A DNA stretch of 48,207 nucleotides from Vulcanimicrobiota bacterium (GTDB lineage: Bacteria; Vulcanimicrobiota; JAJTBE01), in contig JAIORV010000079.1 in the NCBI GenBank assembly GCA_021107945.1, positions 1-48,207 on the forward strand. Reading direction: 5' to 3'. Position numbers and translations under genes: made by a program. Below are positions 1 to 48,207 of this stretch, in pieces (within the stretch, counting starts at the first letter, position 1; every line of letters begins with the position of its first letter). A model generated the notes under the pieces. That model ran no database searches and had not been told where the DNA came from. It was given only the letters and a program-made list of their open reading frames with translations.

Positions 1-251
1 GCTTTTGCTTTTTCTTTTGCTCGCTCCAATTGTGATTCTGACAAATCAATTCCTGTAACCTTGTAACCCCTTTTTGTTAATTCAATCGAATGTCTACCGG
101 TACCACATCCTATATCAATTATTTTTAACGACTTATTTAAATCAATTTCTTTTTCGATGAAATCACACTCACCAATTGTGCCTTGTGTAAAGATTTCATT
201 ATCATACTTTCTACCATAATCCTCAAATAATGATTCATACCATTGCTTCAT
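1..251 (-). CDS. Class I SAM-dependent methyltransferase, N-terminal part (cut by window edge)
   Basis: Reading the minus strand from ATG at 249-251 gives MKQWYESLFEDYG followed by about 70 more residues before the window ends. The glycine-rich motif I, IIDIGCGTGRHS, and the following acidic residue in VTGIDLS are the classic SAM-binding signature of small class I methyltransferases (Methyltransf_11/25 type). The start is supported by AAGGAG placed 9 nt upstream. The substrate cannot be told from the N-terminus. It lies at the outer side of a decayed phage/recombinase module, so it may be cargo or an old chromosomal neighbour. The C-terminal half is outside the window. Confidence 0.85.
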   Translation of the reverse strand, partial: MKQWYESLFEDYGRKYDNEIFTQGTIGECDFIEKEIDLNKSLKIIDIGCGTGRHSIELTKRGYKVTGIDLSESQLERAKEKAK

Positions 252-306
252 ATTGATTTCTCCTTATCTTGGCTCGCTCTTTCGTACAATTCTTTATAGT
301 AGTTCT

Positions 307-385
307 AATTATTTTTTCCGATACTTATTACCCTGGGTAGCCGGGAGGCCACAGCCCCGGGTGAATGGATTTCGGAAAAATTATT
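307..385. repeat. Palindromic intergenic element
   Basis: The arms AATTATTTTTTCCGA (307-321) and TCGGAAAAATTATT (372-385) are imperfect inverted repeats. They enclose a GC-rich core with CCGGG and CCCGG arms around AGGCCACAGC. This resembles a small non-coding mobile or REP-like element placed between the methyltransferase and the terminase remnant. No coding potential is visible. No second copy was seen in this window. Confidence 0.4.
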
Positions 386-452
386 ATACCCTTTCTTCCA
401 GAACAAAAGACCATCTCCTCCATTCAATTGCACTATAAAAAGAAAAAGGGCG

Positions 453-1204
453 GTGATTTGCCGACCCACGGGCAAGCGGCGGGTTATCATAAGAAAACAG
501 GGTGAAGCTCTCCACTCCGCCAGGGAAAATTTGGCTGAACTTCAAAACACGAGAAAAACTAATGGGGAGTATAATTTTGCCGGACAATATCAGCAGAATC
601 CTGTTCCACAGGAAGGAGCTATTATCAAAAGTGACTGGCTTCAGTATTATGACCCGGAAGAATTGAAAAAGGGGCTGGAAGACGGAAGCATTAAGCCCCA
701 CTGTGTTATCCAGTCCTGGGATACGGCCAATAAGGTGGAAGAGCATAACGACTATTCCGCCTGTATCACAATATTGTTCGACAGCAAAAAAAAGTCTTAT
801 GTCCTAGAGAGTTACCGGGAGAAACTCGAGTTCCCGTCTCTCATAAGAAAAGTAAAAGAGAAATATAAATTGGTAAAGAACACATACAAATGCCCAATCA
901 AGCTCTTTATTGAAGATAACGGTTCCGGAACTCAGCTTATCCAGACTTTGAAAAATGAATATAAAATCTATCCACTAGCCATAAAGCCCGAATATGACAA
1001 GGCGACACGCCTTCAATCTGTTTCCCATCTAATTGAAAACGGCTCCTGTCTTTTCCCAATGACGAACCCCATTGGTGGCATAACTTTCTTTATGAGCTTT
1101 TGCGTTTTCCAAAGGCAAAACACGACGACCAGTGCGATGCTCTTAGCCAAGCGTTGGGGAAAATGCTGAAAGTTGTTCGCGGGCCAAGAATTACTTTTAT
1201 TTAA
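453..1204 (+). pseudogene. Phage terminase large subunit, C-terminal nuclease part; truncated and frameshifted
   Basis: The frame from 453 reads RKQGEALHSARENLAELQ, then YNFAGQYQQNPVPQEGAIIK and SWDTANK. These are typical of the C-terminal region of phage terminase large subunits (TIGR01630-like), which cut the packaged genome. The N-terminal ATPase part is absent. Near 1055-1057 the frame breaks. Restoring one C in the CCC run lets the protein continue in another frame as PNDEPHWWHNFLYELL, then FPKAKHDDQCDALSQALG, to TAA at 1202-1204. The KHDDQ.DALSQAL ending is the conserved C-terminus of the family. This is therefore a prophage relic with a single-base deletion plus 5' truncation. The GTG at 453 is only the first possible start and is probably not a real one. 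Confidence 0.85.
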
Positions 1205-1329
1205 GCACTTTCCCCTGAATCGTGAAAATATTGAGCATAGTCGAAAGACAAATAAAGAAAGGTTAACCTTACAGAAATAGTTGACTTCTCCCTCTTTGTA
1301 TGGCTTCATTGTGTTGAGGAAGGAGAGTT

Positions 1330-1809
1330 ATGAAAAAGAAGATTTACCTGCCAAAGACCCTGAAAGAGCTGCAATCTCTTGACAATGATCGGCTCAAGGA
1401 ATTATGGATGAGATATTTCAATGCCCCACCCATCATGGATTGTCCGAAGACGATCAGGACATTGTGGTACAAGATCCAGTGTGAGAACCATAATTTGCGC
1501 ATTAAACAGAAGAATATCACCAGGTTGAACCGCTATTCAACCAACCCGAACAAGTATATAGAGAAATCATACAAAACCAAGTATCATCTGAGAAGCGGCA
1601 TGGAAATTGTGAAGACATATCAGGGTAGACAGTATCGGATTCTTGTCCGCTCGCCGGGGGAGTTTGTCTATGACAACCAGTCTTACAAAAGCCTGTCGGC
1701 CGTTGCCAGAGCTATCTGCAACAAGAAAGTTTCCGGTTATGACTTCTTCGGGATCAACAATAAGCATTATGAAAAGAATATTGTGAAGGATGAGAAATGC
1801 AAAGGGTAA
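1330..1809 (+). CDS. DUF2924 family protein
   Basis: This 159-residue protein matches the DUF2924 pattern: a short helical N-terminus (LKELQSLDNDRLKELWMRYF) and a C-terminal core with YQGRQYRILV, FVYDNQSYKSLSAVARAIC and YDFFGINN. AAGGAG lies just upstream of the ATG. Its 3' end overlaps the serine recombinase start (1797) by 13 bp in another frame, so the two are translationally coupled. DUF2924 genes are commonly found next to recombinases of this type in prophages. The function is unknown; a DNA-binding accessory of the recombinase is an inference from the coupling only. Confidence 0.85.
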   Translation: MKKKIYLPKTLKELQSLDNDRLKELWMRYFNAPPIMDCPKTIRTLWYKIQCENHNLRIKQKNITRLNRYSTNPNKYIEKSYKTKYHLRSGMEIVKTYQGRQYRILVRSPGEFVYDNQSYKSLSAVARAICNKKVSGYDFFGINNKHYEKNIVKDEKCKG

Positions 1810-3455
1810 ATTGTGCCATATATGTTCGAAAATCTACTGAGAAGGGTTTGGAGCAGGAGTTCAATTCTCTCCACAACCAGGAGGAAGCTTGCAAAAATTA
1901 TATTTTGTCACAGGCTTTTAATGGTTGGGAGTATTTTAAGACTTACGAGGACGGCGGTATCTCTGGCGGGACGATGAAACGCCCGGGTTTGAATGGGATG
2001 CTGAGCGATATGAAGAAGGGACTTGTTCAGACGGTGGTGGTTTACAAGGTTGACCGCCTTTCACGCTCCATTATTGATTTTCACAATATGATGAAGGAGT
2101 TTGAAGAATATGGATGCAGTTTTGTTTCCATCACCCAGGCATTCGACACCTCCAATTCCATGGGGAAACTCACCCTCAATATGCTTCTGTCCTTCGCCCA
2201 GTTTGAACGAGAGGTTTCTGCGGAGAGAATCCGGGACAAGATTGCCGCCACCAAGAAGAAAGGATTGTGGACAGGGGGATGCCCGCCGCTGGGTTATGAT
2301 CTATCTGATAAGAAACTGATTCCCAACCCGAAAGAAGCCGAGTATGTCAGGTTCATCTTTGAGAAATACGTGGAGTTGAAATCCTTAATTAAGCTAAGGA
2401 AATTTCTATTGAACACCCATGTGAGAACCAAGAAATGGACAAGTAAAACCGGTTTAAAGAAGGGCGGAAGGGTATTCTCCCGCTCCATGCTTGCACGCGT
2501 ACTCCGCTCCCAGATCTATATCGGAAGAATTGAGAACAAAAAAGACGGAGTCTCTTACCCGGGAAAACACCAAGCTATTGTCGAGAGTAAAATCTTTAAC
2601 CATGTTCAGTCACTTTTGGATGGAAATCGAAAGAATAGACTGGAAACATACAGCCGAGACTCGTTTCTTCTATCCGGCAAGATATTTGATGAAAGCGGGA
2701 AACCTTTCAAGAATGAGAAGGGGACGAAAAACAGGGTGAAAAAGTATCGCTATTACGCACAAAAAGGACGGTACCTTCCCGCAGGCGACTTTGAGGATAT
2801 TACCTTTGAAGTTGTAAAAGATTTGCTGAACTTTTCGCTGAATAAAATCCTCGAAGATGGGCAGGCGCTTGATTTTAAGCAGATTGATTTTGACGGACTG
2901 ACCTTACGCCAACAAGCAGATTTGATTCGAGCTATGATTTCAAGGATTATCTATCACAATGAAAAGCTGACCTATTTTATCAATGTTGACGACCTGACTT
3001 ACCTCAGGTCATTCGGAAAGAAGGATTACATCAACGCAAAAAATGACGAAAGCGACGCCCGGATATACCTTGCCGGGGACAAGAAAAACCTTGTTGTCGA
3101 GAAAGATATACTACTCGCCAGCCGACCTTCAACGAATCAGTATATCGGGGACGGCAAAAAGATCATTACAGTATCCGGGAACAACACAAATCTGATAAAA
3201 GCCCTCAGCGTTGGATGGAGATACGGAAAGATGTTGGAAGAAGGCAAAAGCATAAGGCAGATCGGGACTACGGAAAAAAGAGCAGACAGGACGATTTACA
3301 AATATCTGAATCTCAACTACCTCTCCCCTAATGTCGTCAACAGCGTAATGGACAGCGAAGCCCCGTCGCATATTAACATGCAAGCACTCTTCAACGTCGC
3401 CTCCAAGTATCCCGACTTCAATGACCAGGAGCGGGTGTTTTATTGTAGGCAATAG
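1797..3455 (+). CDS. Large serine recombinase (site-specific integrase/invertase type)
   Basis: The protein has 552 residues. Residues 1-150 form a resolvase catalytic domain with nucleophile Ser13 in YVRKST, the VYKVDRLSRS motif and FAQFERE. A Recombinase domain follows (GCPPLGYDL, PKEAEYVRFIFEKYVE, GRVFSRSMLARVLRSQIYIG, about residues 160-260). After it comes the LLSGKIFDESGKPF block, which in this subfamily stands in place of the usual Cys4 zinc ribbon: no CxxC pairs are present. The C-terminal ~180 residues include a helix-turn-helix-like stretch (KSIRQIGTTEKRADRTIYKYL). It is coupled to the DUF2924 gene and lies downstream of the terminase relic. The reading frame is intact, so it may still be active. 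Its attachment sites are not recognisable. Confidence 0.9.
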   Translation: MQRVNCAIYVRKSTEKGLEQEFNSLHNQEEACKNYILSQAFNGWEYFKTYEDGGISGGTMKRPGLNGMLSDMKKGLVQTVVVYKVDRLSRSIIDFHNMMKEFEEYGCSFVSITQAFDTSNSMGKLTLNMLLSFAQFEREVSAERIRDKIAATKKKGLWTGGCPPLGYDLSDKKLIPNPKEAEYVRFIFEKYVELKSLIKLRKFLLNTHVRTKKWTSKTGLKKGGRVFSRSMLARVLRSQIYIGRIENKKDGVSYPGKHQAIVESKIFNHVQSLLDGNRKNRLETYSRDSFLLSGKIFDESGKPFKNEKGTKNRVKKYRYYAQKGRYLPAGDFEDITFEVVKDLLNFSLNKILEDGQALDFKQIDFDGLTLRQQADLIRAMISRIIYHNEKLTYFINVDDLTYLRSFGKKDYINAKNDESDARIYLAGDKKNLVVEKDILLASRPSTNQYIGDGKKIITVSGNNTNLIKALSVGWRYGKMLEEGKSIRQIGTTEKRADRTIYKYLNLNYLSPNVVNSVMDSEAPSHINMQALFNVASKYPDFNDQERVFYCRQ

Positions 3456-3484
3456 TAGATAATAGTCTGAAGTTGTGCAAAGCT

Positions 3485-3526
3485 GTTGGGGATGAACCTT
3501 TTTTGAAAAAAAGTTTCTTCCCCAAA
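3485..3526. terminator. Possible terminator hairpin after recombinase
   Basis: GTTGGGGATGAACC, a T/A-rich centre and GTTTCTTCCCCAAAC form a long imperfect hairpin about 30 bp beyond the recombinase stop. The T-run lies inside the hairpin and not after it. It may therefore be an interspersed palindrome and not a true terminator. Confidence 0.35.
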
Positions 3527-3614
3527 CCCCATCTCCAAAAAACTTTAAACTGTAGATTTCAAATGACTCACTATGGCAAGACTTTATCTCCCGATAAACA
3601 TACTTTCTTTGCAT

Positions 3615-3693
3615 CTATTCAGACCAGCCCAGGATTTGTCTCCTGACCAAAATCGAGGCTGGAAGCCTCTCCTACAGTTAGAGGTCTGAATAG
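3615..3693. repeat. 79-bp MITE-like element with perfect 11-bp terminal inverted repeats
   Basis: It begins CTATTCAGACC and ends GGTCTGAATAG, an exact inverted pair. The interior (read on the minus strand) contains TGTAGGAGAGGCTTCCAG then CCTCGATTTT. Related sequences occur inside both toxin genes (4703-4771 and 5889-5957) and at 45103-45180, with a shorter relative at 14390-14431. No ORF is present, so it would need a transposase acting in trans. Confidence 0.7.
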
Positions 3694-3719
3694 TCACCTC
3701 TTTTTTCATTGCTTCAAAC

Positions 3720-3756
3720 GCTTGTTTTATCGAATCTTCGATTCGATAAAACAAGC
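3720..3756. repeat. Perfect 16-bp inverted repeat (hairpin)
   Basis: Arms GCTTGTTTTATCGAAT (3720-3735) and ATTCGATAAAACAAGC (3741-3756) are exact reverse complements around loop CTTCG. There is no U-run after it on either strand. It could be a recombinase or regulator site or an element end. No protein is encoded here. Confidence 0.7.
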
Positions 3757-3764
3757 ACTGCAAT

Positions 3765-3796
3765 CCTTTTCATCTCGCTTTGCTTCGATGAAAAGG
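3765..3796. repeat. Second inverted repeat, 10-bp arms
   Basis: CCTTTTCATC (3765-3774) and GATGAAAAGG (3787-3796) are exact reverse complements with a 12-nt loop. It lies only 8 bp after the 16-bp palindrome at 3720-3756. The pair makes a compact palindromic block between the recombinase gene and the first tmRNA-type direct repeat. Confidence 0.6.
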
Positions 3797-3883
3797 AAAT
3801 TGAATTTTACCAGCCACCGCCATTCCGATTATCTATTGATTCCACCATACACCCCAAACTCGCTCCCAAAGATGAAAATAACG

Positions 3884-4090
3884 CCAATACCTTTGACTCA
3901 CCATATTTCGCCCAAGTATAGAAACCCATATGTCTCGCCAAATTCATCCCAATCCGAAGGCTTACCCAAGTCAAAGTCACTTCCTACAATGCAAAAATCC
4001 CGCAGTGTTGCGGGATTTTTGAGATGTTTTGTATATAAACATTAAACATGAAAAATACTGGTGGAGCAAGTGGGACTTGAACTTTGGGAG
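3884..4090. repeat. Direct repeat 1: degenerate tmRNA 3' end plus tail with terminator hairpin
   Basis: Contains CCTTTGACTCACC, GTCTCGCCAAATTCATCCC, the hairpin AAAAATCCCGCA/TGCGGGATTTTT (3993-4020) and TGGTGGAGCAAGTGGGACTT near 4059. The last part, read on the minus strand, ends AGTTCAAGTCCCACTTGC then TCCACCA, mimicking the T-arm and CCA end of tmRNA. Two more copies follow at 5070-5276 and 6248-6450, and the third is the real tmRNA end. This is probably an attachment-site scar. Confidence 0.8.
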
Positions 4091-4252
4091 TTAATTGAAT
4101 GATATATGCTTAAAACCCCATGAATATTGACTTTATTATAGATATTAGTTGAAACGGAGTTTGTTGCGACATGAAATAATAAGAAAGTCAAACCTTGACA
4201 ACTATCTGTTACAAGATAAACAATCCAGATTATTTACACTTTTTACCACTGC

Positions 4253-4537
4253 TCATCTGAATGAAACATGAACACTCTTCCCCAAAGCTTCCGCTACTTT
4301 TTTTAAAAAACCTATTGATGGGTTGTAGTTTCCGCTTTCGAGCCTGCTGATATTGCTCTGTCTGGTTCCTATTCTCTCTGCCAGTTCTTTCTGGGAGATA
4401 TTTTGTTTGATTCTTGCTCTTATAATCTGGCTGACGATTTCGTATTCAGGCTCAAGTTCTTCGTATGCTTTTAATGTCTTCGGATTTTTTAAGAGCCTGT
4501 TTTTAACCTCACTCCAGGGCGCCGACGGTTTGTTCAT
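4253..4537 (-). CDS. XRE-family antitoxin (HigA-like), copy 1
   Basis: The protein has 94 residues with a Cro/C1-type helix-turn-helix at about residues 40-90 (ARIKQNISQKELAERIG, RQSNISRLESGNYNPS). This is the HigA antitoxin layout: it would bind its own operator and neutralise the paired RNase. GAGGAGG lies 8 nt upstream of the ATG. The start overlaps the stop of the upstream toxin remnant (ATGA overlap at 4534-4537), showing an old toxin-antitoxin operon. Copy 2 at 5439-5723 encodes an identical protein. Because the toxin reading frame is interrupted, this is now an orphan antitoxin/repressor. Confidence 0.85.
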   Translation of the reverse strand: MNKPSAPWSEVKNRLLKNPKTLKAYEELEPEYEIVSQIIRARIKQNISQKELAERIGTRQSNISRLESGNYNPSIGFLKKVAEALGKSVHVSFR

Positions 4538-4920
4538 TTTATTCGCCTCCTCAGGTAATCTTCCATACGGTTCTTTGCCGTTTCAAGTTCGTTTCTTGGA
4601 GTTTTGGTTGTTTTCTTTATGAATCCGTGCAGAAGTATAAAAGTGTTTCGGGTTGGGAGAAAGTAGAAAATTCTTGTAATATCACTCGCAAATTTTATTC
4701 TCATGTAGGAGAGCCTTCCAGGCTCGATTTTCGTGGCAAGATGTCACTCCTACAAAGAGGGGACTGAACATTTGCGCTCTTTCAGGTTGATTCCAAACTG
4801 CTCAAGCAAATCAATCTGGCGCATTGCCTTTGCCTGCATCTTGGGAGGCAGTGAGTCCATGAACTCCTCCACAGGGCATGTCCCATCTTCATTCCGATAA
4901 AACTCAACAGTCCATTCCAA
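4534..4920 (-). pseudogene. HigB/Gp49-type toxin, interrupted by a short repeat, copy 1
   Basis: The N-part, from TTG at 4918-4920, reads EWTVEFYRNEDGTCPVEEF then SLPPKMQAKAMRQIDLLEQ, and stops at TAG 4750-4752. The C-part (ATG at 4702-4704 to TGA at 4534-4536) reads RIKFASDITRIFYFLP, LLHGFIKKTTKTP and ETAKNRMEDYLRR. Together these are the start and end of the HigB/RelE-like Gp49 family of ribosome-dependent mRNA interferases. Between them sits the 69-bp interspersed repeat at 4703-4771, which brings in-frame stops. The parts lie in the same frame, but the product cannot be made whole. The toxin-before-antitoxin order is typical of higBA. The second copy is broken in the same way. Confidence 0.8.
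4703..4771. repeat. Interspersed repeat inserted in toxin gene, copy 1
   Basis: TGTAGGAGAGCCTTCCAGGC, CGATTTTCGTGG and the end GGACTGAACAT align along their length with the element at 3615-3693 (minus strand). It carries two in-frame stops into the toxin frame. It lacks the full CTATTCAG end on one side, which suggests decay or a deletion at insertion. Confidence 0.65.
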
Positions 4921-4950
4921 TTTGCAATTTCCTTTGTCCAGCCTAACACA

Positions 4951-4979
4951 ATAATATCAAATATGATATGTCGAATCAA
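4951..4979 (-). promoter_or_regulatory. Toxin-antitoxin promoter with operator in the spacer, copy 1
   Basis: On the minus strand, -35 TTGATT (4974-4979) and -10 TATTAT (4951-4956) are 17 bp apart. The inverted repeat ATATCA-AATA-TGATAT (4954-4969) fills the spacer. This is where an XRE antitoxin would be expected to repress its own operon. The same layout with changed sequence occurs at 6137-6165. Confidence 0.6.
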
Positions 4980-5069
4980 TAAATATTTACAATTATTTTT
5001 CTGTTATCATGAGTTCTCTTAAGAAGCCAAGTCAAGCCTGAAGGCTTGAGCTACGTAGCTTTTCAGTTT

Positions 5070-5276
5070 CCAATACCTTTGACTCACCGAATTTCGCCCA
5101 TGTATAGAAACCCATATGTCTCGCCTAATTCATAGCAAATCACAAGCTTACCCAAGTCAAAGTTACTTCCTACAATGCAAAAATCCCGCAGTGTTGCGGG
5201 ATTCTCGTAATTCTTTATGTATAAACATTTTACATGTAAATGACTGGTGGAGCAAGTGGGACTTGAACTTTGGGAG
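5070..5276. repeat. Direct repeat 2: degenerate tmRNA 3' end plus tail with hairpin
   Basis: Same organisation as 3884-4090: CCAATACCTTTGACTCACC, hairpin AAATCCCGCA/TGCGGGATT (5181-5203), ATGTAAATGACTGGTGGAGC, and GGGACTTGAACTTTGGGAG. The tail is only partly identical to copy 1 and in places is closer to copy 3 (TTTATGTATAAACATTTTAC). The cassette beyond it is identical to that of copy 1. Confidence 0.8.
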
Positions 5277-5438
5277 TTAATTGAATGATATATGCTTAAA
5301 ACCCCATGAATATTGACTTTATTATAGATATTAGTTGAAACGGAGTTTGTTGCGACATGAAATAATAAGAAAGTCAAACCTTGACAACTATCTGTTACAA
5401 GATAAACAATCCAGATTATTTACACTTTTTACCACTGC

Positions 5439-5723
5439 TCATCTGAATGAAACATGAACACTCTTCCCCAAAGCTTCCGCTACTTTTTTTAAAAAACCTA
5501 TTGATGGGTTGTAGTTTCCGCTTTCGAGCCTGCTGATATTGCTCTGTCTGGTTCCTATTCTCTCTGCCAGTTCTTTCTGGGAGATATTTTGTTTGATTCT
5601 TGCTCTTATAATCTGGCTGACGATTTCGTATTCAGGCTCAAGTTCTTCGTATGCTTTTAATGTCTTCGGATTTTTTAAGAGCCTGTTTTTAACCTCACTC
5701 CAGGGCGCCGACGGTTTGTTCAT
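5439..5723 (-). CDS. XRE-family antitoxin (HigA-like), copy 2
   Basis: Protein and DNA appear identical to the gene at 4253-4537, displaced by 1186 bp. The 94-residue HTH protein again overlaps the stop of an interrupted toxin gene and has the same GAGGAGG ribosome site. Two identical repressor genes with two slightly different operators (4954-4969 and 6140-6155) sit in tandem. Identity covers about 890 bp (4057-4946 against 5243-6132), while the flanks differ by roughly 10-15%. This points to recent duplication or gene conversion of the cassette core. Confidence 0.85.
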   Translation of the reverse strand: MNKPSAPWSEVKNRLLKNPKTLKAYEELEPEYEIVSQIIRARIKQNISQKELAERIGTRQSNISRLESGNYNPSIGFLKKVAEALGKSVHVSFR

Positions 5724-6106
5724 TTTATTCGCCTCCTCAGGTAATCTTCCATACGGTTCTTTGCCGTTTCAAGTTCGTTTCTTGGAGTTTTGGTTGTTTT
5801 CTTTATGAATCCGTGCAGAAGTATAAAAGTGTTTCGGGTTGGGAGAAAGTAGAAAATTCTTGTAATATCACTCGCAAATTTTATTCTCATGTAGGAGAGC
5901 CTTCCAGGCTCGATTTTCGTGGCAAGATGTCACTCCTACAAAGAGGGGACTGAACATTTGCGCTCTTTCAGGTTGATTCCAAACTGCTCAAGCAAATCAA
6001 TCTGGCGCATTGCCTTTGCCTGCATCTTGGGAGGCAGTGAGTCCATGAACTCCTCCACAGGGCATGTCCCATCTTCATTCCGATAAAACTCAACAGTCCA
6101 TTCCAA
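5720..6106 (-). pseudogene. HigB/Gp49-type toxin, interrupted, copy 2
   Basis: Same interruption as copy 1: an N-part from TTG at 6104-6106, the 69-bp repeat at 5889-5957 with in-frame stops, and a C-part ending in TGA at 5720-5722 that overlaps the antitoxin start. The identical insertion point shows that the toxin was already broken before the cassette was duplicated or homogenised. Confidence 0.8.
5889..5957. repeat. Interspersed repeat inserted in toxin gene, copy 2
   Basis: Identical to 4703-4771, shifted by 1186 bp. It is a member of the same family as the 79-bp element at 3615-3693. Confidence 0.65.
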
Positions 6107-6136
6107 TTTGCAATTTCCTTTGTCCAGCCTAACATA

Positions 6137-6165
6137 AATATATCATAAATGATATGTCGTATCAA
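6137..6165 (-). promoter_or_regulatory. Toxin-antitoxin promoter with operator, copy 2
   Basis: -35 TTGATA (6160-6165) and -10 TATATT (6137-6142) are separated by 17 bp on the minus strand. The inverted repeat ATATCAT-AA-ATGATAT (6140-6155) overlaps the -10 and spacer. Compared with copy 1 the arm is one base longer and the centre differs, yet the symmetry is kept. Confidence 0.6.
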
Positions 6166-6247
6166 TTAATATTTACAATTATTTCTCTGTTATCATGTGT
6201 TCTCCTGAAAAGTCAAGTCAAGCCTGAAGGCTTGAGCTACATAGCGG

Positions 6248-6450
6248 GAGATACCTTTGACTCACCATATTTCGCCCATGTATAGAAACCTATATGTCTC
6301 GCCAAATTCATCCCAATCCGAAGGCTTACCCGAGTCAAAGTTACTTCCTACAATGCAAAAATCCCGCAGTGTTGCGGGACTTTCGTGATTCTTTATGTAT
6401 AAACATTTTACATGTAAATGACTGGTGGAGGTGGCGGGACTTGAACCCGC
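6248..6450. repeat. Direct repeat 3: true tmRNA 3' end and tail
   Basis: Same tail as at 3884-4090 and 5070-5276 (ATACCTTTGACTCACC through ATGTAAATGACTGGTGGAG), but here it runs into the genuine tmRNA T-arm GGCGGGACTTGAACCCGC. This copy is the parental site. The other two are displaced copies lying downstream of tmRNA. Confidence 0.8.
6355..6384 (-). terminator. tmRNA intrinsic terminator
   Basis: On the minus strand, TCCCGCA-ACAC-TGCGGGA is followed by TTTTTGC about 40 nt beyond the tmRNA CCA end. The same hairpin is kept in the two displaced copies at 3993-4020 and 5181-5203, where no complete RNA gene precedes it. Confidence 0.75.
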
Positions 6451-6774
6451 GTCCGGAATGGTCCACACGGCAACCGCTACAAGCTTAGTCAGCATTTTTT
6501 TCTCGTCCTTCTACTCCTTACTGACAAGTTGAAGTCGGACAAAGTTCCATTTTGTTTCGCAACATTTGCCTGAAACGGAACAAAGTCGCTATCCGATATC
6601 GTTGACGCCCTTTCCAATACTACCGGCAAAACTGGGAGGACGTAGCTACGCCTTTAGGCAGCTAGTGCGAGTTGTCTATTGTTCGCAGTTACTTTTTGGT
6701 CCGATTTTTAACGAGCTTCGGCACTCGACTTGCTATTGCCGCTCAAACACACCCCGTCGAATCCGGTCACCCCC
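6423..6774 (-). ncRNA. ssrA: Transfer-messenger RNA (tmRNA)
   Basis: The 5' end reads GGGGGTGACCGGATTCGACG and the 3' end reads GGGTTCAAGTCCCGCCACC then TCCACCA. The acceptor strands GGGGGUG and CACCUCC pair over 7 bp (one G-U), and CCA is encoded. The tag reading frame at 6654-6686 is GCG AAC AAT AGA CAA CTC GCA CTA GCT GCC TAA, giving ANNRQLALAA. The RNA adds this tag to proteins on stalled ribosomes and marks them for proteolysis. It is about 352 nt long, a normal size for a one-piece tmRNA. Its 3' end borders the tandem integrated cassettes. Confidence 0.97.
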
Positions 6775-6795
6775 ATTTTGATTTATTACATGCTC

Positions 6796-6825
6796 ATTAT
6801 AACATTCCTGTGTCCTATATTGCAA
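6796..6825 (-). promoter_or_regulatory. Predicted sigma-70-type promoter of ssrA
   Basis: -10 TATAAT (6796-6801) matches consensus exactly and -35 TTGCAA (6820-6825) lies 18 bp upstream on the minus strand. The mature 5' end lies about 22 nt beyond the -10, which leaves room for a short precursor to be trimmed by RNase P. Confidence 0.65.
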
Positions 6826-7296
6826 TAGACATTTGTTTAAATTATTAGAATTTGTTTTATCTATTCTGTGAATACCAGGATGTCGGATACAGTAAGCCTC
6901 TGAAGCGGCTGGGGCTTTGAGGAGGGAGGGGTAGTTTCTTTTTCCCCAGGTTCAAACCTAATCTTTCATTACATCTCCTGAACTTCCGACGAACGCTGGG
7001 TTTCTGGCGATAGGAGGTGGCAATTTGCCAAACCGTCCAGAAGTCGTAAACATGGATAGAGGATATTTGTCCGGGGCGAGCCGTTACACTTGCGAACAAA
7101 GTAACCGCCGACCATGGTGACACAAATGAAAAAGTCTTCCATGGTTTTGATTCGTCATTTTCTCCGTTTCTCGGAGTGGAATTAGGCGATTAGAACCTTT
7201 CGCTCAAAAAATGCATATAAAGACAAGTTACACATGAGAGGTGGAAAACGGGTTTATTATCACGGGTCTGTTCTCAAAGCCCCATTCCTCCTATGA
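6826..7296. other. Intergenic region without recognised gene
   Basis: About 470 bp with no convincing ORF. It contains a fragment of the GCCTCTGAAGCGGCT-type repeat near 6895 (compare 28471-28532) and several short palindromes, for example CCATGG boxes at both ends of 7112-7144. The minus-strand frame at 6857-7123 has no family features. Confidence 0.5.
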
Positions 7297-7429
7297 GGGA
7301 AATGGGAAATGGGAAGTGGGAAACGAGATCCATTATCCGTCATCCATTATCCGTCATCCATTATCCGTCATCCATTATCCATTATCCATTATCCATTATC
7401 CATTTTCCATTTTCCAATATCCATTATCC
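7297..7429. repeat. Heptanucleotide array with opposing arms (19 units)
   Basis: The block splits cleanly into 7-bp units: GGGAAAT twice, GGGAAGT, GGGAAAC, GAGATCC, then fourteen units of the ATTATCC/GTCATCC/ATTTTCC type from 7332. The left G-rich units are near complements of the right units, so the block can fold on itself. It is followed by TTATCGGGATGAGGACATCC and CTCCTACAGATTCGGG, also found after the short array at 34187-34214. Related heptad blocks are at 10922-11012 and 38114-38190. Confidence 0.85.
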
Positions 7430-7515
7430 CTTTATCGGGATGAGGACATCCCTCCTACAGATTCGGGCTGCTTTATCCGTTTTTCAAATCTCTTTGCGGT
7501 GAATAGATATAAAAA

Positions 7516-8886
7516 TTATAATAAATCGTCAATTGTATCCGGTGACAGTATCCCTCCGAGTTTCACAACCGCTTTCTTCACATCTTCCGTGTTTAAATCC
7601 ACGGGTTCTACTCCTTTTAAAACTGCTATCGCCGCCGCAGCTCCGGCCGCTTGCCCCATTGCCATAGATGTCGCCTGAACTCTCGCCGAGGCATGGGCGA
7701 AAAAGTCGGCGGAAACGCATTTTCCGGCTATGAGAAGATTTGGTGTTCTCTCGGGCAAGAGGCATCGATATGGGATCCCGTAATACCCATCTGCGCCAAT
7801 CTCGTCGGACTCAATTGTGGAGCTTCCCGGAGTATGAATATCTATCGGAAATCCCCCCAATGCCACTTCGTCTGGAAAGCGTCTTCCAACAAGAAGATCC
7901 TCACCTTTGAGAAAATATTTCCCCTTTATCCGTCTTACCTCCCTGATTCCCATCAACGGGGCTTCGCCGGTCAGGACACATTTTTCGAATCCGGGAATCC
8001 AATCTTTTAGAAAATTGAGTATCTCGAACATCTGTATCCTTGCCTTTTTTTGCGAAAACGTGACATTGTAAGGATCCAGTGGATCAAAATCAGGGATCCT
8101 CGTGGAATTAATTCCCACCTCGTCACCATATAATGTTTGATAAAAGAGTAATCTGTCCCTTGGCACTGAAAGGTTGGCGCGATTCCATAATGTAAAGAAG
8201 CCTGACAGTCCGGGGGCCGGTGATGTTTCGAGCAAGCTGAAGATTGTCTCATGATGAAAATCCCCCCGGTTATTCAGCGCATATTCGACTGCCTTTTTGA
8301 TGTCAACATTTCTCACCTTGAAAATCAGTGTGGCCGGTTGTGTTTTTCCGTCTCTTCCACTTTCAAAGCTGTCCCCGGCAGTCGCCGCAAGAATTCCCTC
8401 GCCTGAAGCGTCAATGTATGCCGGAGCTTCCGCTTCAAATGTTCCGGCGCAATTTATCCCCCTGATGCTGTTAATCCTGTTGCCGTCCATTTCAGCATCG
8501 GTAAACCTTGTGTCGAGGAAATATCTGACTCCCTCCTTGTCAAGAAGAGTCTGTAGAATTAGTTTGAGTTTTTCAGGATCAGTCGGTGTCACGGAATAGG
8601 CCACGCCTATCGTGTCCCTTATATGCCCGGGAGATCCGCCCACCGCAACAAGTTTGTCAATTATCTCCTGCGGGATGCCTCCCACTATTTTATGCCCTTT
8701 TTTACCGTGAAATGTAAGGCAGGAGTGAATCCATGCACCTGTCGCCATACCGCCGAGGAATTGATTCTTTTCGAGAAGCAGGACTCTTGCCCCCGTTCTC
8801 CTTGCGGCAACAGCGGCGCAAACACCGGTGAGACCTCCGCCGATGATTATAATATCTGTTTTAATTCTCTTTCCCAATATTCCCAT
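7516..8886 (-). CDS. FAD-dependent oxidoreductase (FAD_oxidored family)
   Basis: From the ATG at 8884-8886 the protein has 456 residues. It opens with an FAD-binding Rossmann motif, TDIIIIGGGLTGVCAAVAAR then VLLLEKNQFLGG. Further family features are the AYIDASGEGILAATAGD block and a C-terminal LLIAGKCVSADFFAHASARV then MGQAAGAAAA. This is the FAD_oxidored (PF12831) pattern; the substrate is unknown. A longer frame starts at 8928, but GAGGGA lies about 10 nt before the 8886 ATG and this choice reduces the overlap with the upstream cation-efflux gene from 68 to 26 bp. The overlap suggests co-transcription. No signal peptide is seen. Confidence 0.88.
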   Translation of the reverse strand: MGILGKRIKTDIIIIGGGLTGVCAAVAARRTGARVLLLEKNQFLGGMATGAWIHSCLTFHGKKGHKIVGGIPQEIIDKLVAVGGSPGHIRDTIGVAYSVTPTDPEKLKLILQTLLDKEGVRYFLDTRFTDAEMDGNRINSIRGINCAGTFEAEAPAYIDASGEGILAATAGDSFESGRDGKTQPATLIFKVRNVDIKKAVEYALNNRGDFHHETIFSLLETSPAPGLSGFFTLWNRANLSVPRDRLLFYQTLYGDEVGINSTRIPDFDPLDPYNVTFSQKKARIQMFEILNFLKDWIPGFEKCVLTGEAPLMGIREVRRIKGKYFLKGEDLLVGRRFPDEVALGGFPIDIHTPGSSTIESDEIGADGYYGIPYRCLLPERTPNLLIAGKCVSADFFAHASARVQATSMAMGQAAGAAAAIAVLKGVEPVDLNTEDVKKAVVKLGGILSPDTIDDLL

Positions 8887-9811
8887 CTTTTTTACATCCC
8901 TCGCATATATCACATTGCTTGTTTTCATTTACGATATTTTTCCCATCGTCACACGGTTCCATATGAATAAGAACTTTTATGCCGGGAAATTCTTGTTTCA
9001 CCTCATCTTCCAGGTGGCTTGCAAGGTCATGGGCTTTTTTCAATGATATGTTACCAAGGAAAACCAGGTGAAGATCAACCTCTCTCTCGCCTCCTTTTTT
9101 TCTACTTCTCATCCGGTGAAATTCAAGATATTCGTCCTTGTGTTTCCCGATTATGTCCCTGATTCTTTTCTCTTCCTCCGGAGGCAGGCATTTATCCACC
9201 AGTATTCCCAGCGATTCCAGGAATATGCGAACGGCAACCCACAGTATTACAAGGGCAACTCCTATCGCTATTATGGGATCAAGAATATTAATCCCCGTAA
9301 ACTTTACAACGATCAGGGAAACCATTACGCCCGTTGCCGTATAAACATCTGTCCGGGAGTGCCATCCGTCGGCCTCTATCGCGGGTGATTCTAATTCTCT
9401 TCCTTTTCTTATAAGATAAGAGGAAACAAAAAAATTAACAATTGCCGCAACAAACATTGTCACAATTCCCAGGTCAAGTGAGGCAAGCTCCACCCCTGTT
9501 TTTATACGAATGATGGATCTATAGAGGATAAAAAAGCCTGATCCAAATATAACAAGTGACTCAAGGAGGGAGGCAACATTCTCGTACTTTCCATGACCAT
9601 AAGGATGTTCGCTGTCGGGAGGCTTCTCCGCTTCCCTTACCGAGAACATAGCGATCAGGGATGTTACAAGATCGGATCCGGAATGCAACGCTTCCGAGAG
9701 AATTGCGGTTGAGCCAGTAATGAAACTAACTGCAATTTTAAAGAGTGTGAGAAAAACATTCATTCCCACCGAGAAATAAGTGACCTGTGTTTTTGTTTTT
9801 ATTATTGCCAA
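8861..9811 (-). CDS. Cation diffusion facilitator (CDF) family metal efflux transporter
   Basis: The protein has 316 residues with about six membrane segments. The metal-site motif HSGSD (His43-Asp47) lies in helix II and HSRTD (His151-Asp155) in helix V. A cytosolic C-terminal domain follows (VDLHLVFLGNISLKKAHDLA, then LIHMEPCD). CDF proteins export Zn, Fe, Mn or similar divalent ions in exchange for protons. The last 25 residues add an unusual cysteine-rich tail (CDICEGC), which may bind metal. The C-terminal coding end overlaps the following FAD oxidoreductase. Confidence 0.92.
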   Translation of the reverse strand: MAIIKTKTQVTYFSVGMNVFLTLFKIAVSFITGSTAILSEALHSGSDLVTSLIAMFSVREAEKPPDSEHPYGHGKYENVASLLESLVIFGSGFFILYRSIIRIKTGVELASLDLGIVTMFVAAIVNFFVSSYLIRKGRELESPAIEADGWHSRTDVYTATGVMVSLIVVKFTGINILDPIIAIGVALVILWVAVRIFLESLGILVDKCLPPEEEKRIRDIIGKHKDEYLEFHRMRSRKKGGEREVDLHLVFLGNISLKKAHDLASHLEDEVKQEFPGIKVLIHMEPCDDGKNIVNENKQCDICEGCKKDGNIGKEN

Positions 9812-10092
9812 TTTATACTCCGATTTTAAAATCGTAATTTTTCGCCGCGGTAGCCTGCCCTGCCTGCCCCGAATTTATTTCAGGGAATTTGTTTCAAGGT
9901 TTCGGAATCAAATAACGACGCCGTTTTTTGAATAGATCCTGAAACAAGTTCAGGATGACGAATTCAAGCCGTTTCTTTTTAATAATGCATAAATCCTATA
10001 ATAATATTTTGTCGGTCGTTTATATTATTCCTTTTTATCAAAGTGAAGACTTAATATACAGTGATATCTCATATATAGCCGAAAGACGACAA
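9812..10092. other. Intergenic region with GTCATCCTGAAC-type repeat
   Basis: Between the CDF gene and the rplA terminator there is no ORF. It holds GATCCTGAAACAAGTTCAGG at 9935-9954, itself a palindrome (TCCTGAA/TTCAGGA). The same unit appears twice in the 26199-26308 element and a related unit at about 47950. The rest is AT-rich and probably contains the CDF promoter, not assigned. Confidence 0.6.
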
Positions 10093-10117
10093 AAATCCCC
10101 GGCATAACCGGGGATTT
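10093..10117 (-). terminator. Intrinsic terminator after rplA
   Basis: AAATCCCCGG and CCGGGGATTT form a 10-bp stem with a 5-nt loop. On the minus strand it is followed by TTGTCG after a TTTTT stretch. It lies about 40 bp past the rplA stop and ends the tRNA-tuf-rpl transcription unit here, so no rplJL or rpoBC genes follow. Confidence 0.85.
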
Positions 10118-10158
10118 GTGAAATCGGTATTATAGACACTGGTAATTGTCAACGTCTT

Positions 10159-10866
10159 CTATTTTTCTTTAATCGCAAGTGCCGCTTTTGTAGGATCAAT
10201 CTTGATTCCCGGGCCCATGGTTGAGGACAGAACTATGCTCTTTAAATATGTCCCCTTTGAGGCGGCGGGTTTTGCTCTCATTACGGCATCCAACAATACT
10301 TTTAGATTCTCAAAGATCTTTTCAGAGTCAAATGAGATTCTTCCGACCGGTGTATGCACTATGCCGGTTTTATCTGCACGGTATTGCACCTTACCTGACT
10401 TCAATTCTTTTACCATTGTGGCCACGTCCAGGTTTACCGTACCCGATTTGGGACTGGGCATTTTGGGTCCGAGTATTCGGCCCAGATTCTTACCGACTAT
10501 TCCCATTGCGTCTGGAGTTGCTGCAGCTATATCCCAGTCCATCCAGCCCTCTTTCACTCTTTCAACAAGTTCGTCGGCTCCGGCCTCGTCAGCTCCTGCC
10601 TCAATGGCTATGCCAACTTTTTCACCCTTGGTAAAAACTATAACCGTGGGTGTTTTGCCTGTGCCATGGGGAAGAACAACGGTTCCTCTGACATTCTGAT
10701 CGGAACGACGGGGATCGATCCCCAATCTGATTGACGTTTCAATTGTTTCGTCAAATTTAGCTCTCGCTGTTTTCTTAACAAGTTCAATTGCTTCTTCGAG
10801 ATCATAGAGTTTCATACGATCCACTTTCGAAAGCGATTCCTTGTATTTTTTACTTCTTACTGCCAT
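10159..10866 (-). CDS. rplA: 50S ribosomal protein L1
   Basis: The protein has 235 residues from ATG 10864-10866 ([20 protein letters not shown]). The start is fixed by AAGGAGG 7-8 nt upstream; a longer frame to 10917 runs into the repeat element and is not real. Typical L1 features are [49 protein letters not shown] and [12 protein letters not shown]1 builds the ribosomal L1 stalk and in many bacteria represses its own operon. It follows rplK after an unusually long 170-bp gap and is the last gene of the cluster. Confidence 0.98.
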
Positions 10867-10921
10867 TAAAATACCTCCTTGTGGTAATAATGAGAAGACC
10901 CATGTCCTCTCTCCCACCTAC

Positions 10922-11012
10922 GGGATATGGGATATGGGAAATGGGAAACGGGAAACGGAATCTATAATCCGTCATCCGCCCTCTATTTTCCGCTATGCTT
11001 TATCCATTCCAT
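10922..11012. repeat. Heptanucleotide repeat element between rplK and rplA (13 units)
   Basis: Units read GGGATAT twice, GGGAAAT, GGGAAAC twice, GGAATCT, ATAATCC, GTCATCC, GCCCTCT, ATTTTCC, GCTATGC, TTTATCC, ATTCCAT. It has the same 7-bp phase and the same two-arm layout as 7297-7429. It sits inside a ribosomal protein operon and can form a hairpin in the mRNA. Confidence 0.8.
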
Positions 11013-11036
11013 TTGTTCGAACTTCGCGGCGAATAG

Positions 11037-11459
11037 CTATTCTACAATCAAGCCCATCTGCCGTGCTGTGCCTGCTATAATTTTAACCGCGGCGTCAATA
11101 TCATTTGCATTTAAATCTTTCATTTTGACTTCCGCTATCTTTTCCAGATCCTGCCTTGTTACTTTTCCAACCTTGACCTTATTGGGCTCGCCGGAGCCTT
11201 TTTCAATACCGGCGGCCTTGCGGAGCAAAGCTGAAGCGGGCGGTGTCTTTGTAACGAAAGTATACGAGCGATCCTCGAAAACTTTGATTTCAACCGGGAT
11301 AATTGATCCCATACGGTCTTTTGTCTGATCATTATATGCGCGGCAAAATTCCATAATATTTACACCATGTTGGCCCAGCGCAGGACCCACGGGAGGCGCA
11401 GGGTTGGCTTTACCCGCTTGAATCTGCAGTTTTACTAAGGCCTTTACCTTTTTTGCCAT
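11037..11459 (-). CDS. rplK: 50S ribosomal protein L11
   Basis: The protein has 140 residues, the normal family length. It carries the conserved N-terminal block [20 protein letters not shown] then [19 protein letters not shown], and the C-terminal rRNA-binding domain ([20 protein letters not shown]). L11 binds 23S rRNA at the GTPase-associated centre. A purine-rich AGAGGAGAG site precedes the ATG. It lies 54 bp after nusG, the usual bacterial order. Confidence 0.98.
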
Positions 11460-11513
11460 TTTTATTCTCTCCTCTAAAGAAGTTATATGCTTATTAAAAT
11501 ATCCGGCTTCGAC

Positions 11514-12170
11514 CTAAACCTTTTGAATCTGTCCAAAATCCAGCTCAACGGGAGTTTCACGACCCAGGAAGGATATTAACACCCTGACCTTCTCGCGTTC
11601 GGAATTGACTTCCTCGATTACGCCATGGAATTCCTTAAAAGAACCATGGGTTACCTTTACAAGCTGGCCGACACAAAGATCCATTTTCATCTTCAGGGGC
11701 GCTTCAACACCCATGAGTCTGAGGATTCTCTTGACTTCATCCTCCGGTAACGAAGTGGGTTTTACACCGGGTCCCACAAAACCGGTAACTCCCGATGTAT
11801 TCCTGACTACATACCATGAATCATCGGTCATGATCATCTGAACAAGAACATATCCCGGATAGATTTTACGCTGTACCGTTCTTTTTTTGCCGTCCTTGAA
11901 TTCGATTTCTTCTTCCGTTGGAACCATTACCTGGAAAATCTTATCCTGCATGTTAAGTGAGGCAATCCTTCTTTGAAGATTTGCTTTCACCTTGTTCTCA
12001 TAACTTGAGTATGTATGAATTACATACCATTTCAATCGGGGATCTTTTTCCTCGGGCTTTGGCTCCTTAATTTCCTCTTCCCCGTCGGTTCCTTCCACAG
12101 ACACTGGTGTTTCTGTATCTGAATCCGATTCCGGTGTTAATTCCTTTTCTTCCATCTCTTTTTCTACCAC
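11514..12170 (-). CDS. nusG: Transcription termination/antitermination factor NusG
   Basis: The protein has 218 residues. The NGN domain starts at WYVIHTYSSYENKVKANLQR and includes RKIYPGYVLVQM and RNTSGVTGFVG. The KOW domain (VGQLVKVTHGSFKEFHGVIE) is C-terminal. NusG couples RNA polymerase to the ribosome or Rho. The first ~45 residues are an acidic, low-complexity extension absent from the E. coli protein. The start is GTG (12168-12170) with AGGAGG 8 nt upstream. A terminator-like hairpin separates it from secE, so it may be transcribed in part from its own promoter. Confidence 0.97.
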   Translation of the reverse strand: MVEKEMEEKELTPESDSDTETPVSVEGTDGEEEIKEPKPEEKDPRLKWYVIHTYSSYENKVKANLQRRIASLNMQDKIFQVMVPTEEEIEFKDGKKRTVQRKIYPGYVLVQMIMTDDSWYVVRNTSGVTGFVGPGVKPTSLPEDEVKRILRLMGVEAPLKMKMDLCVGQLVKVTHGSFKEFHGVIEEVNSEREKVRVLISFLGRETPVELDFGQIQKV

Positions 12171-12233
12171 GGGAAAAACCTCCTATAACATTCCTGCTAC
12201 CGGAATTTCCTTCTGATTATGCAAACATTACAG

Positions 12234-12261
12234 AAAAAAATAACGCACAGGCAGGCGTTAT
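12234..12261 (-). terminator. Intrinsic terminator or attenuator between secE and nusG
   Basis: On the minus strand ATAACGC-CTGCCTGT-GCGTTAT is followed at once by TTTTTTT. It stands 36 bp past the secE stop and about 64 bp before nusG. A full stop here would cut nusG-rplK-rplA from the tRNA-tuf promoter, so partial read-through or a second promoter is needed. Confidence 0.7.
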
Positions 12262-12296
12262 GAATATGACTGTTCAATCTTCATGACGCTTTTTTT

Positions 12297-12509
12297 CTAT
12301 TTAAATGTTGTGAATATTTTTTCAAATATCTTGCTGAACAAAACGTCACATACTCCCAAATAAGATGTGACAACAAAAAGCGTTACAAACACTACTATTG
12401 TCGATGTCCGCAATTCGTTTTTATCAGGCCAGGAAACCCTCTTCAACTCTGTTTGAACGCTCTTTAGATACTTTGCCACGCCAAAATATAACTTTTTCAA
12501 TTTCTCCAT
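12297..12509 (-). CDS. secE: Preprotein translocase subunit SecE
   Basis: The protein has 70 residues with the conserved amphipathic segment VQTELKRVSWPDKNELRTST followed by one transmembrane helix (IVVFVTLFVVTSYLGVCDVL). This is the short single-helix form of SecE typical of many bacteria. SecE clamps the SecY channel in the membrane. It lies 21 bp after rpmG and upstream of nusG, the conserved order. Confidence 0.96.
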   Translation of the reverse strand: MEKLKKLYFGVAKYLKSVQTELKRVSWPDKNELRTSTIVVFVTLFVVTSYLGVCDVLFSKIFEKIFTTFK

Positions 12510-12530
12510 TTTACAACCTCAATCAAAATT

Positions 12531-12698
12531 CTATCGGGTCTCTTTGTGAACGGTATGCTTCCTGTCCCAAGGGCAATACTTGTTCAACTCAAGTCGCTTG
12601 GGTGTCTTGATCCGGTTCTTAGTTGTCGTGTAATTCCTTCTCTTACATTCCTTGCAGGCAAGAGTTATGATGATTCTATTTTCCTTCTTCTTGGCCAT
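12531..12698 (-). CDS. rpmG: 50S ribosomal protein L33
   Basis: The frame from ATG 12696-12698 gives 55 residues: [20 protein letters not shown], then [20 protein letters not shown], then [15 protein letters not shown]. This is L33. The CKEC pair is present. The second pair is reduced to CPWD, where zinc-binding L33 usually has CPxC, so the zinc site is incomplete. An AAAGGAG site lies upstream of the ATG. It sits between tuf and secE as in many genomes. Confidence 0.95.
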
Positions 12699-12720
12699 CT
12701 TGATGCTCCTTTAATATCAG

Positions 12721-12751
12721 GTTACCCCCGGTTGTCAACCCCGGGGGTAGC
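12721..12751 (-). other. Strong hairpin between tuf and rpmG
   Basis: TACCCCCGG (12723-12731) and CCGGGGGTA (12741-12749) pair perfectly, and the loop itself contains GGTTG/CAACC. On the minus strand no U-run follows. It may be an mRNA processing or stability element, or an attenuator that lowers expression after tuf. Confidence 0.55.
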
Positions 12752-12764
12752 CAAATAAGTATAA

Positions 12765-13970
12765 TCAGTCATTAATAATTTCGATAACAACACCCGCACC
12801 GACGGTTCTTCCGCCTTCACGGATTGCAAACCTCAGCTCTTTCTCGATGGCGATAGGCTGAATCAACCTTACTTCCATTGTGATATTGTCGCCGGGCATT
12901 ACCATCTCAACTCCATCGGGGAGCTGAATTGAACCGGTAACATCAGTTGTACGGAAGTAGAACTGGGGACGATAACCGTTAAAGAACGGCGTATGACGTC
13001 CACCTTCTTCTTTGGAAAGAACATAAACTTCAGCTTTGAAGTGTGTATGGGGAAGGATGGACTTAGGATGGGCAAGAACCTGACCTCTTGTTATGTCTCT
13101 TTTACCAACACCTCTAAGCAGGACACCTACGTTGTCGCCAGCACGTCCCTCATCCAGAATTTTTCTGAACATTTCGACACCGGTTACAACAGTCTTGCGT
13201 GTCTCTTCAACGATTCCAATAATCTCAACTTCTTCTCCAACCTTCACGATACCGCGCTCAATACGTCCGGTTGCCACAGTTCCACGCCCTGTGATGCTGA
13301 ATACATCCTCGACGGGCATAAGGAAAGGCTTGTTGATGGGTCTCTCGGGCACGGGAATATAGTTGTCCAGTGCATTACAAAGATCCATTATAGCCTTAAC
13401 ATCCGGATTTTCGGTGTCGGTTGGGTCTGCATTCAGTGCATTCAATGCCGAGCCTGCAATGACGGGTATATCGTCGCCGGGGAACTCGTATGTTGAAAGA
13501 AGATCCCTGATTTCCAACTCAACCAATTCGATAAGTTCAGGGTCATCAACCATATCGGTCTTATTAAGGAAGACCACGATTGAAGGCACATTTACCTGAC
13601 GGGCAAGCAGGATATGCTCACGGGTCTGGGGCATTGGACCGTCAGCGGCCGATACCACCAGTACCGCACCGTCCATCTGAGCGGCTCCGGTAATCATATT
13701 TTTAATATAGTCAGCATGCCCGGGACAGTCCACATGGGCATAGTGCCTATTATCAGTCTCATACTCTGCGTGATAAATCTGAATTGTGATTCCTCGTTCT
13801 TTTTCCTCGGGCGCCTTGTCAATCTCATCGACAGTCAATGTCTCGGCCTGGCCTTTGACTGCAAGCAGACGAAGCATTGCTGCTGTCAGGGTGGTCTTGC
13901 CATGGTCAACATGCCCAATGGTTCCCACATTTACGTGGGGCTTAGTTCTTTCAAACTTTTTCTTAGCCAT
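12765..13970 (-). CDS. tuf: Elongation factor Tu
   Basis: The protein has 401 residues from ATG 13968-13970 ([20 protein letters not shown]). GAGGAGGAG lies just upstream; the longer frame to 14051 is only open sequence. GTPase motifs are [15 protein letters not shown] and [10 protein letters not shown]-Tu delivers aminoacyl-tRNA to the ribosome. Domains 2 and 3 end with the conserved [15 protein letters not shown]. Just after the switch I GITI motif the sequence reads QIYHAEYE, where most EF-Tu proteins have NTxHVEYE, an uncommon change. It is preceded by three tRNA genes in the same direction, as in the E. coli tufB operon. Confidence 0.98.
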
Positions 13971-14062
13971 ATTCTCCTCCTCTTGTTTCTTTCGTACAAT
14001 ATTTGAATATTTTCCGGGAGACACCACTCCCAATTCCAATCCTCTGTGCAAGAAGGTCTCAG

Positions 14063-14136
14063 CGCGCTCGGTAGGACTCGAACCTACAGCCTTGAGCTTA
14101 GGAGTCTCCTGCTCTATCCTATTGAGCTACGAGCGC
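14063..14136 (-). tRNA. tRNA-Arg (anticodon CCT)
   Basis: The acceptor arms GCGCTCG and CGAGCGC pair fully. The D-arm (GCTC...GAGC) and T-arm (GTAGGTTCGAGTCCTAC) are regular, and the anticodon loop CTCCTAA gives CCU. The anticodon stem GGAGA/GCTCA has weak end pairs. CCA is not encoded. It lies about 93 bp upstream of the tuf start. Confidence 0.88.
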
Positions 14137-14183
14137 CGCTTCTTATCATTATAAAAAAGACCTCTCCAGGAGGTTTGACCAAA

Positions 14184-14256
14184 AGCTGGGAAGCAGGATC
14201 GAACTGCTGACCTCGTCCTTACCAAGGACGTGCTCTACCTACTGAGCTATCCCAGC
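14184..14256 (-). tRNA. tRNA-Thr (anticodon GGT)
   Basis: Acceptor GCTGGGA/TCCCAGC, D-arm GCTCAGTAGGTAGAGC, anticodon stem-loop CGTCC-TTGGTAA-GGACG with GGU, and T-loop TTCGATC. All arms pair. No encoded CCA. Confidence 0.96.
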
Positions 14257-14267
14257 ATGCTTTGGAA

Positions 14268-14341
14268 AGCGGGAGACGAGATTCGAACTCGCGACCCCCA
14301 GCTTGGAAGGCTAGTGCTCTAGCCAGCTGAGCTACTCCCGC
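14268..14341 (-). tRNA. tRNA-Gly (anticodon TCC)
   Basis: Acceptor GCGGGAG/CTCCCGC, D-arm GCTCAGCTGGCTAGAGC, anticodon stem-loop CTAGC-CTTCCAA-GCTGG with UCC, and T-arm GCGAGTTCGAATCTCGT. It is the first gene of the tRNA-tuf-secE-nusG-rplKA run. No encoded CCA. Confidence 0.96.
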
Positions 14342-14389
14342 ATGCTTCTTAGGATAAGATATCTCTCCCGGATTACCCCTGAAAGTTGT

Positions 14390-14431
14390 AACTATACACT
14401 GCCTCTCCCACAGTGGGAGGACTGAATAGTT
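14390..14431. repeat. Short palindromic element related to the CTATTCAG family
   Basis: AACTAT and ATAGTT ends enclose CCTCTCCCAC-AG-TGGGAGG and the family end GGACTGAATAGT. It is a reduced relative of the elements at 3615-3693 and 45103-45180. It sits in the long leader of the tRNA-tuf transcript. Confidence 0.5.
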
Positions 14432-14640
14432 TCGAAGATAAGCACATATACATTAGTAAAATGCGATATCTTTTTTATGGGAAACCTTTATTGTGGAAAT
14501 CTCACTTGCCTGAGAGTCAAACCCTCAAACCCTGTAACCTCATGGTTTTCTTCATTGAAATTTCATTTTTAAAATCTCTTTTAAGACCCCTGCTAATTCC
14601 CTACATTAAAAATCCCCCACAAGGGGTATAAAGCTCTACT

Positions 14641-14669
14641 ATAATACTCCATTTAAAAGGGCTTGTCAA
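14641..14669 (-). promoter_or_regulatory. Strong promoter of the tRNA-tuf-secE operon
   Basis: On the minus strand, -35 TTGACA (14664-14669, perfect) and -10 TATTAT (14641-14646) are exactly 17 bp apart. The start site would be near 14634, leaving a leader of about 290 nt before tRNA-Gly. A small CCCC-TTGT-GGGG hairpin followed by ATTTTT lies at 14611-14626, very early in that leader. Confidence 0.8.
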
Positions 14670-14898
14670 GAGTTTTTCGGGAAAAATAGAGGGTGATTTT
14701 TGGCATCTCAATTCCTTCTACTCCCAACATTTACTTCATCTTCTGACATTTCCCCTTTCTTGCTTCCTGCTCTTTTTATCTGATTTTTCCATGTCTCCAT
14801 TAGCAATAGTGGCCTTGGCGCAGATGAAGCAGGAAAGTTAATGCTTGGGGATAAACAATATATTAGTTTAATGTGAAATAAATTACAAGTAGGGGTAT

Positions 14899-17652
14899 AT
14901 GAAGCCTGAACAAAAAGCAAGGGAAAAAATCGATAATAAGCTTACTGATGCAGGATGGTCAGTTCAGGATTATTCCGAGGTTAATCTCAGTAAATCCCTT
15001 GGTGTCGCTGTCCGTGAATTTCCATTGAATACAGGTTTTGCAGACTATCTGCTTTTTATAGGCAAAAAAGCGGTCGGGGTTATTGAAGCGAAATCTGAAG
15101 GAACGACTTTAAGCGGGGTGACGGCACAGTCAGGGAAATATCTATTCGGATTACCAAAAAACATTCCATGCATAGGCAAGCTCCTCCCATTTGCTTATGA
15201 AAGCACGGGGGCGGAAACATTCTTCAGAGATGAAAGAGATCCTTTCACACAATCAAGAAGAGTTTTTTCGTTCCATAAGCCCGAGACTCTTCTGGAATGG
15301 ACTAATCAGGGAGACACTTTGAGAGCTAGACTCAGGCAAATTCCTCTCTTGAATACCACCGGCTTGAGGAAATGCCAGGTGGAGGCTGTAACAAATCTGG
15401 AAAAATCCTTCAGGAATAACCTGCCTCGCTCCTTAATACAGATGGCTACAGGAAGCGGCAAGACTTACACCGCGGTGAGCTTTGCATACAGGTTGATTAA
15501 ATTCGCAAAAGCCAGGAGGATTCTTTTTCTGGTTGACCGGGGAAACCTGGGACGCCAGACGGAAAAAGAATTCCAGCAATATATCACACCAGACGACGGA
15601 AGAAAATTTACAGAGTTATATAATATTCAAAGGCTCAAATCAAATTACCTGGATCCTATTAGCAAGGTTTCCATAGCAACGATCCAAAGGGTATATTCGA
15701 TGCTGAGAGGAGATGAACTCGACCCGGAAAACGAAGAGCAATCTCTTTTTTATTCGCCCCCTTTGTATGAGGAAAGATCCAGAGATGTTGTCTATAACAG
15801 GAACATCCCCATAGAAACATTCGATTTCATTGTTACCGACGAATGCCACAGATCAATATACAACCTATGGAGGCAGGTTCTGGAATACTTTGACGCCTTC
15901 ATTATCGGACTTACCGCCACGCCCTCGAAACAGACCCTTGGCTTTTTCCATAAAAACCTGGTTACGGAATACTCCCACGAAAGGGCTGTTGCCGATGGGG
16001 TAAATGTGGGATATGAGGTTTACAGAATTAAAACAAAGATCACAGAAAACGGAAGCGAGGTCGAAAAGGGACATTATATAGACAAGCGGGACAGGCTCAC
16101 ACGTAAACGGCGGTGGGAGCAGTTAGACGAGGACCTTGTATATGGCTCAAAGCAATTAGACAGGAATGTAGTGGCGGAAGATCAGATCAGAACAATCATA
16201 AGGAATTTCAGAGATGACCTCTTCACCAAGATTTTCCCCGGCAGAGTTGAAGTACCCAAAACGCTCATATTTGCCAAAGACGACTCCCACGCGGAGGACA
16301 TTGTCCATATTGTCCGGGAGGAATTCGCAAGAGGAAATGAATTCTGCAAGAAGATTACATATAGATCAACCGAGAAGACCGAGGATCTGATACAGGCTTT
16401 CCGTAATTCATACAACCCTAGAATTGTTGTAACCGTTGATATGATTTCCACCGGGACTGATATAAAACCCCTTGAATGCCTCATATTTATGAGGGATGTT
16501 AAATCCAGAGTATATTTCGAACAAATGAAAGGGAGAGGCTCCAGGGTTATTGATCCTGATGAACTGCAAAGGGTGAATCCCGACAGCAGGCATAAGACTC
16601 ATTTTGTAATTGTTGATGCCGTCGGAGTGTGTGAATCGGACAAGACAGATTCAAGACCACTGGAGAGAAAAAAAAGTGTGCCGTTTAAAAATCTTCTGCA
16701 GTCCGTAGCACTGGGAAACAGGGAGGATGATGTAATTACCTCGTTGGCGGGAAGACTTGCCAGGCTTGATCAGACTTTGACCCAAAAGCAAAAAGAGGAA
16801 ATCGGGAAAGAGGCGGGAGGAGCATCAATAAACGACATTGCGAACAGACTTATTGACTCGATTGACCAGGACATAAAGCTAACAAAGGCGGAGGAAATGT
16901 TTGATGTGAAAGACCCGACAGATGAGCAGGTGGAAAAAGCCGCTGAAATGTTAAAAGAGGAAGCATGTGAACCGTTTTATAATCCTGATTTAAGAAATAT
17001 CATTCTCGATATGAAAAGAAAAAACGATCAGACGATTGACATTGTAAGTATAGATGAAGTCATTTTCTCCGGATATGATGAACAGGCGAAAGAGAAAGCT
17101 CAGAATATTATTGATACATTCAGGAAATATATTGAGGACAACAGGGATTACCTTACGGCATTGTCCGTAATATACGACATGCCATATCAGAGAAGACATC
17201 TTACATACAAACAGATAAAGGAGCTTGCCGATTCAATCGGGAAACCTCCCTACAACCTGAAAATACCCGCCCTGTGGCAAGCTTACGAACACCTGGAAAA
17301 GGCACGGAAGCGGGGAGCAGGGGCTGACGTGCTACTGACCGATATTGTTACCCTCATCCGTTATGCCTCCGGCTTGATGAATGAATTGAAACATTTCCCC
17401 GAAGTGGTGGAAGAGCGATTTTTGAAATGGATTGAAGATCAGGAAAAAGCAGGAAAAAAGTTCACCGACGAACAAAAAGAATGGCTTGTAATGATCAAGA
17501 ATTATATTGCTACCTCGATGAGTTTTGAAGCTTCGGATTTCGAGAATTCTCCGTTTACCGAAAGAGGCGGTTCATATAAAGCAGTGGAGTTGTTTGGGAA
17601 AGAGAATGTTTTGGAGATTATTGAGGAGTTGAATGGGGTTTTGGCGGCGTGA
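14899..17652 (+). CDS. hsdR: Type I restriction endonuclease, R subunit
   Basis: The protein has 917 residues. The nuclease site at the N-terminus is FADYLLFIGKKAVGVIEAKS (Asp49, Glu63, Lys65: D-ExK). The helicase motor follows with Walker A ATGSGKT (about residue 183), FLVDRGNLGRQTEKEF, DECH, GLTATPS, and motif V/VI VDMISTGTDIKPLECLIFMR then QMKGRGSRVI. A C-terminal EcoEI-type domain completes it. HsdR translocates DNA and cleaves unmethylated molecules together with HsdS and HsdM. It is the first gene of the operon and overlaps hsdS by 4 bp (GTGA). It is full length with no frameshift. Confidence 0.97.
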   Translation: MKPEQKAREKIDNKLTDAGWSVQDYSEVNLSKSLGVAVREFPLNTGFADYLLFIGKKAVGVIEAKSEGTTLSGVTAQSGKYLFGLPKNIPCIGKLLPFAYESTGAETFFRDERDPFTQSRRVFSFHKPETLLEWTNQGDTLRARLRQIPLLNTTGLRKCQVEAVTNLEKSFRNNLPRSLIQMATGSGKTYTAVSFAYRLIKFAKARRILFLVDRGNLGRQTEKEFQQYITPDDGRKFTELYNIQRLKSNYLDPISKVSIATIQRVYSMLRGDELDPENEEQSLFYSPPLYEERSRDVVYNRNIPIETFDFIVTDECHRSIYNLWRQVLEYFDAFIIGLTATPSKQTLGFFHKNLVTEYSHERAVADGVNVGYEVYRIKTKITENGSEVEKGHYIDKRDRLTRKRRWEQLDEDLVYGSKQLDRNVVAEDQIRTIIRNFRDDLFTKIFPGRVEVPKTLIFAKDDSHAEDIVHIVREEFARGNEFCKKITYRSTEKTEDLIQAFRNSYNPRIVVTVDMISTGTDIKPLECLIFMRDVKSRVYFEQMKGRGSRVIDPDELQRVNPDSRHKTHFVIVDAVGVCESDKTDSRPLERKKSVPFKNLLQSVALGNREDDVITSLAGRLARLDQTLTQKQKEEIGKEAGGASINDIANRLIDSIDQDIKLTKAEEMFDVKDPTDEQVEKAAEMLKEEACEPFYNPDLRNIILDMKRKNDQTIDIVSIDEVIFSGYDEQAKEKAQNIIDTFRKYIEDNRDYLTALSVIYDMPYQRRHLTYKQIKELADSIGKPPYNLKIPALWQAYEHLEKARKRGAGADVLLTDIVTLIRYASGLMNELKHFPEVVEERFLKWIEDQEKAGKKFTDEQKEWLVMIKNYIATSMSFEASDFENSPFTERGGSYKAVELFGKENVLEIIEELNGVLAA

Positions 17653-19085
17653 TAGATGAAATTGTCGTTCCAAAGAGTTGGATAATAGCTATTTTTAGAG
17701 ATATTTTAACTCTTAATTATGGAAAGGGACTGAGAAAAGATAAGAGAGATGATAAAGGAGATTTCGCTGTCTTTGGTTCAAGCGGTGTTGTTGGTTATCA
17801 TAGCAATTGCCTATTGAATCATCCTTGTCTGATTATTGGAAGGAAAGGCTCAATTGGTAAAATATTCAAGTCAATTACTCCTTGCTGGCCTATTGATACA
17901 ACATATTATTTAACTCCACCAAAGCAAATAGATTTAGATTTCTTGTTCCATTTGTTTAACTCTCTAGGTTTTGACCGTATGGATAAATCTACTGCAATTC
18001 CTGGATTAAATAGGGATGATGTATATAAAAGGACAATAATACTACCTCCCCTCAACGAGCAAAGACGCATTGTTGCCAAGATTGAGAAGTTATTTACGAA
18101 GCTTGACGCCGGGATGGATCTGCTGAAAGATTTGAAGGTGCAGGTGAAGCGATACCGTCAGGCAGTTTTGAAGTCGGCATTCACAGGCGAATTAACCAGG
18201 GAATGGAGGGAAGAACAACTCAAAGATCCAAACTCGCTACTGAATAAGGAACCGGCATCCAGTTTGGTAGTAAAGATAAGAAAAAAGCGTGAGGAGTTGG
18301 AAAAGAATCAAAAAATCAAAGTAAGGAAAGAAAAATTATTATCTCCAATAGATATATTGAAATTATCAAAGTTACCAGAATGCTGGAAGTGGGTACAAAT
18401 TGGAGAAATATGTAAGGTGGTAAGTGGAAAGACTCCCAAAGGTATAAATAAGATAAATAATAATAATGGATTGCCCTTCTTCAAAGTTGCTGATATGAAC
18501 AGAGCTGAGAACCGCATTTATATGAGGAAGGCGGGAATATATCTAAATGTAAGACAAATTAAAGAGTTGAAGCCAAAAGTTGTCAAGAGAAAGACAGTCA
18601 TTTTTCCGAAAAGAGGAGGAGCAATAGCCACAAACAAAATCAGAATCATCAATAAGGACTCAGCCTTCGATTTAAATATTATGGGAGTATGTCCATTGAT
18701 TTTTCCCGATAAATACTTTTTTTATCTGATTTCAAGTGTTAATCTAATTACATTATCTGATGGATCTAATGTTCCTCAAATTAATCATCACGATATAGAA
18801 CCATTAGTGATCCCCTTTGCGCCATTGTCTGAGCAGAAAGTCATCATTGAAGAAATAGATAAACACTTTTCCATCGCCGACGAATTAGAGAAATTTATCG
18901 ATCAATCAATAAAACAGGGAAAGAAGCTCCGGCAGAGCATTCTGAAAAAGGCGTTTGAGGGGAAGCTTGTTCCACAGGATCCAAATGACGAACCTGCTTC
19001 AGTTCTCCTGAAAAAAATCAAAGCGGAGAAGGCGAAAAGAGAAGCTGAAGAAAAATCAAGGCGAAAAAAAAGTAAGAGGAAATAA
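17649..19085 (+). CDS. hsdS: Type I restriction-modification specificity subunit S
   Basis: The protein has 478 residues from GTG. There are two target-recognition domains, at about residues 5-140 and 240-405, each ending in the family signature (PPLNEQRRIVAKIEKLF and APLSEQKVIIEEIDKHF) and followed by a helical spacer (KRYRQAVLKSAFTGEL and KKLRQSILKKAFEGKL). HsdS sets the DNA sequence recognised by both restriction and methylation. The two recognition domains are visibly more AT-rich than the spacers and the flanking hsdR and hsdM, as expected where recognition domains are exchanged. The target site cannot be predicted from sequence. Confidence 0.95.
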   Translation: MIDEIVVPKSWIIAIFRDILTLNYGKGLRKDKRDDKGDFAVFGSSGVVGYHSNCLLNHPCLIIGRKGSIGKIFKSITPCWPIDTTYYLTPPKQIDLDFLFHLFNSLGFDRMDKSTAIPGLNRDDVYKRTIILPPLNEQRRIVAKIEKLFTKLDAGMDLLKDLKVQVKRYRQAVLKSAFTGELTREWREEQLKDPNSLLNKEPASSLVVKIRKKREELEKNQKIKVRKEKLLSPIDILKLSKLPECWKWVQIGEICKVVSGKTPKGINKINNNNGLPFFKVADMNRAENRIYMRKAGIYLNVRQIKELKPKVVKRKTVIFPKRGGAIATNKIRIINKDSAFDLNIMGVCPLIFPDKYFFYLISSVNLITLSDGSNVPQINHHDIEPLVIPFAPLSEQKVIIEEIDKHFSIADELEKFIDQSIKQGKKLRQSILKKAFEGKLVPQDPNDEPASVLLKKIKAEKAKREAEEKSRRKKSKRK

Positions 19086-19099
19086 GGAGATTATATATC

Positions 19100-20560
19100 A
19101 TGTCCGAGAAATCCACGCCCATTGTTCAAAGACTATGGAACTACTGCACCGTATTGAGAGACGATGGCGTAAGTTACGGCGACTATGTGGAGCAGTTGAC
19201 ATACCTTCTTTTTCTGAAAATGGCTGACGAACAGGCAAAAAATACCCTTGTAGAGCATAAAATCAGGATCCCCGACGGATACACATGGTCGGATCTCCAG
19301 GAAAAAGAAGGAGATGAATTGGAGGTTCATTACCGTCATACCCTGGAAAAACTGGCAAAAGAGCGCGGGATGTTGGGAGTTATATTTCGAAAATCACAAA
19401 ACAGGATACAGGATCCCGCAAAATTGAAACGCCTTGTGGAGTTGATTAACGAGGAAAAATGGATGGCGATGGATGCCGATATAAAGGGGGACATATACGA
19501 GGGATTACTGGAAAAGAACGCTCAGGACATAAAAAGCGGCGCCGGGCAGTATTTTACACCCAGAACCCTTATCCGGGCAATGGTGGAAGTAATGAAGCCA
19601 AAAGCGGAGATGACAATATGCGATCCCGCCTGTGGAACCGGGGGATTTTTCCTCTCAGCTTATGATTACATATCAAAAAAATACAGGCTGGACAGAGATC
19701 AAAAAAAATTACTGAAAAACAGGACGCTTCATGGCATGGATATAGTTGATAATGTTGTTCGCCTATGTGTTATGAATCTCTTTCTTCATGGCATAGGATC
19801 CGACAGGGTTCCTGTAAAATGCGCCGACTCACTTCGGTCTCACCCCGGTGAATATTATGATATGATTCTCACCAACCCTCCCTTTGGCAAAAAAAGCAGT
19901 ATCACCATAATAAACGGCGATGGAAAAGGCACGCGCCAGGCGGTAACTTATGAGCGCGACGACTTTTGGGCGACAACATCCAACAAACAGTTGAACTTCC
20001 TGCAACATGTAAGATCAATACTGAAGACAAGCGGGAGAGCGGCGATTGTTGTCCCCGACAATGTCCTTTTCGAGGGAGGAGCCGGGGAGACAATAAGAAG
20101 AAAACTTCTCTCCCAGTGTGATATTCATACATTACTCAGGCTTCCCACAGGAATTTTCTATGCTCAGGGAGTCAAGGCGAATGTGCTTTTCTTTGACAAC
20201 CGTCCTGGTCAGGAGAAGCCCTGGACGGAAAATTTGTGGATATATGACCTCAGAACAAATATACATTTCACCCTCAAGACAAAACCGATGAAACATGAAG
20301 ACCTTCGGGATTTCATTCAATGCTACAATCCCGACAACAGACATAACAGAAAAGAAACGGATAGATTCAAATGCTTCAGTTACGATGAACTCATTCAACG
20401 GGATAAGGTAAACCTTGATATTTTCTGGTTGAAAGATGAAAGCCTTGAAGATTCCGATAACCTGCCGGATCCCGTAGTGCTTGCATCCCAGATAGTCGAT
20501 AATCTTGAATCGGCATTGGAGCAGTTCAGGGGGATTTGTGAGGAATTGGAAGGTGTTTGA
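19100..20560 (+). CDS. hsdM: Type I restriction-modification DNA methyltransferase subunit M
   Basis: The protein has 486 residues. The N-terminal HsdM_N domain (RLWNYCTVLRDDGVSYGDYV) precedes an N6-adenine methylase domain with SAM motif I DPACGTGGFF (about residue 174) and catalytic motif IV NPPF. QYFTPRTLIRAMVEVM is the usual lead-in. TAAGGAG stands in front of the ATG, 14 bp after hsdS. It methylates adenine in the site defined by HsdS. The R-S-M order is less common than R-M-S. Confidence 0.97.
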   Translation: MSEKSTPIVQRLWNYCTVLRDDGVSYGDYVEQLTYLLFLKMADEQAKNTLVEHKIRIPDGYTWSDLQEKEGDELEVHYRHTLEKLAKERGMLGVIFRKSQNRIQDPAKLKRLVELINEEKWMAMDADIKGDIYEGLLEKNAQDIKSGAGQYFTPRTLIRAMVEVMKPKAEMTICDPACGTGGFFLSAYDYISKKYRLDRDQKKLLKNRTLHGMDIVDNVVRLCVMNLFLHGIGSDRVPVKCADSLRSHPGEYYDMILTNPPFGKKSSITIINGDGKGTRQAVTYERDDFWATTSNKQLNFLQHVRSILKTSGRAAIVVPDNVLFEGGAGETIRRKLLSQCDIHTLLRLPTGIFYAQGVKANVLFFDNRPGQEKPWTENLWIYDLRTNIHFTLKTKPMKHEDLRDFIQCYNPDNRHNRKETDRFKCFSYDELIQRDKVNLDIFWLKDESLEDSDNLPDPVVLASQIVDNLESALEQFRGICEELEGV

Positions 20561-20604
20561 GTTTTCATCATTTAACCGAGCCTGATCTAACTTTTCTTTA
20601 TCAT

Positions 20605-22194
20605 CTACTGGGAAACAACCGCCCACACAAAAGCTCCCTCATCCCTCACGTCCAAACCTCTCACATTGCCGCCGTGGTTCAGTATTTTGTTTATATAGTC
20701 AACTACATCGCAGGTTAATTCTTCTCCCGGTACTAATAGCGGGATTCCGGGGGGGTACGGAGTGATGATTTCAGCCGAGATTCTGCCCGGTGATTGGGAC
20801 AGGGGAATCATTTCTTTGTCCCGGAAATATGCGTCACGGGGCGACAATTTCATTCCTGGTAAACTTGATGTATTTGGACCCTTGCAGGAGGGGTTTCCTA
20901 ACCCCGAAATACTATCAATGGAATCCCTGAGTCTATCGACATCCCTGTCTGTTTCGAAGCCTGTAAATATAAACACGACATAATCAAGCGAGGACATTTC
21001 CGCTTCCACTCCATGGGTATGCTTTAATCTTTCTGCAACTTCGATTCCCGATATTCCGGTTTTCTCACGGTTCACGCTCAGGATAAGTTTTGTGGGATCT
21101 GTTCTGAAATCATTAATGGGGAAACTGTTGAAACAGTTAAAATTCTTTTGTGCTTCCCGATCCCCCACCTGAAGGTGGGGGTTATTCTCATGAGAATTGT
21201 AATGGGGGCTATCTTCAAGAGAATCGTAATGGGGGATAATGTTATGAGAATCAGAATTTTGTGCTTTGGACTTGAGACCGTCGAATGAAACAATTGAATT
21301 TTTCGCGTTGGATTCAAGCATTTCCGGCGTCTCCCTTATACCTTCTCTGCAAGAATCCGCCATCTCAATCGCCCGGGATAATATTTCCTCCCCTTTTTCC
21401 GCCATCATTACAACTGCGTTCTCGATTGACAGGTAATAGAGCAGATTCGGGCTCGTCGTTTCCACCATTCGCTTTGCCGACTCAACTTTATTGATATCAA
21501 TCCTGTCATTGCATACATGCAAAATCGAAGTTCCACTCAATGACGCAAGAGTCTTGTGAACGCTCTGCACGACCATATCCGCTCCCGATTCAATGGCGGA
21601 GGGCGGCAGATCCCGGTGGAAAGGAAAATGCGCCTCCCAGGCTCCGTCAACGAGGAATAGTTTATCGTATTTTCGACATATTCGTGAGATTTCTTCAACA
21701 TCGGCACATATACCGAGTCCTGTGGGCGAAGTAACATAGACCGCCTTGCAATCGGGATTTTCAATAATCGCCGTTTCAATGTCCTCAGGTGTCACATTGA
21801 GAGGAATCCAGTTTTCGTTAAATCTGCTTTGCACATATACAGGAATCGCTCCGGTCGTTATCATCGCTGAGACGGCGGATCGGTGCATATTCCTTCCTAT
21901 TATTACTTTATCCCCGGGTTTCAATGTGGCCAAGAACATTATCTGAATCCCGGAGGTACTGCCGTTTACGAGGTAAAGGGATCGCCTTGTGCCATAAATT
22001 TTGGAGGCAAGATTTTCCGATTCGCGTATTTTGGCGGTGATGTCGGCTATGTCGTCGGCAATATCGGCACAAAAAGGATCAAACCCCGGAATTTCAAATA
22101 TATCCCCCCATTTTCCCTTGTGTCCCGGCGTATGAAACGGCGAAGGATCAGCTTTTAGATAAGATTCCAAATATAAGAGAAGCGGTCTTTTCAT
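20605..22194 (-). CDS. PLP-dependent Orn/Lys/Arg decarboxylase family protein, with repeat insertion
   Basis: The protein has 529 residues. Family features are HTPGHKG near the start, YLVNGSTSGIQIMFLA, the aspartate and histidine of LVDGAWEAHF (Asp183, His189) and the cofactor lysine Lys214 in SVHKTL. The C-terminal domain has ITPYPPGIPLLVPGE. It resembles the YaaO/SpeA type (fold type I), so arginine or lysine decarboxylation for polyamine synthesis is likely. Residues 309-358, between the two domains, hold an insert of three 9-residue repeats (DSHNIIPHY, DSLEDSPHY, NSHENNPHL) made by a DNA repeat (21162-21252). The gene is convergent with hsdM. Confidence 0.9.
   Translation of the reverse strand: MKRPLLLYLESYLKADPSPFHTPGHKGKWGDIFEIPGFDPFCADIADDIADITAKIRESENLASKIYGTRRSLYLVNGSTSGIQIMFLATLKPGDKVIIGRNMHRSAVSAMITTGAIPVYVQSRFNENWIPLNVTPEDIETAIIENPDCKAVYVTSPTGLGICADVEEISRICRKYDKLFLVDGAWEAHFPFHRDLPPSAIESGADMVVQSVHKTLASLSGTSILHVCNDRIDINKVESAKRMVETTSPNLLYYLSIENAVVMMAEKGEEILSRAIEMADSCREGIRETPEMLESNAKNSIVSFDGLKSKAQNSDSHNIIPHYDSLEDSPHYNSHENNPHLQVGDREAQKNFNCFNSFPINDFRTDPTKLILSVNREKTGISGIEVAERLKHTHGVEAEMSSLDYVVFIFTGFETDRDVDRLRDSIDSISGLGNPSCKGPNTSSLPGMKLSPRDAYFRDKEMIPLSQSPGRISAEIITPYPPGIPLLVPGEELTCDVVDYINKILNHGGNVRGLDVRDEGAFVWAVVSQ
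21162..21252. repeat. Hairpin plus three 27-bp tandem units inside a coding region
   Basis: CCCCCACCT-GA-AGGTGGGGG (21162-21181) is followed by three 27-bp units, each starting GGGGG and ending in AGAATTGTAAT, AGAATCGTAAT or AGAATCAGAAT. ATTCTCATGAGAAT is palindromic. A very similar CATGAGATTAT-CCCCCAGC-GCTGGGGG sequence lies between genes at 27346-27380. The insert length keeps the decarboxylase frame open. Confidence 0.8.
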
Positions 22195-22221
22195 TTCTTG
22201 TACATATCACCCCTTTTAAAT

Positions 22222-22299
22222 TAGGGACAGACACCTATTTATTTCTATTCTTCCTCTTCACCGGTCTTCCCGCGGAAAACTAGGGACAGACACCTATTT
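22222..22299. repeat. Two REP copies downstream of the transposase, with duplicated gene end
   Basis: TAGGGACAGACACCTATTT occurs at 22222-22240 and 22281-22299. The 59 bp between the starts of the copies includes CTTCACCGGTCTTCCCGCGG, which repeats the end of the transposase gene (CTTCGCCGGTCTTCCTACGA). The right boundary of the element has thus been duplicated. Confidence 0.8.
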
Positions 22300-22303
22300 A
22301 TTT

Positions 22304-22972
22304 CTATTTTTTCCCCTTCGCCGGTCTTCCTACGAGCCTCGGTCCAATATCGCGATCCAGCATTTTCTCCAACCTTGCTATCAAGGATTTACTCCCCGCA
22401 GGACGCCCTTTCCAGGTGCATGCGCGAATATTGCTGATGGTTTCCTTATTCTCCGTCTCAGAAAGATATTCCCTCCAATCGGGGATCTGGAGGAGCAGGG
22501 AAAGATTGCCGGTTAAAACGGGATTATCCAACCCCCCGATATGACTCGCCGCGCTCGACCACGGATAATTTTCTGCCTTGTCTGTCAAACCGGCGCGAAC
22601 TGGATTATTCTCCACATATCTCACCGCAGTATAAAGGTGAGTCTCGTCCAGGCAACAGGAGTAAAAACGACCCTGCCAGAGATGTCCTGTTTGATTCTTT
22701 TTCCGGTTGAAATACATGGAATAACGGGCGTGAGCGCATCTGAAAGTCTTCGATAACGAGTCGGAATAAAGGGGCACGGCGATAAAGTGTACGTGATTGT
22801 ACATCAGGCAGTAAGCCCATATCTTGAGCCCGTATCTATCGCTGTATTCCTTGATTAATGAAAGATACTTTCGCTTGTCCCTTTCATCCTCAAAGACTTC
22901 CTGCCGGTAATTCCCCCGCTGTGTAATATGGTGGGGAAATCCTGGCGCTACAATCCTCGCAACTCTTGCCAT
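22304..22972 (-). CDS. REP-associated tyrosine transposase (RAYT, Y1_Tnp)
   Basis: The protein has 222 residues. It starts MARVARIVAPGFPHHITQRG, the classic opening. The HUH motif is NHVHF (His60, His62) and the catalytic tyrosine is Tyr119 in RYVENNPVRAGL. These single-copy, non-IS transposases act on REP sequences. Inverted copies of TAGGGACAGACACCTATTT flank it on both sides: two at 22222-22299, and two in the opposite sense at 23014-23032 and 23073-23091. It is intact and may be active in spreading those repeats. No clear ribosome site is seen. Confidence 0.95.
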   Translation of the reverse strand: MARVARIVAPGFPHHITQRGNYRQEVFEDERDKRKYLSLIKEYSDRYGLKIWAYCLMYNHVHFIAVPLYSDSLSKTFRCAHARYSMYFNRKKNQTGHLWQGRFYSCCLDETHLYTAVRYVENNPVRAGLTDKAENYPWSSAASHIGGLDNPVLTGNLSLLLQIPDWREYLSETENKETISNIRACTWKGRPAGSKSLIARLEKMLDRDIGPRLVGRPAKGKK

Positions 22973-23013
22973 AATAGAGATATTTTATCAAAAAGACCAT
23001 TTTTTGTCAATTA

Positions 23014-23091
23014 AAATAGGTGTCTGTCCCTAGTTTATGAGATGAAGAACCGCTGGACGGGCTTCCGGGTGTAAATAGGTGTCTGTCCCTA
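23014..23091. repeat. Two REP copies upstream of the transposase
   Basis: AAATAGGTGTCTGTCCCTA occurs at 23014-23032 and 23073-23091, inverted relative to the downstream pair. The copies are 59 bp apart, the same spacing as the downstream pair. Together they frame the transposase gene symmetrically. Confidence 0.85.
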
Positions 23092-23144
23092 ATTAAATGT
23101 CCTGTTTGAAGGATCTATTGCCCGGGACAAGAAACACTTGAACC

Positions 23145-24506
23145 ATGGAAAACGATGATGATATTGGTAAAACGAACGAAAACAAAGAAACGGATGAAGA
23201 ATCTATACGGGAATCGCCGGATAAGCCTATAGATGCATCACCGGATGAATCGCCTCCGGACGGTGTCGGCGGGCGGTTTTCTAACATATTTTCTGAATAT
23301 GCAAGGATAATTAAAATAAAAAACGTATGGATAATGGGGCTTTCTCTTTTCTTGCTCATTACATTTGTCTCATCATGGCTTTTTTTGCTTCCCCTTTTTC
23401 TCAGGAATCTTGGTGCGTTAAAGGAAGAGATTGGCACTGCGTATCTTTTCTTTGTGCTTGCCTTTTCGGTTTTCCAGATTCCGGGGGGCTACATCGCCGA
23501 CAAGATCGGACGAAAGAAAATCATTGCATATCCCACGCTAATCCTTCCGCCGATTTATATCGCCGCGGGTCTCGTTGACAACTGGGTAATTGTTATGGCA
23601 TTCCTCACCCTGGGTAATCTTATACAGGGAATCCAGATTCCTGCGCTATATTCTCTCATGGCGGAATCTGTGGATGAGGACGACAGGGGGCTTGGTTTTT
23701 CCATTCTGGAGATATCGCTTGCACTTGGATTCACGGCCGGGCCGTTGATGGGATTCTTTATATTAAGAAATCCCGGTATGCTGGAAGAAATTGTCGGTAA
23801 ATATTTACCGGGCGGAAACCCGATTCAATTAATGATGATTATGACCGGCATCATATTGATTCCCTGCGCTTTGCTCAGGCTTTTTGGACTGAAGGACTCT
23901 GCAAAACACGAGGATTTTAAAGTTAATATCGGCCAGGTGCTAAAGGCGTTTGACAGCAACCTGATCCTTCTGCTGATTTCATTTATTTTCTATGGTCTTA
24001 TGGTTGACATGACATTTTACGGTCCCTTTATCCCTCTGTATGCAAAGGATTATATAAAGATATCCGAGTCCTCAATCCAGATGATGTTTGCCTTGGGGGG
24101 TTTCTTTGCGGTTTTTTTCAACATCATAAGCGGGAAGTTAACAAAAATGATGGGATCCAGGAAGGCAATGATAGTGGGAGTGCTGGGACATTCACTTCTG
24201 TTTATCCCCTGGCTTTTCGCGGGAAACCTGTTTGAAGCGGCGGCTTTGTATATTCCTACATATATATTCCTTCAGTTGTCATATATATCGCATGATACAA
24301 TTATGAGCGATCTGACGGACATCAGGACAAGGTCAACCGTTATAGGCGTTTTCTTTATGGTCCCCGGGATTATCGCATCATTCTCGCCTCAAATAGGAGC
24401 GCAAATGAGCAATTATTTCGGACCTGCCACACCCTTTGTCATCGCGATAATATTTGCAGTCCTGACGGTTGTATATCTCTTGATGATAAAATCGGATAGG
24501 ATTTAA
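23145..24506 (+). CDS. Major facilitator superfamily transporter
   Basis: The protein has 453 residues with about 12 membrane helices. MFS motif A is seen as GGYIADKIGRKK between helices 2 and 3, with a weaker echo, GKLTKMMGSRKA, in the second half. The substrate is unknown; the relatives suggested by this pattern are drug or sugar exporters. The first ~60 residues are an acidic, disordered cytoplasmic tail (ENDDDIGKTNENKETDEESI) unusual for the family. No Shine-Dalgarno is obvious, so the true start could lie elsewhere in the tail. The upstream edge is the REP pair of the transposase. Confidence 0.9.
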   Translation: MENDDDIGKTNENKETDEESIRESPDKPIDASPDESPPDGVGGRFSNIFSEYARIIKIKNVWIMGLSLFLLITFVSSWLFLLPLFLRNLGALKEEIGTAYLFFVLAFSVFQIPGGYIADKIGRKKIIAYPTLILPPIYIAAGLVDNWVIVMAFLTLGNLIQGIQIPALYSLMAESVDEDDRGLGFSILEISLALGFTAGPLMGFFILRNPGMLEEIVGKYLPGGNPIQLMMIMTGIILIPCALLRLFGLKDSAKHEDFKVNIGQVLKAFDSNLILLLISFIFYGLMVDMTFYGPFIPLYAKDYIKISESSIQMMFALGGFFAVFFNIISGKLTKMMGSRKAMIVGVLGHSLLFIPWLFAGNLFEAAALYIPTYIFLQLSYISHDTIMSDLTDIRTRSTVIGVFFMVPGIIASFSPQIGAQMSNYFGPATPFVIAIIFAVLTVVYLLMIKSDRI

Positions 24507-24538
24507 CATAATTTTAACAATAACGAATATTTTACATG

Positions 24539-24568
24539 TTGACTAATAAGAGATATCGGTGATATTAT
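24539..24568 (+). promoter_or_regulatory. Predicted promoter of the subtilisin-like protease gene
   Basis: -35 TTGACT (24539-24544) and -10 TATTAT (24563-24568) are 18 bp apart. The start site near 24575 gives a leader of about 115 nt before the protease ATG. Confidence 0.6.
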
Positions 24569-24585
24569 TATTGTAGGAGATTTCT

Positions 24586-24606
24586 ATGTTTTTTTTAGAT
24601 AGATAA
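24586..24606 (+). CDS. Possible 6-codon leader ORF (MFFLDR)
   Basis: ATG TTT TTT TTA GAT AGA TAA follows a good TAGGAG ribosome site by 6 nt and lies in the leader of the protease mRNA. It could be a leader peptide or a translation-coupled regulatory uORF. It may equally be a chance occurrence; no stem-loop pair for attenuation was recognised. Confidence 0.3.
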   Translation: MFFLDR

Positions 24607-24691
24607 ATTGGATTTCAGGGACGCGAAAACCGGAAAATATGCTTGTCCCATCGTATTCGTATGTATGGAACAATAAATTTGGGAGGACAAT

Positions 24692-26170
24692 ATGATCAAC
24701 CGAGTCACTCCGGGAAGTTTTTCAGCTTCCATGAGAACAAGCAATAAATTCACTCCCACCGATGATGTAGCGGTAAGGCATGAGGCAGATACAGGAAAGG
24801 GAACCGGTAGTGCCATATACGACAATTTCGGTTTCAGTAATTTTACTCCCGAAGACCTTACATCCGATGGAAAAGTCCCGATAATCATTGCCGGGAAGAG
24901 CAAGAGATCTCTGAAAAGGTTGAAGGGAAAGCTGGCAAAGAAATTTGATATTGATCAGGTCAAATTCAAAGAAGACCTTCCTCTTGTTGATGGAATTAAA
25001 ATGGAGATCGATCCCTACAATTTCAGGCAGGTAATGAAAGCCCTCCCAAAGGGCACACAGGTTGTTCTGGACAGCAAGATCAAGTATCCAAAGCCCGAAC
25101 AATTAAAACCCAAGATTCCCGGACCTGAGAAAGAAAGTCGGCCGGCACTTGATATTGCCAACTCAACCCTGGGAATCAACCGCCTCTGGGAAATGGGTTA
25201 TACCGGAAAAGGCGTTGGGATATGTGTTATAGACTCGGGACTTCATCCTCACAAGGATTTCGAGGGAAGGATAAAAGCTTTTGTGGATATCCATGACGGC
25301 AAGGAAACCCCCCATGATCCTTATGGACATGGAACCCATGTAACCAGTGTGGCCGCGGGATCAGGAGCGGAATCTGCCGGAAAATACAAGGGCGTCGCTC
25401 CCGATGCCGATATTGTTGCCATTCGTATCACATCGGTATCCGAGGCGATAAAGGGCATCCAGTGGGCAATTGAAAACAAGGATAAGTTCAATATAGATGT
25501 AATCAACATGTCTCTTGGAGATTTCCCGATTAAATCATACAAGACTGACCCCTGGGCACAGGCGGCGGAAAAAGCCTGGGACGCGGGGATGTTAGTTGTC
25601 GTAGCGGCGGGAAATGAGGGACCCGGCGAGGGTACAATCAGCACTCCGGGAATCGCCCCCAAGGTTATCACTGTGGGAGCGATTGATGATCAAAACACAC
25701 CGGAGCGCGGGGACGATGAGATTGCAGAGTTCTCATCAAGGGGACCCACTTCACCGGACGGCTTAACGAAACCTGATATTGTAGCTCCCGGCGTCGAGAT
25801 ATTCGGAGCACTTTCCCCGGACTCGACCCTGGACACTCCCGACCTTCCACATGTGGGTAAGAAATATATCGGAATATCAGGTTCTTCAATGGCAACTCCC
25901 CTGGTGTCGGGACTGGGAGCGTTATTAATACAAGCAAACCCCGACCTGTCAAATGAGGATATTAAACGGATTCTAATGGATACTGCCGAGAATTATATCC
26001 CGGGAGCAAAACCAGAAGACCAGGGCGTGGGACTAATAGACCCGATAGAAGCTTTGCAGGTTGCACTTTTAAGGAAAGATCCCAAAAATCTGCCAATGGT
26101 TATTAAAAAGGAAAATAACCTGCCAATGCTTATTGCCGATAATGTTATCGATAAGAAAAGCAATAAATAG
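24692..26170 (+). CDS. Subtilisin-like serine protease (S8 family) with I9-like propeptide, no signal peptide
   Basis: The protein has 492 residues. The catalytic triad is Asp181 (CVIDSGLH), His213 (DPYGHGTHVTS) and Ser399 (GSSMATP), with oxyanion Asn308 (AAGNEGPG). Residues ~60-135 look like an inhibitor I9 propeptide domain. The N-terminus (MINRVTPGSFSASMRTSNKF) is polar and has no hydrophobic signal, unlike most bacterial S8 proteases, so it may act in the cytoplasm or leave by another route. The last ~40 residues form a repetitive tail (NLPMVIKKENNLPML). TGGGAGG lies before the ATG. The next gene, a coiled-coil protein in the same direction, is 220 bp away across a MITE-like element. Confidence 0.95.
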   Translation: MINRVTPGSFSASMRTSNKFTPTDDVAVRHEADTGKGTGSAIYDNFGFSNFTPEDLTSDGKVPIIIAGKSKRSLKRLKGKLAKKFDIDQVKFKEDLPLVDGIKMEIDPYNFRQVMKALPKGTQVVLDSKIKYPKPEQLKPKIPGPEKESRPALDIANSTLGINRLWEMGYTGKGVGICVIDSGLHPHKDFEGRIKAFVDIHDGKETPHDPYGHGTHVTSVAAGSGAESAGKYKGVAPDADIVAIRITSVSEAIKGIQWAIENKDKFNIDVINMSLGDFPIKSYKTDPWAQAAEKAWDAGMLVVVAAGNEGPGEGTISTPGIAPKVITVGAIDDQNTPERGDDEIAEFSSRGPTSPDGLTKPDIVAPGVEIFGALSPDSTLDTPDLPHVGKKYIGISGSSMATPLVSGLGALLIQANPDLSNEDIKRILMDTAENYIPGAKPEDQGVGLIDPIEALQVALLRKDPKNLPMVIKKENNLPMLIADNVIDKKSNK

Positions 26171-26198
26171 GGGTAAGGTTTTACAAAATAGATTCGGT

Positions 26199-26308
26199 GG
26201 GGCTGTACAACACGTCATCCTGAACTTGTTTCAGGATCCAAAAAATGGCTTGAACATTAGATCCTGAAGCGAGTTCAGTATGACCAAGTCCACTTTTTAG
26301 ACAGCCCC
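26199..26308. repeat. 110-bp MITE-like palindrome with GGGGCTGT/ACAGCCCC ends
   Basis: GGGGCTGT (26199-26206) and ACAGCCCC (26301-26308) are perfect terminal inverted repeats. Inside lie two opposed copies of the GTCATCCTGAACTTGTTTCA-type sequence. Ends of the form GGGGCTGTCT occur in several IS families, so this may be a non-autonomous derivative. No transposase of that kind is in the window. Confidence 0.7.
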
Positions 26309-26389
26309 CTGTTTTTTAGGAAAATGAAGATAACGGGCTGAAAAATACTCATTTAAACTCAATAAATAACAACAGAGGTATAGGATAAT

Positions 26390-27298
26390 ATGGATAATAA
26401 AATCGGATCAGTCGGAAGATTCCCGGCAAGAATAGCGCCGGCAAAAAAAATGGAAGCAAGGAAAGAATCGGGTGTAAAAGCCGGGGAAGAGATCGAGATT
26501 AAAGATAAGGTTCAAATCCGGGGGGGAAAAGAAAAAAGAAGTGCAGACAAAACGAAATCTGCCCCCGAGATTACCAATCAAGTCGCTTACAATGCTCTGG
26601 AAGTGGTAAAATCGCAGTTATATAAGGGTATGAGGAATGTCGGCGATTCGGAAAATCACATGAACCGTTCCAATAATGAAATTCAGGATGCCTCCAGGGA
26701 TTTGAAGCGGACAGATTATCCTATCCTCAAGGTCGAGAGAGATGACGAACATTCGGATGTAAGTCGTGAGGGTTATGAGATTGCTTCTTACCTGAAGTCC
26801 GCGGATAGCAATTTGAGCTCCGGCAAATCCCAGGAGAACTCGGCAGAGCAGAATATGGACTCCTTGAAGAGAGAACTGTCAAGTGTGTATTATCAGCTTT
26901 ATGACATAAAGAATTCTCTCGTAAAACCTGACGAGCAGGTGGCGGTGAGTCTGGTGCAAAGAGCTATAGACCTGACAAGACAATCGTATGACGAGTGCAC
27001 CAAAGCCGACAGAAGCATAATTCTTGCCGGCAGGGAGATTGTCCAGGGAATGGACAAGTTAAACCAGACGGACAAATACATCAGGGATGTCAAATCGGAC
27101 AAGGAAGGAAAAGATGTGAGTGATGCAGGCAACCGGTTGTCATATTTGGTGGATCGGACACAGTGGGATATAAGAGACACCGAGAAGGAAATCAGAAATT
27201 CACAGACAGGACTGGTCAGAACGAAACAGTCGATTGGCAGCGTCATAGGATTTGTTACCAACGCACAAGCATTGTTGATAAATAAAAAGAAGAAATAA
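26390..27298 (+). CDS. Coiled-coil protein of unknown function
   Basis: The protein has 302 residues and matches no family I recognise. A basic, low-complexity N-terminus (about 1-60) precedes a long, highly charged helical region with several coiled-coil stretches (SLKRELSSVYYQLYDIKNSL, DTEKEIRNSQTGLVRTKQSI). There is no signal peptide or membrane segment; the last residues are NKKKK. Glutamine, asparagine and serine are frequent. It lies 3' to the S8 protease in the same direction, and both have similar polar N-terminal tails, so they could be functionally linked. That link is inference. Confidence 0.7.
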   Translation: MDNKIGSVGRFPARIAPAKKMEARKESGVKAGEEIEIKDKVQIRGGKEKRSADKTKSAPEITNQVAYNALEVVKSQLYKGMRNVGDSENHMNRSNNEIQDASRDLKRTDYPILKVERDDEHSDVSREGYEIASYLKSADSNLSSGKSQENSAEQNMDSLKRELSSVYYQLYDIKNSLVKPDEQVAVSLVQRAIDLTRQSYDECTKADRSIILAGREIVQGMDKLNQTDKYIRDVKSDKEGKDVSDAGNRLSYLVDRTQWDIRDTEKEIRNSQTGLVRTKQSIGSVIGFVTNAQALLINKKKK

Positions 27299-27345
27299 AC
27301 GAAAAAGCTCTTACTAATAATTCTGAAGAATGTGATTCTGAATGA

Positions 27346-27437
27346 ATCTCATGAGATTATCCCCCAGCTTTAGCTGGGGGTAAGAGAGGAATCCCACCCC
27401 AAGGTTCTCTCAAACCTAAAGCCACTTCAGTGGCTTC
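27346..27437. repeat. Intergenic palindromes (CCCCCAGC and AAGCCACT families)
   Basis: CTCATGAG, then CCCCCAGC-TTTA-GCTGGGGG (27361-27380), then AGCCACT-TC-AGTGGCT (27419-27434). The first resembles the insert at 21162-21252. The second resembles the GCCGCTTCAGCGGC pairs at 28471-28532. They lie between convergent genes and may also act as bidirectional terminators, though no U-run is present. Confidence 0.55.
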
Positions 27438-27475
27438 CCCTGTTGTTTAGTTTATAAAACACCACAGTGTAAAAA

Positions 27476-28387
27476 TCAATCCATATTCAGAATCTTATCG
27501 GGATCATCTTTGATCAATTTCAAGAGTGACTCCCATACAATTCCCATAGGAACCACAACTGTAAGATCCGAGCTTGGATAGAAATAATACTCGGTAATCT
27601 CCTCTTTATTCTCTGCTTTTCTTATTATTTTTTGCCTCGGCTCATGATAATAGCCCGAGATGATTCCTATCCCGGATCCTGTTTCTTTAACAAAAACAAC
27701 TCCACCGCTCATCCCCTTGTTTGCCATGGAATCTATGATGTAATATGGAGGCAGGTCATTCCCGTCAACAAAATATTTCCCGGCGACAATACCGCTTTTG
27801 GTTATATATATATACCTTCTTTTTCTGCCCCTGATTATCATTAGCCTGTGTCCCACCATAACGCAATCCGTGCCGGTGGGTACACTGCCCGTGTTTATTT
27901 TCTTCAGGAACTGGATGTTTAAAACCTTTTTTTCATCATCTTCCCCGGAAATTACCATATTCTCGGGAATCTTCACAATGGAAAAATCATACTTCTTATC
28001 CGTATATAAGATTGATTCAGATGTTATCCACCCCTCAATCTGATTCCATTCTTTATCCCTGATCGCAATCGAAGCTTTCATTGATTCCGGAGAATCTTCC
28101 ATTTTTTTTACGACATGGGCGGCTGTCACCAGGAAATGAACCGGTTTCTTCTTTATGTTGAACTTGATGATAACACCGGACCCAAAACTGCGGAATTTAC
28201 CATTGTCATAAATCTCAATTAACGAAATGCAACCCCTGTTTCCAAGGAAAATATCCCCGGGTTTTCGTGTTGTTTCTTGTGGGGTAGGCTTCACTTTCTC
28301 CGGCTCTTCAGCCTCCTGTGCATATGCGGGAAATGAAAGAAGAAGAAATAATATGAAAATGTATGTGAAATATTTATAAATTTTCAT
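27476..28387 (-). CDS. Secreted trypsin-like (S1/HtrA-type) serine protease
   Basis: From the ATG at 28385-28387 the protein has about 303 residues. A signal peptide comes first (MKIYKYFTYIFILFLLLSFP, cleavage after AYA). The triad is seen as His in VTAAHVV, Asp in YDFSIVKI and Ser in GMSGG. The fold matches trypsin-like peptidases; no PDZ domain follows. AAAGG precedes this ATG by about 10 nt, so the upstream in-frame Met at 28432 is less likely. It would act in the periplasm or outside the cell. Its substrate is unknown. Confidence 0.85.
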   Translation of the reverse strand: MKIYKYFTYIFILFLLLSFPAYAQEAEEPEKVKPTPQETTRKPGDIFLGNRGCISLIEIYDNGKFRSFGSGVIIKFNIKKKPVHFLVTAAHVVKKMEDSPESMKASIAIRDKEWNQIEGWITSESILYTDKKYDFSIVKIPENMVISGEDDEKKVLNIQFLKKINTGSVPTGTDCVMVGHRLMIIRGRKRRYIYITKSGIVAGKYFVDGNDLPPYYIIDSMANKGMSGGVVFVKETGSGIGIISGYYHEPRQKIIRKAENKEEITEYYFYPSSDLTVVVPMGIVWESLLKLIKDDPDKILNMD

Positions 28388-28470
28388 GAAAATTAACCTT
28401 TCTGATTGTAAACTATATAAAAAGTGTTTCATCCACGCCCCCTGATTACGAAGCGGGTTTCCTCCTTGTT

Positions 28471-28532
28471 AAGTCGCTGAAGCGGCTTAAGGGGAGGTAG
28501 CTTTACATCAAGCCGCTTCAGCGGCTTAAAAC
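28471..28532. repeat. Pair of GCCGCTTCAGCGGC palindromes
   Basis: AAGTCGCTGAAGCGGCTTAA (28471-28490) and AAGCCGCTTCAGCGGCTTAA (28512-28531) are near-copies, each self-complementary. A further relative is at about 6895-6915. They fill part of the 650-bp gap between the protease and recQ; the rest (28533-28762) shows no recognisable feature. Confidence 0.6.
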
Positions 28533-28762
28533 TGAGAACTTTCTTTTAAGAAGGGTCCCACAAAGAAATACAACTGGCATTTTGGGCCAAATACTTCTGA
28601 TATAAAAAATATCAATATGAATTTTCCACATCGATTTCTTTTTTCTATTTCAGGAAAATAAGCCCTTTTTTGTGTATAGAACTACCCTCTGCATTTTTGA
28701 TGGAGAGGATACCGGGGTTAATAGCTTTCTTCCGTATGATATGCGTTATTGAAAAAACCTTA

Positions 28763-29047
28763 TCAAATCTTAGGTGAGAAAAACATTTCATATATCCCGA
28801 TACATGTCTGAATGAGCTTGTATAGTATAATAATCATGCCCCCGGAGCTGATGCTTATCACGCTGAAGATGCCAACCTTATTATTATCCGGGTTTTCTGT
28901 ATATTTTGATATTCTTCTTTCGCTGAAGAAAGCTGAACCCACAAAAATACAGTAAAATACCATAAGTAGAAATCCAAAATTTAAAAGGAAGCTTCCCTTT
29001 GTTAATCTGGGGGGAAAAGGGGGGAGGTTCTTGAAAATGGCTATCAT
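28763..29047 (-). CDS. Possible small membrane protein
   Basis: The 94-residue frame has two hydrophobic segments (NFGFLLMVFYCIFVGSAFF and ISISSGGMIIILYKLIQTC) separated by a charged linker. Its first codons overlap the recQ start on the other strand, and no ribosome site is visible there. If the gene is real, the start may be the internal Met in LLMVFYC. No family was recognised. The amphipathic layout is the only evidence. Confidence 0.4.
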   Translation of the reverse strand: MIAIFKNLPPFPPRLTKGSFLLNFGFLLMVFYCIFVGSAFFSERRISKYTENPDNNKVGIFSVISISSGGMIIILYKLIQTCIGIYEMFFSPKI

Positions 29048-30890
29048 GGAATATTATCTCGACCCATATATTGTTTTAAATGAAGTGTTTGGTTATGCTG
29101 ATTTCCGGGGAGATCAGTCAAATATAATCAGTCATATTGTCAGCGGCGGTGACGCTTTTGTGCTTATGCCTACCGGCGGAGGGAAATCCTTGTGTTACCA
29201 GATACCTGCAATCATCCGCTCCGGGGTGGGTATTGTTATTTCCCCTCTTATTGCCCTGATGCATGACCAGGTAAGGGCGTTGCACCAGCTCGGTGTGCGT
29301 GCCGCTTTTCTAAATTCCACCCTCAGTTTTGAAGATGCAATGTATGTAGAAAAACAGATGCTTAATAATGAGCTTGATCTTATCTACATCGCCCCGGAAA
29401 GGCTTTTGAATGAGCGAACTCTCAGACTTCTTGATAAATGCAGCCCGGCACTTTTTGCGATTGATGAAGCACATTGCGTTTCCCAATGGGGGCATGATTT
29501 CAGGGAGGAATACCTGAAATTATCCACTCTTCACGAACGTTATCCGACTATTCCGAGAATAGCGCTGACAGCCACAGCCGACAGCACTACCAGAAAGGAA
29601 ATTGTCGAGCGTCTTAACCTGTCCAATGCCAGGACGTTTATCGCAGGATTTGATCGCCCCAATATACAGTACCATATTGTTTGCAAGAAGAACTCACTCC
29701 AACAGCTATTGAAGTTTTTGGAGACTGAACACCCTGATGACTCCGGAATTGTCTATTGCCTATCCAGAAAGAAAACCGAGAAAGTCGCACAATTTTTGGT
29801 TGAGCACGGAATGAATGCTCTGCCATATCATGCCGGAATGGATGCACAGGAGCGAAAATGCAACCAGGAAAAGTTTCTCAGGGAGGAAAGCGTCATTATT
29901 GTCGCAACAATTGCGTTTGGGATGGGGATAGACAAACCCAATGTAAGGTTTGTGGTTCATCTGGACCTGCCAAAGAGTATTGAAGCATACTACCAGGAAA
30001 CCGGGCGTTCCGGCAGAGACGGCTTACCCGCAAATGCTTTTATGACCTATGGATTGTCAGATGTTGTTATGCTCAAACAATTCATTGAACAATCAGATGC
30101 CGATGAGCAGCATAAATTTATTAAGCGTACAAAACTCAATGCACTTTTAGGTTTGTGTGAGACCACAGCTTGCCGGCGCAAGGTTATGCTTTCATATTTT
30201 GGAGAGGATCTTCCGGACAGATGCGGCAATTGTGACACATGCCTGAAACCGGTCGAGGACTGGGACGGAACACTGGCAGCGAAGAAGGCGCTATTTTGTG
30301 TTTACCAGACTGAGCAGCGCTTTGGGGCAGTCTATCTGGCAGACGTTTTGACCGGCAGTACCAATAAACGTATCGGTCAGTTCGGACACGATAACCTGAA
30401 AGCTTTTGGCGGCGGCAAGGAACTGAGGGCTGAAGAATGGCTGTCTGTATTTCGGCAGATTGTTGCTATGGGCTTGCTGAGTGTTGATATTGAATATGGC
30501 TCGCTAAAACTGACAGCCGCCAGTCGAAATGTGATGAAAGGCAAACAGGAAGTACGGTTGAGAAAAGACCCGAAACCTGAAAAACAAAAGAGACAAAAGA
30601 AACAAAAGAAAAAAATTACAGGCTCCGTCCAGGGCGGTCTTCTCTTTGAAAAATTACGGGAAATTCGCCTGGGTTTAGCAAAAGAAGCGGACGTCCCTGC
30701 ATTTGTAATTTTCCATGACAGCTCTCTAGGAGAGATGGCAGAAATTTGCCCCATAACAACAGAAGAATTCGCAGGTATAACAGGCGTGGGTAAACGCAAA
30801 CTGGAAAAATACGGTAAAATCTTCATCAAAGCAATCCGTCAGTTCTGCCGGGAAAATAAAACATCGGGAATAAAAGCGGTTCACGCTTAA
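29037..30890 (+). CDS. recQ: ATP-dependent DNA helicase RecQ
   Basis: The protein has 617 residues from ATG 29037, with GGGGAGG 9 nt upstream (a TTG at 29031 is too close to it). Motif I is MPTGGGKSLCYQIP, motif II DEAHCVSQWGHDFR, and motifs V and VI GMGIDKPNVRF and YQETGRSGRDG. The zinc-binding cysteines follow (ETTACRRKVM, CGNCDTC). RQC and a C-terminal HRDC domain (DVPAFVIFHDSSLGEMAEIC then GITGVGKRKLEKYG) are present. RecQ unwinds DNA in recombination and repair. The length and domain set are complete. Confidence 0.97.
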   Translation: MAIMEYYLDPYIVLNEVFGYADFRGDQSNIISHIVSGGDAFVLMPTGGGKSLCYQIPAIIRSGVGIVISPLIALMHDQVRALHQLGVRAAFLNSTLSFEDAMYVEKQMLNNELDLIYIAPERLLNERTLRLLDKCSPALFAIDEAHCVSQWGHDFREEYLKLSTLHERYPTIPRIALTATADSTTRKEIVERLNLSNARTFIAGFDRPNIQYHIVCKKNSLQQLLKFLETEHPDDSGIVYCLSRKKTEKVAQFLVEHGMNALPYHAGMDAQERKCNQEKFLREESVIIVATIAFGMGIDKPNVRFVVHLDLPKSIEAYYQETGRSGRDGLPANAFMTYGLSDVVMLKQFIEQSDADEQHKFIKRTKLNALLGLCETTACRRKVMLSYFGEDLPDRCGNCDTCLKPVEDWDGTLAAKKALFCVYQTEQRFGAVYLADVLTGSTNKRIGQFGHDNLKAFGGGKELRAEEWLSVFRQIVAMGLLSVDIEYGSLKLTAASRNVMKGKQEVRLRKDPKPEKQKRQKKQKKKITGSVQGGLLFEKLREIRLGLAKEADVPAFVIFHDSSLGEMAEICPITTEEFAGITGVGKRKLEKYGKIFIKAIRQFCRENKTSGIKAVHA

Positions 30891-30946
30891 TTGCTTAATG
30901 CTTGAATCTATATCATATTTGACATTTTCAGAGAAGGAGAATTTCT

Positions 30947-32086
30947 ATGAAATCAAATCGAAAAATTAATTTATTAAAACTCATTTCACTATTTATCATC
31001 CTGCTCTTCCTGACTATATACATCAGTGCATGCAGTAATGGTGACTCATCTTCATCTGATGATTCGCAGGTCCTATACACACTCCCGCAGGATCATCGTT
31101 TCCACTATGACGAAAAATATCAGAACACAAACTACATGGAATGGCTCTATTTCACAGGCATTGTAAACGATACAGTAAGCAATAATCTCTATGGATACCA
31201 GGTGAATATTTTTATGGTATATTCCGAGGAAATCGGTGATTTTGGTTATAAAACCGATATCGCGATTTCCGATGTTTCGGGAGATAAATACTATTTCAAC
31301 AGTTTTATCACATTGAACGATCCGACCTTGACAACCGAGAACGGTGAAACTATATGGACATATAGCGACGATGGAATTTATATCAGGCACAACGAGACAT
31401 CGGATATATGGGAGGTTTCCACAAACAGTCAACAAACAGGCGAAAATGGATTTCAGATCGATGTAACCCTGACCAACACCAGGAAAAACTATCTTCCCGA
31501 GACCATTAACGGAATTATTGATATGGGAGAATGCAGTCTGGGCAATATTGATAATATGCTCGGGCTATCATACTATTACACCCACCCTTGCATGACGACC
31601 ACCGGTCAGTTACAAATAGGCAGTAGTTCCATAGATATAAAAGGAAGTACCTGGTTTGATCATCAGTGGGGAAATTTCCAACAGTGTCCGTCAAACTGGG
31701 ATTGGTTCTCACTTCGATTCGACGACGGCTCGGAGTTGATGCTGTTTAACTTCAATAAAGAGGGAGACAACGAGGAGCCTGTACCTGAAAAGAGAGTAGC
31801 CACATATTTCGCAAGCGACGGCAGTGTTAAATACTGGAACGGGGCATCGGCGTTCAGTCTGACACCGATGAGAGATTATCTGTCCCCCTCGGTCAACAAA
31901 ACATTCCGCATAGAGTGGCTTCTCGAAACCCCCGTAGGCGATTTCTATGTAAAACCCTATATTGACGAGCAAGTCGCCATTGATGAAGAGGATCCATATT
32001 ACGAGGGAATAATGGAAGTACGAAGCGGCAGTGCCGACGGTCCTGTTGTGGGTAAGGGATACCTGGAGACGTCGTTTTCGAACTAG
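30947..32086 (+). CDS. Lipoprotein of the CrtC/AttH-like 'secreted hydrolase' family
   Basis: The protein has 379 residues. A signal with lipobox (IYISAC, Cys29) and a serine-rich linker come first. The body has the family hallmarks YMEWLYFTGIV, GSTWFDHQWGNFQ and NWDWFSLRFDDGSELMLF. These are typical of the carotenoid 1,2-hydratase/AttH lipocalin-like fold (COG5621). It would be membrane-anchored outside the cytoplasm. The reaction is unknown: no carotenoid genes are nearby. AAGGAG lies before the ATG. Confidence 0.87.
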   Translation: MKSNRKINLLKLISLFIILLFLTIYISACSNGDSSSSDDSQVLYTLPQDHRFHYDEKYQNTNYMEWLYFTGIVNDTVSNNLYGYQVNIFMVYSEEIGDFGYKTDIAISDVSGDKYYFNSFITLNDPTLTTENGETIWTYSDDGIYIRHNETSDIWEVSTNSQQTGENGFQIDVTLTNTRKNYLPETINGIIDMGECSLGNIDNMLGLSYYYTHPCMTTTGQLQIGSSSIDIKGSTWFDHQWGNFQQCPSNWDWFSLRFDDGSELMLFNFNKEGDNEEPVPEKRVATYFASDGSVKYWNGASAFSLTPMRDYLSPSVNKTFRIEWLLETPVGDFYVKPYIDEQVAIDEEDPYYEGIMEVRSGSADGPVVGKGYLETSFSN

Positions 32087-32088
32087 CT

Positions 32089-32125
32089 ATTCACCGCAGA
32101 GCACGCGGAGAGCGCAGAGATTTGG
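32089..32125. repeat. CACCGCAGAG-type interspersed repeat
   Basis: CACCGCAGAGCACGCGGAGA then GCGCAGAGATTTGGGG. Inverted relatives are at 34150-34182 (CTCTGCGAACTCTGCGATC then TTTGCGGTG) and a weaker one at about 45064-45098. The 32089 and 34150 copies lie in opposite orientation on either side of the AT-rich HEPN gene. Confidence 0.55.
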
Positions 32126-32234
32126 GGGAATTAATCATTGATGCCATATTTGAGCAGAAGCCAGTCTCCTGACCAGCCCTGAAACGCTATTAAATCGGGA
32201 TTGAATACACGCAAAAAAAAGATAGGAGGAAGTT

Positions 32235-33959
32235 ATGTCTGTTTTTGAAGAGAGCAGAGAACTTTCCAGAAAAAATGAAGCTCTGAAACAAATTTCTAAT
32301 ATCTGCATAAATTTTTATCCTCTTGTAATTAATAAAACCTTTAATCAAATACCTAGTGGGCTAGAATTTAATAAATTAAGCATACACGTTGAGAAATATT
32401 TATCTTTTCTTGAAGAAGATATGCAAGAAGACATTAAGAATTCTATTGAAATTTACATTAAAGAAATAGAACCTATTGAACTTCCAATATATGAAGTTTA
32501 TAAGAAAGTCAAACCGTATATCAATATTATGAAAAATAAAATTGACGATTATTATCAGAATATAAAGGCAAAACTCGCTGACATCCCTGGTTCAATTGAA
32601 AAAATAAAAGGATGTTTAATGGGTCGTTTGGATTTAGGTGAATTTGAATTTGCAGAAGATTTCGAAGCATCTTGTATTCTCAAAGATATAGTCTCAGAAA
32701 ACACAATTAATTCTGAAGTGGCTCACTGGAAAGATGAAATACGAAGAAATGAAAATAGTGGTCTAAAAGCAGCAACTCATTTTAAAGAACAAACTAATAC
32801 TCAAACATCAGTTGCAGAAATAAAACAAAATTTATTTAATAGTATAATTTTTTGGAATAGTGCTGATTTTAATGAAGATTCTGACCATATAGCTCGATAC
32901 CGTTTTTTAGAAACTTTTAGCATTGGGGAATTTCCAGAAATAAAGGCTGAAATCGAAATATATTTCAAAGCCGCATTATTCTGTGAACCTGATGACATAA
33001 AAATACGACCTTTAGCAATTATTTTATGGGAAATATCAAGAAGTAACGAACTTAGTTTAAAATTGCAACATGCAATTAACGATGCTTTATTGTGTATTTG
33101 TAATAATCAAAACATTGAAGGTTGGTGGAGTGACTGGAACAGCCGAAATGAGCCGAATATTTTTTTGACTGCTATTTGTAGTAATGTATTATTAAAATTA
33201 TCAAAAAGTAATACTCAAAGAGAGTTGGCCAAAAAAAGCATTTTATGGTTGTCAAATCAACAAAAACCAGGAGGATGTTGGAAAGAAGCAACCGGAGACC
33301 CCGAAGAGAAAAAATCAGAAGTTTTCACAACTTTATTAGCTTTAGAATCAATTAAATTAACAAGGCTTGATGGATATTACAGAACCATTAACTCGGGAGA
33401 AGAATGGTTGAAAAGTCAGTTGGATTTACCAGAAGGTCCTAATCTGTATTTAGGCTTTTCACGATTTTTCATAAAAGTGCTATTAGTTGAATATTTTAAA
33501 GATTTCTTAAAATATGATATTAAATCTTTTAGATATTTACCAATGGTAAAAGCTTTCATTAACCATAGTCAATATTTATCAACCCAAGACAATCAAGAAT
33601 TCCACAAAATGGCTACTGTATTGACTTTCAATGCTGTTGAAATGTTTTTATACGAATGTCTTTCTCATCAATCAATAAATGTGAGTATCTTTGATAAAGG
33701 TAATACTATCGGTATGAGTCGAGCATTAATCAAGTTGCAGAATTATTTCCAAAATAATAAAATAAACGATCTGAAATATTTGCAGCAGGGACAATTAATT
33801 GAATTCAAAAATTCACTTGACCAGTTAAAAGTTAACCGTGATAATATAGTTCATAAAGGCAGTTCAATTGGAAAAGAAGATGCCATAAAATCTATTGGCG
33901 ACTCAATTAGTTTTATTAATTTACAAAGTTATAGGATTTTTAATTTTGAAATATTCTAA
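32235..33959 (+). CDS. Large protein with toroid-like repeats and C-terminal HEPN domain (putative defence RNase)
   Basis: The protein has 574 residues. Residues ~1-230 are helical and of unknown type. Residues ~290-400 have QW-like repeats of prenyltransferase/terpene-cyclase alpha-toroids (IEGWWSDWNSRNEPNIFLTA; QQKPGGCWKEATGDPEEKKS then EVFTTLLALESIKL). The C-terminus (about 455-560) fits a HEPN domain: FNAVEMFLYECLSH, then EFKNSLDQLKVNRDNIVHKG with the Rx4H motif at Arg535-His540. HEPN proteins are often RNases in antiviral or toxin systems. The gene is strongly AT-rich against its neighbours, suggesting transfer. AGGAGG precedes the ATG. It stands alone, with an ankyrin remnant antisense beyond it. 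The function is inferred and no whole-length family is known to me. Confidence 0.75.
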   Translation: MSVFEESRELSRKNEALKQISNICINFYPLVINKTFNQIPSGLEFNKLSIHVEKYLSFLEEDMQEDIKNSIEIYIKEIEPIELPIYEVYKKVKPYINIMKNKIDDYYQNIKAKLADIPGSIEKIKGCLMGRLDLGEFEFAEDFEASCILKDIVSENTINSEVAHWKDEIRRNENSGLKAATHFKEQTNTQTSVAEIKQNLFNSIIFWNSADFNEDSDHIARYRFLETFSIGEFPEIKAEIEIYFKAALFCEPDDIKIRPLAIILWEISRSNELSLKLQHAINDALLCICNNQNIEGWWSDWNSRNEPNIFLTAICSNVLLKLSKSNTQRELAKKSILWLSNQQKPGGCWKEATGDPEEKKSEVFTTLLALESIKLTRLDGYYRTINSGEEWLKSQLDLPEGPNLYLGFSRFFIKVLLVEYFKDFLKYDIKSFRYLPMVKAFINHSQYLSTQDNQEFHKMATVLTFNAVEMFLYECLSHQSINVSIFDKGNTIGMSRALIKLQNYFQNNKINDLKYLQQGQLIEFKNSLDQLKVNRDNIVHKGSSIGKEDAIKSIGDSISFINLQSYRIFNFEIF

Positions 33960-34134
33960 TATGTGAAATATGCTGATGGAATTTTTATTAGCTATTTTAT
34001 TATTCCCGACAAGTGTCGCTGTGTTGCCATATTTATCTTTCTCGTTAACCGATGCGCCTTTTGGGATTAGTAGCTTCACCATTTCAACAAGCTCGTATGA
34101 AACCAGAAGATGTAGGGGTGTCTTGCTTTCTCCC
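33921..34134 (-). pseudogene. Ankyrin-repeat protein remnant
   Basis: On the minus strand, from about 34121, the frame reads TPLHLLVSYELVEMVKLLIP then KGASVNEKDKYGNTATLVGN. This is one complete ankyrin repeat (TPLHL, VKLLI.KGA.VN, KDKYGNTA). It ends at TAA 33921-33923, overlapping the HEPN gene end by 39 bp antisense. Upstream the frame dissolves into the CTCTGCG-type repeat at 34150-34182, so the 5' part of the gene is lost. No start or ribosome site is seen. Confidence 0.65.
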
Positions 34135-34144
34135 TCTTTTTCGT

Positions 34145-34242
34145 TACTTATCCTCTGCGAACTCTGCGATCTTTGCGGTGAAAAAACACATCCGTTTTCC
34201 GTTTTCCATTATCGGGACGGGGACGTCCCTCCTACAGATTTG
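34145..34242. repeat. Composite repeat: CTCTGCG unit, short heptad run, and GGGACGGGGACGTCCC hairpin
   Basis: CTCTGCGAACTCTGCGATC is followed by TTTGCGGTGAA, heptads GTTTTCC twice and ATTATCG (34194-34214), then GGGACGGGGACGTCCCTCC and TACAGATTTGGG. The same final unit follows the long array at 7430-7470. The block lies between the ankyrin remnant and the M16 protease stop. Confidence 0.65.
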
Positions 34243-34256
34243 GGTGTCTGTTCAGT

Positions 34257-35525
34257 TTATTCTATTATTTTCCATTCACCCTCGATTTCCTTAACGGGAT
34301 CCTTTAGAGGGCCGAGTATTGTTGACGAGAATCTTTTCCTGTCAAGAAGTTGTTTTGCGGTTTTGTTTACTTCTTCCAGTGTTGCTTCCTCTACCTTGTT
34401 AATAACTTCCTCTATGGGTATCATTCTGCCATGATAGAAATCGGAATTATTGAGTCTCATCATCCTGTTAGATGTTGATTCAAGCCCAAGGGAAATGCCG
34501 CCTTTTATATGCTCTTTCATGCGTATCATCTCTTTCTCGGTGATGCCGTTATCCCTCAGATCATCGAGAATATTGTTTGCGAGCTTGATCACTTCCGACA
34601 GGTTTTCCTTGCTGGTGCAGGCGTATATCCCGAACTGCGAGGCATCCTTATAGGAATTTGTGAATGTGGAGACCGTATATACAAGTCCTCTTCTTTCCCT
34701 TATTTCCTGGAAAAGCCTTGATGACATGGATCCGCCCAGAATGCCGTCCAGTATGAAGAACGGGAATTTCTGAGCCAAATTTTTCTGGGGAATTCCCTTT
34801 CCTCCCAGGCAAAGATATGTTTGCTCGCAGTCTTTATAGCGAAGTTTGTTTCTGGTATAAAATTCGGGCAATGTTTCATTTGTCGGTTTTGCAGTTCCTT
34901 TCATTTCACCGAAGTTCTTTTTAACAAGCTCAACGATATCCTCATGTTTGAAATGCCCTGCAGCGGCGAGTGTAATATTGTCCGGAGTATAAAAGTTTTT
35001 CAGGTACCTGATAAAATCATCTCTACCAAGGCCGGCCACGACTTCTCTTGATCCCAGAGTTGGACAGGCAAGGGCGTGATCATTCCAGAGTGTATGATTA
35101 AATTCCTCAAAAACAATGTCATCGGGCGAGTCTTCATACATCCTGATCTCTTCAAGTATGACTCCCCTCTCGCGTTCTATCTCTATTTTGTCAAAAAGCG
35201 AATTCAGAAACATATCGGACAGGAGATCAATGGAAAGTGCTATGTGCTTATCCATTACCTTGGTGTAATAGCAGGTCTGTTCTTTTTCTGTAAACGCGTT
35301 CAGATGCCCACCCACAGAGTCCATTGTCTCGGCGATATCGGTCGCCGTGAGAGTGGGAGTGCCCTTGAACATCATATGCTCTATGAAGTGGGACACACCT
35401 TTTATTTTTTTTGTTTCGTTTTTAGGTCCCGTATGAACCCATAGTCCGATTGTCGCTGACTTAAATTCATTTATTTCTTCAGTCAGAACCTTTATTCCGT
35501 TATCCAGTATAGTTCTATTGTACAT
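34257..35525 (-). CDS. M16 family zinc peptidase (processing-protease type)
   Basis: The protein has 422 residues. The inverted zinc motif HFIEH (His46, Glu49, His50) and the downstream glutamate region ERGVILEEIRMYEDSPDD are those of active M16B peptidases. The second half carries the R/Y-type motif FQEIRERRGLVYTV. No signal peptide is present, so it is probably cytoplasmic. GGAGATAATGA precedes the ATG. It is 16 bp downstream of recN, suggesting a nadK-recN-M16 operon. The substrate is unknown. Confidence 0.94.
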   Translation of the reverse strand: MYNRTILDNGIKVLTEEINEFKSATIGLWVHTGPKNETKKIKGVSHFIEHMMFKGTPTLTATDIAETMDSVGGHLNAFTEKEQTCYYTKVMDKHIALSIDLLSDMFLNSLFDKIEIERERGVILEEIRMYEDSPDDIVFEEFNHTLWNDHALACPTLGSREVVAGLGRDDFIRYLKNFYTPDNITLAAAGHFKHEDIVELVKKNFGEMKGTAKPTNETLPEFYTRNKLRYKDCEQTYLCLGGKGIPQKNLAQKFPFFILDGILGGSMSSRLFQEIRERRGLVYTVSTFTNSYKDASQFGIYACTSKENLSEVIKLANNILDDLRDNGITEKEMIRMKEHIKGGISLGLESTSNRMMRLNNSDFYHGRMIPIEEVINKVEEATLEEVNKTAKQLLDRKRFSSTILGPLKDPVKEIEGEWKIIE

Positions 35526-35541
35526 TCATTATCTCCATTTC

Positions 35542-37236
35542 TCACTTTTTCAACATTTTCTCGGCCAATTTTCTTGTTTCTCCCGGAGGTTCCTCTCCGG
35601 AAATCATCCTCATTACTTCCCTTACTCTTTCCTTTCCTGATATAAGGGATACAACCGCCCTGGTTTTCTCTTCCCCCGTTATTTTTTCAATATTATAATG
35701 TGTATCTGCCATCGCCGCAATAACGGGAAGATGGGTTATACAAAGAATCTGCCTGTTTTTGGATATCTCCCTGAGCTTCCTTGCCACGACCTGCGCCGAG
35801 ACGCCGCCCAATCCCATGTCGATTTCATCCAGAACAAGGGAAGAGTAGCCAAAGAAGCGGGACAAGACGTTTTTAAAAGCAAGCATCACCCGGGAGAGTT
35901 CTCCTCCCGACGCAATAAGTCGCAGGGGTTTCTCGGGTATTCCCGGATTGGGTTCGAACAGGAACTCAACATTATCAAAACCATAAGGGGTTATCGTGAA
36001 ATTACCGTCCTCATCATTAGCGATTCCCTTATTGGATGATACATTCACCCTGAAACTTGCAGATTCCATTCCCAACGAGGAAAGCTCGTCACTCATCGTT
36101 TTTTCCAGGGTCCGAGCTATTTCCTTTCTCAAAACACTGAGTTGTCCGGATTTCTCAAGCCACTCCCGCCGAGCGTCTTCAAGCTCATTCTCCAGAGTGC
36201 AGATTGTTTCATTGCTCTTCTCAAGTTCAGCCAGCTTCTCCCTGGAGTTTTGCAAATATTTAAGAATGTCGTCTATGGTTACGCCGTATTTTCGTTTCAA
36301 TCCCTCTATCTGATGGAGCCTGTGGTTGATATTGTCCAGCGTATCCTGGCTAAAATCAATCTCTTCTCCTTTTTCCCGGCACATAAAAGAAATTTCCTGA
36401 ACCTGAGCAAGTATTGTTTCAAGATTGCCACTTTGCTCTTCCATATCGGGATCATAACCGGCCCACTGCATCAATTCACCGGATGCACTGTTGAGCTTAT
36501 CTATCACACCGTTATCACCTGAGAGGTTTTCATAGATTTCAGCCGCTGACTCCGATATCCTGCCGGCATTTTCCAGGATAGTCTTTCGTTTTTCAAGGTC
36601 ATTTTCTTCATTGGGATCGAGTTGGGCAGACTCAATTTCACTTGTCTGATATGAAATCCATTCAATCTCCCTGTTTCGCTCTCTCTCCATGTCCTTGAGG
36701 GATGAAATTTTCGAGGTCAATTCCCTGTAGTGTCCATGAAGATTCGCCAGTGATCTCAGTAATTCTTTTACATTTTCCCCTCCCGGCATATCCAGAACGA
36801 CTCTCTGGTTATCGGGTTTCAGTAAGTAAAGGTTGTCTCTTTGTCCGTGAATATCCACAAGGGATTGGCCCACCGGGAGGTATAATTTCCAGGGAACCAT
36901 CTGCCCGTTTATATGATAAATATTCCTTCCCGATGGATACATTTTCCTTGATAGAATAAGCTCATCGGAATCCTGTTCAATAATCCCGGCTGACCGCAGT
37001 TCTTCCATGACGCGGGGACATTTATCGCCAATCTCAAAGCGCGCTTGAACCCTTGCTGTGTTGTCAACAGAAATTTTTGCCCCGCTTATTCTTTCACCAA
37101 GAACAAAGTTGAGAGCGTCAACGAGAATGGATTTGCCGGCTCCGCTCTCTCCCGTTAACACATTAAAATGGGGATGGAAATGAAGCTCCGCTGCATCTAT
37201 AATCGCGAAATTTTCAATTTTTATATCTGATATCAT
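35542..37236 (-). CDS. recN: DNA repair protein RecN
   Basis: The protein has 564 residues of SMC-like layout. It has Walker A GESGAGKSILVDALNFVLGE near the N-terminus, a long coiled-coil middle, the ABC signature ASGGELSRVMLAFK and Walker B LVLDEIDMGLGG, followed by CITHLPVIAAMADTHYNIEK. RecN acts at double-strand breaks. It starts 2 bp after the nadK stop (TAA-TT-ATG), so the genes are coupled. The nadK-recN order is conserved in many bacteria. Confidence 0.97.
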   Translation of the reverse strand: MISDIKIENFAIIDAAELHFHPHFNVLTGESGAGKSILVDALNFVLGERISGAKISVDNTARVQARFEIGDKCPRVMEELRSAGIIEQDSDELILSRKMYPSGRNIYHINGQMVPWKLYLPVGQSLVDIHGQRDNLYLLKPDNQRVVLDMPGGENVKELLRSLANLHGHYRELTSKISSLKDMERERNREIEWISYQTSEIESAQLDPNEENDLEKRKTILENAGRISESAAEIYENLSGDNGVIDKLNSASGELMQWAGYDPDMEEQSGNLETILAQVQEISFMCREKGEEIDFSQDTLDNINHRLHQIEGLKRKYGVTIDDILKYLQNSREKLAELEKSNETICTLENELEDARREWLEKSGQLSVLRKEIARTLEKTMSDELSSLGMESASFRVNVSSNKGIANDEDGNFTITPYGFDNVEFLFEPNPGIPEKPLRLIASGGELSRVMLAFKNVLSRFFGYSSLVLDEIDMGLGGVSAQVVARKLREISKNRQILCITHLPVIAAMADTHYNIEKITGEEKTRAVVSLISGKERVREVMRMISGEEPPGETRKLAEKMLKK

Positions 37237-37238
37237 AA

Positions 37239-38111
37239 TTACTCAAACCACTTGAGTTTTTCCCGGATAGTCCGATAGAATTTTTTGCCCAGATGCACAA
37301 ACCGCGCAGAATGCTCTGATCGGGCAACTTCAATAATATCTCCGGGTAAAAGTGTGAAGATTGTATGGCCGTCAAGGCATACCAGAGAATTTCTGCCCGA
37401 GCGCTCCTTCACCTGGACAACTTCACCGGGCGCGATAACCAGCGGCCTTGTATAGAGGGTGTGGGGACATATTGCGGTTATAATTATACATTCCACGGAG
37501 GGATTGATTATGGGGCCTCCTGCGGACATGGAATATGCGGTGGAACCTGTGGGGGTCGATATTATCACTCCATCGGCGGAATATGAGCCTGTCGAGTTTC
37601 CACTTATGTTGAGTGAAAGTTTCAGGAGTCGAAGGTCTCCTCCATGGTGAATCACTACATCATTGAGGGCGGAGCCGCTAAAAACCGGCAGGCCGTCTCT
37701 GATCACGTGACAATCGAGCATCATGCGGTTTTCAATTGTAAAATCTCCCGCAAGAGTTCTGCCCAGAGCGCTCTCCCATTCACCCACGGAGACCTCGGTA
37801 AGGAATCCCAGTTGTCCCAGGTTAACTCCAAGCAGAGGTATGTCGGTTCCCGCAGTTATTTTACAGGCATGAAGAAGAGTGCCGTCCCCCCCGAGGCTTA
37901 GCATCAACTGCGCCGTATTTTTTATTTCACTTACCGGGGTTGAAAGATCCTCACGAGCGATAAGATCCGCCCTGCCTGATGGAACCATTACTTTGGCTGA
38001 ATGCTCCCTCAGCCATTCTATTATCTGATGTGTCTCTTCGCCTGCTTTTCTCTTGGTTGACGGCATCACCGCCACAGATTTGATCTTATACTCGATTGCT
38101 ATTCCTCCCAT
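37239..38111 (-). CDS. nadK: NAD kinase
   Basis: The protein has 290 residues. The GGDGT motif is at Gly74-Thr78, and the substrate site is seen in LLGVNLGQLGFLTEV and DGVIISTPTGSTAYSMSAGG. It phosphorylates NAD to NADP. The first Met codon lies next to a heptad repeat block; the in-frame GGAGGAATAGC right after it could be the ribosome site of a slightly later, non-ATG start, so the exact start is uncertain. Confidence 0.96.
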   Translation of the reverse strand: MGGIAIEYKIKSVAVMPSTKRKAGEETHQIIEWLREHSAKVMVPSGRADLIAREDLSTPVSEIKNTAQLMLSLGGDGTLLHACKITAGTDIPLLGVNLGQLGFLTEVSVGEWESALGRTLAGDFTIENRMMLDCHVIRDGLPVFSGSALNDVVIHHGGDLRLLKLSLNISGNSTGSYSADGVIISTPTGSTAYSMSAGGPIINPSVECIIITAICPHTLYTRPLVIAPGEVVQVKERSGRNSLVCLDGHTIFTLLPGDIIEVARSEHSARFVHLGKKFYRTIREKLKWFE

Positions 38112-38113
38112 AA

Positions 38114-38190
38114 GGGAAAGGGGAAAGGGGACGTGGGAAATGGGATCTGGCCTTCGTTCTCCGTTCTCCGCAATCCGTTATCTATTATCA
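38114..38190. repeat. Heptanucleotide repeat element upstream of nadK (11 units)
   Basis: Units read GGGAAAG twice, GGGACGT, GGGAAAT, GGGATCT, GGCCTTC, GTTCTCC twice, GCAATCC, GTTATCT, ATTATCA. The phase and the G-rich-to-pyrimidine-rich switch match 7297-7429 and 10922-11012. It directly abuts the nadK start, so it lies in the leader or promoter region. Confidence 0.8.
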
Positions 38191-38218
38191 ATTTCTACAA
38201 AATAATTTCTTGTTATTT

Positions 38219-38282
38219 GGGCGGCGGGACGCCGCCCCCACCATAATAACAATGCCGGTAGCTGCGGCGTCTCGCCGCAGTT
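38219..38282. repeat. Two GC-rich hairpins
   Basis: GGGCGGC-GGGAC-GCCGCCC (38220-38238) and CTGCGGCG-TCT-CGCCGCAG (38262-38280). They lie about 50 bp past the TPR gene stop. A related GGCGGGTC-TCCC-GACCCGCC palindrome is at 44925-44944. Either could help end transcription, but no U-run follows. Confidence 0.55.
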
Positions 38283-38325
38283 CAAAAAGGATATTACTTA
38301 TTAGAAACAGCTTATCTATTATCTA

Positions 38326-41300
38326 TTATTTGTGTTCCACTTTTTCCCCAAGTCGCTCAAGCTCCCGGGCAATCTTTTTACGAAACAATTCATTCTTCAG
38401 GTTAACCGCAACTTTATAGCCTTTATTGAACTGCTTAATACTCTCGGACTTTCTTCGTTTTCGTTCGAGAACCAGCCCCAGGTTATAATGGGCGTTCAGA
38501 TCCAGCGGATCAATTTCCAGGGTCTGCTTGTAAGCGTCAATGACGAGGTCGAGTTTGCCTGCCTTTGCATAAGCCACTCCGAGATTGTAATACACTTTCG
38601 GATCTCTGGGACTCAGGGCGATTGCCTTCTTATACTCCTCAATGGCTGCGTCAAGCTTGTTTGTGGCGGCATATGCAATTCCCAGGTTACTATGCGCCTC
38701 AATCAGGTTATTATTAAGTGAGATTGCCTTTTTCAGAGCTTTCATCGCAAGGTCAACCTTCCCTCGTCTGAAGTAGATAAGACCAAGCTTGCTGTATGAG
38801 ACGGCATCCTTTGCATTTAGATCAACCGCCTGCTCATAAGCCTCCGCCGCCTTATCCAGTTTGCCCTTCTGAGTATATATAAGACCCAGATTTTGATAAG
38901 GTTGAGCCCAGAAAGGAGCGCATTCCTTTGCATGCAGGAATTCCTGAAGAGCGCTGTCATATTTGCCTTTCCGCAGATATACCTTTCCAAGTCCTTCATG
39001 TGCCACCGCGAAATCGGGACTCAGGGCAAGTGCCTTCTTCTGGTTATTAAGCGAGAGATCCCATTTGCCCATCTTGAAATAAACATTACCCATAAGTGAA
39101 TATACTTCCGGGGATGTGGTTATATTCAAAGCCTTCTCGAAAGCCATTATGGCCAGGCCGTAATCCTTTCTGTCCGTGTAGGCCTTGCCTGTTTGAATTT
39201 GAAGGTCGAGATCGTTTGGATCCAAATCCAGGGCAATCTGGAATTGTTCAATAGCCAATTCCATCTCACCGATTTTCTGGTAAAGTATGCCGAGTTCTTT
39301 TTGGCAAGTTGAGTAGGTGGGATATTCCTTCAGTATTTTCTGGAATTCCGCCCGTGCGATATCCACTTCTCCAAGTTCGCTCATACATTTCGATCTGGCA
39401 AATCTGAGCTTCAGATCGGGTTTCTCACTGGCTTCAAATGCCTCCTGAAATTCCTGAAAGGCGAGCTCAAGTTTTTCCTGTTTCATAAATAACAAACCAA
39501 GCTGGTATCGTACTTCCGACTCATTATAGAATGGTGTAGCTTTTTTAAACTGAATCTCGGCATTATCATAATCGCCAAGCTCCATCCAGGTTATACCCAA
39601 TAAGTACCACAGGTCAACTGCGGGGCAGCGATACTCCTCGGCTTTTGTGAATGATTTAACAGCTTTTTGTAATTTTCCCAGCGCCATCTGCACCTTACCA
39701 AGATTATAGTGAATATTATCAAGCTCGTTGGTAGGATTATTTTTCAATGCTTCTTTAAATGAATCTTCGGCAATATGATAACGCCCTCTGGAAAGCTGAA
39801 CAAGACCGTGATAATAATAAAAATCCCATACTTCAGGTTTGATTTCTATAGACGCCTCAAGTTTTTGCGAAGCTTCTTCAAATTTTTCATGATGAAAATA
39901 GATTCTTCCGAGGTAATAATGTGAATAAGCATTTCCGGGATTCAACTTCAAGCTATTTTGAAATTGAGTTGTTGCAAATTCATATTCTTCATTATCAAAA
40001 TAAGTCAATCCAAGAAGATAATGATATTCCTCGCTCTTGGGATTCAGATCAATAGCGGTTCTTAGTGATTTGATAGCTTCGGGAAGTTTTTGATCCATCC
40101 TGTAGGCCCTGGATAATTGATAGAGGTAATTTGGCTCTCTCTGGTTCAAGGCGGACGCCTTTTTCAGATTTGTTATAGATTCAGCGGTTTCTCCCTTATT
40201 CAAATAAGCCATACCACATTCATAATAATATAAAGCCGTTTCCTGCGAAAGTTTGATGGCGGCTTCAAATTCCTCTATGGCCTCATCAATATGATTTGAT
40301 TTTACAAATGCAATTGCAAGAAGATGGTGTAGTTCATGTCGATATGGAGTAATCTCAAGTGCCTTTTTCAGGGCGTAAATGGCAAGATCCCAAAGCCCTA
40401 ACTTTTCGTATGCACGACCCAACTCGAAACAAGCATCATAATTTCTGGGGTTATGTTGTATTGCTTTTCTATAACATTCAATGGCGAGATCCATTTGTTC
40501 CAGCTTGAAATACGACAACCCCAACGCATAGTATAGATGCCCGTTCTGTGAATTCAGATCCACCGCTTTTTTATAGCACTGTATCGCCTCACGATACTTG
40601 TGTAGTCCTGCATATGCCATTCCCATGAGATAGTGTATCTGGCTCTGTCCGGGTTTGAAGCTTAGCGCCTTTTCATATTGTGTGATTGCCAGGTCAAGTT
40701 TGTTTAACTCTGCATAAGCATTTCCAAGAACCGCATATATGTCGGGATTTTCAGACTCGAGCATCAGGGACTTCTGATACCGCTTAACAGCCAGATCAAG
40801 TCGTCCAAGCCGGGCGTATGAAATACCAAGCTCAAAGTAAGCGTCGGCCATCTGCGAATCCAGATCTATCGCTCTCTGGTATTCCTTGTTTGCAAGGTTG
40901 AAATTCCCTAATCTCGAGTGAACCTTTCCCAGGGCAAAATGTGATTGTGCACTTTGCGGTTCAAGCTCTATGGATACATTAAATTCCTTGATTGCCGTCC
41001 CCAGTTTGCCCTGTTTTGCATACGCCTGTCCCATATTATAATGAACATGAGCATCGTTGGGATCAAGATCGATAGCCTTGAGGAATTCCTGAATTGCAGG
41101 ACCCAGTTGCTCCGTTTCCATGTATGCAAGACCGAGGTTATTGTGGGTATATGGGTCATTGGGATCCAGCGCAATCGCTTTGCGGTAGGACCGAATCGTG
41201 TCGAGTACATTGCCAAGTTTTGCATAGACCCTGCCCAGGTTATAGTGATAATAAGCATCGTTGGGGTCAAGCTCTATAGCCCTTTTAAACTCTTCTATCG

Positions 41301-42015
41301 CTTCGTTCAGGTTATTAAGACCGGTATATGCAAGTCCTAATTGATAGTGAACCTGTGCCTTGTCGGGGTTAATTTTTATGCTGTCCTTGAATTCCCTTAC
41401 AGCCTGCTCCATTTTTAACTGCCGGGAGAGAACAAGGCCGTAGTTAAAATGAGCATCCATATTTTTGAAATCCAGGCGTATTGCAGCTTGAAATTCATCG
41501 GAGGCTTGCTCATACTTACCCTGGCGAAAGAATGCCTGCCCAAGGTTTAGTCTTGCTTCTATATCCGTCGGGTCCTTTTTAACCGCCTTTGTAAAGTCGC
41601 CAAGTCCCTGCAGTCTTTCCAGCTCCCGTTGTATCCGTCTTTCTCCTATGAAATCATTTTGATTCTGAACGATCTTCAGTGCAACCTGTAATTCAGTAAT
41701 GGCTTTGTCGCGCAGTCCCATTTTTTCATAGACGAGACCCAGGTTATAATGAGCGCGCATAAAATTGGGAACAAGCGCAAGAACTTCCTGCCATTCCTTG
41801 ATAGCCATTTCAAGGTTTCCCTTGCGGTAATACACTGTGCCCAATTCATAGTGTCCCTGTACATTTTCCGGACTCAACTCAACTACCTTTTGAAATTCGG
41901 ATATTGCCATATTCAGTTTGTTCTGATAGAGATATTGCGAGCCCTTTTGGTAATGAAGCTGTGCCTCATCAACGTTCTCAATACGATCATCTTCTGTAAT
42001 ATTGTATCGGTCCAC
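38326..42015 (-). CDS. Giant tetratricopeptide-repeat protein
   Basis: The protein has 1229 residues, made almost wholly of about 34 tandem TPR units of 34 residues (e.g. AHVHYNMGQAYAKQGKLGTA; VYYNLGVAYAKAGKLDLVID). There is no signal peptide, membrane segment or enzymatic domain. The long superhelix would serve as a protein-binding scaffold. Two non-TPR segments look alike: RRIQRELERLQGLG near residue 125 and RKKIARELERLGEK at the C-terminus. These may be capping helices left from a fusion of two arrays. The start is GTG (42013-42015) with AAGGAGTGG upstream. The partner is unknown. Confidence 0.93.
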   Translation of the reverse strand: MDRYNITEDDRIENVDEAQLHYQKGSQYLYQNKLNMAISEFQKVVELSPENVQGHYELGTVYYRKGNLEMAIKEWQEVLALVPNFMRAHYNLGLVYEKMGLRDKAITELQVALKIVQNQNDFIGERRIQRELERLQGLGDFTKAVKKDPTDIEARLNLGQAFFRQGKYEQASDEFQAAIRLDFKNMDAHFNYGLVLSRQLKMEQAVREFKDSIKINPDKAQVHYQLGLAYTGLNNLNEAIEEFKRAIELDPNDAYYHYNLGRVYAKLGNVLDTIRSYRKAIALDPNDPYTHNNLGLAYMETEQLGPAIQEFLKAIDLDPNDAHVHYNMGQAYAKQGKLGTAIKEFNVSIELEPQSAQSHFALGKVHSRLGNFNLANKEYQRAIDLDSQMADAYFELGISYARLGRLDLAVKRYQKSLMLESENPDIYAVLGNAYAELNKLDLAITQYEKALSFKPGQSQIHYLMGMAYAGLHKYREAIQCYKKAVDLNSQNGHLYYALGLSYFKLEQMDLAIECYRKAIQHNPRNYDACFELGRAYEKLGLWDLAIYALKKALEITPYRHELHHLLAIAFVKSNHIDEAIEEFEAAIKLSQETALYYYECGMAYLNKGETAESITNLKKASALNQREPNYLYQLSRAYRMDQKLPEAIKSLRTAIDLNPKSEEYHYLLGLTYFDNEEYEFATTQFQNSLKLNPGNAYSHYYLGRIYFHHEKFEEASQKLEASIEIKPEVWDFYYYHGLVQLSRGRYHIAEDSFKEALKNNPTNELDNIHYNLGKVQMALGKLQKAVKSFTKAEEYRCPAVDLWYLLGITWMELGDYDNAEIQFKKATPFYNESEVRYQLGLLFMKQEKLELAFQEFQEAFEASEKPDLKLRFARSKCMSELGEVDIARAEFQKILKEYPTYSTCQKELGILYQKIGEMELAIEQFQIALDLDPNDLDLQIQTGKAYTDRKDYGLAIMAFEKALNITTSPEVYSLMGNVYFKMGKWDLSLNNQKKALALSPDFAVAHEGLGKVYLRKGKYDSALQEFLHAKECAPFWAQPYQNLGLIYTQKGKLDKAAEAYEQAVDLNAKDAVSYSKLGLIYFRRGKVDLAMKALKKAISLNNNLIEAHSNLGIAYAATNKLDAAIEEYKKAIALSPRDPKVYYNLGVAYAKAGKLDLVIDAYKQTLEIDPLDLNAHYNLGLVLERKRRKSESIKQFNKGYKVAVNLKNELFRKKIARELERLGEKVEHK

Positions 42016-42269
42016 TCAGTTATTCCACTCCTTAACTAGGGTTAAAAAGAGTTTTGACATTTTCTTTTCATATTCCTGCTATCATGTTGGAACTAAAGGA
42101 TTTTTATTATGGATAAATAAATGAAGGAGATAATTTTAATAAAAGTAATATTTTTCGCGTTGATCAATTTGTCGAATATTTAACAAATTTTTAATAGCCA
42201 TGTGAGGTATGAATGTGTTATTATTAGCAAAAGTTTAGCTTTTTTGGAAGTAGAAAGGAGGGAATTGAG

Positions 42270-43367
42270 TTGCGTGGAAAACAGGCATTGCTCATATTAT
42301 TGATATACGTTGTGAGTCTTATCATTTCTCCCTGCCTTTTTGCACAGGGTCTTACCAAGATTTATGTGAACGGGGTAAAACTAAATGTTTATCCACATAT
42401 AAAAGACGGTGTGGCTTATTTACCAGCAAATTCACTTGCCGGCGCCCTTGGAATTACAATATCGTGGAATGCAAAGACAAGAATATGTAAAGTCAACAAC
42501 AAAGTGATAGCAACTTCGCCGTTGATAGAAAACGGCATTCTGCTTCTACCCGTGGAATCTATTTCATCCGGGGCGGGAGCTTCCGTTGAATGGGACGGGA
42601 CGGCAAAAGTCATAAGGGTGTCAAGTTTAGCCGGCGTTTCATCGGTTGCCGCAAAAAAGGATCAATCCTCACTCCCGAGGGTTACTCCCATCAAAAAACA
42701 GGCAAGTCCGACGGTCAAACCGACTTATCAACCCCGACTAACTGCCCCCAAGCCGTCCGTCAGCTATCAGCCTTCGGCCAAATCAGGCAAGTCCAAAAGT
42801 AATAGCGGAAGTATATCTCATAAGCCCCCGGGGTCATATTCCGGTCAACCCTCAAAGAGTGCTTATCCTAACACGAATCGCAAGAGTAGCGTACATATTC
42901 GGCCGTCCAATGCCCCCCCGACTATGCCGTCAAACCTCAGTTTGCCGCCAATGTACACCACGGGAAAAGTATCATCACCCCAGGCTACATACTCGAGTAC
43001 ATCACCGTTCATACCAAAAAGTGAAACCAACGGAGTTTTTCGGGTTACGGTAACAAACATGGAGTATGTTGACTCCATCAAGGACTATTATAAGCCCAAA
43101 CCCGGTTATCGATTCGTCATCGTATATCTTTCCCAGCAAAATATTTCCGATGAGGTTCAAATATATACCGGCAGATTCTCCCTGTTGGATCAGAACAACC
43201 ATTCATATGACTACATGGAAGGTCTGAGTAACTTCTGGTTGGTGATACTCAGGCCCGGAGGAATCAACTTCGGATACCTTGTATTTGAAGTGCCCGGAGA
43301 TACCAAGCCCATGAAAATGGTGCTTCACGGTCTTAACAAAGCGCCGCTGTCAGTGGGGTTGAGATAA
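42270..43367 (+). CDS. Secreted protein with copper-amine-oxidase-like N-domain and DUF4352-like C-domain
   Basis: The protein has 365 residues. It begins with a signal peptide (LLILLIYVVSLIISPCLFAQ). A stalk domain follows (KIYVNGVKLNVYPHIKDGVA, then LPANSLAGALGITISW and VEWDGTAKVIRV). Residues ~130-240 are a Pro/Ser/Lys-rich linker. The C-domain (GYRFVIVYLSQQNISDEVQI then FSLLDQNNHSYDYMEG, PGGINFGYLVFEVPGD) matches the DUF4352 immunoglobulin-like pattern. The start is TTG, decided by AAGGAGG 8 nt upstream. It is probably an extracellular or cell-surface protein. It is divergent from the TPR gene. Confidence 0.85.
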   Translation: MRGKQALLILLIYVVSLIISPCLFAQGLTKIYVNGVKLNVYPHIKDGVAYLPANSLAGALGITISWNAKTRICKVNNKVIATSPLIENGILLLPVESISSGAGASVEWDGTAKVIRVSSLAGVSSVAAKKDQSSLPRVTPIKKQASPTVKPTYQPRLTAPKPSVSYQPSAKSGKSKSNSGSISHKPPGSYSGQPSKSAYPNTNRKSSVHIRPSNAPPTMPSNLSLPPMYTTGKVSSPQATYSSTSPFIPKSETNGVFRVTVTNMEYVDSIKDYYKPKPGYRFVIVYLSQQNISDEVQIYTGRFSLLDQNNHSYDYMEGLSNFWLVILRPGGINFGYLVFEVPGDTKPMKMVLHGLNKAPLSVGLR

Positions 43368-43591
43368 TTCATAAAAAAATGACAAGAGAAGAGCATTGGG
43401 TATTAAAGTGCTAATTAAAGAAATGTATATTAATTTTTAAAGACTTCATCCGATCAAATATGGTGAAGGTACTTTAACCGCCGACGTCAATGTCCTTTTC
43501 TGTAAGATATTAATTTTGGTAGCAGATACCTTCAGGTTTCCCGCTGACAAGTTCAGGTAAATATCAATCCCTTGAGAGGTGTGAAAACAAA

Positions 43592-44890
43592 ATGAAAAAG
43601 AAGGCAGTCCTTTTTATCCTGATTATTCAATTTTTGATCGGCATTATTGTTTTTTACGGTTCACCGGTTTATGCCGCAGAAAAAGTAGAAATAAAATTCT
43701 GGCACGCCATGACCCGGCACCGGGGAAAGGTGCTTGATGAGCTTGTTAACAGGTTCAACAAAACTCACACGGACATAAAGGTGATCCCCGTTCAGATAAA
43801 GAGCAGGGATCCGAGAATGGGTAATAATTATCACGCACTTTACAAGAAAATTCTGGAAAATCTTGCCAGAAAAACTCCCCCGGATGTATCTCAGGTTTAT
43901 GAAAATTGGGTCTGCCAGTTAATAGACATCGGCGTTATAGTGCCGATCGGCGATTCTGTGGGAAAGCCTGATGGAATACCTCAATCGGAGATAAATGACC
44001 TGGTGCCCGTCTTCCGTGAAGCGAATTCATATGATGGCAAATTATGGACACTTCCATTTAATAAGAGTATATATGTACTTTACTATAATAAGGATATTTT
44101 CAAGAGTGTCGGAGTGCAGCCACCGAAAACATGGGGTGATTTCAAGAAGGTTGCAAAAAAGTTGACAAAACGACAGGGACAAAAAACAACCCGATACGGC
44201 ATAGCTTTCCGCCCCTCCGTTGATCTATTCAGTCATTATTTATATGCTTACGGGGGGAACTTTATTTCCGGTAACAAGGCGGTGTTTAACAGTCCCATCG
44301 GAATAAAAAATCTGCAGTTCTGGGTTGACATGGTACACAAGGACAGAACAGCACTGGCATCATTCAATGATCGGCGTGATTTCGTGTCCGGAAAAAGTGC
44401 AATGTATATAGATACCACATCAAGAATCGGTACATTCAAAAGAAAAGCAAATTTCAACTGGGGAGTAGCCTTGCTGCCCAAAGGCACAACCAGGCAGTAT
44501 GCATTTGCCGGAACAAACCTCGCCATCTTCTCACACCTCTCGCCGGAAAAAAAGAAAGCGGCGGTAAAATTTGTCAATTTTATGAGCAGTAAGGAATCAA
44601 CGATTTACTGGGCACTGAAAACCGGGTACCTTCCCGTAAAAAAATCAGCCATAAATAGTCCCCAATATAGAGAGCAACTTAAAAAGGATCCCCGATATAG
44701 GGTAGGAGTGGAAGCTCTGAAATATGCAAAGGTTCAACCGAAAGTGGCCGCCTGGGAGATGATTAGGGGAATAGTCGATGATGCAATGTTTGAGGCAATA
44801 TCACTTCGAAACACTCCTCAGGAAGCACTCGGCCGTGCTGTCAAATTGGCAAACCACCTGATAAGAAACATCTCAGGAATGGCACGATAA
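43592..44890 (+). CDS. ABC-type sugar (UgpB/MalE-like) solute-binding protein
   Basis: The protein has 432 residues. The signal peptide is KKKAVLFILIIQFLIGIIVF with cleavage near VYAAE. The mature part starts VEIKFWHAM, the usual opening of family 1 extracellular solute-binding proteins (SBP_bac_8). Further features are NRFNKTHTDIKVIPVQ, SYDGKLWTLPFNKSIYVLYY and SGKSAMYIDTTSRIG. It would capture a sugar or glycerophosphodiester outside the membrane. No permease or ATPase genes are adjacent, so the transporter partners are elsewhere. GAGAGGTG precedes the ATG. Confidence 0.94.
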   Translation: MKKKAVLFILIIQFLIGIIVFYGSPVYAAEKVEIKFWHAMTRHRGKVLDELVNRFNKTHTDIKVIPVQIKSRDPRMGNNYHALYKKILENLARKTPPDVSQVYENWVCQLIDIGVIVPIGDSVGKPDGIPQSEINDLVPVFREANSYDGKLWTLPFNKSIYVLYYNKDIFKSVGVQPPKTWGDFKKVAKKLTKRQGQKTTRYGIAFRPSVDLFSHYLYAYGGNFISGNKAVFNSPIGIKNLQFWVDMVHKDRTALASFNDRRDFVSGKSAMYIDTTSRIGTFKRKANFNWGVALLPKGTTRQYAFAGTNLAIFSHLSPEKKKAAVKFVNFMSSKESTIYWALKTGYLPVKKSAINSPQYREQLKKDPRYRVGVEALKYAKVQPKVAAWEMIRGIVDDAMFEAISLRNTPQEALGRAVKLANHLIRNISGMAR

Positions 44891-44896
44891 AAGTAA

Positions 44897-45180
44897 TTAT
44901 TCAGACCGGATCCCTTTGGGTGGCGGCGGGTCTCCCGACCCGCCGGGGAACGGCATGAAATCTATATTGAATAGTACTTCCCACAAGAGAGGTCTTATTA
45001 GCATCCAAAAAAAAGCCATGCCTGCAGGAAATTCAGGCAGGACGTTAAAATTAAAAATAACTGTACACCGCGAATGGAGCGGAGAACACAGAGCTTTGGT
45101 GCTTATTCAGACCCATCACTTGCAGGAGAAGCTTCAGTCCTCAGTTTTCGTGGCTCCTGCAAGAGAGAAGACTAAATACT
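44897..45180. repeat. Intergenic block of interspersed repeats
   Basis: The sequence TTATTCAGACC occurs at 44897 and again at 45103. After the first lies GGCGGGTC-TCCC-GACCCGCC (44925-44944). The second begins an element (45103-45180) with TTGCAGGAGAAGCTTCAGTC, TTTTCGTGGCTCCTGCAAG and the end GAAGACTAAATAC. It is a relative of the 3615-3693 family. A CACCGCGAATGGAGCGGAGA unit lies at about 45066. No protein gene is credible here. Confidence 0.6.
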
Positions 45181-45201
45181 TACGAGTTTTGGGGGGAAGA
45201 T

Positions 45202-45582
45202 TTGTATTGTCCTAAATGTGGTGCTCAAAATGATGATAATAGCTACAAATGTGTAAGTTGCAGCTATTTACTACATGCCAAGCCCGCAAGGCAAATGCCG
45301 CGTCCGATTCAGTCTGACGATTCCCTTGGTGGATTGATCCCCTACAAAAATCCGTATTCTCTCATTTCTTATTACCTGGCAGTTTTTTCACTTATCCCCG
45401 GAATCGGTCTGATACTCGGATCTATCGCATTTTTTCTGGGCATGAAAGGACTACGGTTTTATCAGGAGCATCCCGAATCCGGTGGGAAAATTCACTCCTG
45501 GGTGGGTATAATTCTTGGTGGTATATGTGGCTTTGGATCAATTATCCTGGTCATATTTATTATAATAATGTCGCAACAATAG
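45202..45582 (+). CDS. Zinc-ribbon membrane protein (DUF4190-like)
   Basis: The protein has 126 residues. The N-terminal zinc ribbon is CPKCGAQNDDNSYKCVSC. After a Pro-rich linker come NPYSLISYYLAVFSLIPGIG and two membrane helices (LILGSIAFFLGMKGLRF; SWVGIILGGICGFGSIILVI), resembling DUF4190. The start is TTG with a G-rich site upstream. It is 9 bp from the next gene, which also begins MYCPKCGA, so the two are likely co-expressed. The function is unknown. Confidence 0.8.
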   Translation: MYCPKCGAQNDDNSYKCVSCSYLLHAKPARQMPRPIQSDDSLGGLIPYKNPYSLISYYLAVFSLIPGIGLILGSIAFFLGMKGLRFYQEHPESGGKIHSWVGIILGGICGFGSIILVIFIIIMSQQ

Positions 45583-45591
45583 GAGGATGCC

Positions 45592-46008
45592 ATGTATTGT
45601 CCAAAATGTGGCGCTATGAACGATGAGAACGCATGGAAATGCGTAGAATGTGGAGATGAGCTTCCGCATGCCGGCGAAGCTCCGCCTCCGGGTGGTCCTG
45701 TCGGCGGACCGATGGGCGAGCCTATGGGAAGTCCTATGGGTGTCCCCATGGGAGAGCCACCGCCAAAAATCAATAATTACCTTGTCCCGTCAATTTTAGC
45801 AACAATCTTTTGTTGCTGGCCCATGGGAATAGCTGCGATAGTTTTTGCGGCGCAGGCTAACAGCAAAATGGGACAGGGCGACTATGAAGGCGCAGTACAG
45901 AGCGCGGAAAAAGCTAAAACCTGGACCTGGATAACAGTGGGGGCAGGCGCGTTGATCGGTGTTATTTATATCGCTCTTATGATACTGGGGGCGGCGGCGG
46001 GGAACTGA
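45592..46008 (+). CDS. Zinc-ribbon protein with GxPM repeats and CD225/dispanin domain
   Basis: The protein has 138 residues. The zinc ribbon is CPKCGAMNDENAWKCVECG. It is followed by a glycine-proline-methionine repeat (GGPMGEPMGSPMGVPMGEP). The C-terminal half, NNYLVPSILATIFCCWPMGI then AAIVFAAQANSKMGQGDYEG, with a second helix, is a CD225/dispanin domain, the family of interferon-induced transmembrane proteins. AGGAGG lies in front of the ATG. It is part of the three-gene cluster 45202-46462. The bacterial role is unknown. Confidence 0.9.
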   Translation: MYCPKCGAMNDENAWKCVECGDELPHAGEAPPPGGPVGGPMGEPMGSPMGVPMGEPPPKINNYLVPSILATIFCCWPMGIAAIVFAAQANSKMGQGDYEGAVQSAEKAKTWTWITVGAGALIGVIYIALMILGAAAGN

Positions 46009-46012
46009 TCGA

Positions 46013-46462
46013 ATGGGATTAAATAAGTATTTTATCCCCGATAACTCCCCCGTTTCAACCAGACAGCGCATTCAAACAGCCCTTATAATATTCCTGGTTA
46101 TGGTTGCCGCGGTTTTCTTGTTCCTTTTTAGCCCATTTAAAGCTAACATTTATCCACCATGCCCCTTCTTCGCCCTGACAGGATACTTCTGCCCGGGGTG
46201 CGGATCCTTGAGGGGACTGTATAAGCTGTTGCACGGGGATGTTATAGGTGCATTAAAAATGAACCCGTTTATGGTGTTAATGACACCATATATTTCTTAT
46301 TATTTTCTTTCTCATTTGATGGTGGTTATAAGAGGTCGTCCACTACCATGGATTTTCGTACCCGGTTACCTGATATGGACCCTTCTTGTTGTCATATTAC
46401 TTTTCTGGTTTACCAGAAACCTACCCTACTTCCCCTTCACCTTGCTTGCGCCTTCTTCTTGA
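46013..46462 (+). CDS. DUF2752 membrane protein
   Basis: The protein has 149 residues and three to four membrane helices. The family core is PPCPFFALTGYFCPGCGSLR then GLYKLLHGDVIGALKMNPFM, with the conserved CPGCG and HGD...NP motifs. It starts 5 bp after the CD225 gene stop, so the two are coupled. DUF2752 genes are often found beside CD225 or TM2 genes. The function is unknown. Confidence 0.92.
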   Translation: MGLNKYFIPDNSPVSTRQRIQTALIIFLVMVAAVFLFLFSPFKANIYPPCPFFALTGYFCPGCGSLRGLYKLLHGDVIGALKMNPFMVLMTPYISYYFLSHLMVVIRGRPLPWIFVPGYLIWTLLVVILLFWFTRNLPYFPFTLLAPSS

Positions 46463-46557
46463 TCCTATTGGTGAATAGTGATAAATGAAGGCTTTTCGGC
46501 ACTATAGGTTTCTCGCTAACCATTTTCTGCTATCCATCCCGTGAAAGGAGAAATTTT

Positions 46558-47208
46558 ATGGACATAAACTGGAATGGAAAATGCATGTTTTGTGGCAGGA
46601 TTATAAACAAGAGGGGGATGAAAAAACATCTTAAAACATGTAAATCACGAATAGAGCTGATTGATTCTAAAGATGACAAATCAGAAAAATTTTTTTGTAT
46701 TAGCGCTCAGGATTACTTTTTGCCTGAATTCTGGCTATTACTGAGTATTCCCGTTAACTCGACCCTTGAAGAGCTGGATATGTTCTTATATAATATCTGG
46801 CTTATTAATTGTGGCGATCATCCCAGCCAATTTATAATTCAAGGGATTAAATATGTCGATATGGCATGTTGTATATATTTTATGATGGAGCATTGTATGG
46901 ATGCCAAATTAAATGAAGTTCTAAAAGTCGCAGATGAATTTGTCTATGAAAATACTTATGGTTCCAATGTCAGGTTTGAGCTAAAAGTTATGTTTGAATA
47001 CAGCGGGAAAAAGGGAAAAGAGAAAGCAAGTCTTATGGCGCGTAATATAGCACCCGATATCAGGTGTTATAAATGTGATAAAAAAGCCACGATAATATCT
47101 CCCGAATCTCTATATTCAAGTTTTCATTATATGTGTGAAGAATGTGCAGATGAATCTGGAGGGGATATGCTACTACCGCTTGTGAATTCTCCTGTAATAG
47201 GAATTTAA
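46558..47208 (+). CDS. Zinc-finger protein with pRiA4b ORF-3-like domain
   Basis: The protein has 216 residues. It starts with a C2H2-like finger (CMFCGRIINKRGMKKHLKTC). Residues ~45-100 read FWLLLSIPVNSTLEELDMFL then YNIWLINCGDHPSQFII, the pattern of the pRiA4b ORF-3-like family (LE.LD.FLR.IWLECCGH). A second cysteine cluster at the end (CYKCDKK, CEECADE) forms another likely zinc site. AAAGGAG lies upstream of the ATG. A nucleic-acid or protein-binding role is possible; the function is unknown. Confidence 0.75.
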   Translation: MDINWNGKCMFCGRIINKRGMKKHLKTCKSRIELIDSKDDKSEKFFCISAQDYFLPEFWLLLSIPVNSTLEELDMFLYNIWLINCGDHPSQFIIQGIKYVDMACCIYFMMEHCMDAKLNEVLKVADEFVYENTYGSNVRFELKVMFEYSGKKGKEKASLMARNIAPDIRCYKCDKKATIISPESLYSSFHYMCEECADESGGDMLLPLVNSPVIGI

Positions 47209-47285
47209 AGCTAATGTGGTGGGGTTTTTGATGAATAAGTGTATTAGCGTCCTTCGCATCCTTGCTGAATAGTTACTGATTTTTT

Positions 47286-47903
47286 TTATATAATTCTATA
47301 CATTCTATCGAATTTTCTTCTTAATAGCCCATTTCTTCTTAATGCTCTCAAATAATCCTCAAAATCACTCCTAATGTCTTGTAGTAACAATTTGGGATTT
47401 ACTTCTATCGTCAAGTTATCAGGAAAATTCAATGCATTTGGAAACGAATATTCATAGATTACCTTCGATTCTGTCATACCGTTATGGAATAAGCCGCACC
47501 TCGCCTGCCGATAAAAGTCTTCCAATCTATCTTGATCGTATCTGTTTAGATCGTGGCTATTTGGATATATCCGATTGAGAGCAGACACAAAAAATTCCCG
47601 ACTTCGACCTCGACCTCGACTGCTTTCTCCCCGGCGGTATTGCTCAACACCCTCCAAATATGAAAGGCAGATCATTAAGACAATAAATCCATTGTTTTTA
47701 CCTTTTATGAAACGTGTCGCTGGATTCAGAAACCAACCTTTTACCTGTCTCTCATATATGCTTATTTTATCATCAATATCATATGGATCTAAATCCCTGC
47801 CATTTTTTTCATCTCTGACGCAAGGCCTATTCCGATCATCAATCCACCCTTTAATGTCAGGTGCAATGTAGATCGGTTCCCGGCGTAATATTTTTTTTGG
47901 CAT
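47286..47903 (-). CDS. HEPN-like protein of unknown function
   Basis: From the ATG at 47901-47903 the protein has about 205 residues (MPKKILRREPIYIAPDIKGW). AAGGGA lies about 10 nt before it; an in-frame ATG at 47912 has no room for a ribosome site. The helical core KGWFLNPATRFIKGKNNGFI then VLMICLSYLEGVEQY and the motif RQARCGLFHNGMT, with Arg and His five residues apart, resemble HEPN-type proteins often annotated as hypothetical. It could be an RNase or part of a toxin-type system, but no partner gene is adjacent. The family assignment is tentative. Confidence 0.65.
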   Translation of the reverse strand: MPKKILRREPIYIAPDIKGWIDDRNRPCVRDEKNGRDLDPYDIDDKISIYERQVKGWFLNPATRFIKGKNNGFIVLMICLSYLEGVEQYRRGESSRGRGRSREFFVSALNRIYPNSHDLNRYDQDRLEDFYRQARCGLFHNGMTESKVIYEYSFPNALNFPDNLTIEVNPKLLLQDIRSDFEDYLRALRRNGLLRRKFDRMYRII

Positions 47904-47912
47904 AATTATCAT

Positions 47913-48077
47913 CCCTTAAATATTGTTACTATTCAGATCCCACAACCATGTCATCCTGAGCGAAAAACGATCATCTTACTTTACCGGATCAACCTTGGCA
48001 AGAATGCATTTTACTTAACTCCGATGTATTACACAGCAAAGGATCTCTACCCACGGCAAATGATCTCCTGCAGGCAA
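47913..48077. other. Intergenic region with repeat fragments
   Basis: ACTATTCAGATCC (compare CTATTCAGACC at 3615) and GTCATCCTGAGCGA (compare the 26199-26308 element) lie at about 47930-47965. No RNA gene or ORF is recognised. Confidence 0.45.
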
Positions 48078-48207
48078 TTATTCAAGAGATTCTGGTTTAT
48101 TCTTGTCAAGTATTTTTTTAAAAAACAACAACATCTTATCAGTATTGAGTAACGGATCCGACCACCAATCCCGGGTGTATGGCTTTGCCCAACTCTGGTA
48201 ATTTGAG
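48078..48207 (-). CDS. C-terminal end of an unknown protein (cut by window edge)
   Basis: The minus-strand frame entering from the edge reads SNYQSWAKPYTRDWWSDPLL then NTDKMLLFFKKILDKNKPES and LE, ending at TAA 48078-48080. The residue mix is protein-like and the frame is open for all 43 codons. It is too short to name a family. It would end just before the repeat-bearing gap upstream of the HEPN-like gene. Confidence 0.5.
   Translation of the reverse strand, partial: SNYQSWAKPYTRDWWSDPLLNTDKMLLFFKKILDKNKPESLE

Follow-up and report, generated by a model that had tools for sequence, protein, structure and literature searches.

CD225/dispanin and DUF2752 genes recur side by side across bacteria: a candidate inner-membrane complex at a Vulcanimicrobiota locus

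The window (the whole stretch of DNA analysed, 48,207 nt from a Vulcanimicrobiota bacterium) carries three tandem open reading frames (ORFs) on the + strand at 45202-46462, recognised from an ORF list and Pfam searches. ORF1 (45202-45582, +; 126 aa, TTG start) encodes a protein with a zinc ribbon (CxxC..CxxC) and two transmembrane (TM) segments, ORF2 (45592-46008, +; 138 aa) a zinc ribbon followed by a Gly/Pro linker and a CD225/dispanin domain, and ORF3 (46013-46462, +; 149 aa) a DUF2752 membrane protein. The gap between ORF1 and ORF2 is 9 nt. An earlier note on this DNA had placed the DUF2752 gene 5 bp downstream of ORF2; it does follow directly, at a distance of 4 nt. The same note described near-identical N-terminal zinc ribbons in the two neighbouring genes, joined to different membrane domains, and both observations hold, with 16 of the first 24 residues identical and CD225 present in ORF2 only. 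The ribbon of ORF1 scores 25.7 bits against Zn_Ribbon_1 (cut-off 25) and that of ORF2 22.5 bits, slightly below the cut-off. No family reaches its cut-off for the membrane part of ORF1; the best match is to a CCC-motif membrane protein (E 5e-4, 20.4 bits, cut-off 65), and this part of the protein appears remotely similar to CCC-motif/DUF4190 proteins. ORF2 matches CD225 (PF04505; E 1.2e-24, 86.6 bits, cut-off 27.1) and ORF3 matches DUF2752 (PF10825; E 3.6e-17, 62.6 bits, cut-off 27). Promoter and terminator signals at the locus showed no excess over shuffled sequence. The 5.56-Mb host genome has a single CD225 gene and a single DUF2752 gene, adjoining each other, which argues that their pairing is not due to chance.

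The gene directly after the cluster (46558-47208) gave sub-cut-off matches only (Baculo_p47, 22.2 bits, cut-off 25; PRiA4_ORF3, 13.5 bits). By eye, positions 38326-42015 encode a 1229-aa protein consisting almost entirely of TPR-like repeats, and what looks like an intact type I restriction-modification operon (R, S, M) lies at 14899-20560, some 25 kb away. Close to the start of the contig, a fragment resembling a phage terminase (453-1169) and a gene resembling a large serine recombinase (1797-3455), also identified by eye, suggest a mobile-element remnant.

The conservation of this arrangement was assessed by a scan of genome contigs, in which the best 80 of 517 relatives, ranked by similarity to the CD225 of this phylum, were retained. 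They came from Chloroflexota, Spirochaetes, Kiritimatiellae, Lentisphaerae, Planctomycetes, Omnitrophota, Acidobacteria, Cyanobacteria, Bacteroidetes, Actinobacteria, Proteobacteria and other groups; two of the loci (L032 and L044) are probably the same as G004:C67 and G003:C305 of the host's own phylum, so the sets probably overlap. Among these best 80 of 517, 75 loci have a DUF2752 gene no farther than 640 bp from the CD225 core; one of the 75 (L041) is partly masked and weak. The DUF2752 gene is on the same strand in 73 (downstream of CD225 in 68, upstream in 5) and on the opposite strand in the other two, L051 and L076. The five loci without DUF2752 include two that end soon after CD225 (L077 and L082) and three that lack it despite sufficient room (L062, L065 and L085). 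In none of the 80 loci are CD225 and DUF2752 fused into a single ORF. The distance from the CD225 stop to the DUF2752 start has a median of 6 nt (68 loci), a value obtained by taking the nearest start codon and hence not used as evidence.

Because the 80 loci were selected by similarity, genomes were also drawn evenly from three phyla; the centre genomes of these draws (G058, G059 and G060) had been picked for carrying the pair and are therefore excluded from the P values, which, for Actinomycetota, Pseudomonadota and the host's own phylum, are uncorrected for kinship. CD225 was above the cut-off in 12 of 149 Actinomycetota genomes (13 genes) and DUF2752 in 40; all 12 CD225 genomes have DUF2752, in 11 cases on the same strand and at most about 260 bp away, and 28 of the 40 DUF2752 genomes lack CD225 (hypergeometric P 1.3e-7). 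Five of 378 Pseudomonadota genomes have CD225, and DUF2752 was found in exactly those five, at no more than 400 bp and on the same strand (P 1.2e-9). CD225 is present in three of 198 Bacteroidota genomes, each time adjacent to DUF2752; co-occurrence at genome level is uninformative there (P 0.26), because 102 of the 198 genomes have DUF2752. The host's own phylum was represented by 58 genomes, host included, with CD225 above the cut-off in seven and DUF2752 in ten, including all seven with CD225 (P 2.3e-6, host left out). The pair is adjacent in three of these genomes (the host, G003 and G004) and on different contigs in four (G030, G034, G040 and G042), three of which share the genus label g26. 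Matches below the cut-off were dropped: one in the own phylum (G025, 21 bits), two CD225 matches each in Actinomycetota and Pseudomonadota, and two DUF2752 and three TM2 matches in Bacteroidota. For many genomes of the own phylum and of the three draws, first-look candidates were only partly scored, and some genes may have been missed. In the four genomes of family f13 that have the pair on separate contigs (loci L022, L025, L026 and L027), a gyrB/parE-like gene was seen by eye beside the DUF2752 stretch.

The earlier note had presented the genes as a conserved bacterial set, to be judged by their co-occurrence in other genomes; such co-occurrence extends across many phyla, both in the similarity-ranked loci and in the three draws. 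The dependence is one-way: CD225 near-obligately accompanies DUF2752, and the reverse does not hold. What these data support best is joint action of bacterial dispanins with DUF2752.

ORF1 is a less regular member of the set. Its homologues (phmmer E 1e-10 or better) lie directly upstream of CD225, their ends at most about 50 nt away, in 11 of the 80 loci (L036, L037, L042, L043, L047, L050, L051, L053, L070, L072 and L076), of lentisphaeral, kiritimatiellal, planctomycete, omnitrophote, CSSED10-310, verrucomicrobial and acidobacterial origin. The recurrence of this order in such diverse loci indicates that the arrangement in the window is an old, recurring set in which ORF1 is optional. Neighbouring proteins were clustered to look for a third stable partner besides ORF1. 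A single recurrent cluster emerged, whose 16 proteins are partly ORF1 homologues and partly other zinc-ribbon membrane proteins, pilin-like ones among them; the other clusters occurred in 3 to 5 loci, and no such partner was retained. In L048, L056, L059, L068 and L077, zinc-ribbon or Cys-rich proteins that have a membrane helix, several of them pilin-like, occupy the ORF1 position immediately upstream of CD225 (by eye).

The CD225 domain of ORF2 spans residues 58-126. It shares with the CD225/dispanin family (IFITM1-3, PRRT1, PRRT2) the PF04505 match, the double cysteine (CC) in the first membrane helix, and the G-D and A-x6-A loop motifs, all three of which have been described as family motifs (PMC3282796). 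All 80 aligned relatives match PF04505, and a profile built from the 80 sequences matches PRRT1 (9zks, E 4.8e-18). C74 and C75 are invariant in 80/80 sequences, a count drawn from a biased sample, since one of the two search patterns included CC; G79 and A101 are also invariant, and A108, the second alanine of the A-x6-A motif, is found in 79/80. G96-D97-x-x-G100 is near-invariant (G96 in 78/80, D97 in 76/80), and G96 and G100 presumably correspond to the 91GxxxG95 motif of IFITM3. This motif drives oligomerisation and membrane stiffening (PMC7665892), and the bacterial proteins thus appear, from their sequences, to have kept the corresponding site, which would bear on the suggestion of the earlier note that the set may act in membrane shaping or in sensing membrane change. 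The structural model (pLDDT 79.1, pTM 0.47) has helices at 64-74, 78-94 and 98-137 and matched nothing in the PDB at E 0.001 or better. The N-terminal zinc ribbon is predicted to be cytosolic, and the CC to sit in the break that separates two short membrane helices. ORF2 differs from animal dispanins in being bacterial and in its zinc ribbon and near-obligate DUF2752 neighbour. The sequence before helix 1 reads PKINNYLV and lacks the helix-flanking Asp of the animal IFITM subfamily, a residue said to be restricted to eukaryotes (PMC3282796). The GxPM repeats of the earlier note are real, with four tandem copies at residues 38-53 (45703-45750, +), but every ORF of at least 50 aa in the 80 related loci has fewer than two tandem copies. 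The stretch therefore looks like a local low-complexity linker outside the conserved set, and its reading as a functional motif was rejected.

PF10825 is matched by all 70 aligned DUF2752 partner proteins, which share the signature CxGCGxxR...N...RN; the invariant residues are C60, G62, C63, G64, R67, N84, R135 and N136. C60 and C63 are the only invariant cysteines (C50 is found in 65/70). The model of ORF3 (pLDDT 88.6) has TM helices at 16-38, 85-107 and 118-135 and short helices at 51-56, 61-73 and 77-83. Mean K/R versus D/E counts per sequence are 1.09/0.17 for the N-terminus, 1.83/2.09 for loop 1, 2.93/0.47 for loop 2 and 0.31/0.33 for the C-terminus. The positive charge of the N-terminus and loop 2 places both in the cytosol and all of the invariant residues on the outside, so that DUF2752 is predicted to be an N-in protein with three TM helices and with CxGCGxxR, N84 and R135-N136 at the extracytoplasmic face. 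Fold searches gave no PDB or viral-model match at E 0.001 or better and a single VIA row (Z 2.2), and no solved relative was found in structure and profile searches; this lack of a match is no proof of a new fold. DUF2752 shares with E. coli DsbB, a member of the DsbB/VKOR thiol oxidases, the spacing C-x-x-C-x-x-x-R and, within a small membrane protein, a CxxC predicted to face the extracytoplasmic side, but its three predicted TM helices are fewer than the four of DsbB. No homology was detected: hhalign of the DUF2752 alignment against E. coli DsbB alone gave a probability of 0.1 over 9 columns, and the spacing is taken as an analogy only.

DUF2752 has been shown by these surveys to swap partners among tiny membrane families (CD225, TM2, CCC and DUF4234). 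TM2 proteins (PF05154; animal TM2D1-3) are tiny two-TM neighbours of DUF2752 as well, but constitute a separate family that is absent from this locus. In Bacteroidota, 70 of the 114 DUF2752 genes above the cut-off have a TM2 gene no more than 600 bp away, always on the same strand, and widening the search range to 5 kb adds none; three lie beside CD225. The remaining 41 have, by our own profiles, CCC (16), DUF4234 (3), DUF4870 (1) or a more distant, sub-cut-off TM2 protein (1) nearby, and 20 have no neighbour matching a partner model. Some of these 20 loci have other small membrane neighbours, DUF5684-like for example. Curated models, applied to 54 DUF2752 neighbours, gave concordant families, matching MpPF26 (11), TM2 (9), DUF4190 (7), DUF4234 (3) and CCC (12). 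A zinc-ribbon/DUF4190-like gene lies beside DUF2752 in L028 (by eye), and TM2 lies beside it in two actinomycetotal loci (L131 and L138), while 19 of 30 sampled actinomycetotal DUF2752 loci had no partner by our own profiles. In L189, a CCC-motif gene is flanked by two DUF2752 genes of different subtypes. A Cys is present in the TM2 stretch of 69 of the 70 TM2 proteins beside DUF2752 (in one alignment column in 91%), versus 34 of 66 other TM2 proteins; the TM2 protein of G679, with a sub-cut-off DUF2752 match alongside, was left out. In G619, the source of the one exception, a DUF4234-like neighbour carrying CC is present too. The contrast weakens on clustering, from 8/8 versus 10/25 clusters at 70% identity (P 0.004) to 4/4 versus 7/15 at 60% (P 0.10), and the TM2 cysteine enrichment is therefore a lead rather than proof.

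A mechanism can be proposed on the basis of the biology of IFITM3 and the conserved residues. The locus would be a small operon encoding an inner-membrane complex of dispanin and DUF2752, joined in some lineages by a third, related zinc-ribbon/two-TM subunit. The dispanin might oligomerise via GD-x-x-G and order or deform the membrane as IFITM3 does, and the CxxC of its dedicated DUF2752 partner might act on, or with, the membrane cysteines of the partner as a thiol-redox, metal or lipid-handling site, in this way setting the assembly of the complex according to the state of the envelope. We give this reading a probability of about 0.35. The pairing in the 80 loci and in the draws, the co-occurrence in the own phylum, the three-gene order, the partner swapping, the invariant residues, the charge bias and modelled helices of DUF2752, and the cysteines of TM2 proteins beside it are all consistent with it. 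Several observations count against it: the cysteines of IFITM3 face the cytosol, whereas the CxxC of DUF2752 is predicted to lie outside; the 20 partnerless Bacteroidota genes and the 28 Actinomycetota DUF2752 genomes without CD225 have DUF2752 without a dispanin; the TM2 enrichment shrinks when relatives are clustered; and DUF2752 gave no fold match or solved relative. The CC motif is, in addition, equally conserved in animal dispanins (PMC3282796), which we do not link to DUF2752.

The swapping among CD225, TM2, CCC and DUF4234 and the small size of DUF2752 would also fit a role of this protein as a structural subunit, or as a factor in the assembly of tiny two-TM proteins, with cysteines that bind zinc or merely stabilise the fold. 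This is a possible, if doubtful, explanation, given that the invariant Arg and Asn resemble a functional site and that just two cysteines are invariant. DUF2752 could instead be an outer-leaflet lipid-handling enzyme, in which Arg and Asn would hold a phospholipid headgroup and which would S-acylate, or pass a lipid to, a cysteine of the partner (dispanin, TM2/CCC). R67, N84, R135, N136 and C60/C63 do lie on one predicted membrane face, the partners do carry cysteines (the CC of CD225 and the Cys of TM2), and mycobacterial dispanins are reported to be S-palmitoylated when produced in human cells (PMC4488726). Profile and fold searches revealed no homology of DUF2752 to any acyltransferase, however, and the CC may be unreachable from the outer face. 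Acylation of a dispanin within bacteria is not known to us, and we consider this explanation unlikely. Adjacency by chance or shared ancestry alone merits next to no credence: local synteny can last without function, but the genes are adjacent across many phyla, co-occur unlinked in four genomes of the own phylum and reach hypergeometric P values as low as 1.2e-9.

CD225 homology, together with the moderate restriction of influenza virus by mycobacterial dispanins in human cells (PMC4488726), could also point to an antiphage defence module, a bacterial counterpart of the antiviral action of IFITM proteins. PADLOC models gave no match above chance (best Cas12a, E 0.073, 9.3 bits, at the zinc-ribbon end of ORF1; none for ORF2 or ORF3), CD225 was found in one of 72,556 plasmid records (an 11.85-Mb replicon), one of 50,697 phage records and no viral contig searched, and none of the recurrent neighbours looks, by eye, like a defence gene. 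Antiphage defence is unlikely because of this near-absence from mobile and viral sequences and the lack of a real PADLOC match; we accord it very little weight, and the earlier hint at phage entry gains nothing from these searches.

It is more speculative, and quite improbable, that dispanins originated in bacteria as the membrane-ordering half of a two-part system in which DUF2752 is a new membrane thiol or lipid enzyme for the intramembrane cysteines of CD225, TM2, CCC and DUF4234 proteins, the palmitoylated CC of animal IFITM proteins being a relic of a bacterial site left without its partner. DUF2752 links CD225 and TM2, the animal members of which have each been tied to gamma-secretase (PMC7661164, PMC8714088), a parallel that is only suggestive. 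No mention of DUF2752/PF10825 was found in the literature searched, which covers few subscription journals and preprints, and gene-neighbourhood databases may already display the pair. The range of partners of the DUF2752 family is described here, and the pairing with CD225 provides a first functional context for it. Bacterial dispanins have been proposed as the source of IFITM genes, and the same paper leaves open the reason for their CC, on the ground that S-palmitoylation is said not to occur in bacterial proteins (PMC3282796). A near-obligate partner with an invariant CxxC offers a concrete handle on this question and on the role of bacterial dispanins, and the recurring pairing makes the native job of bacterial CD225 proteins testable.
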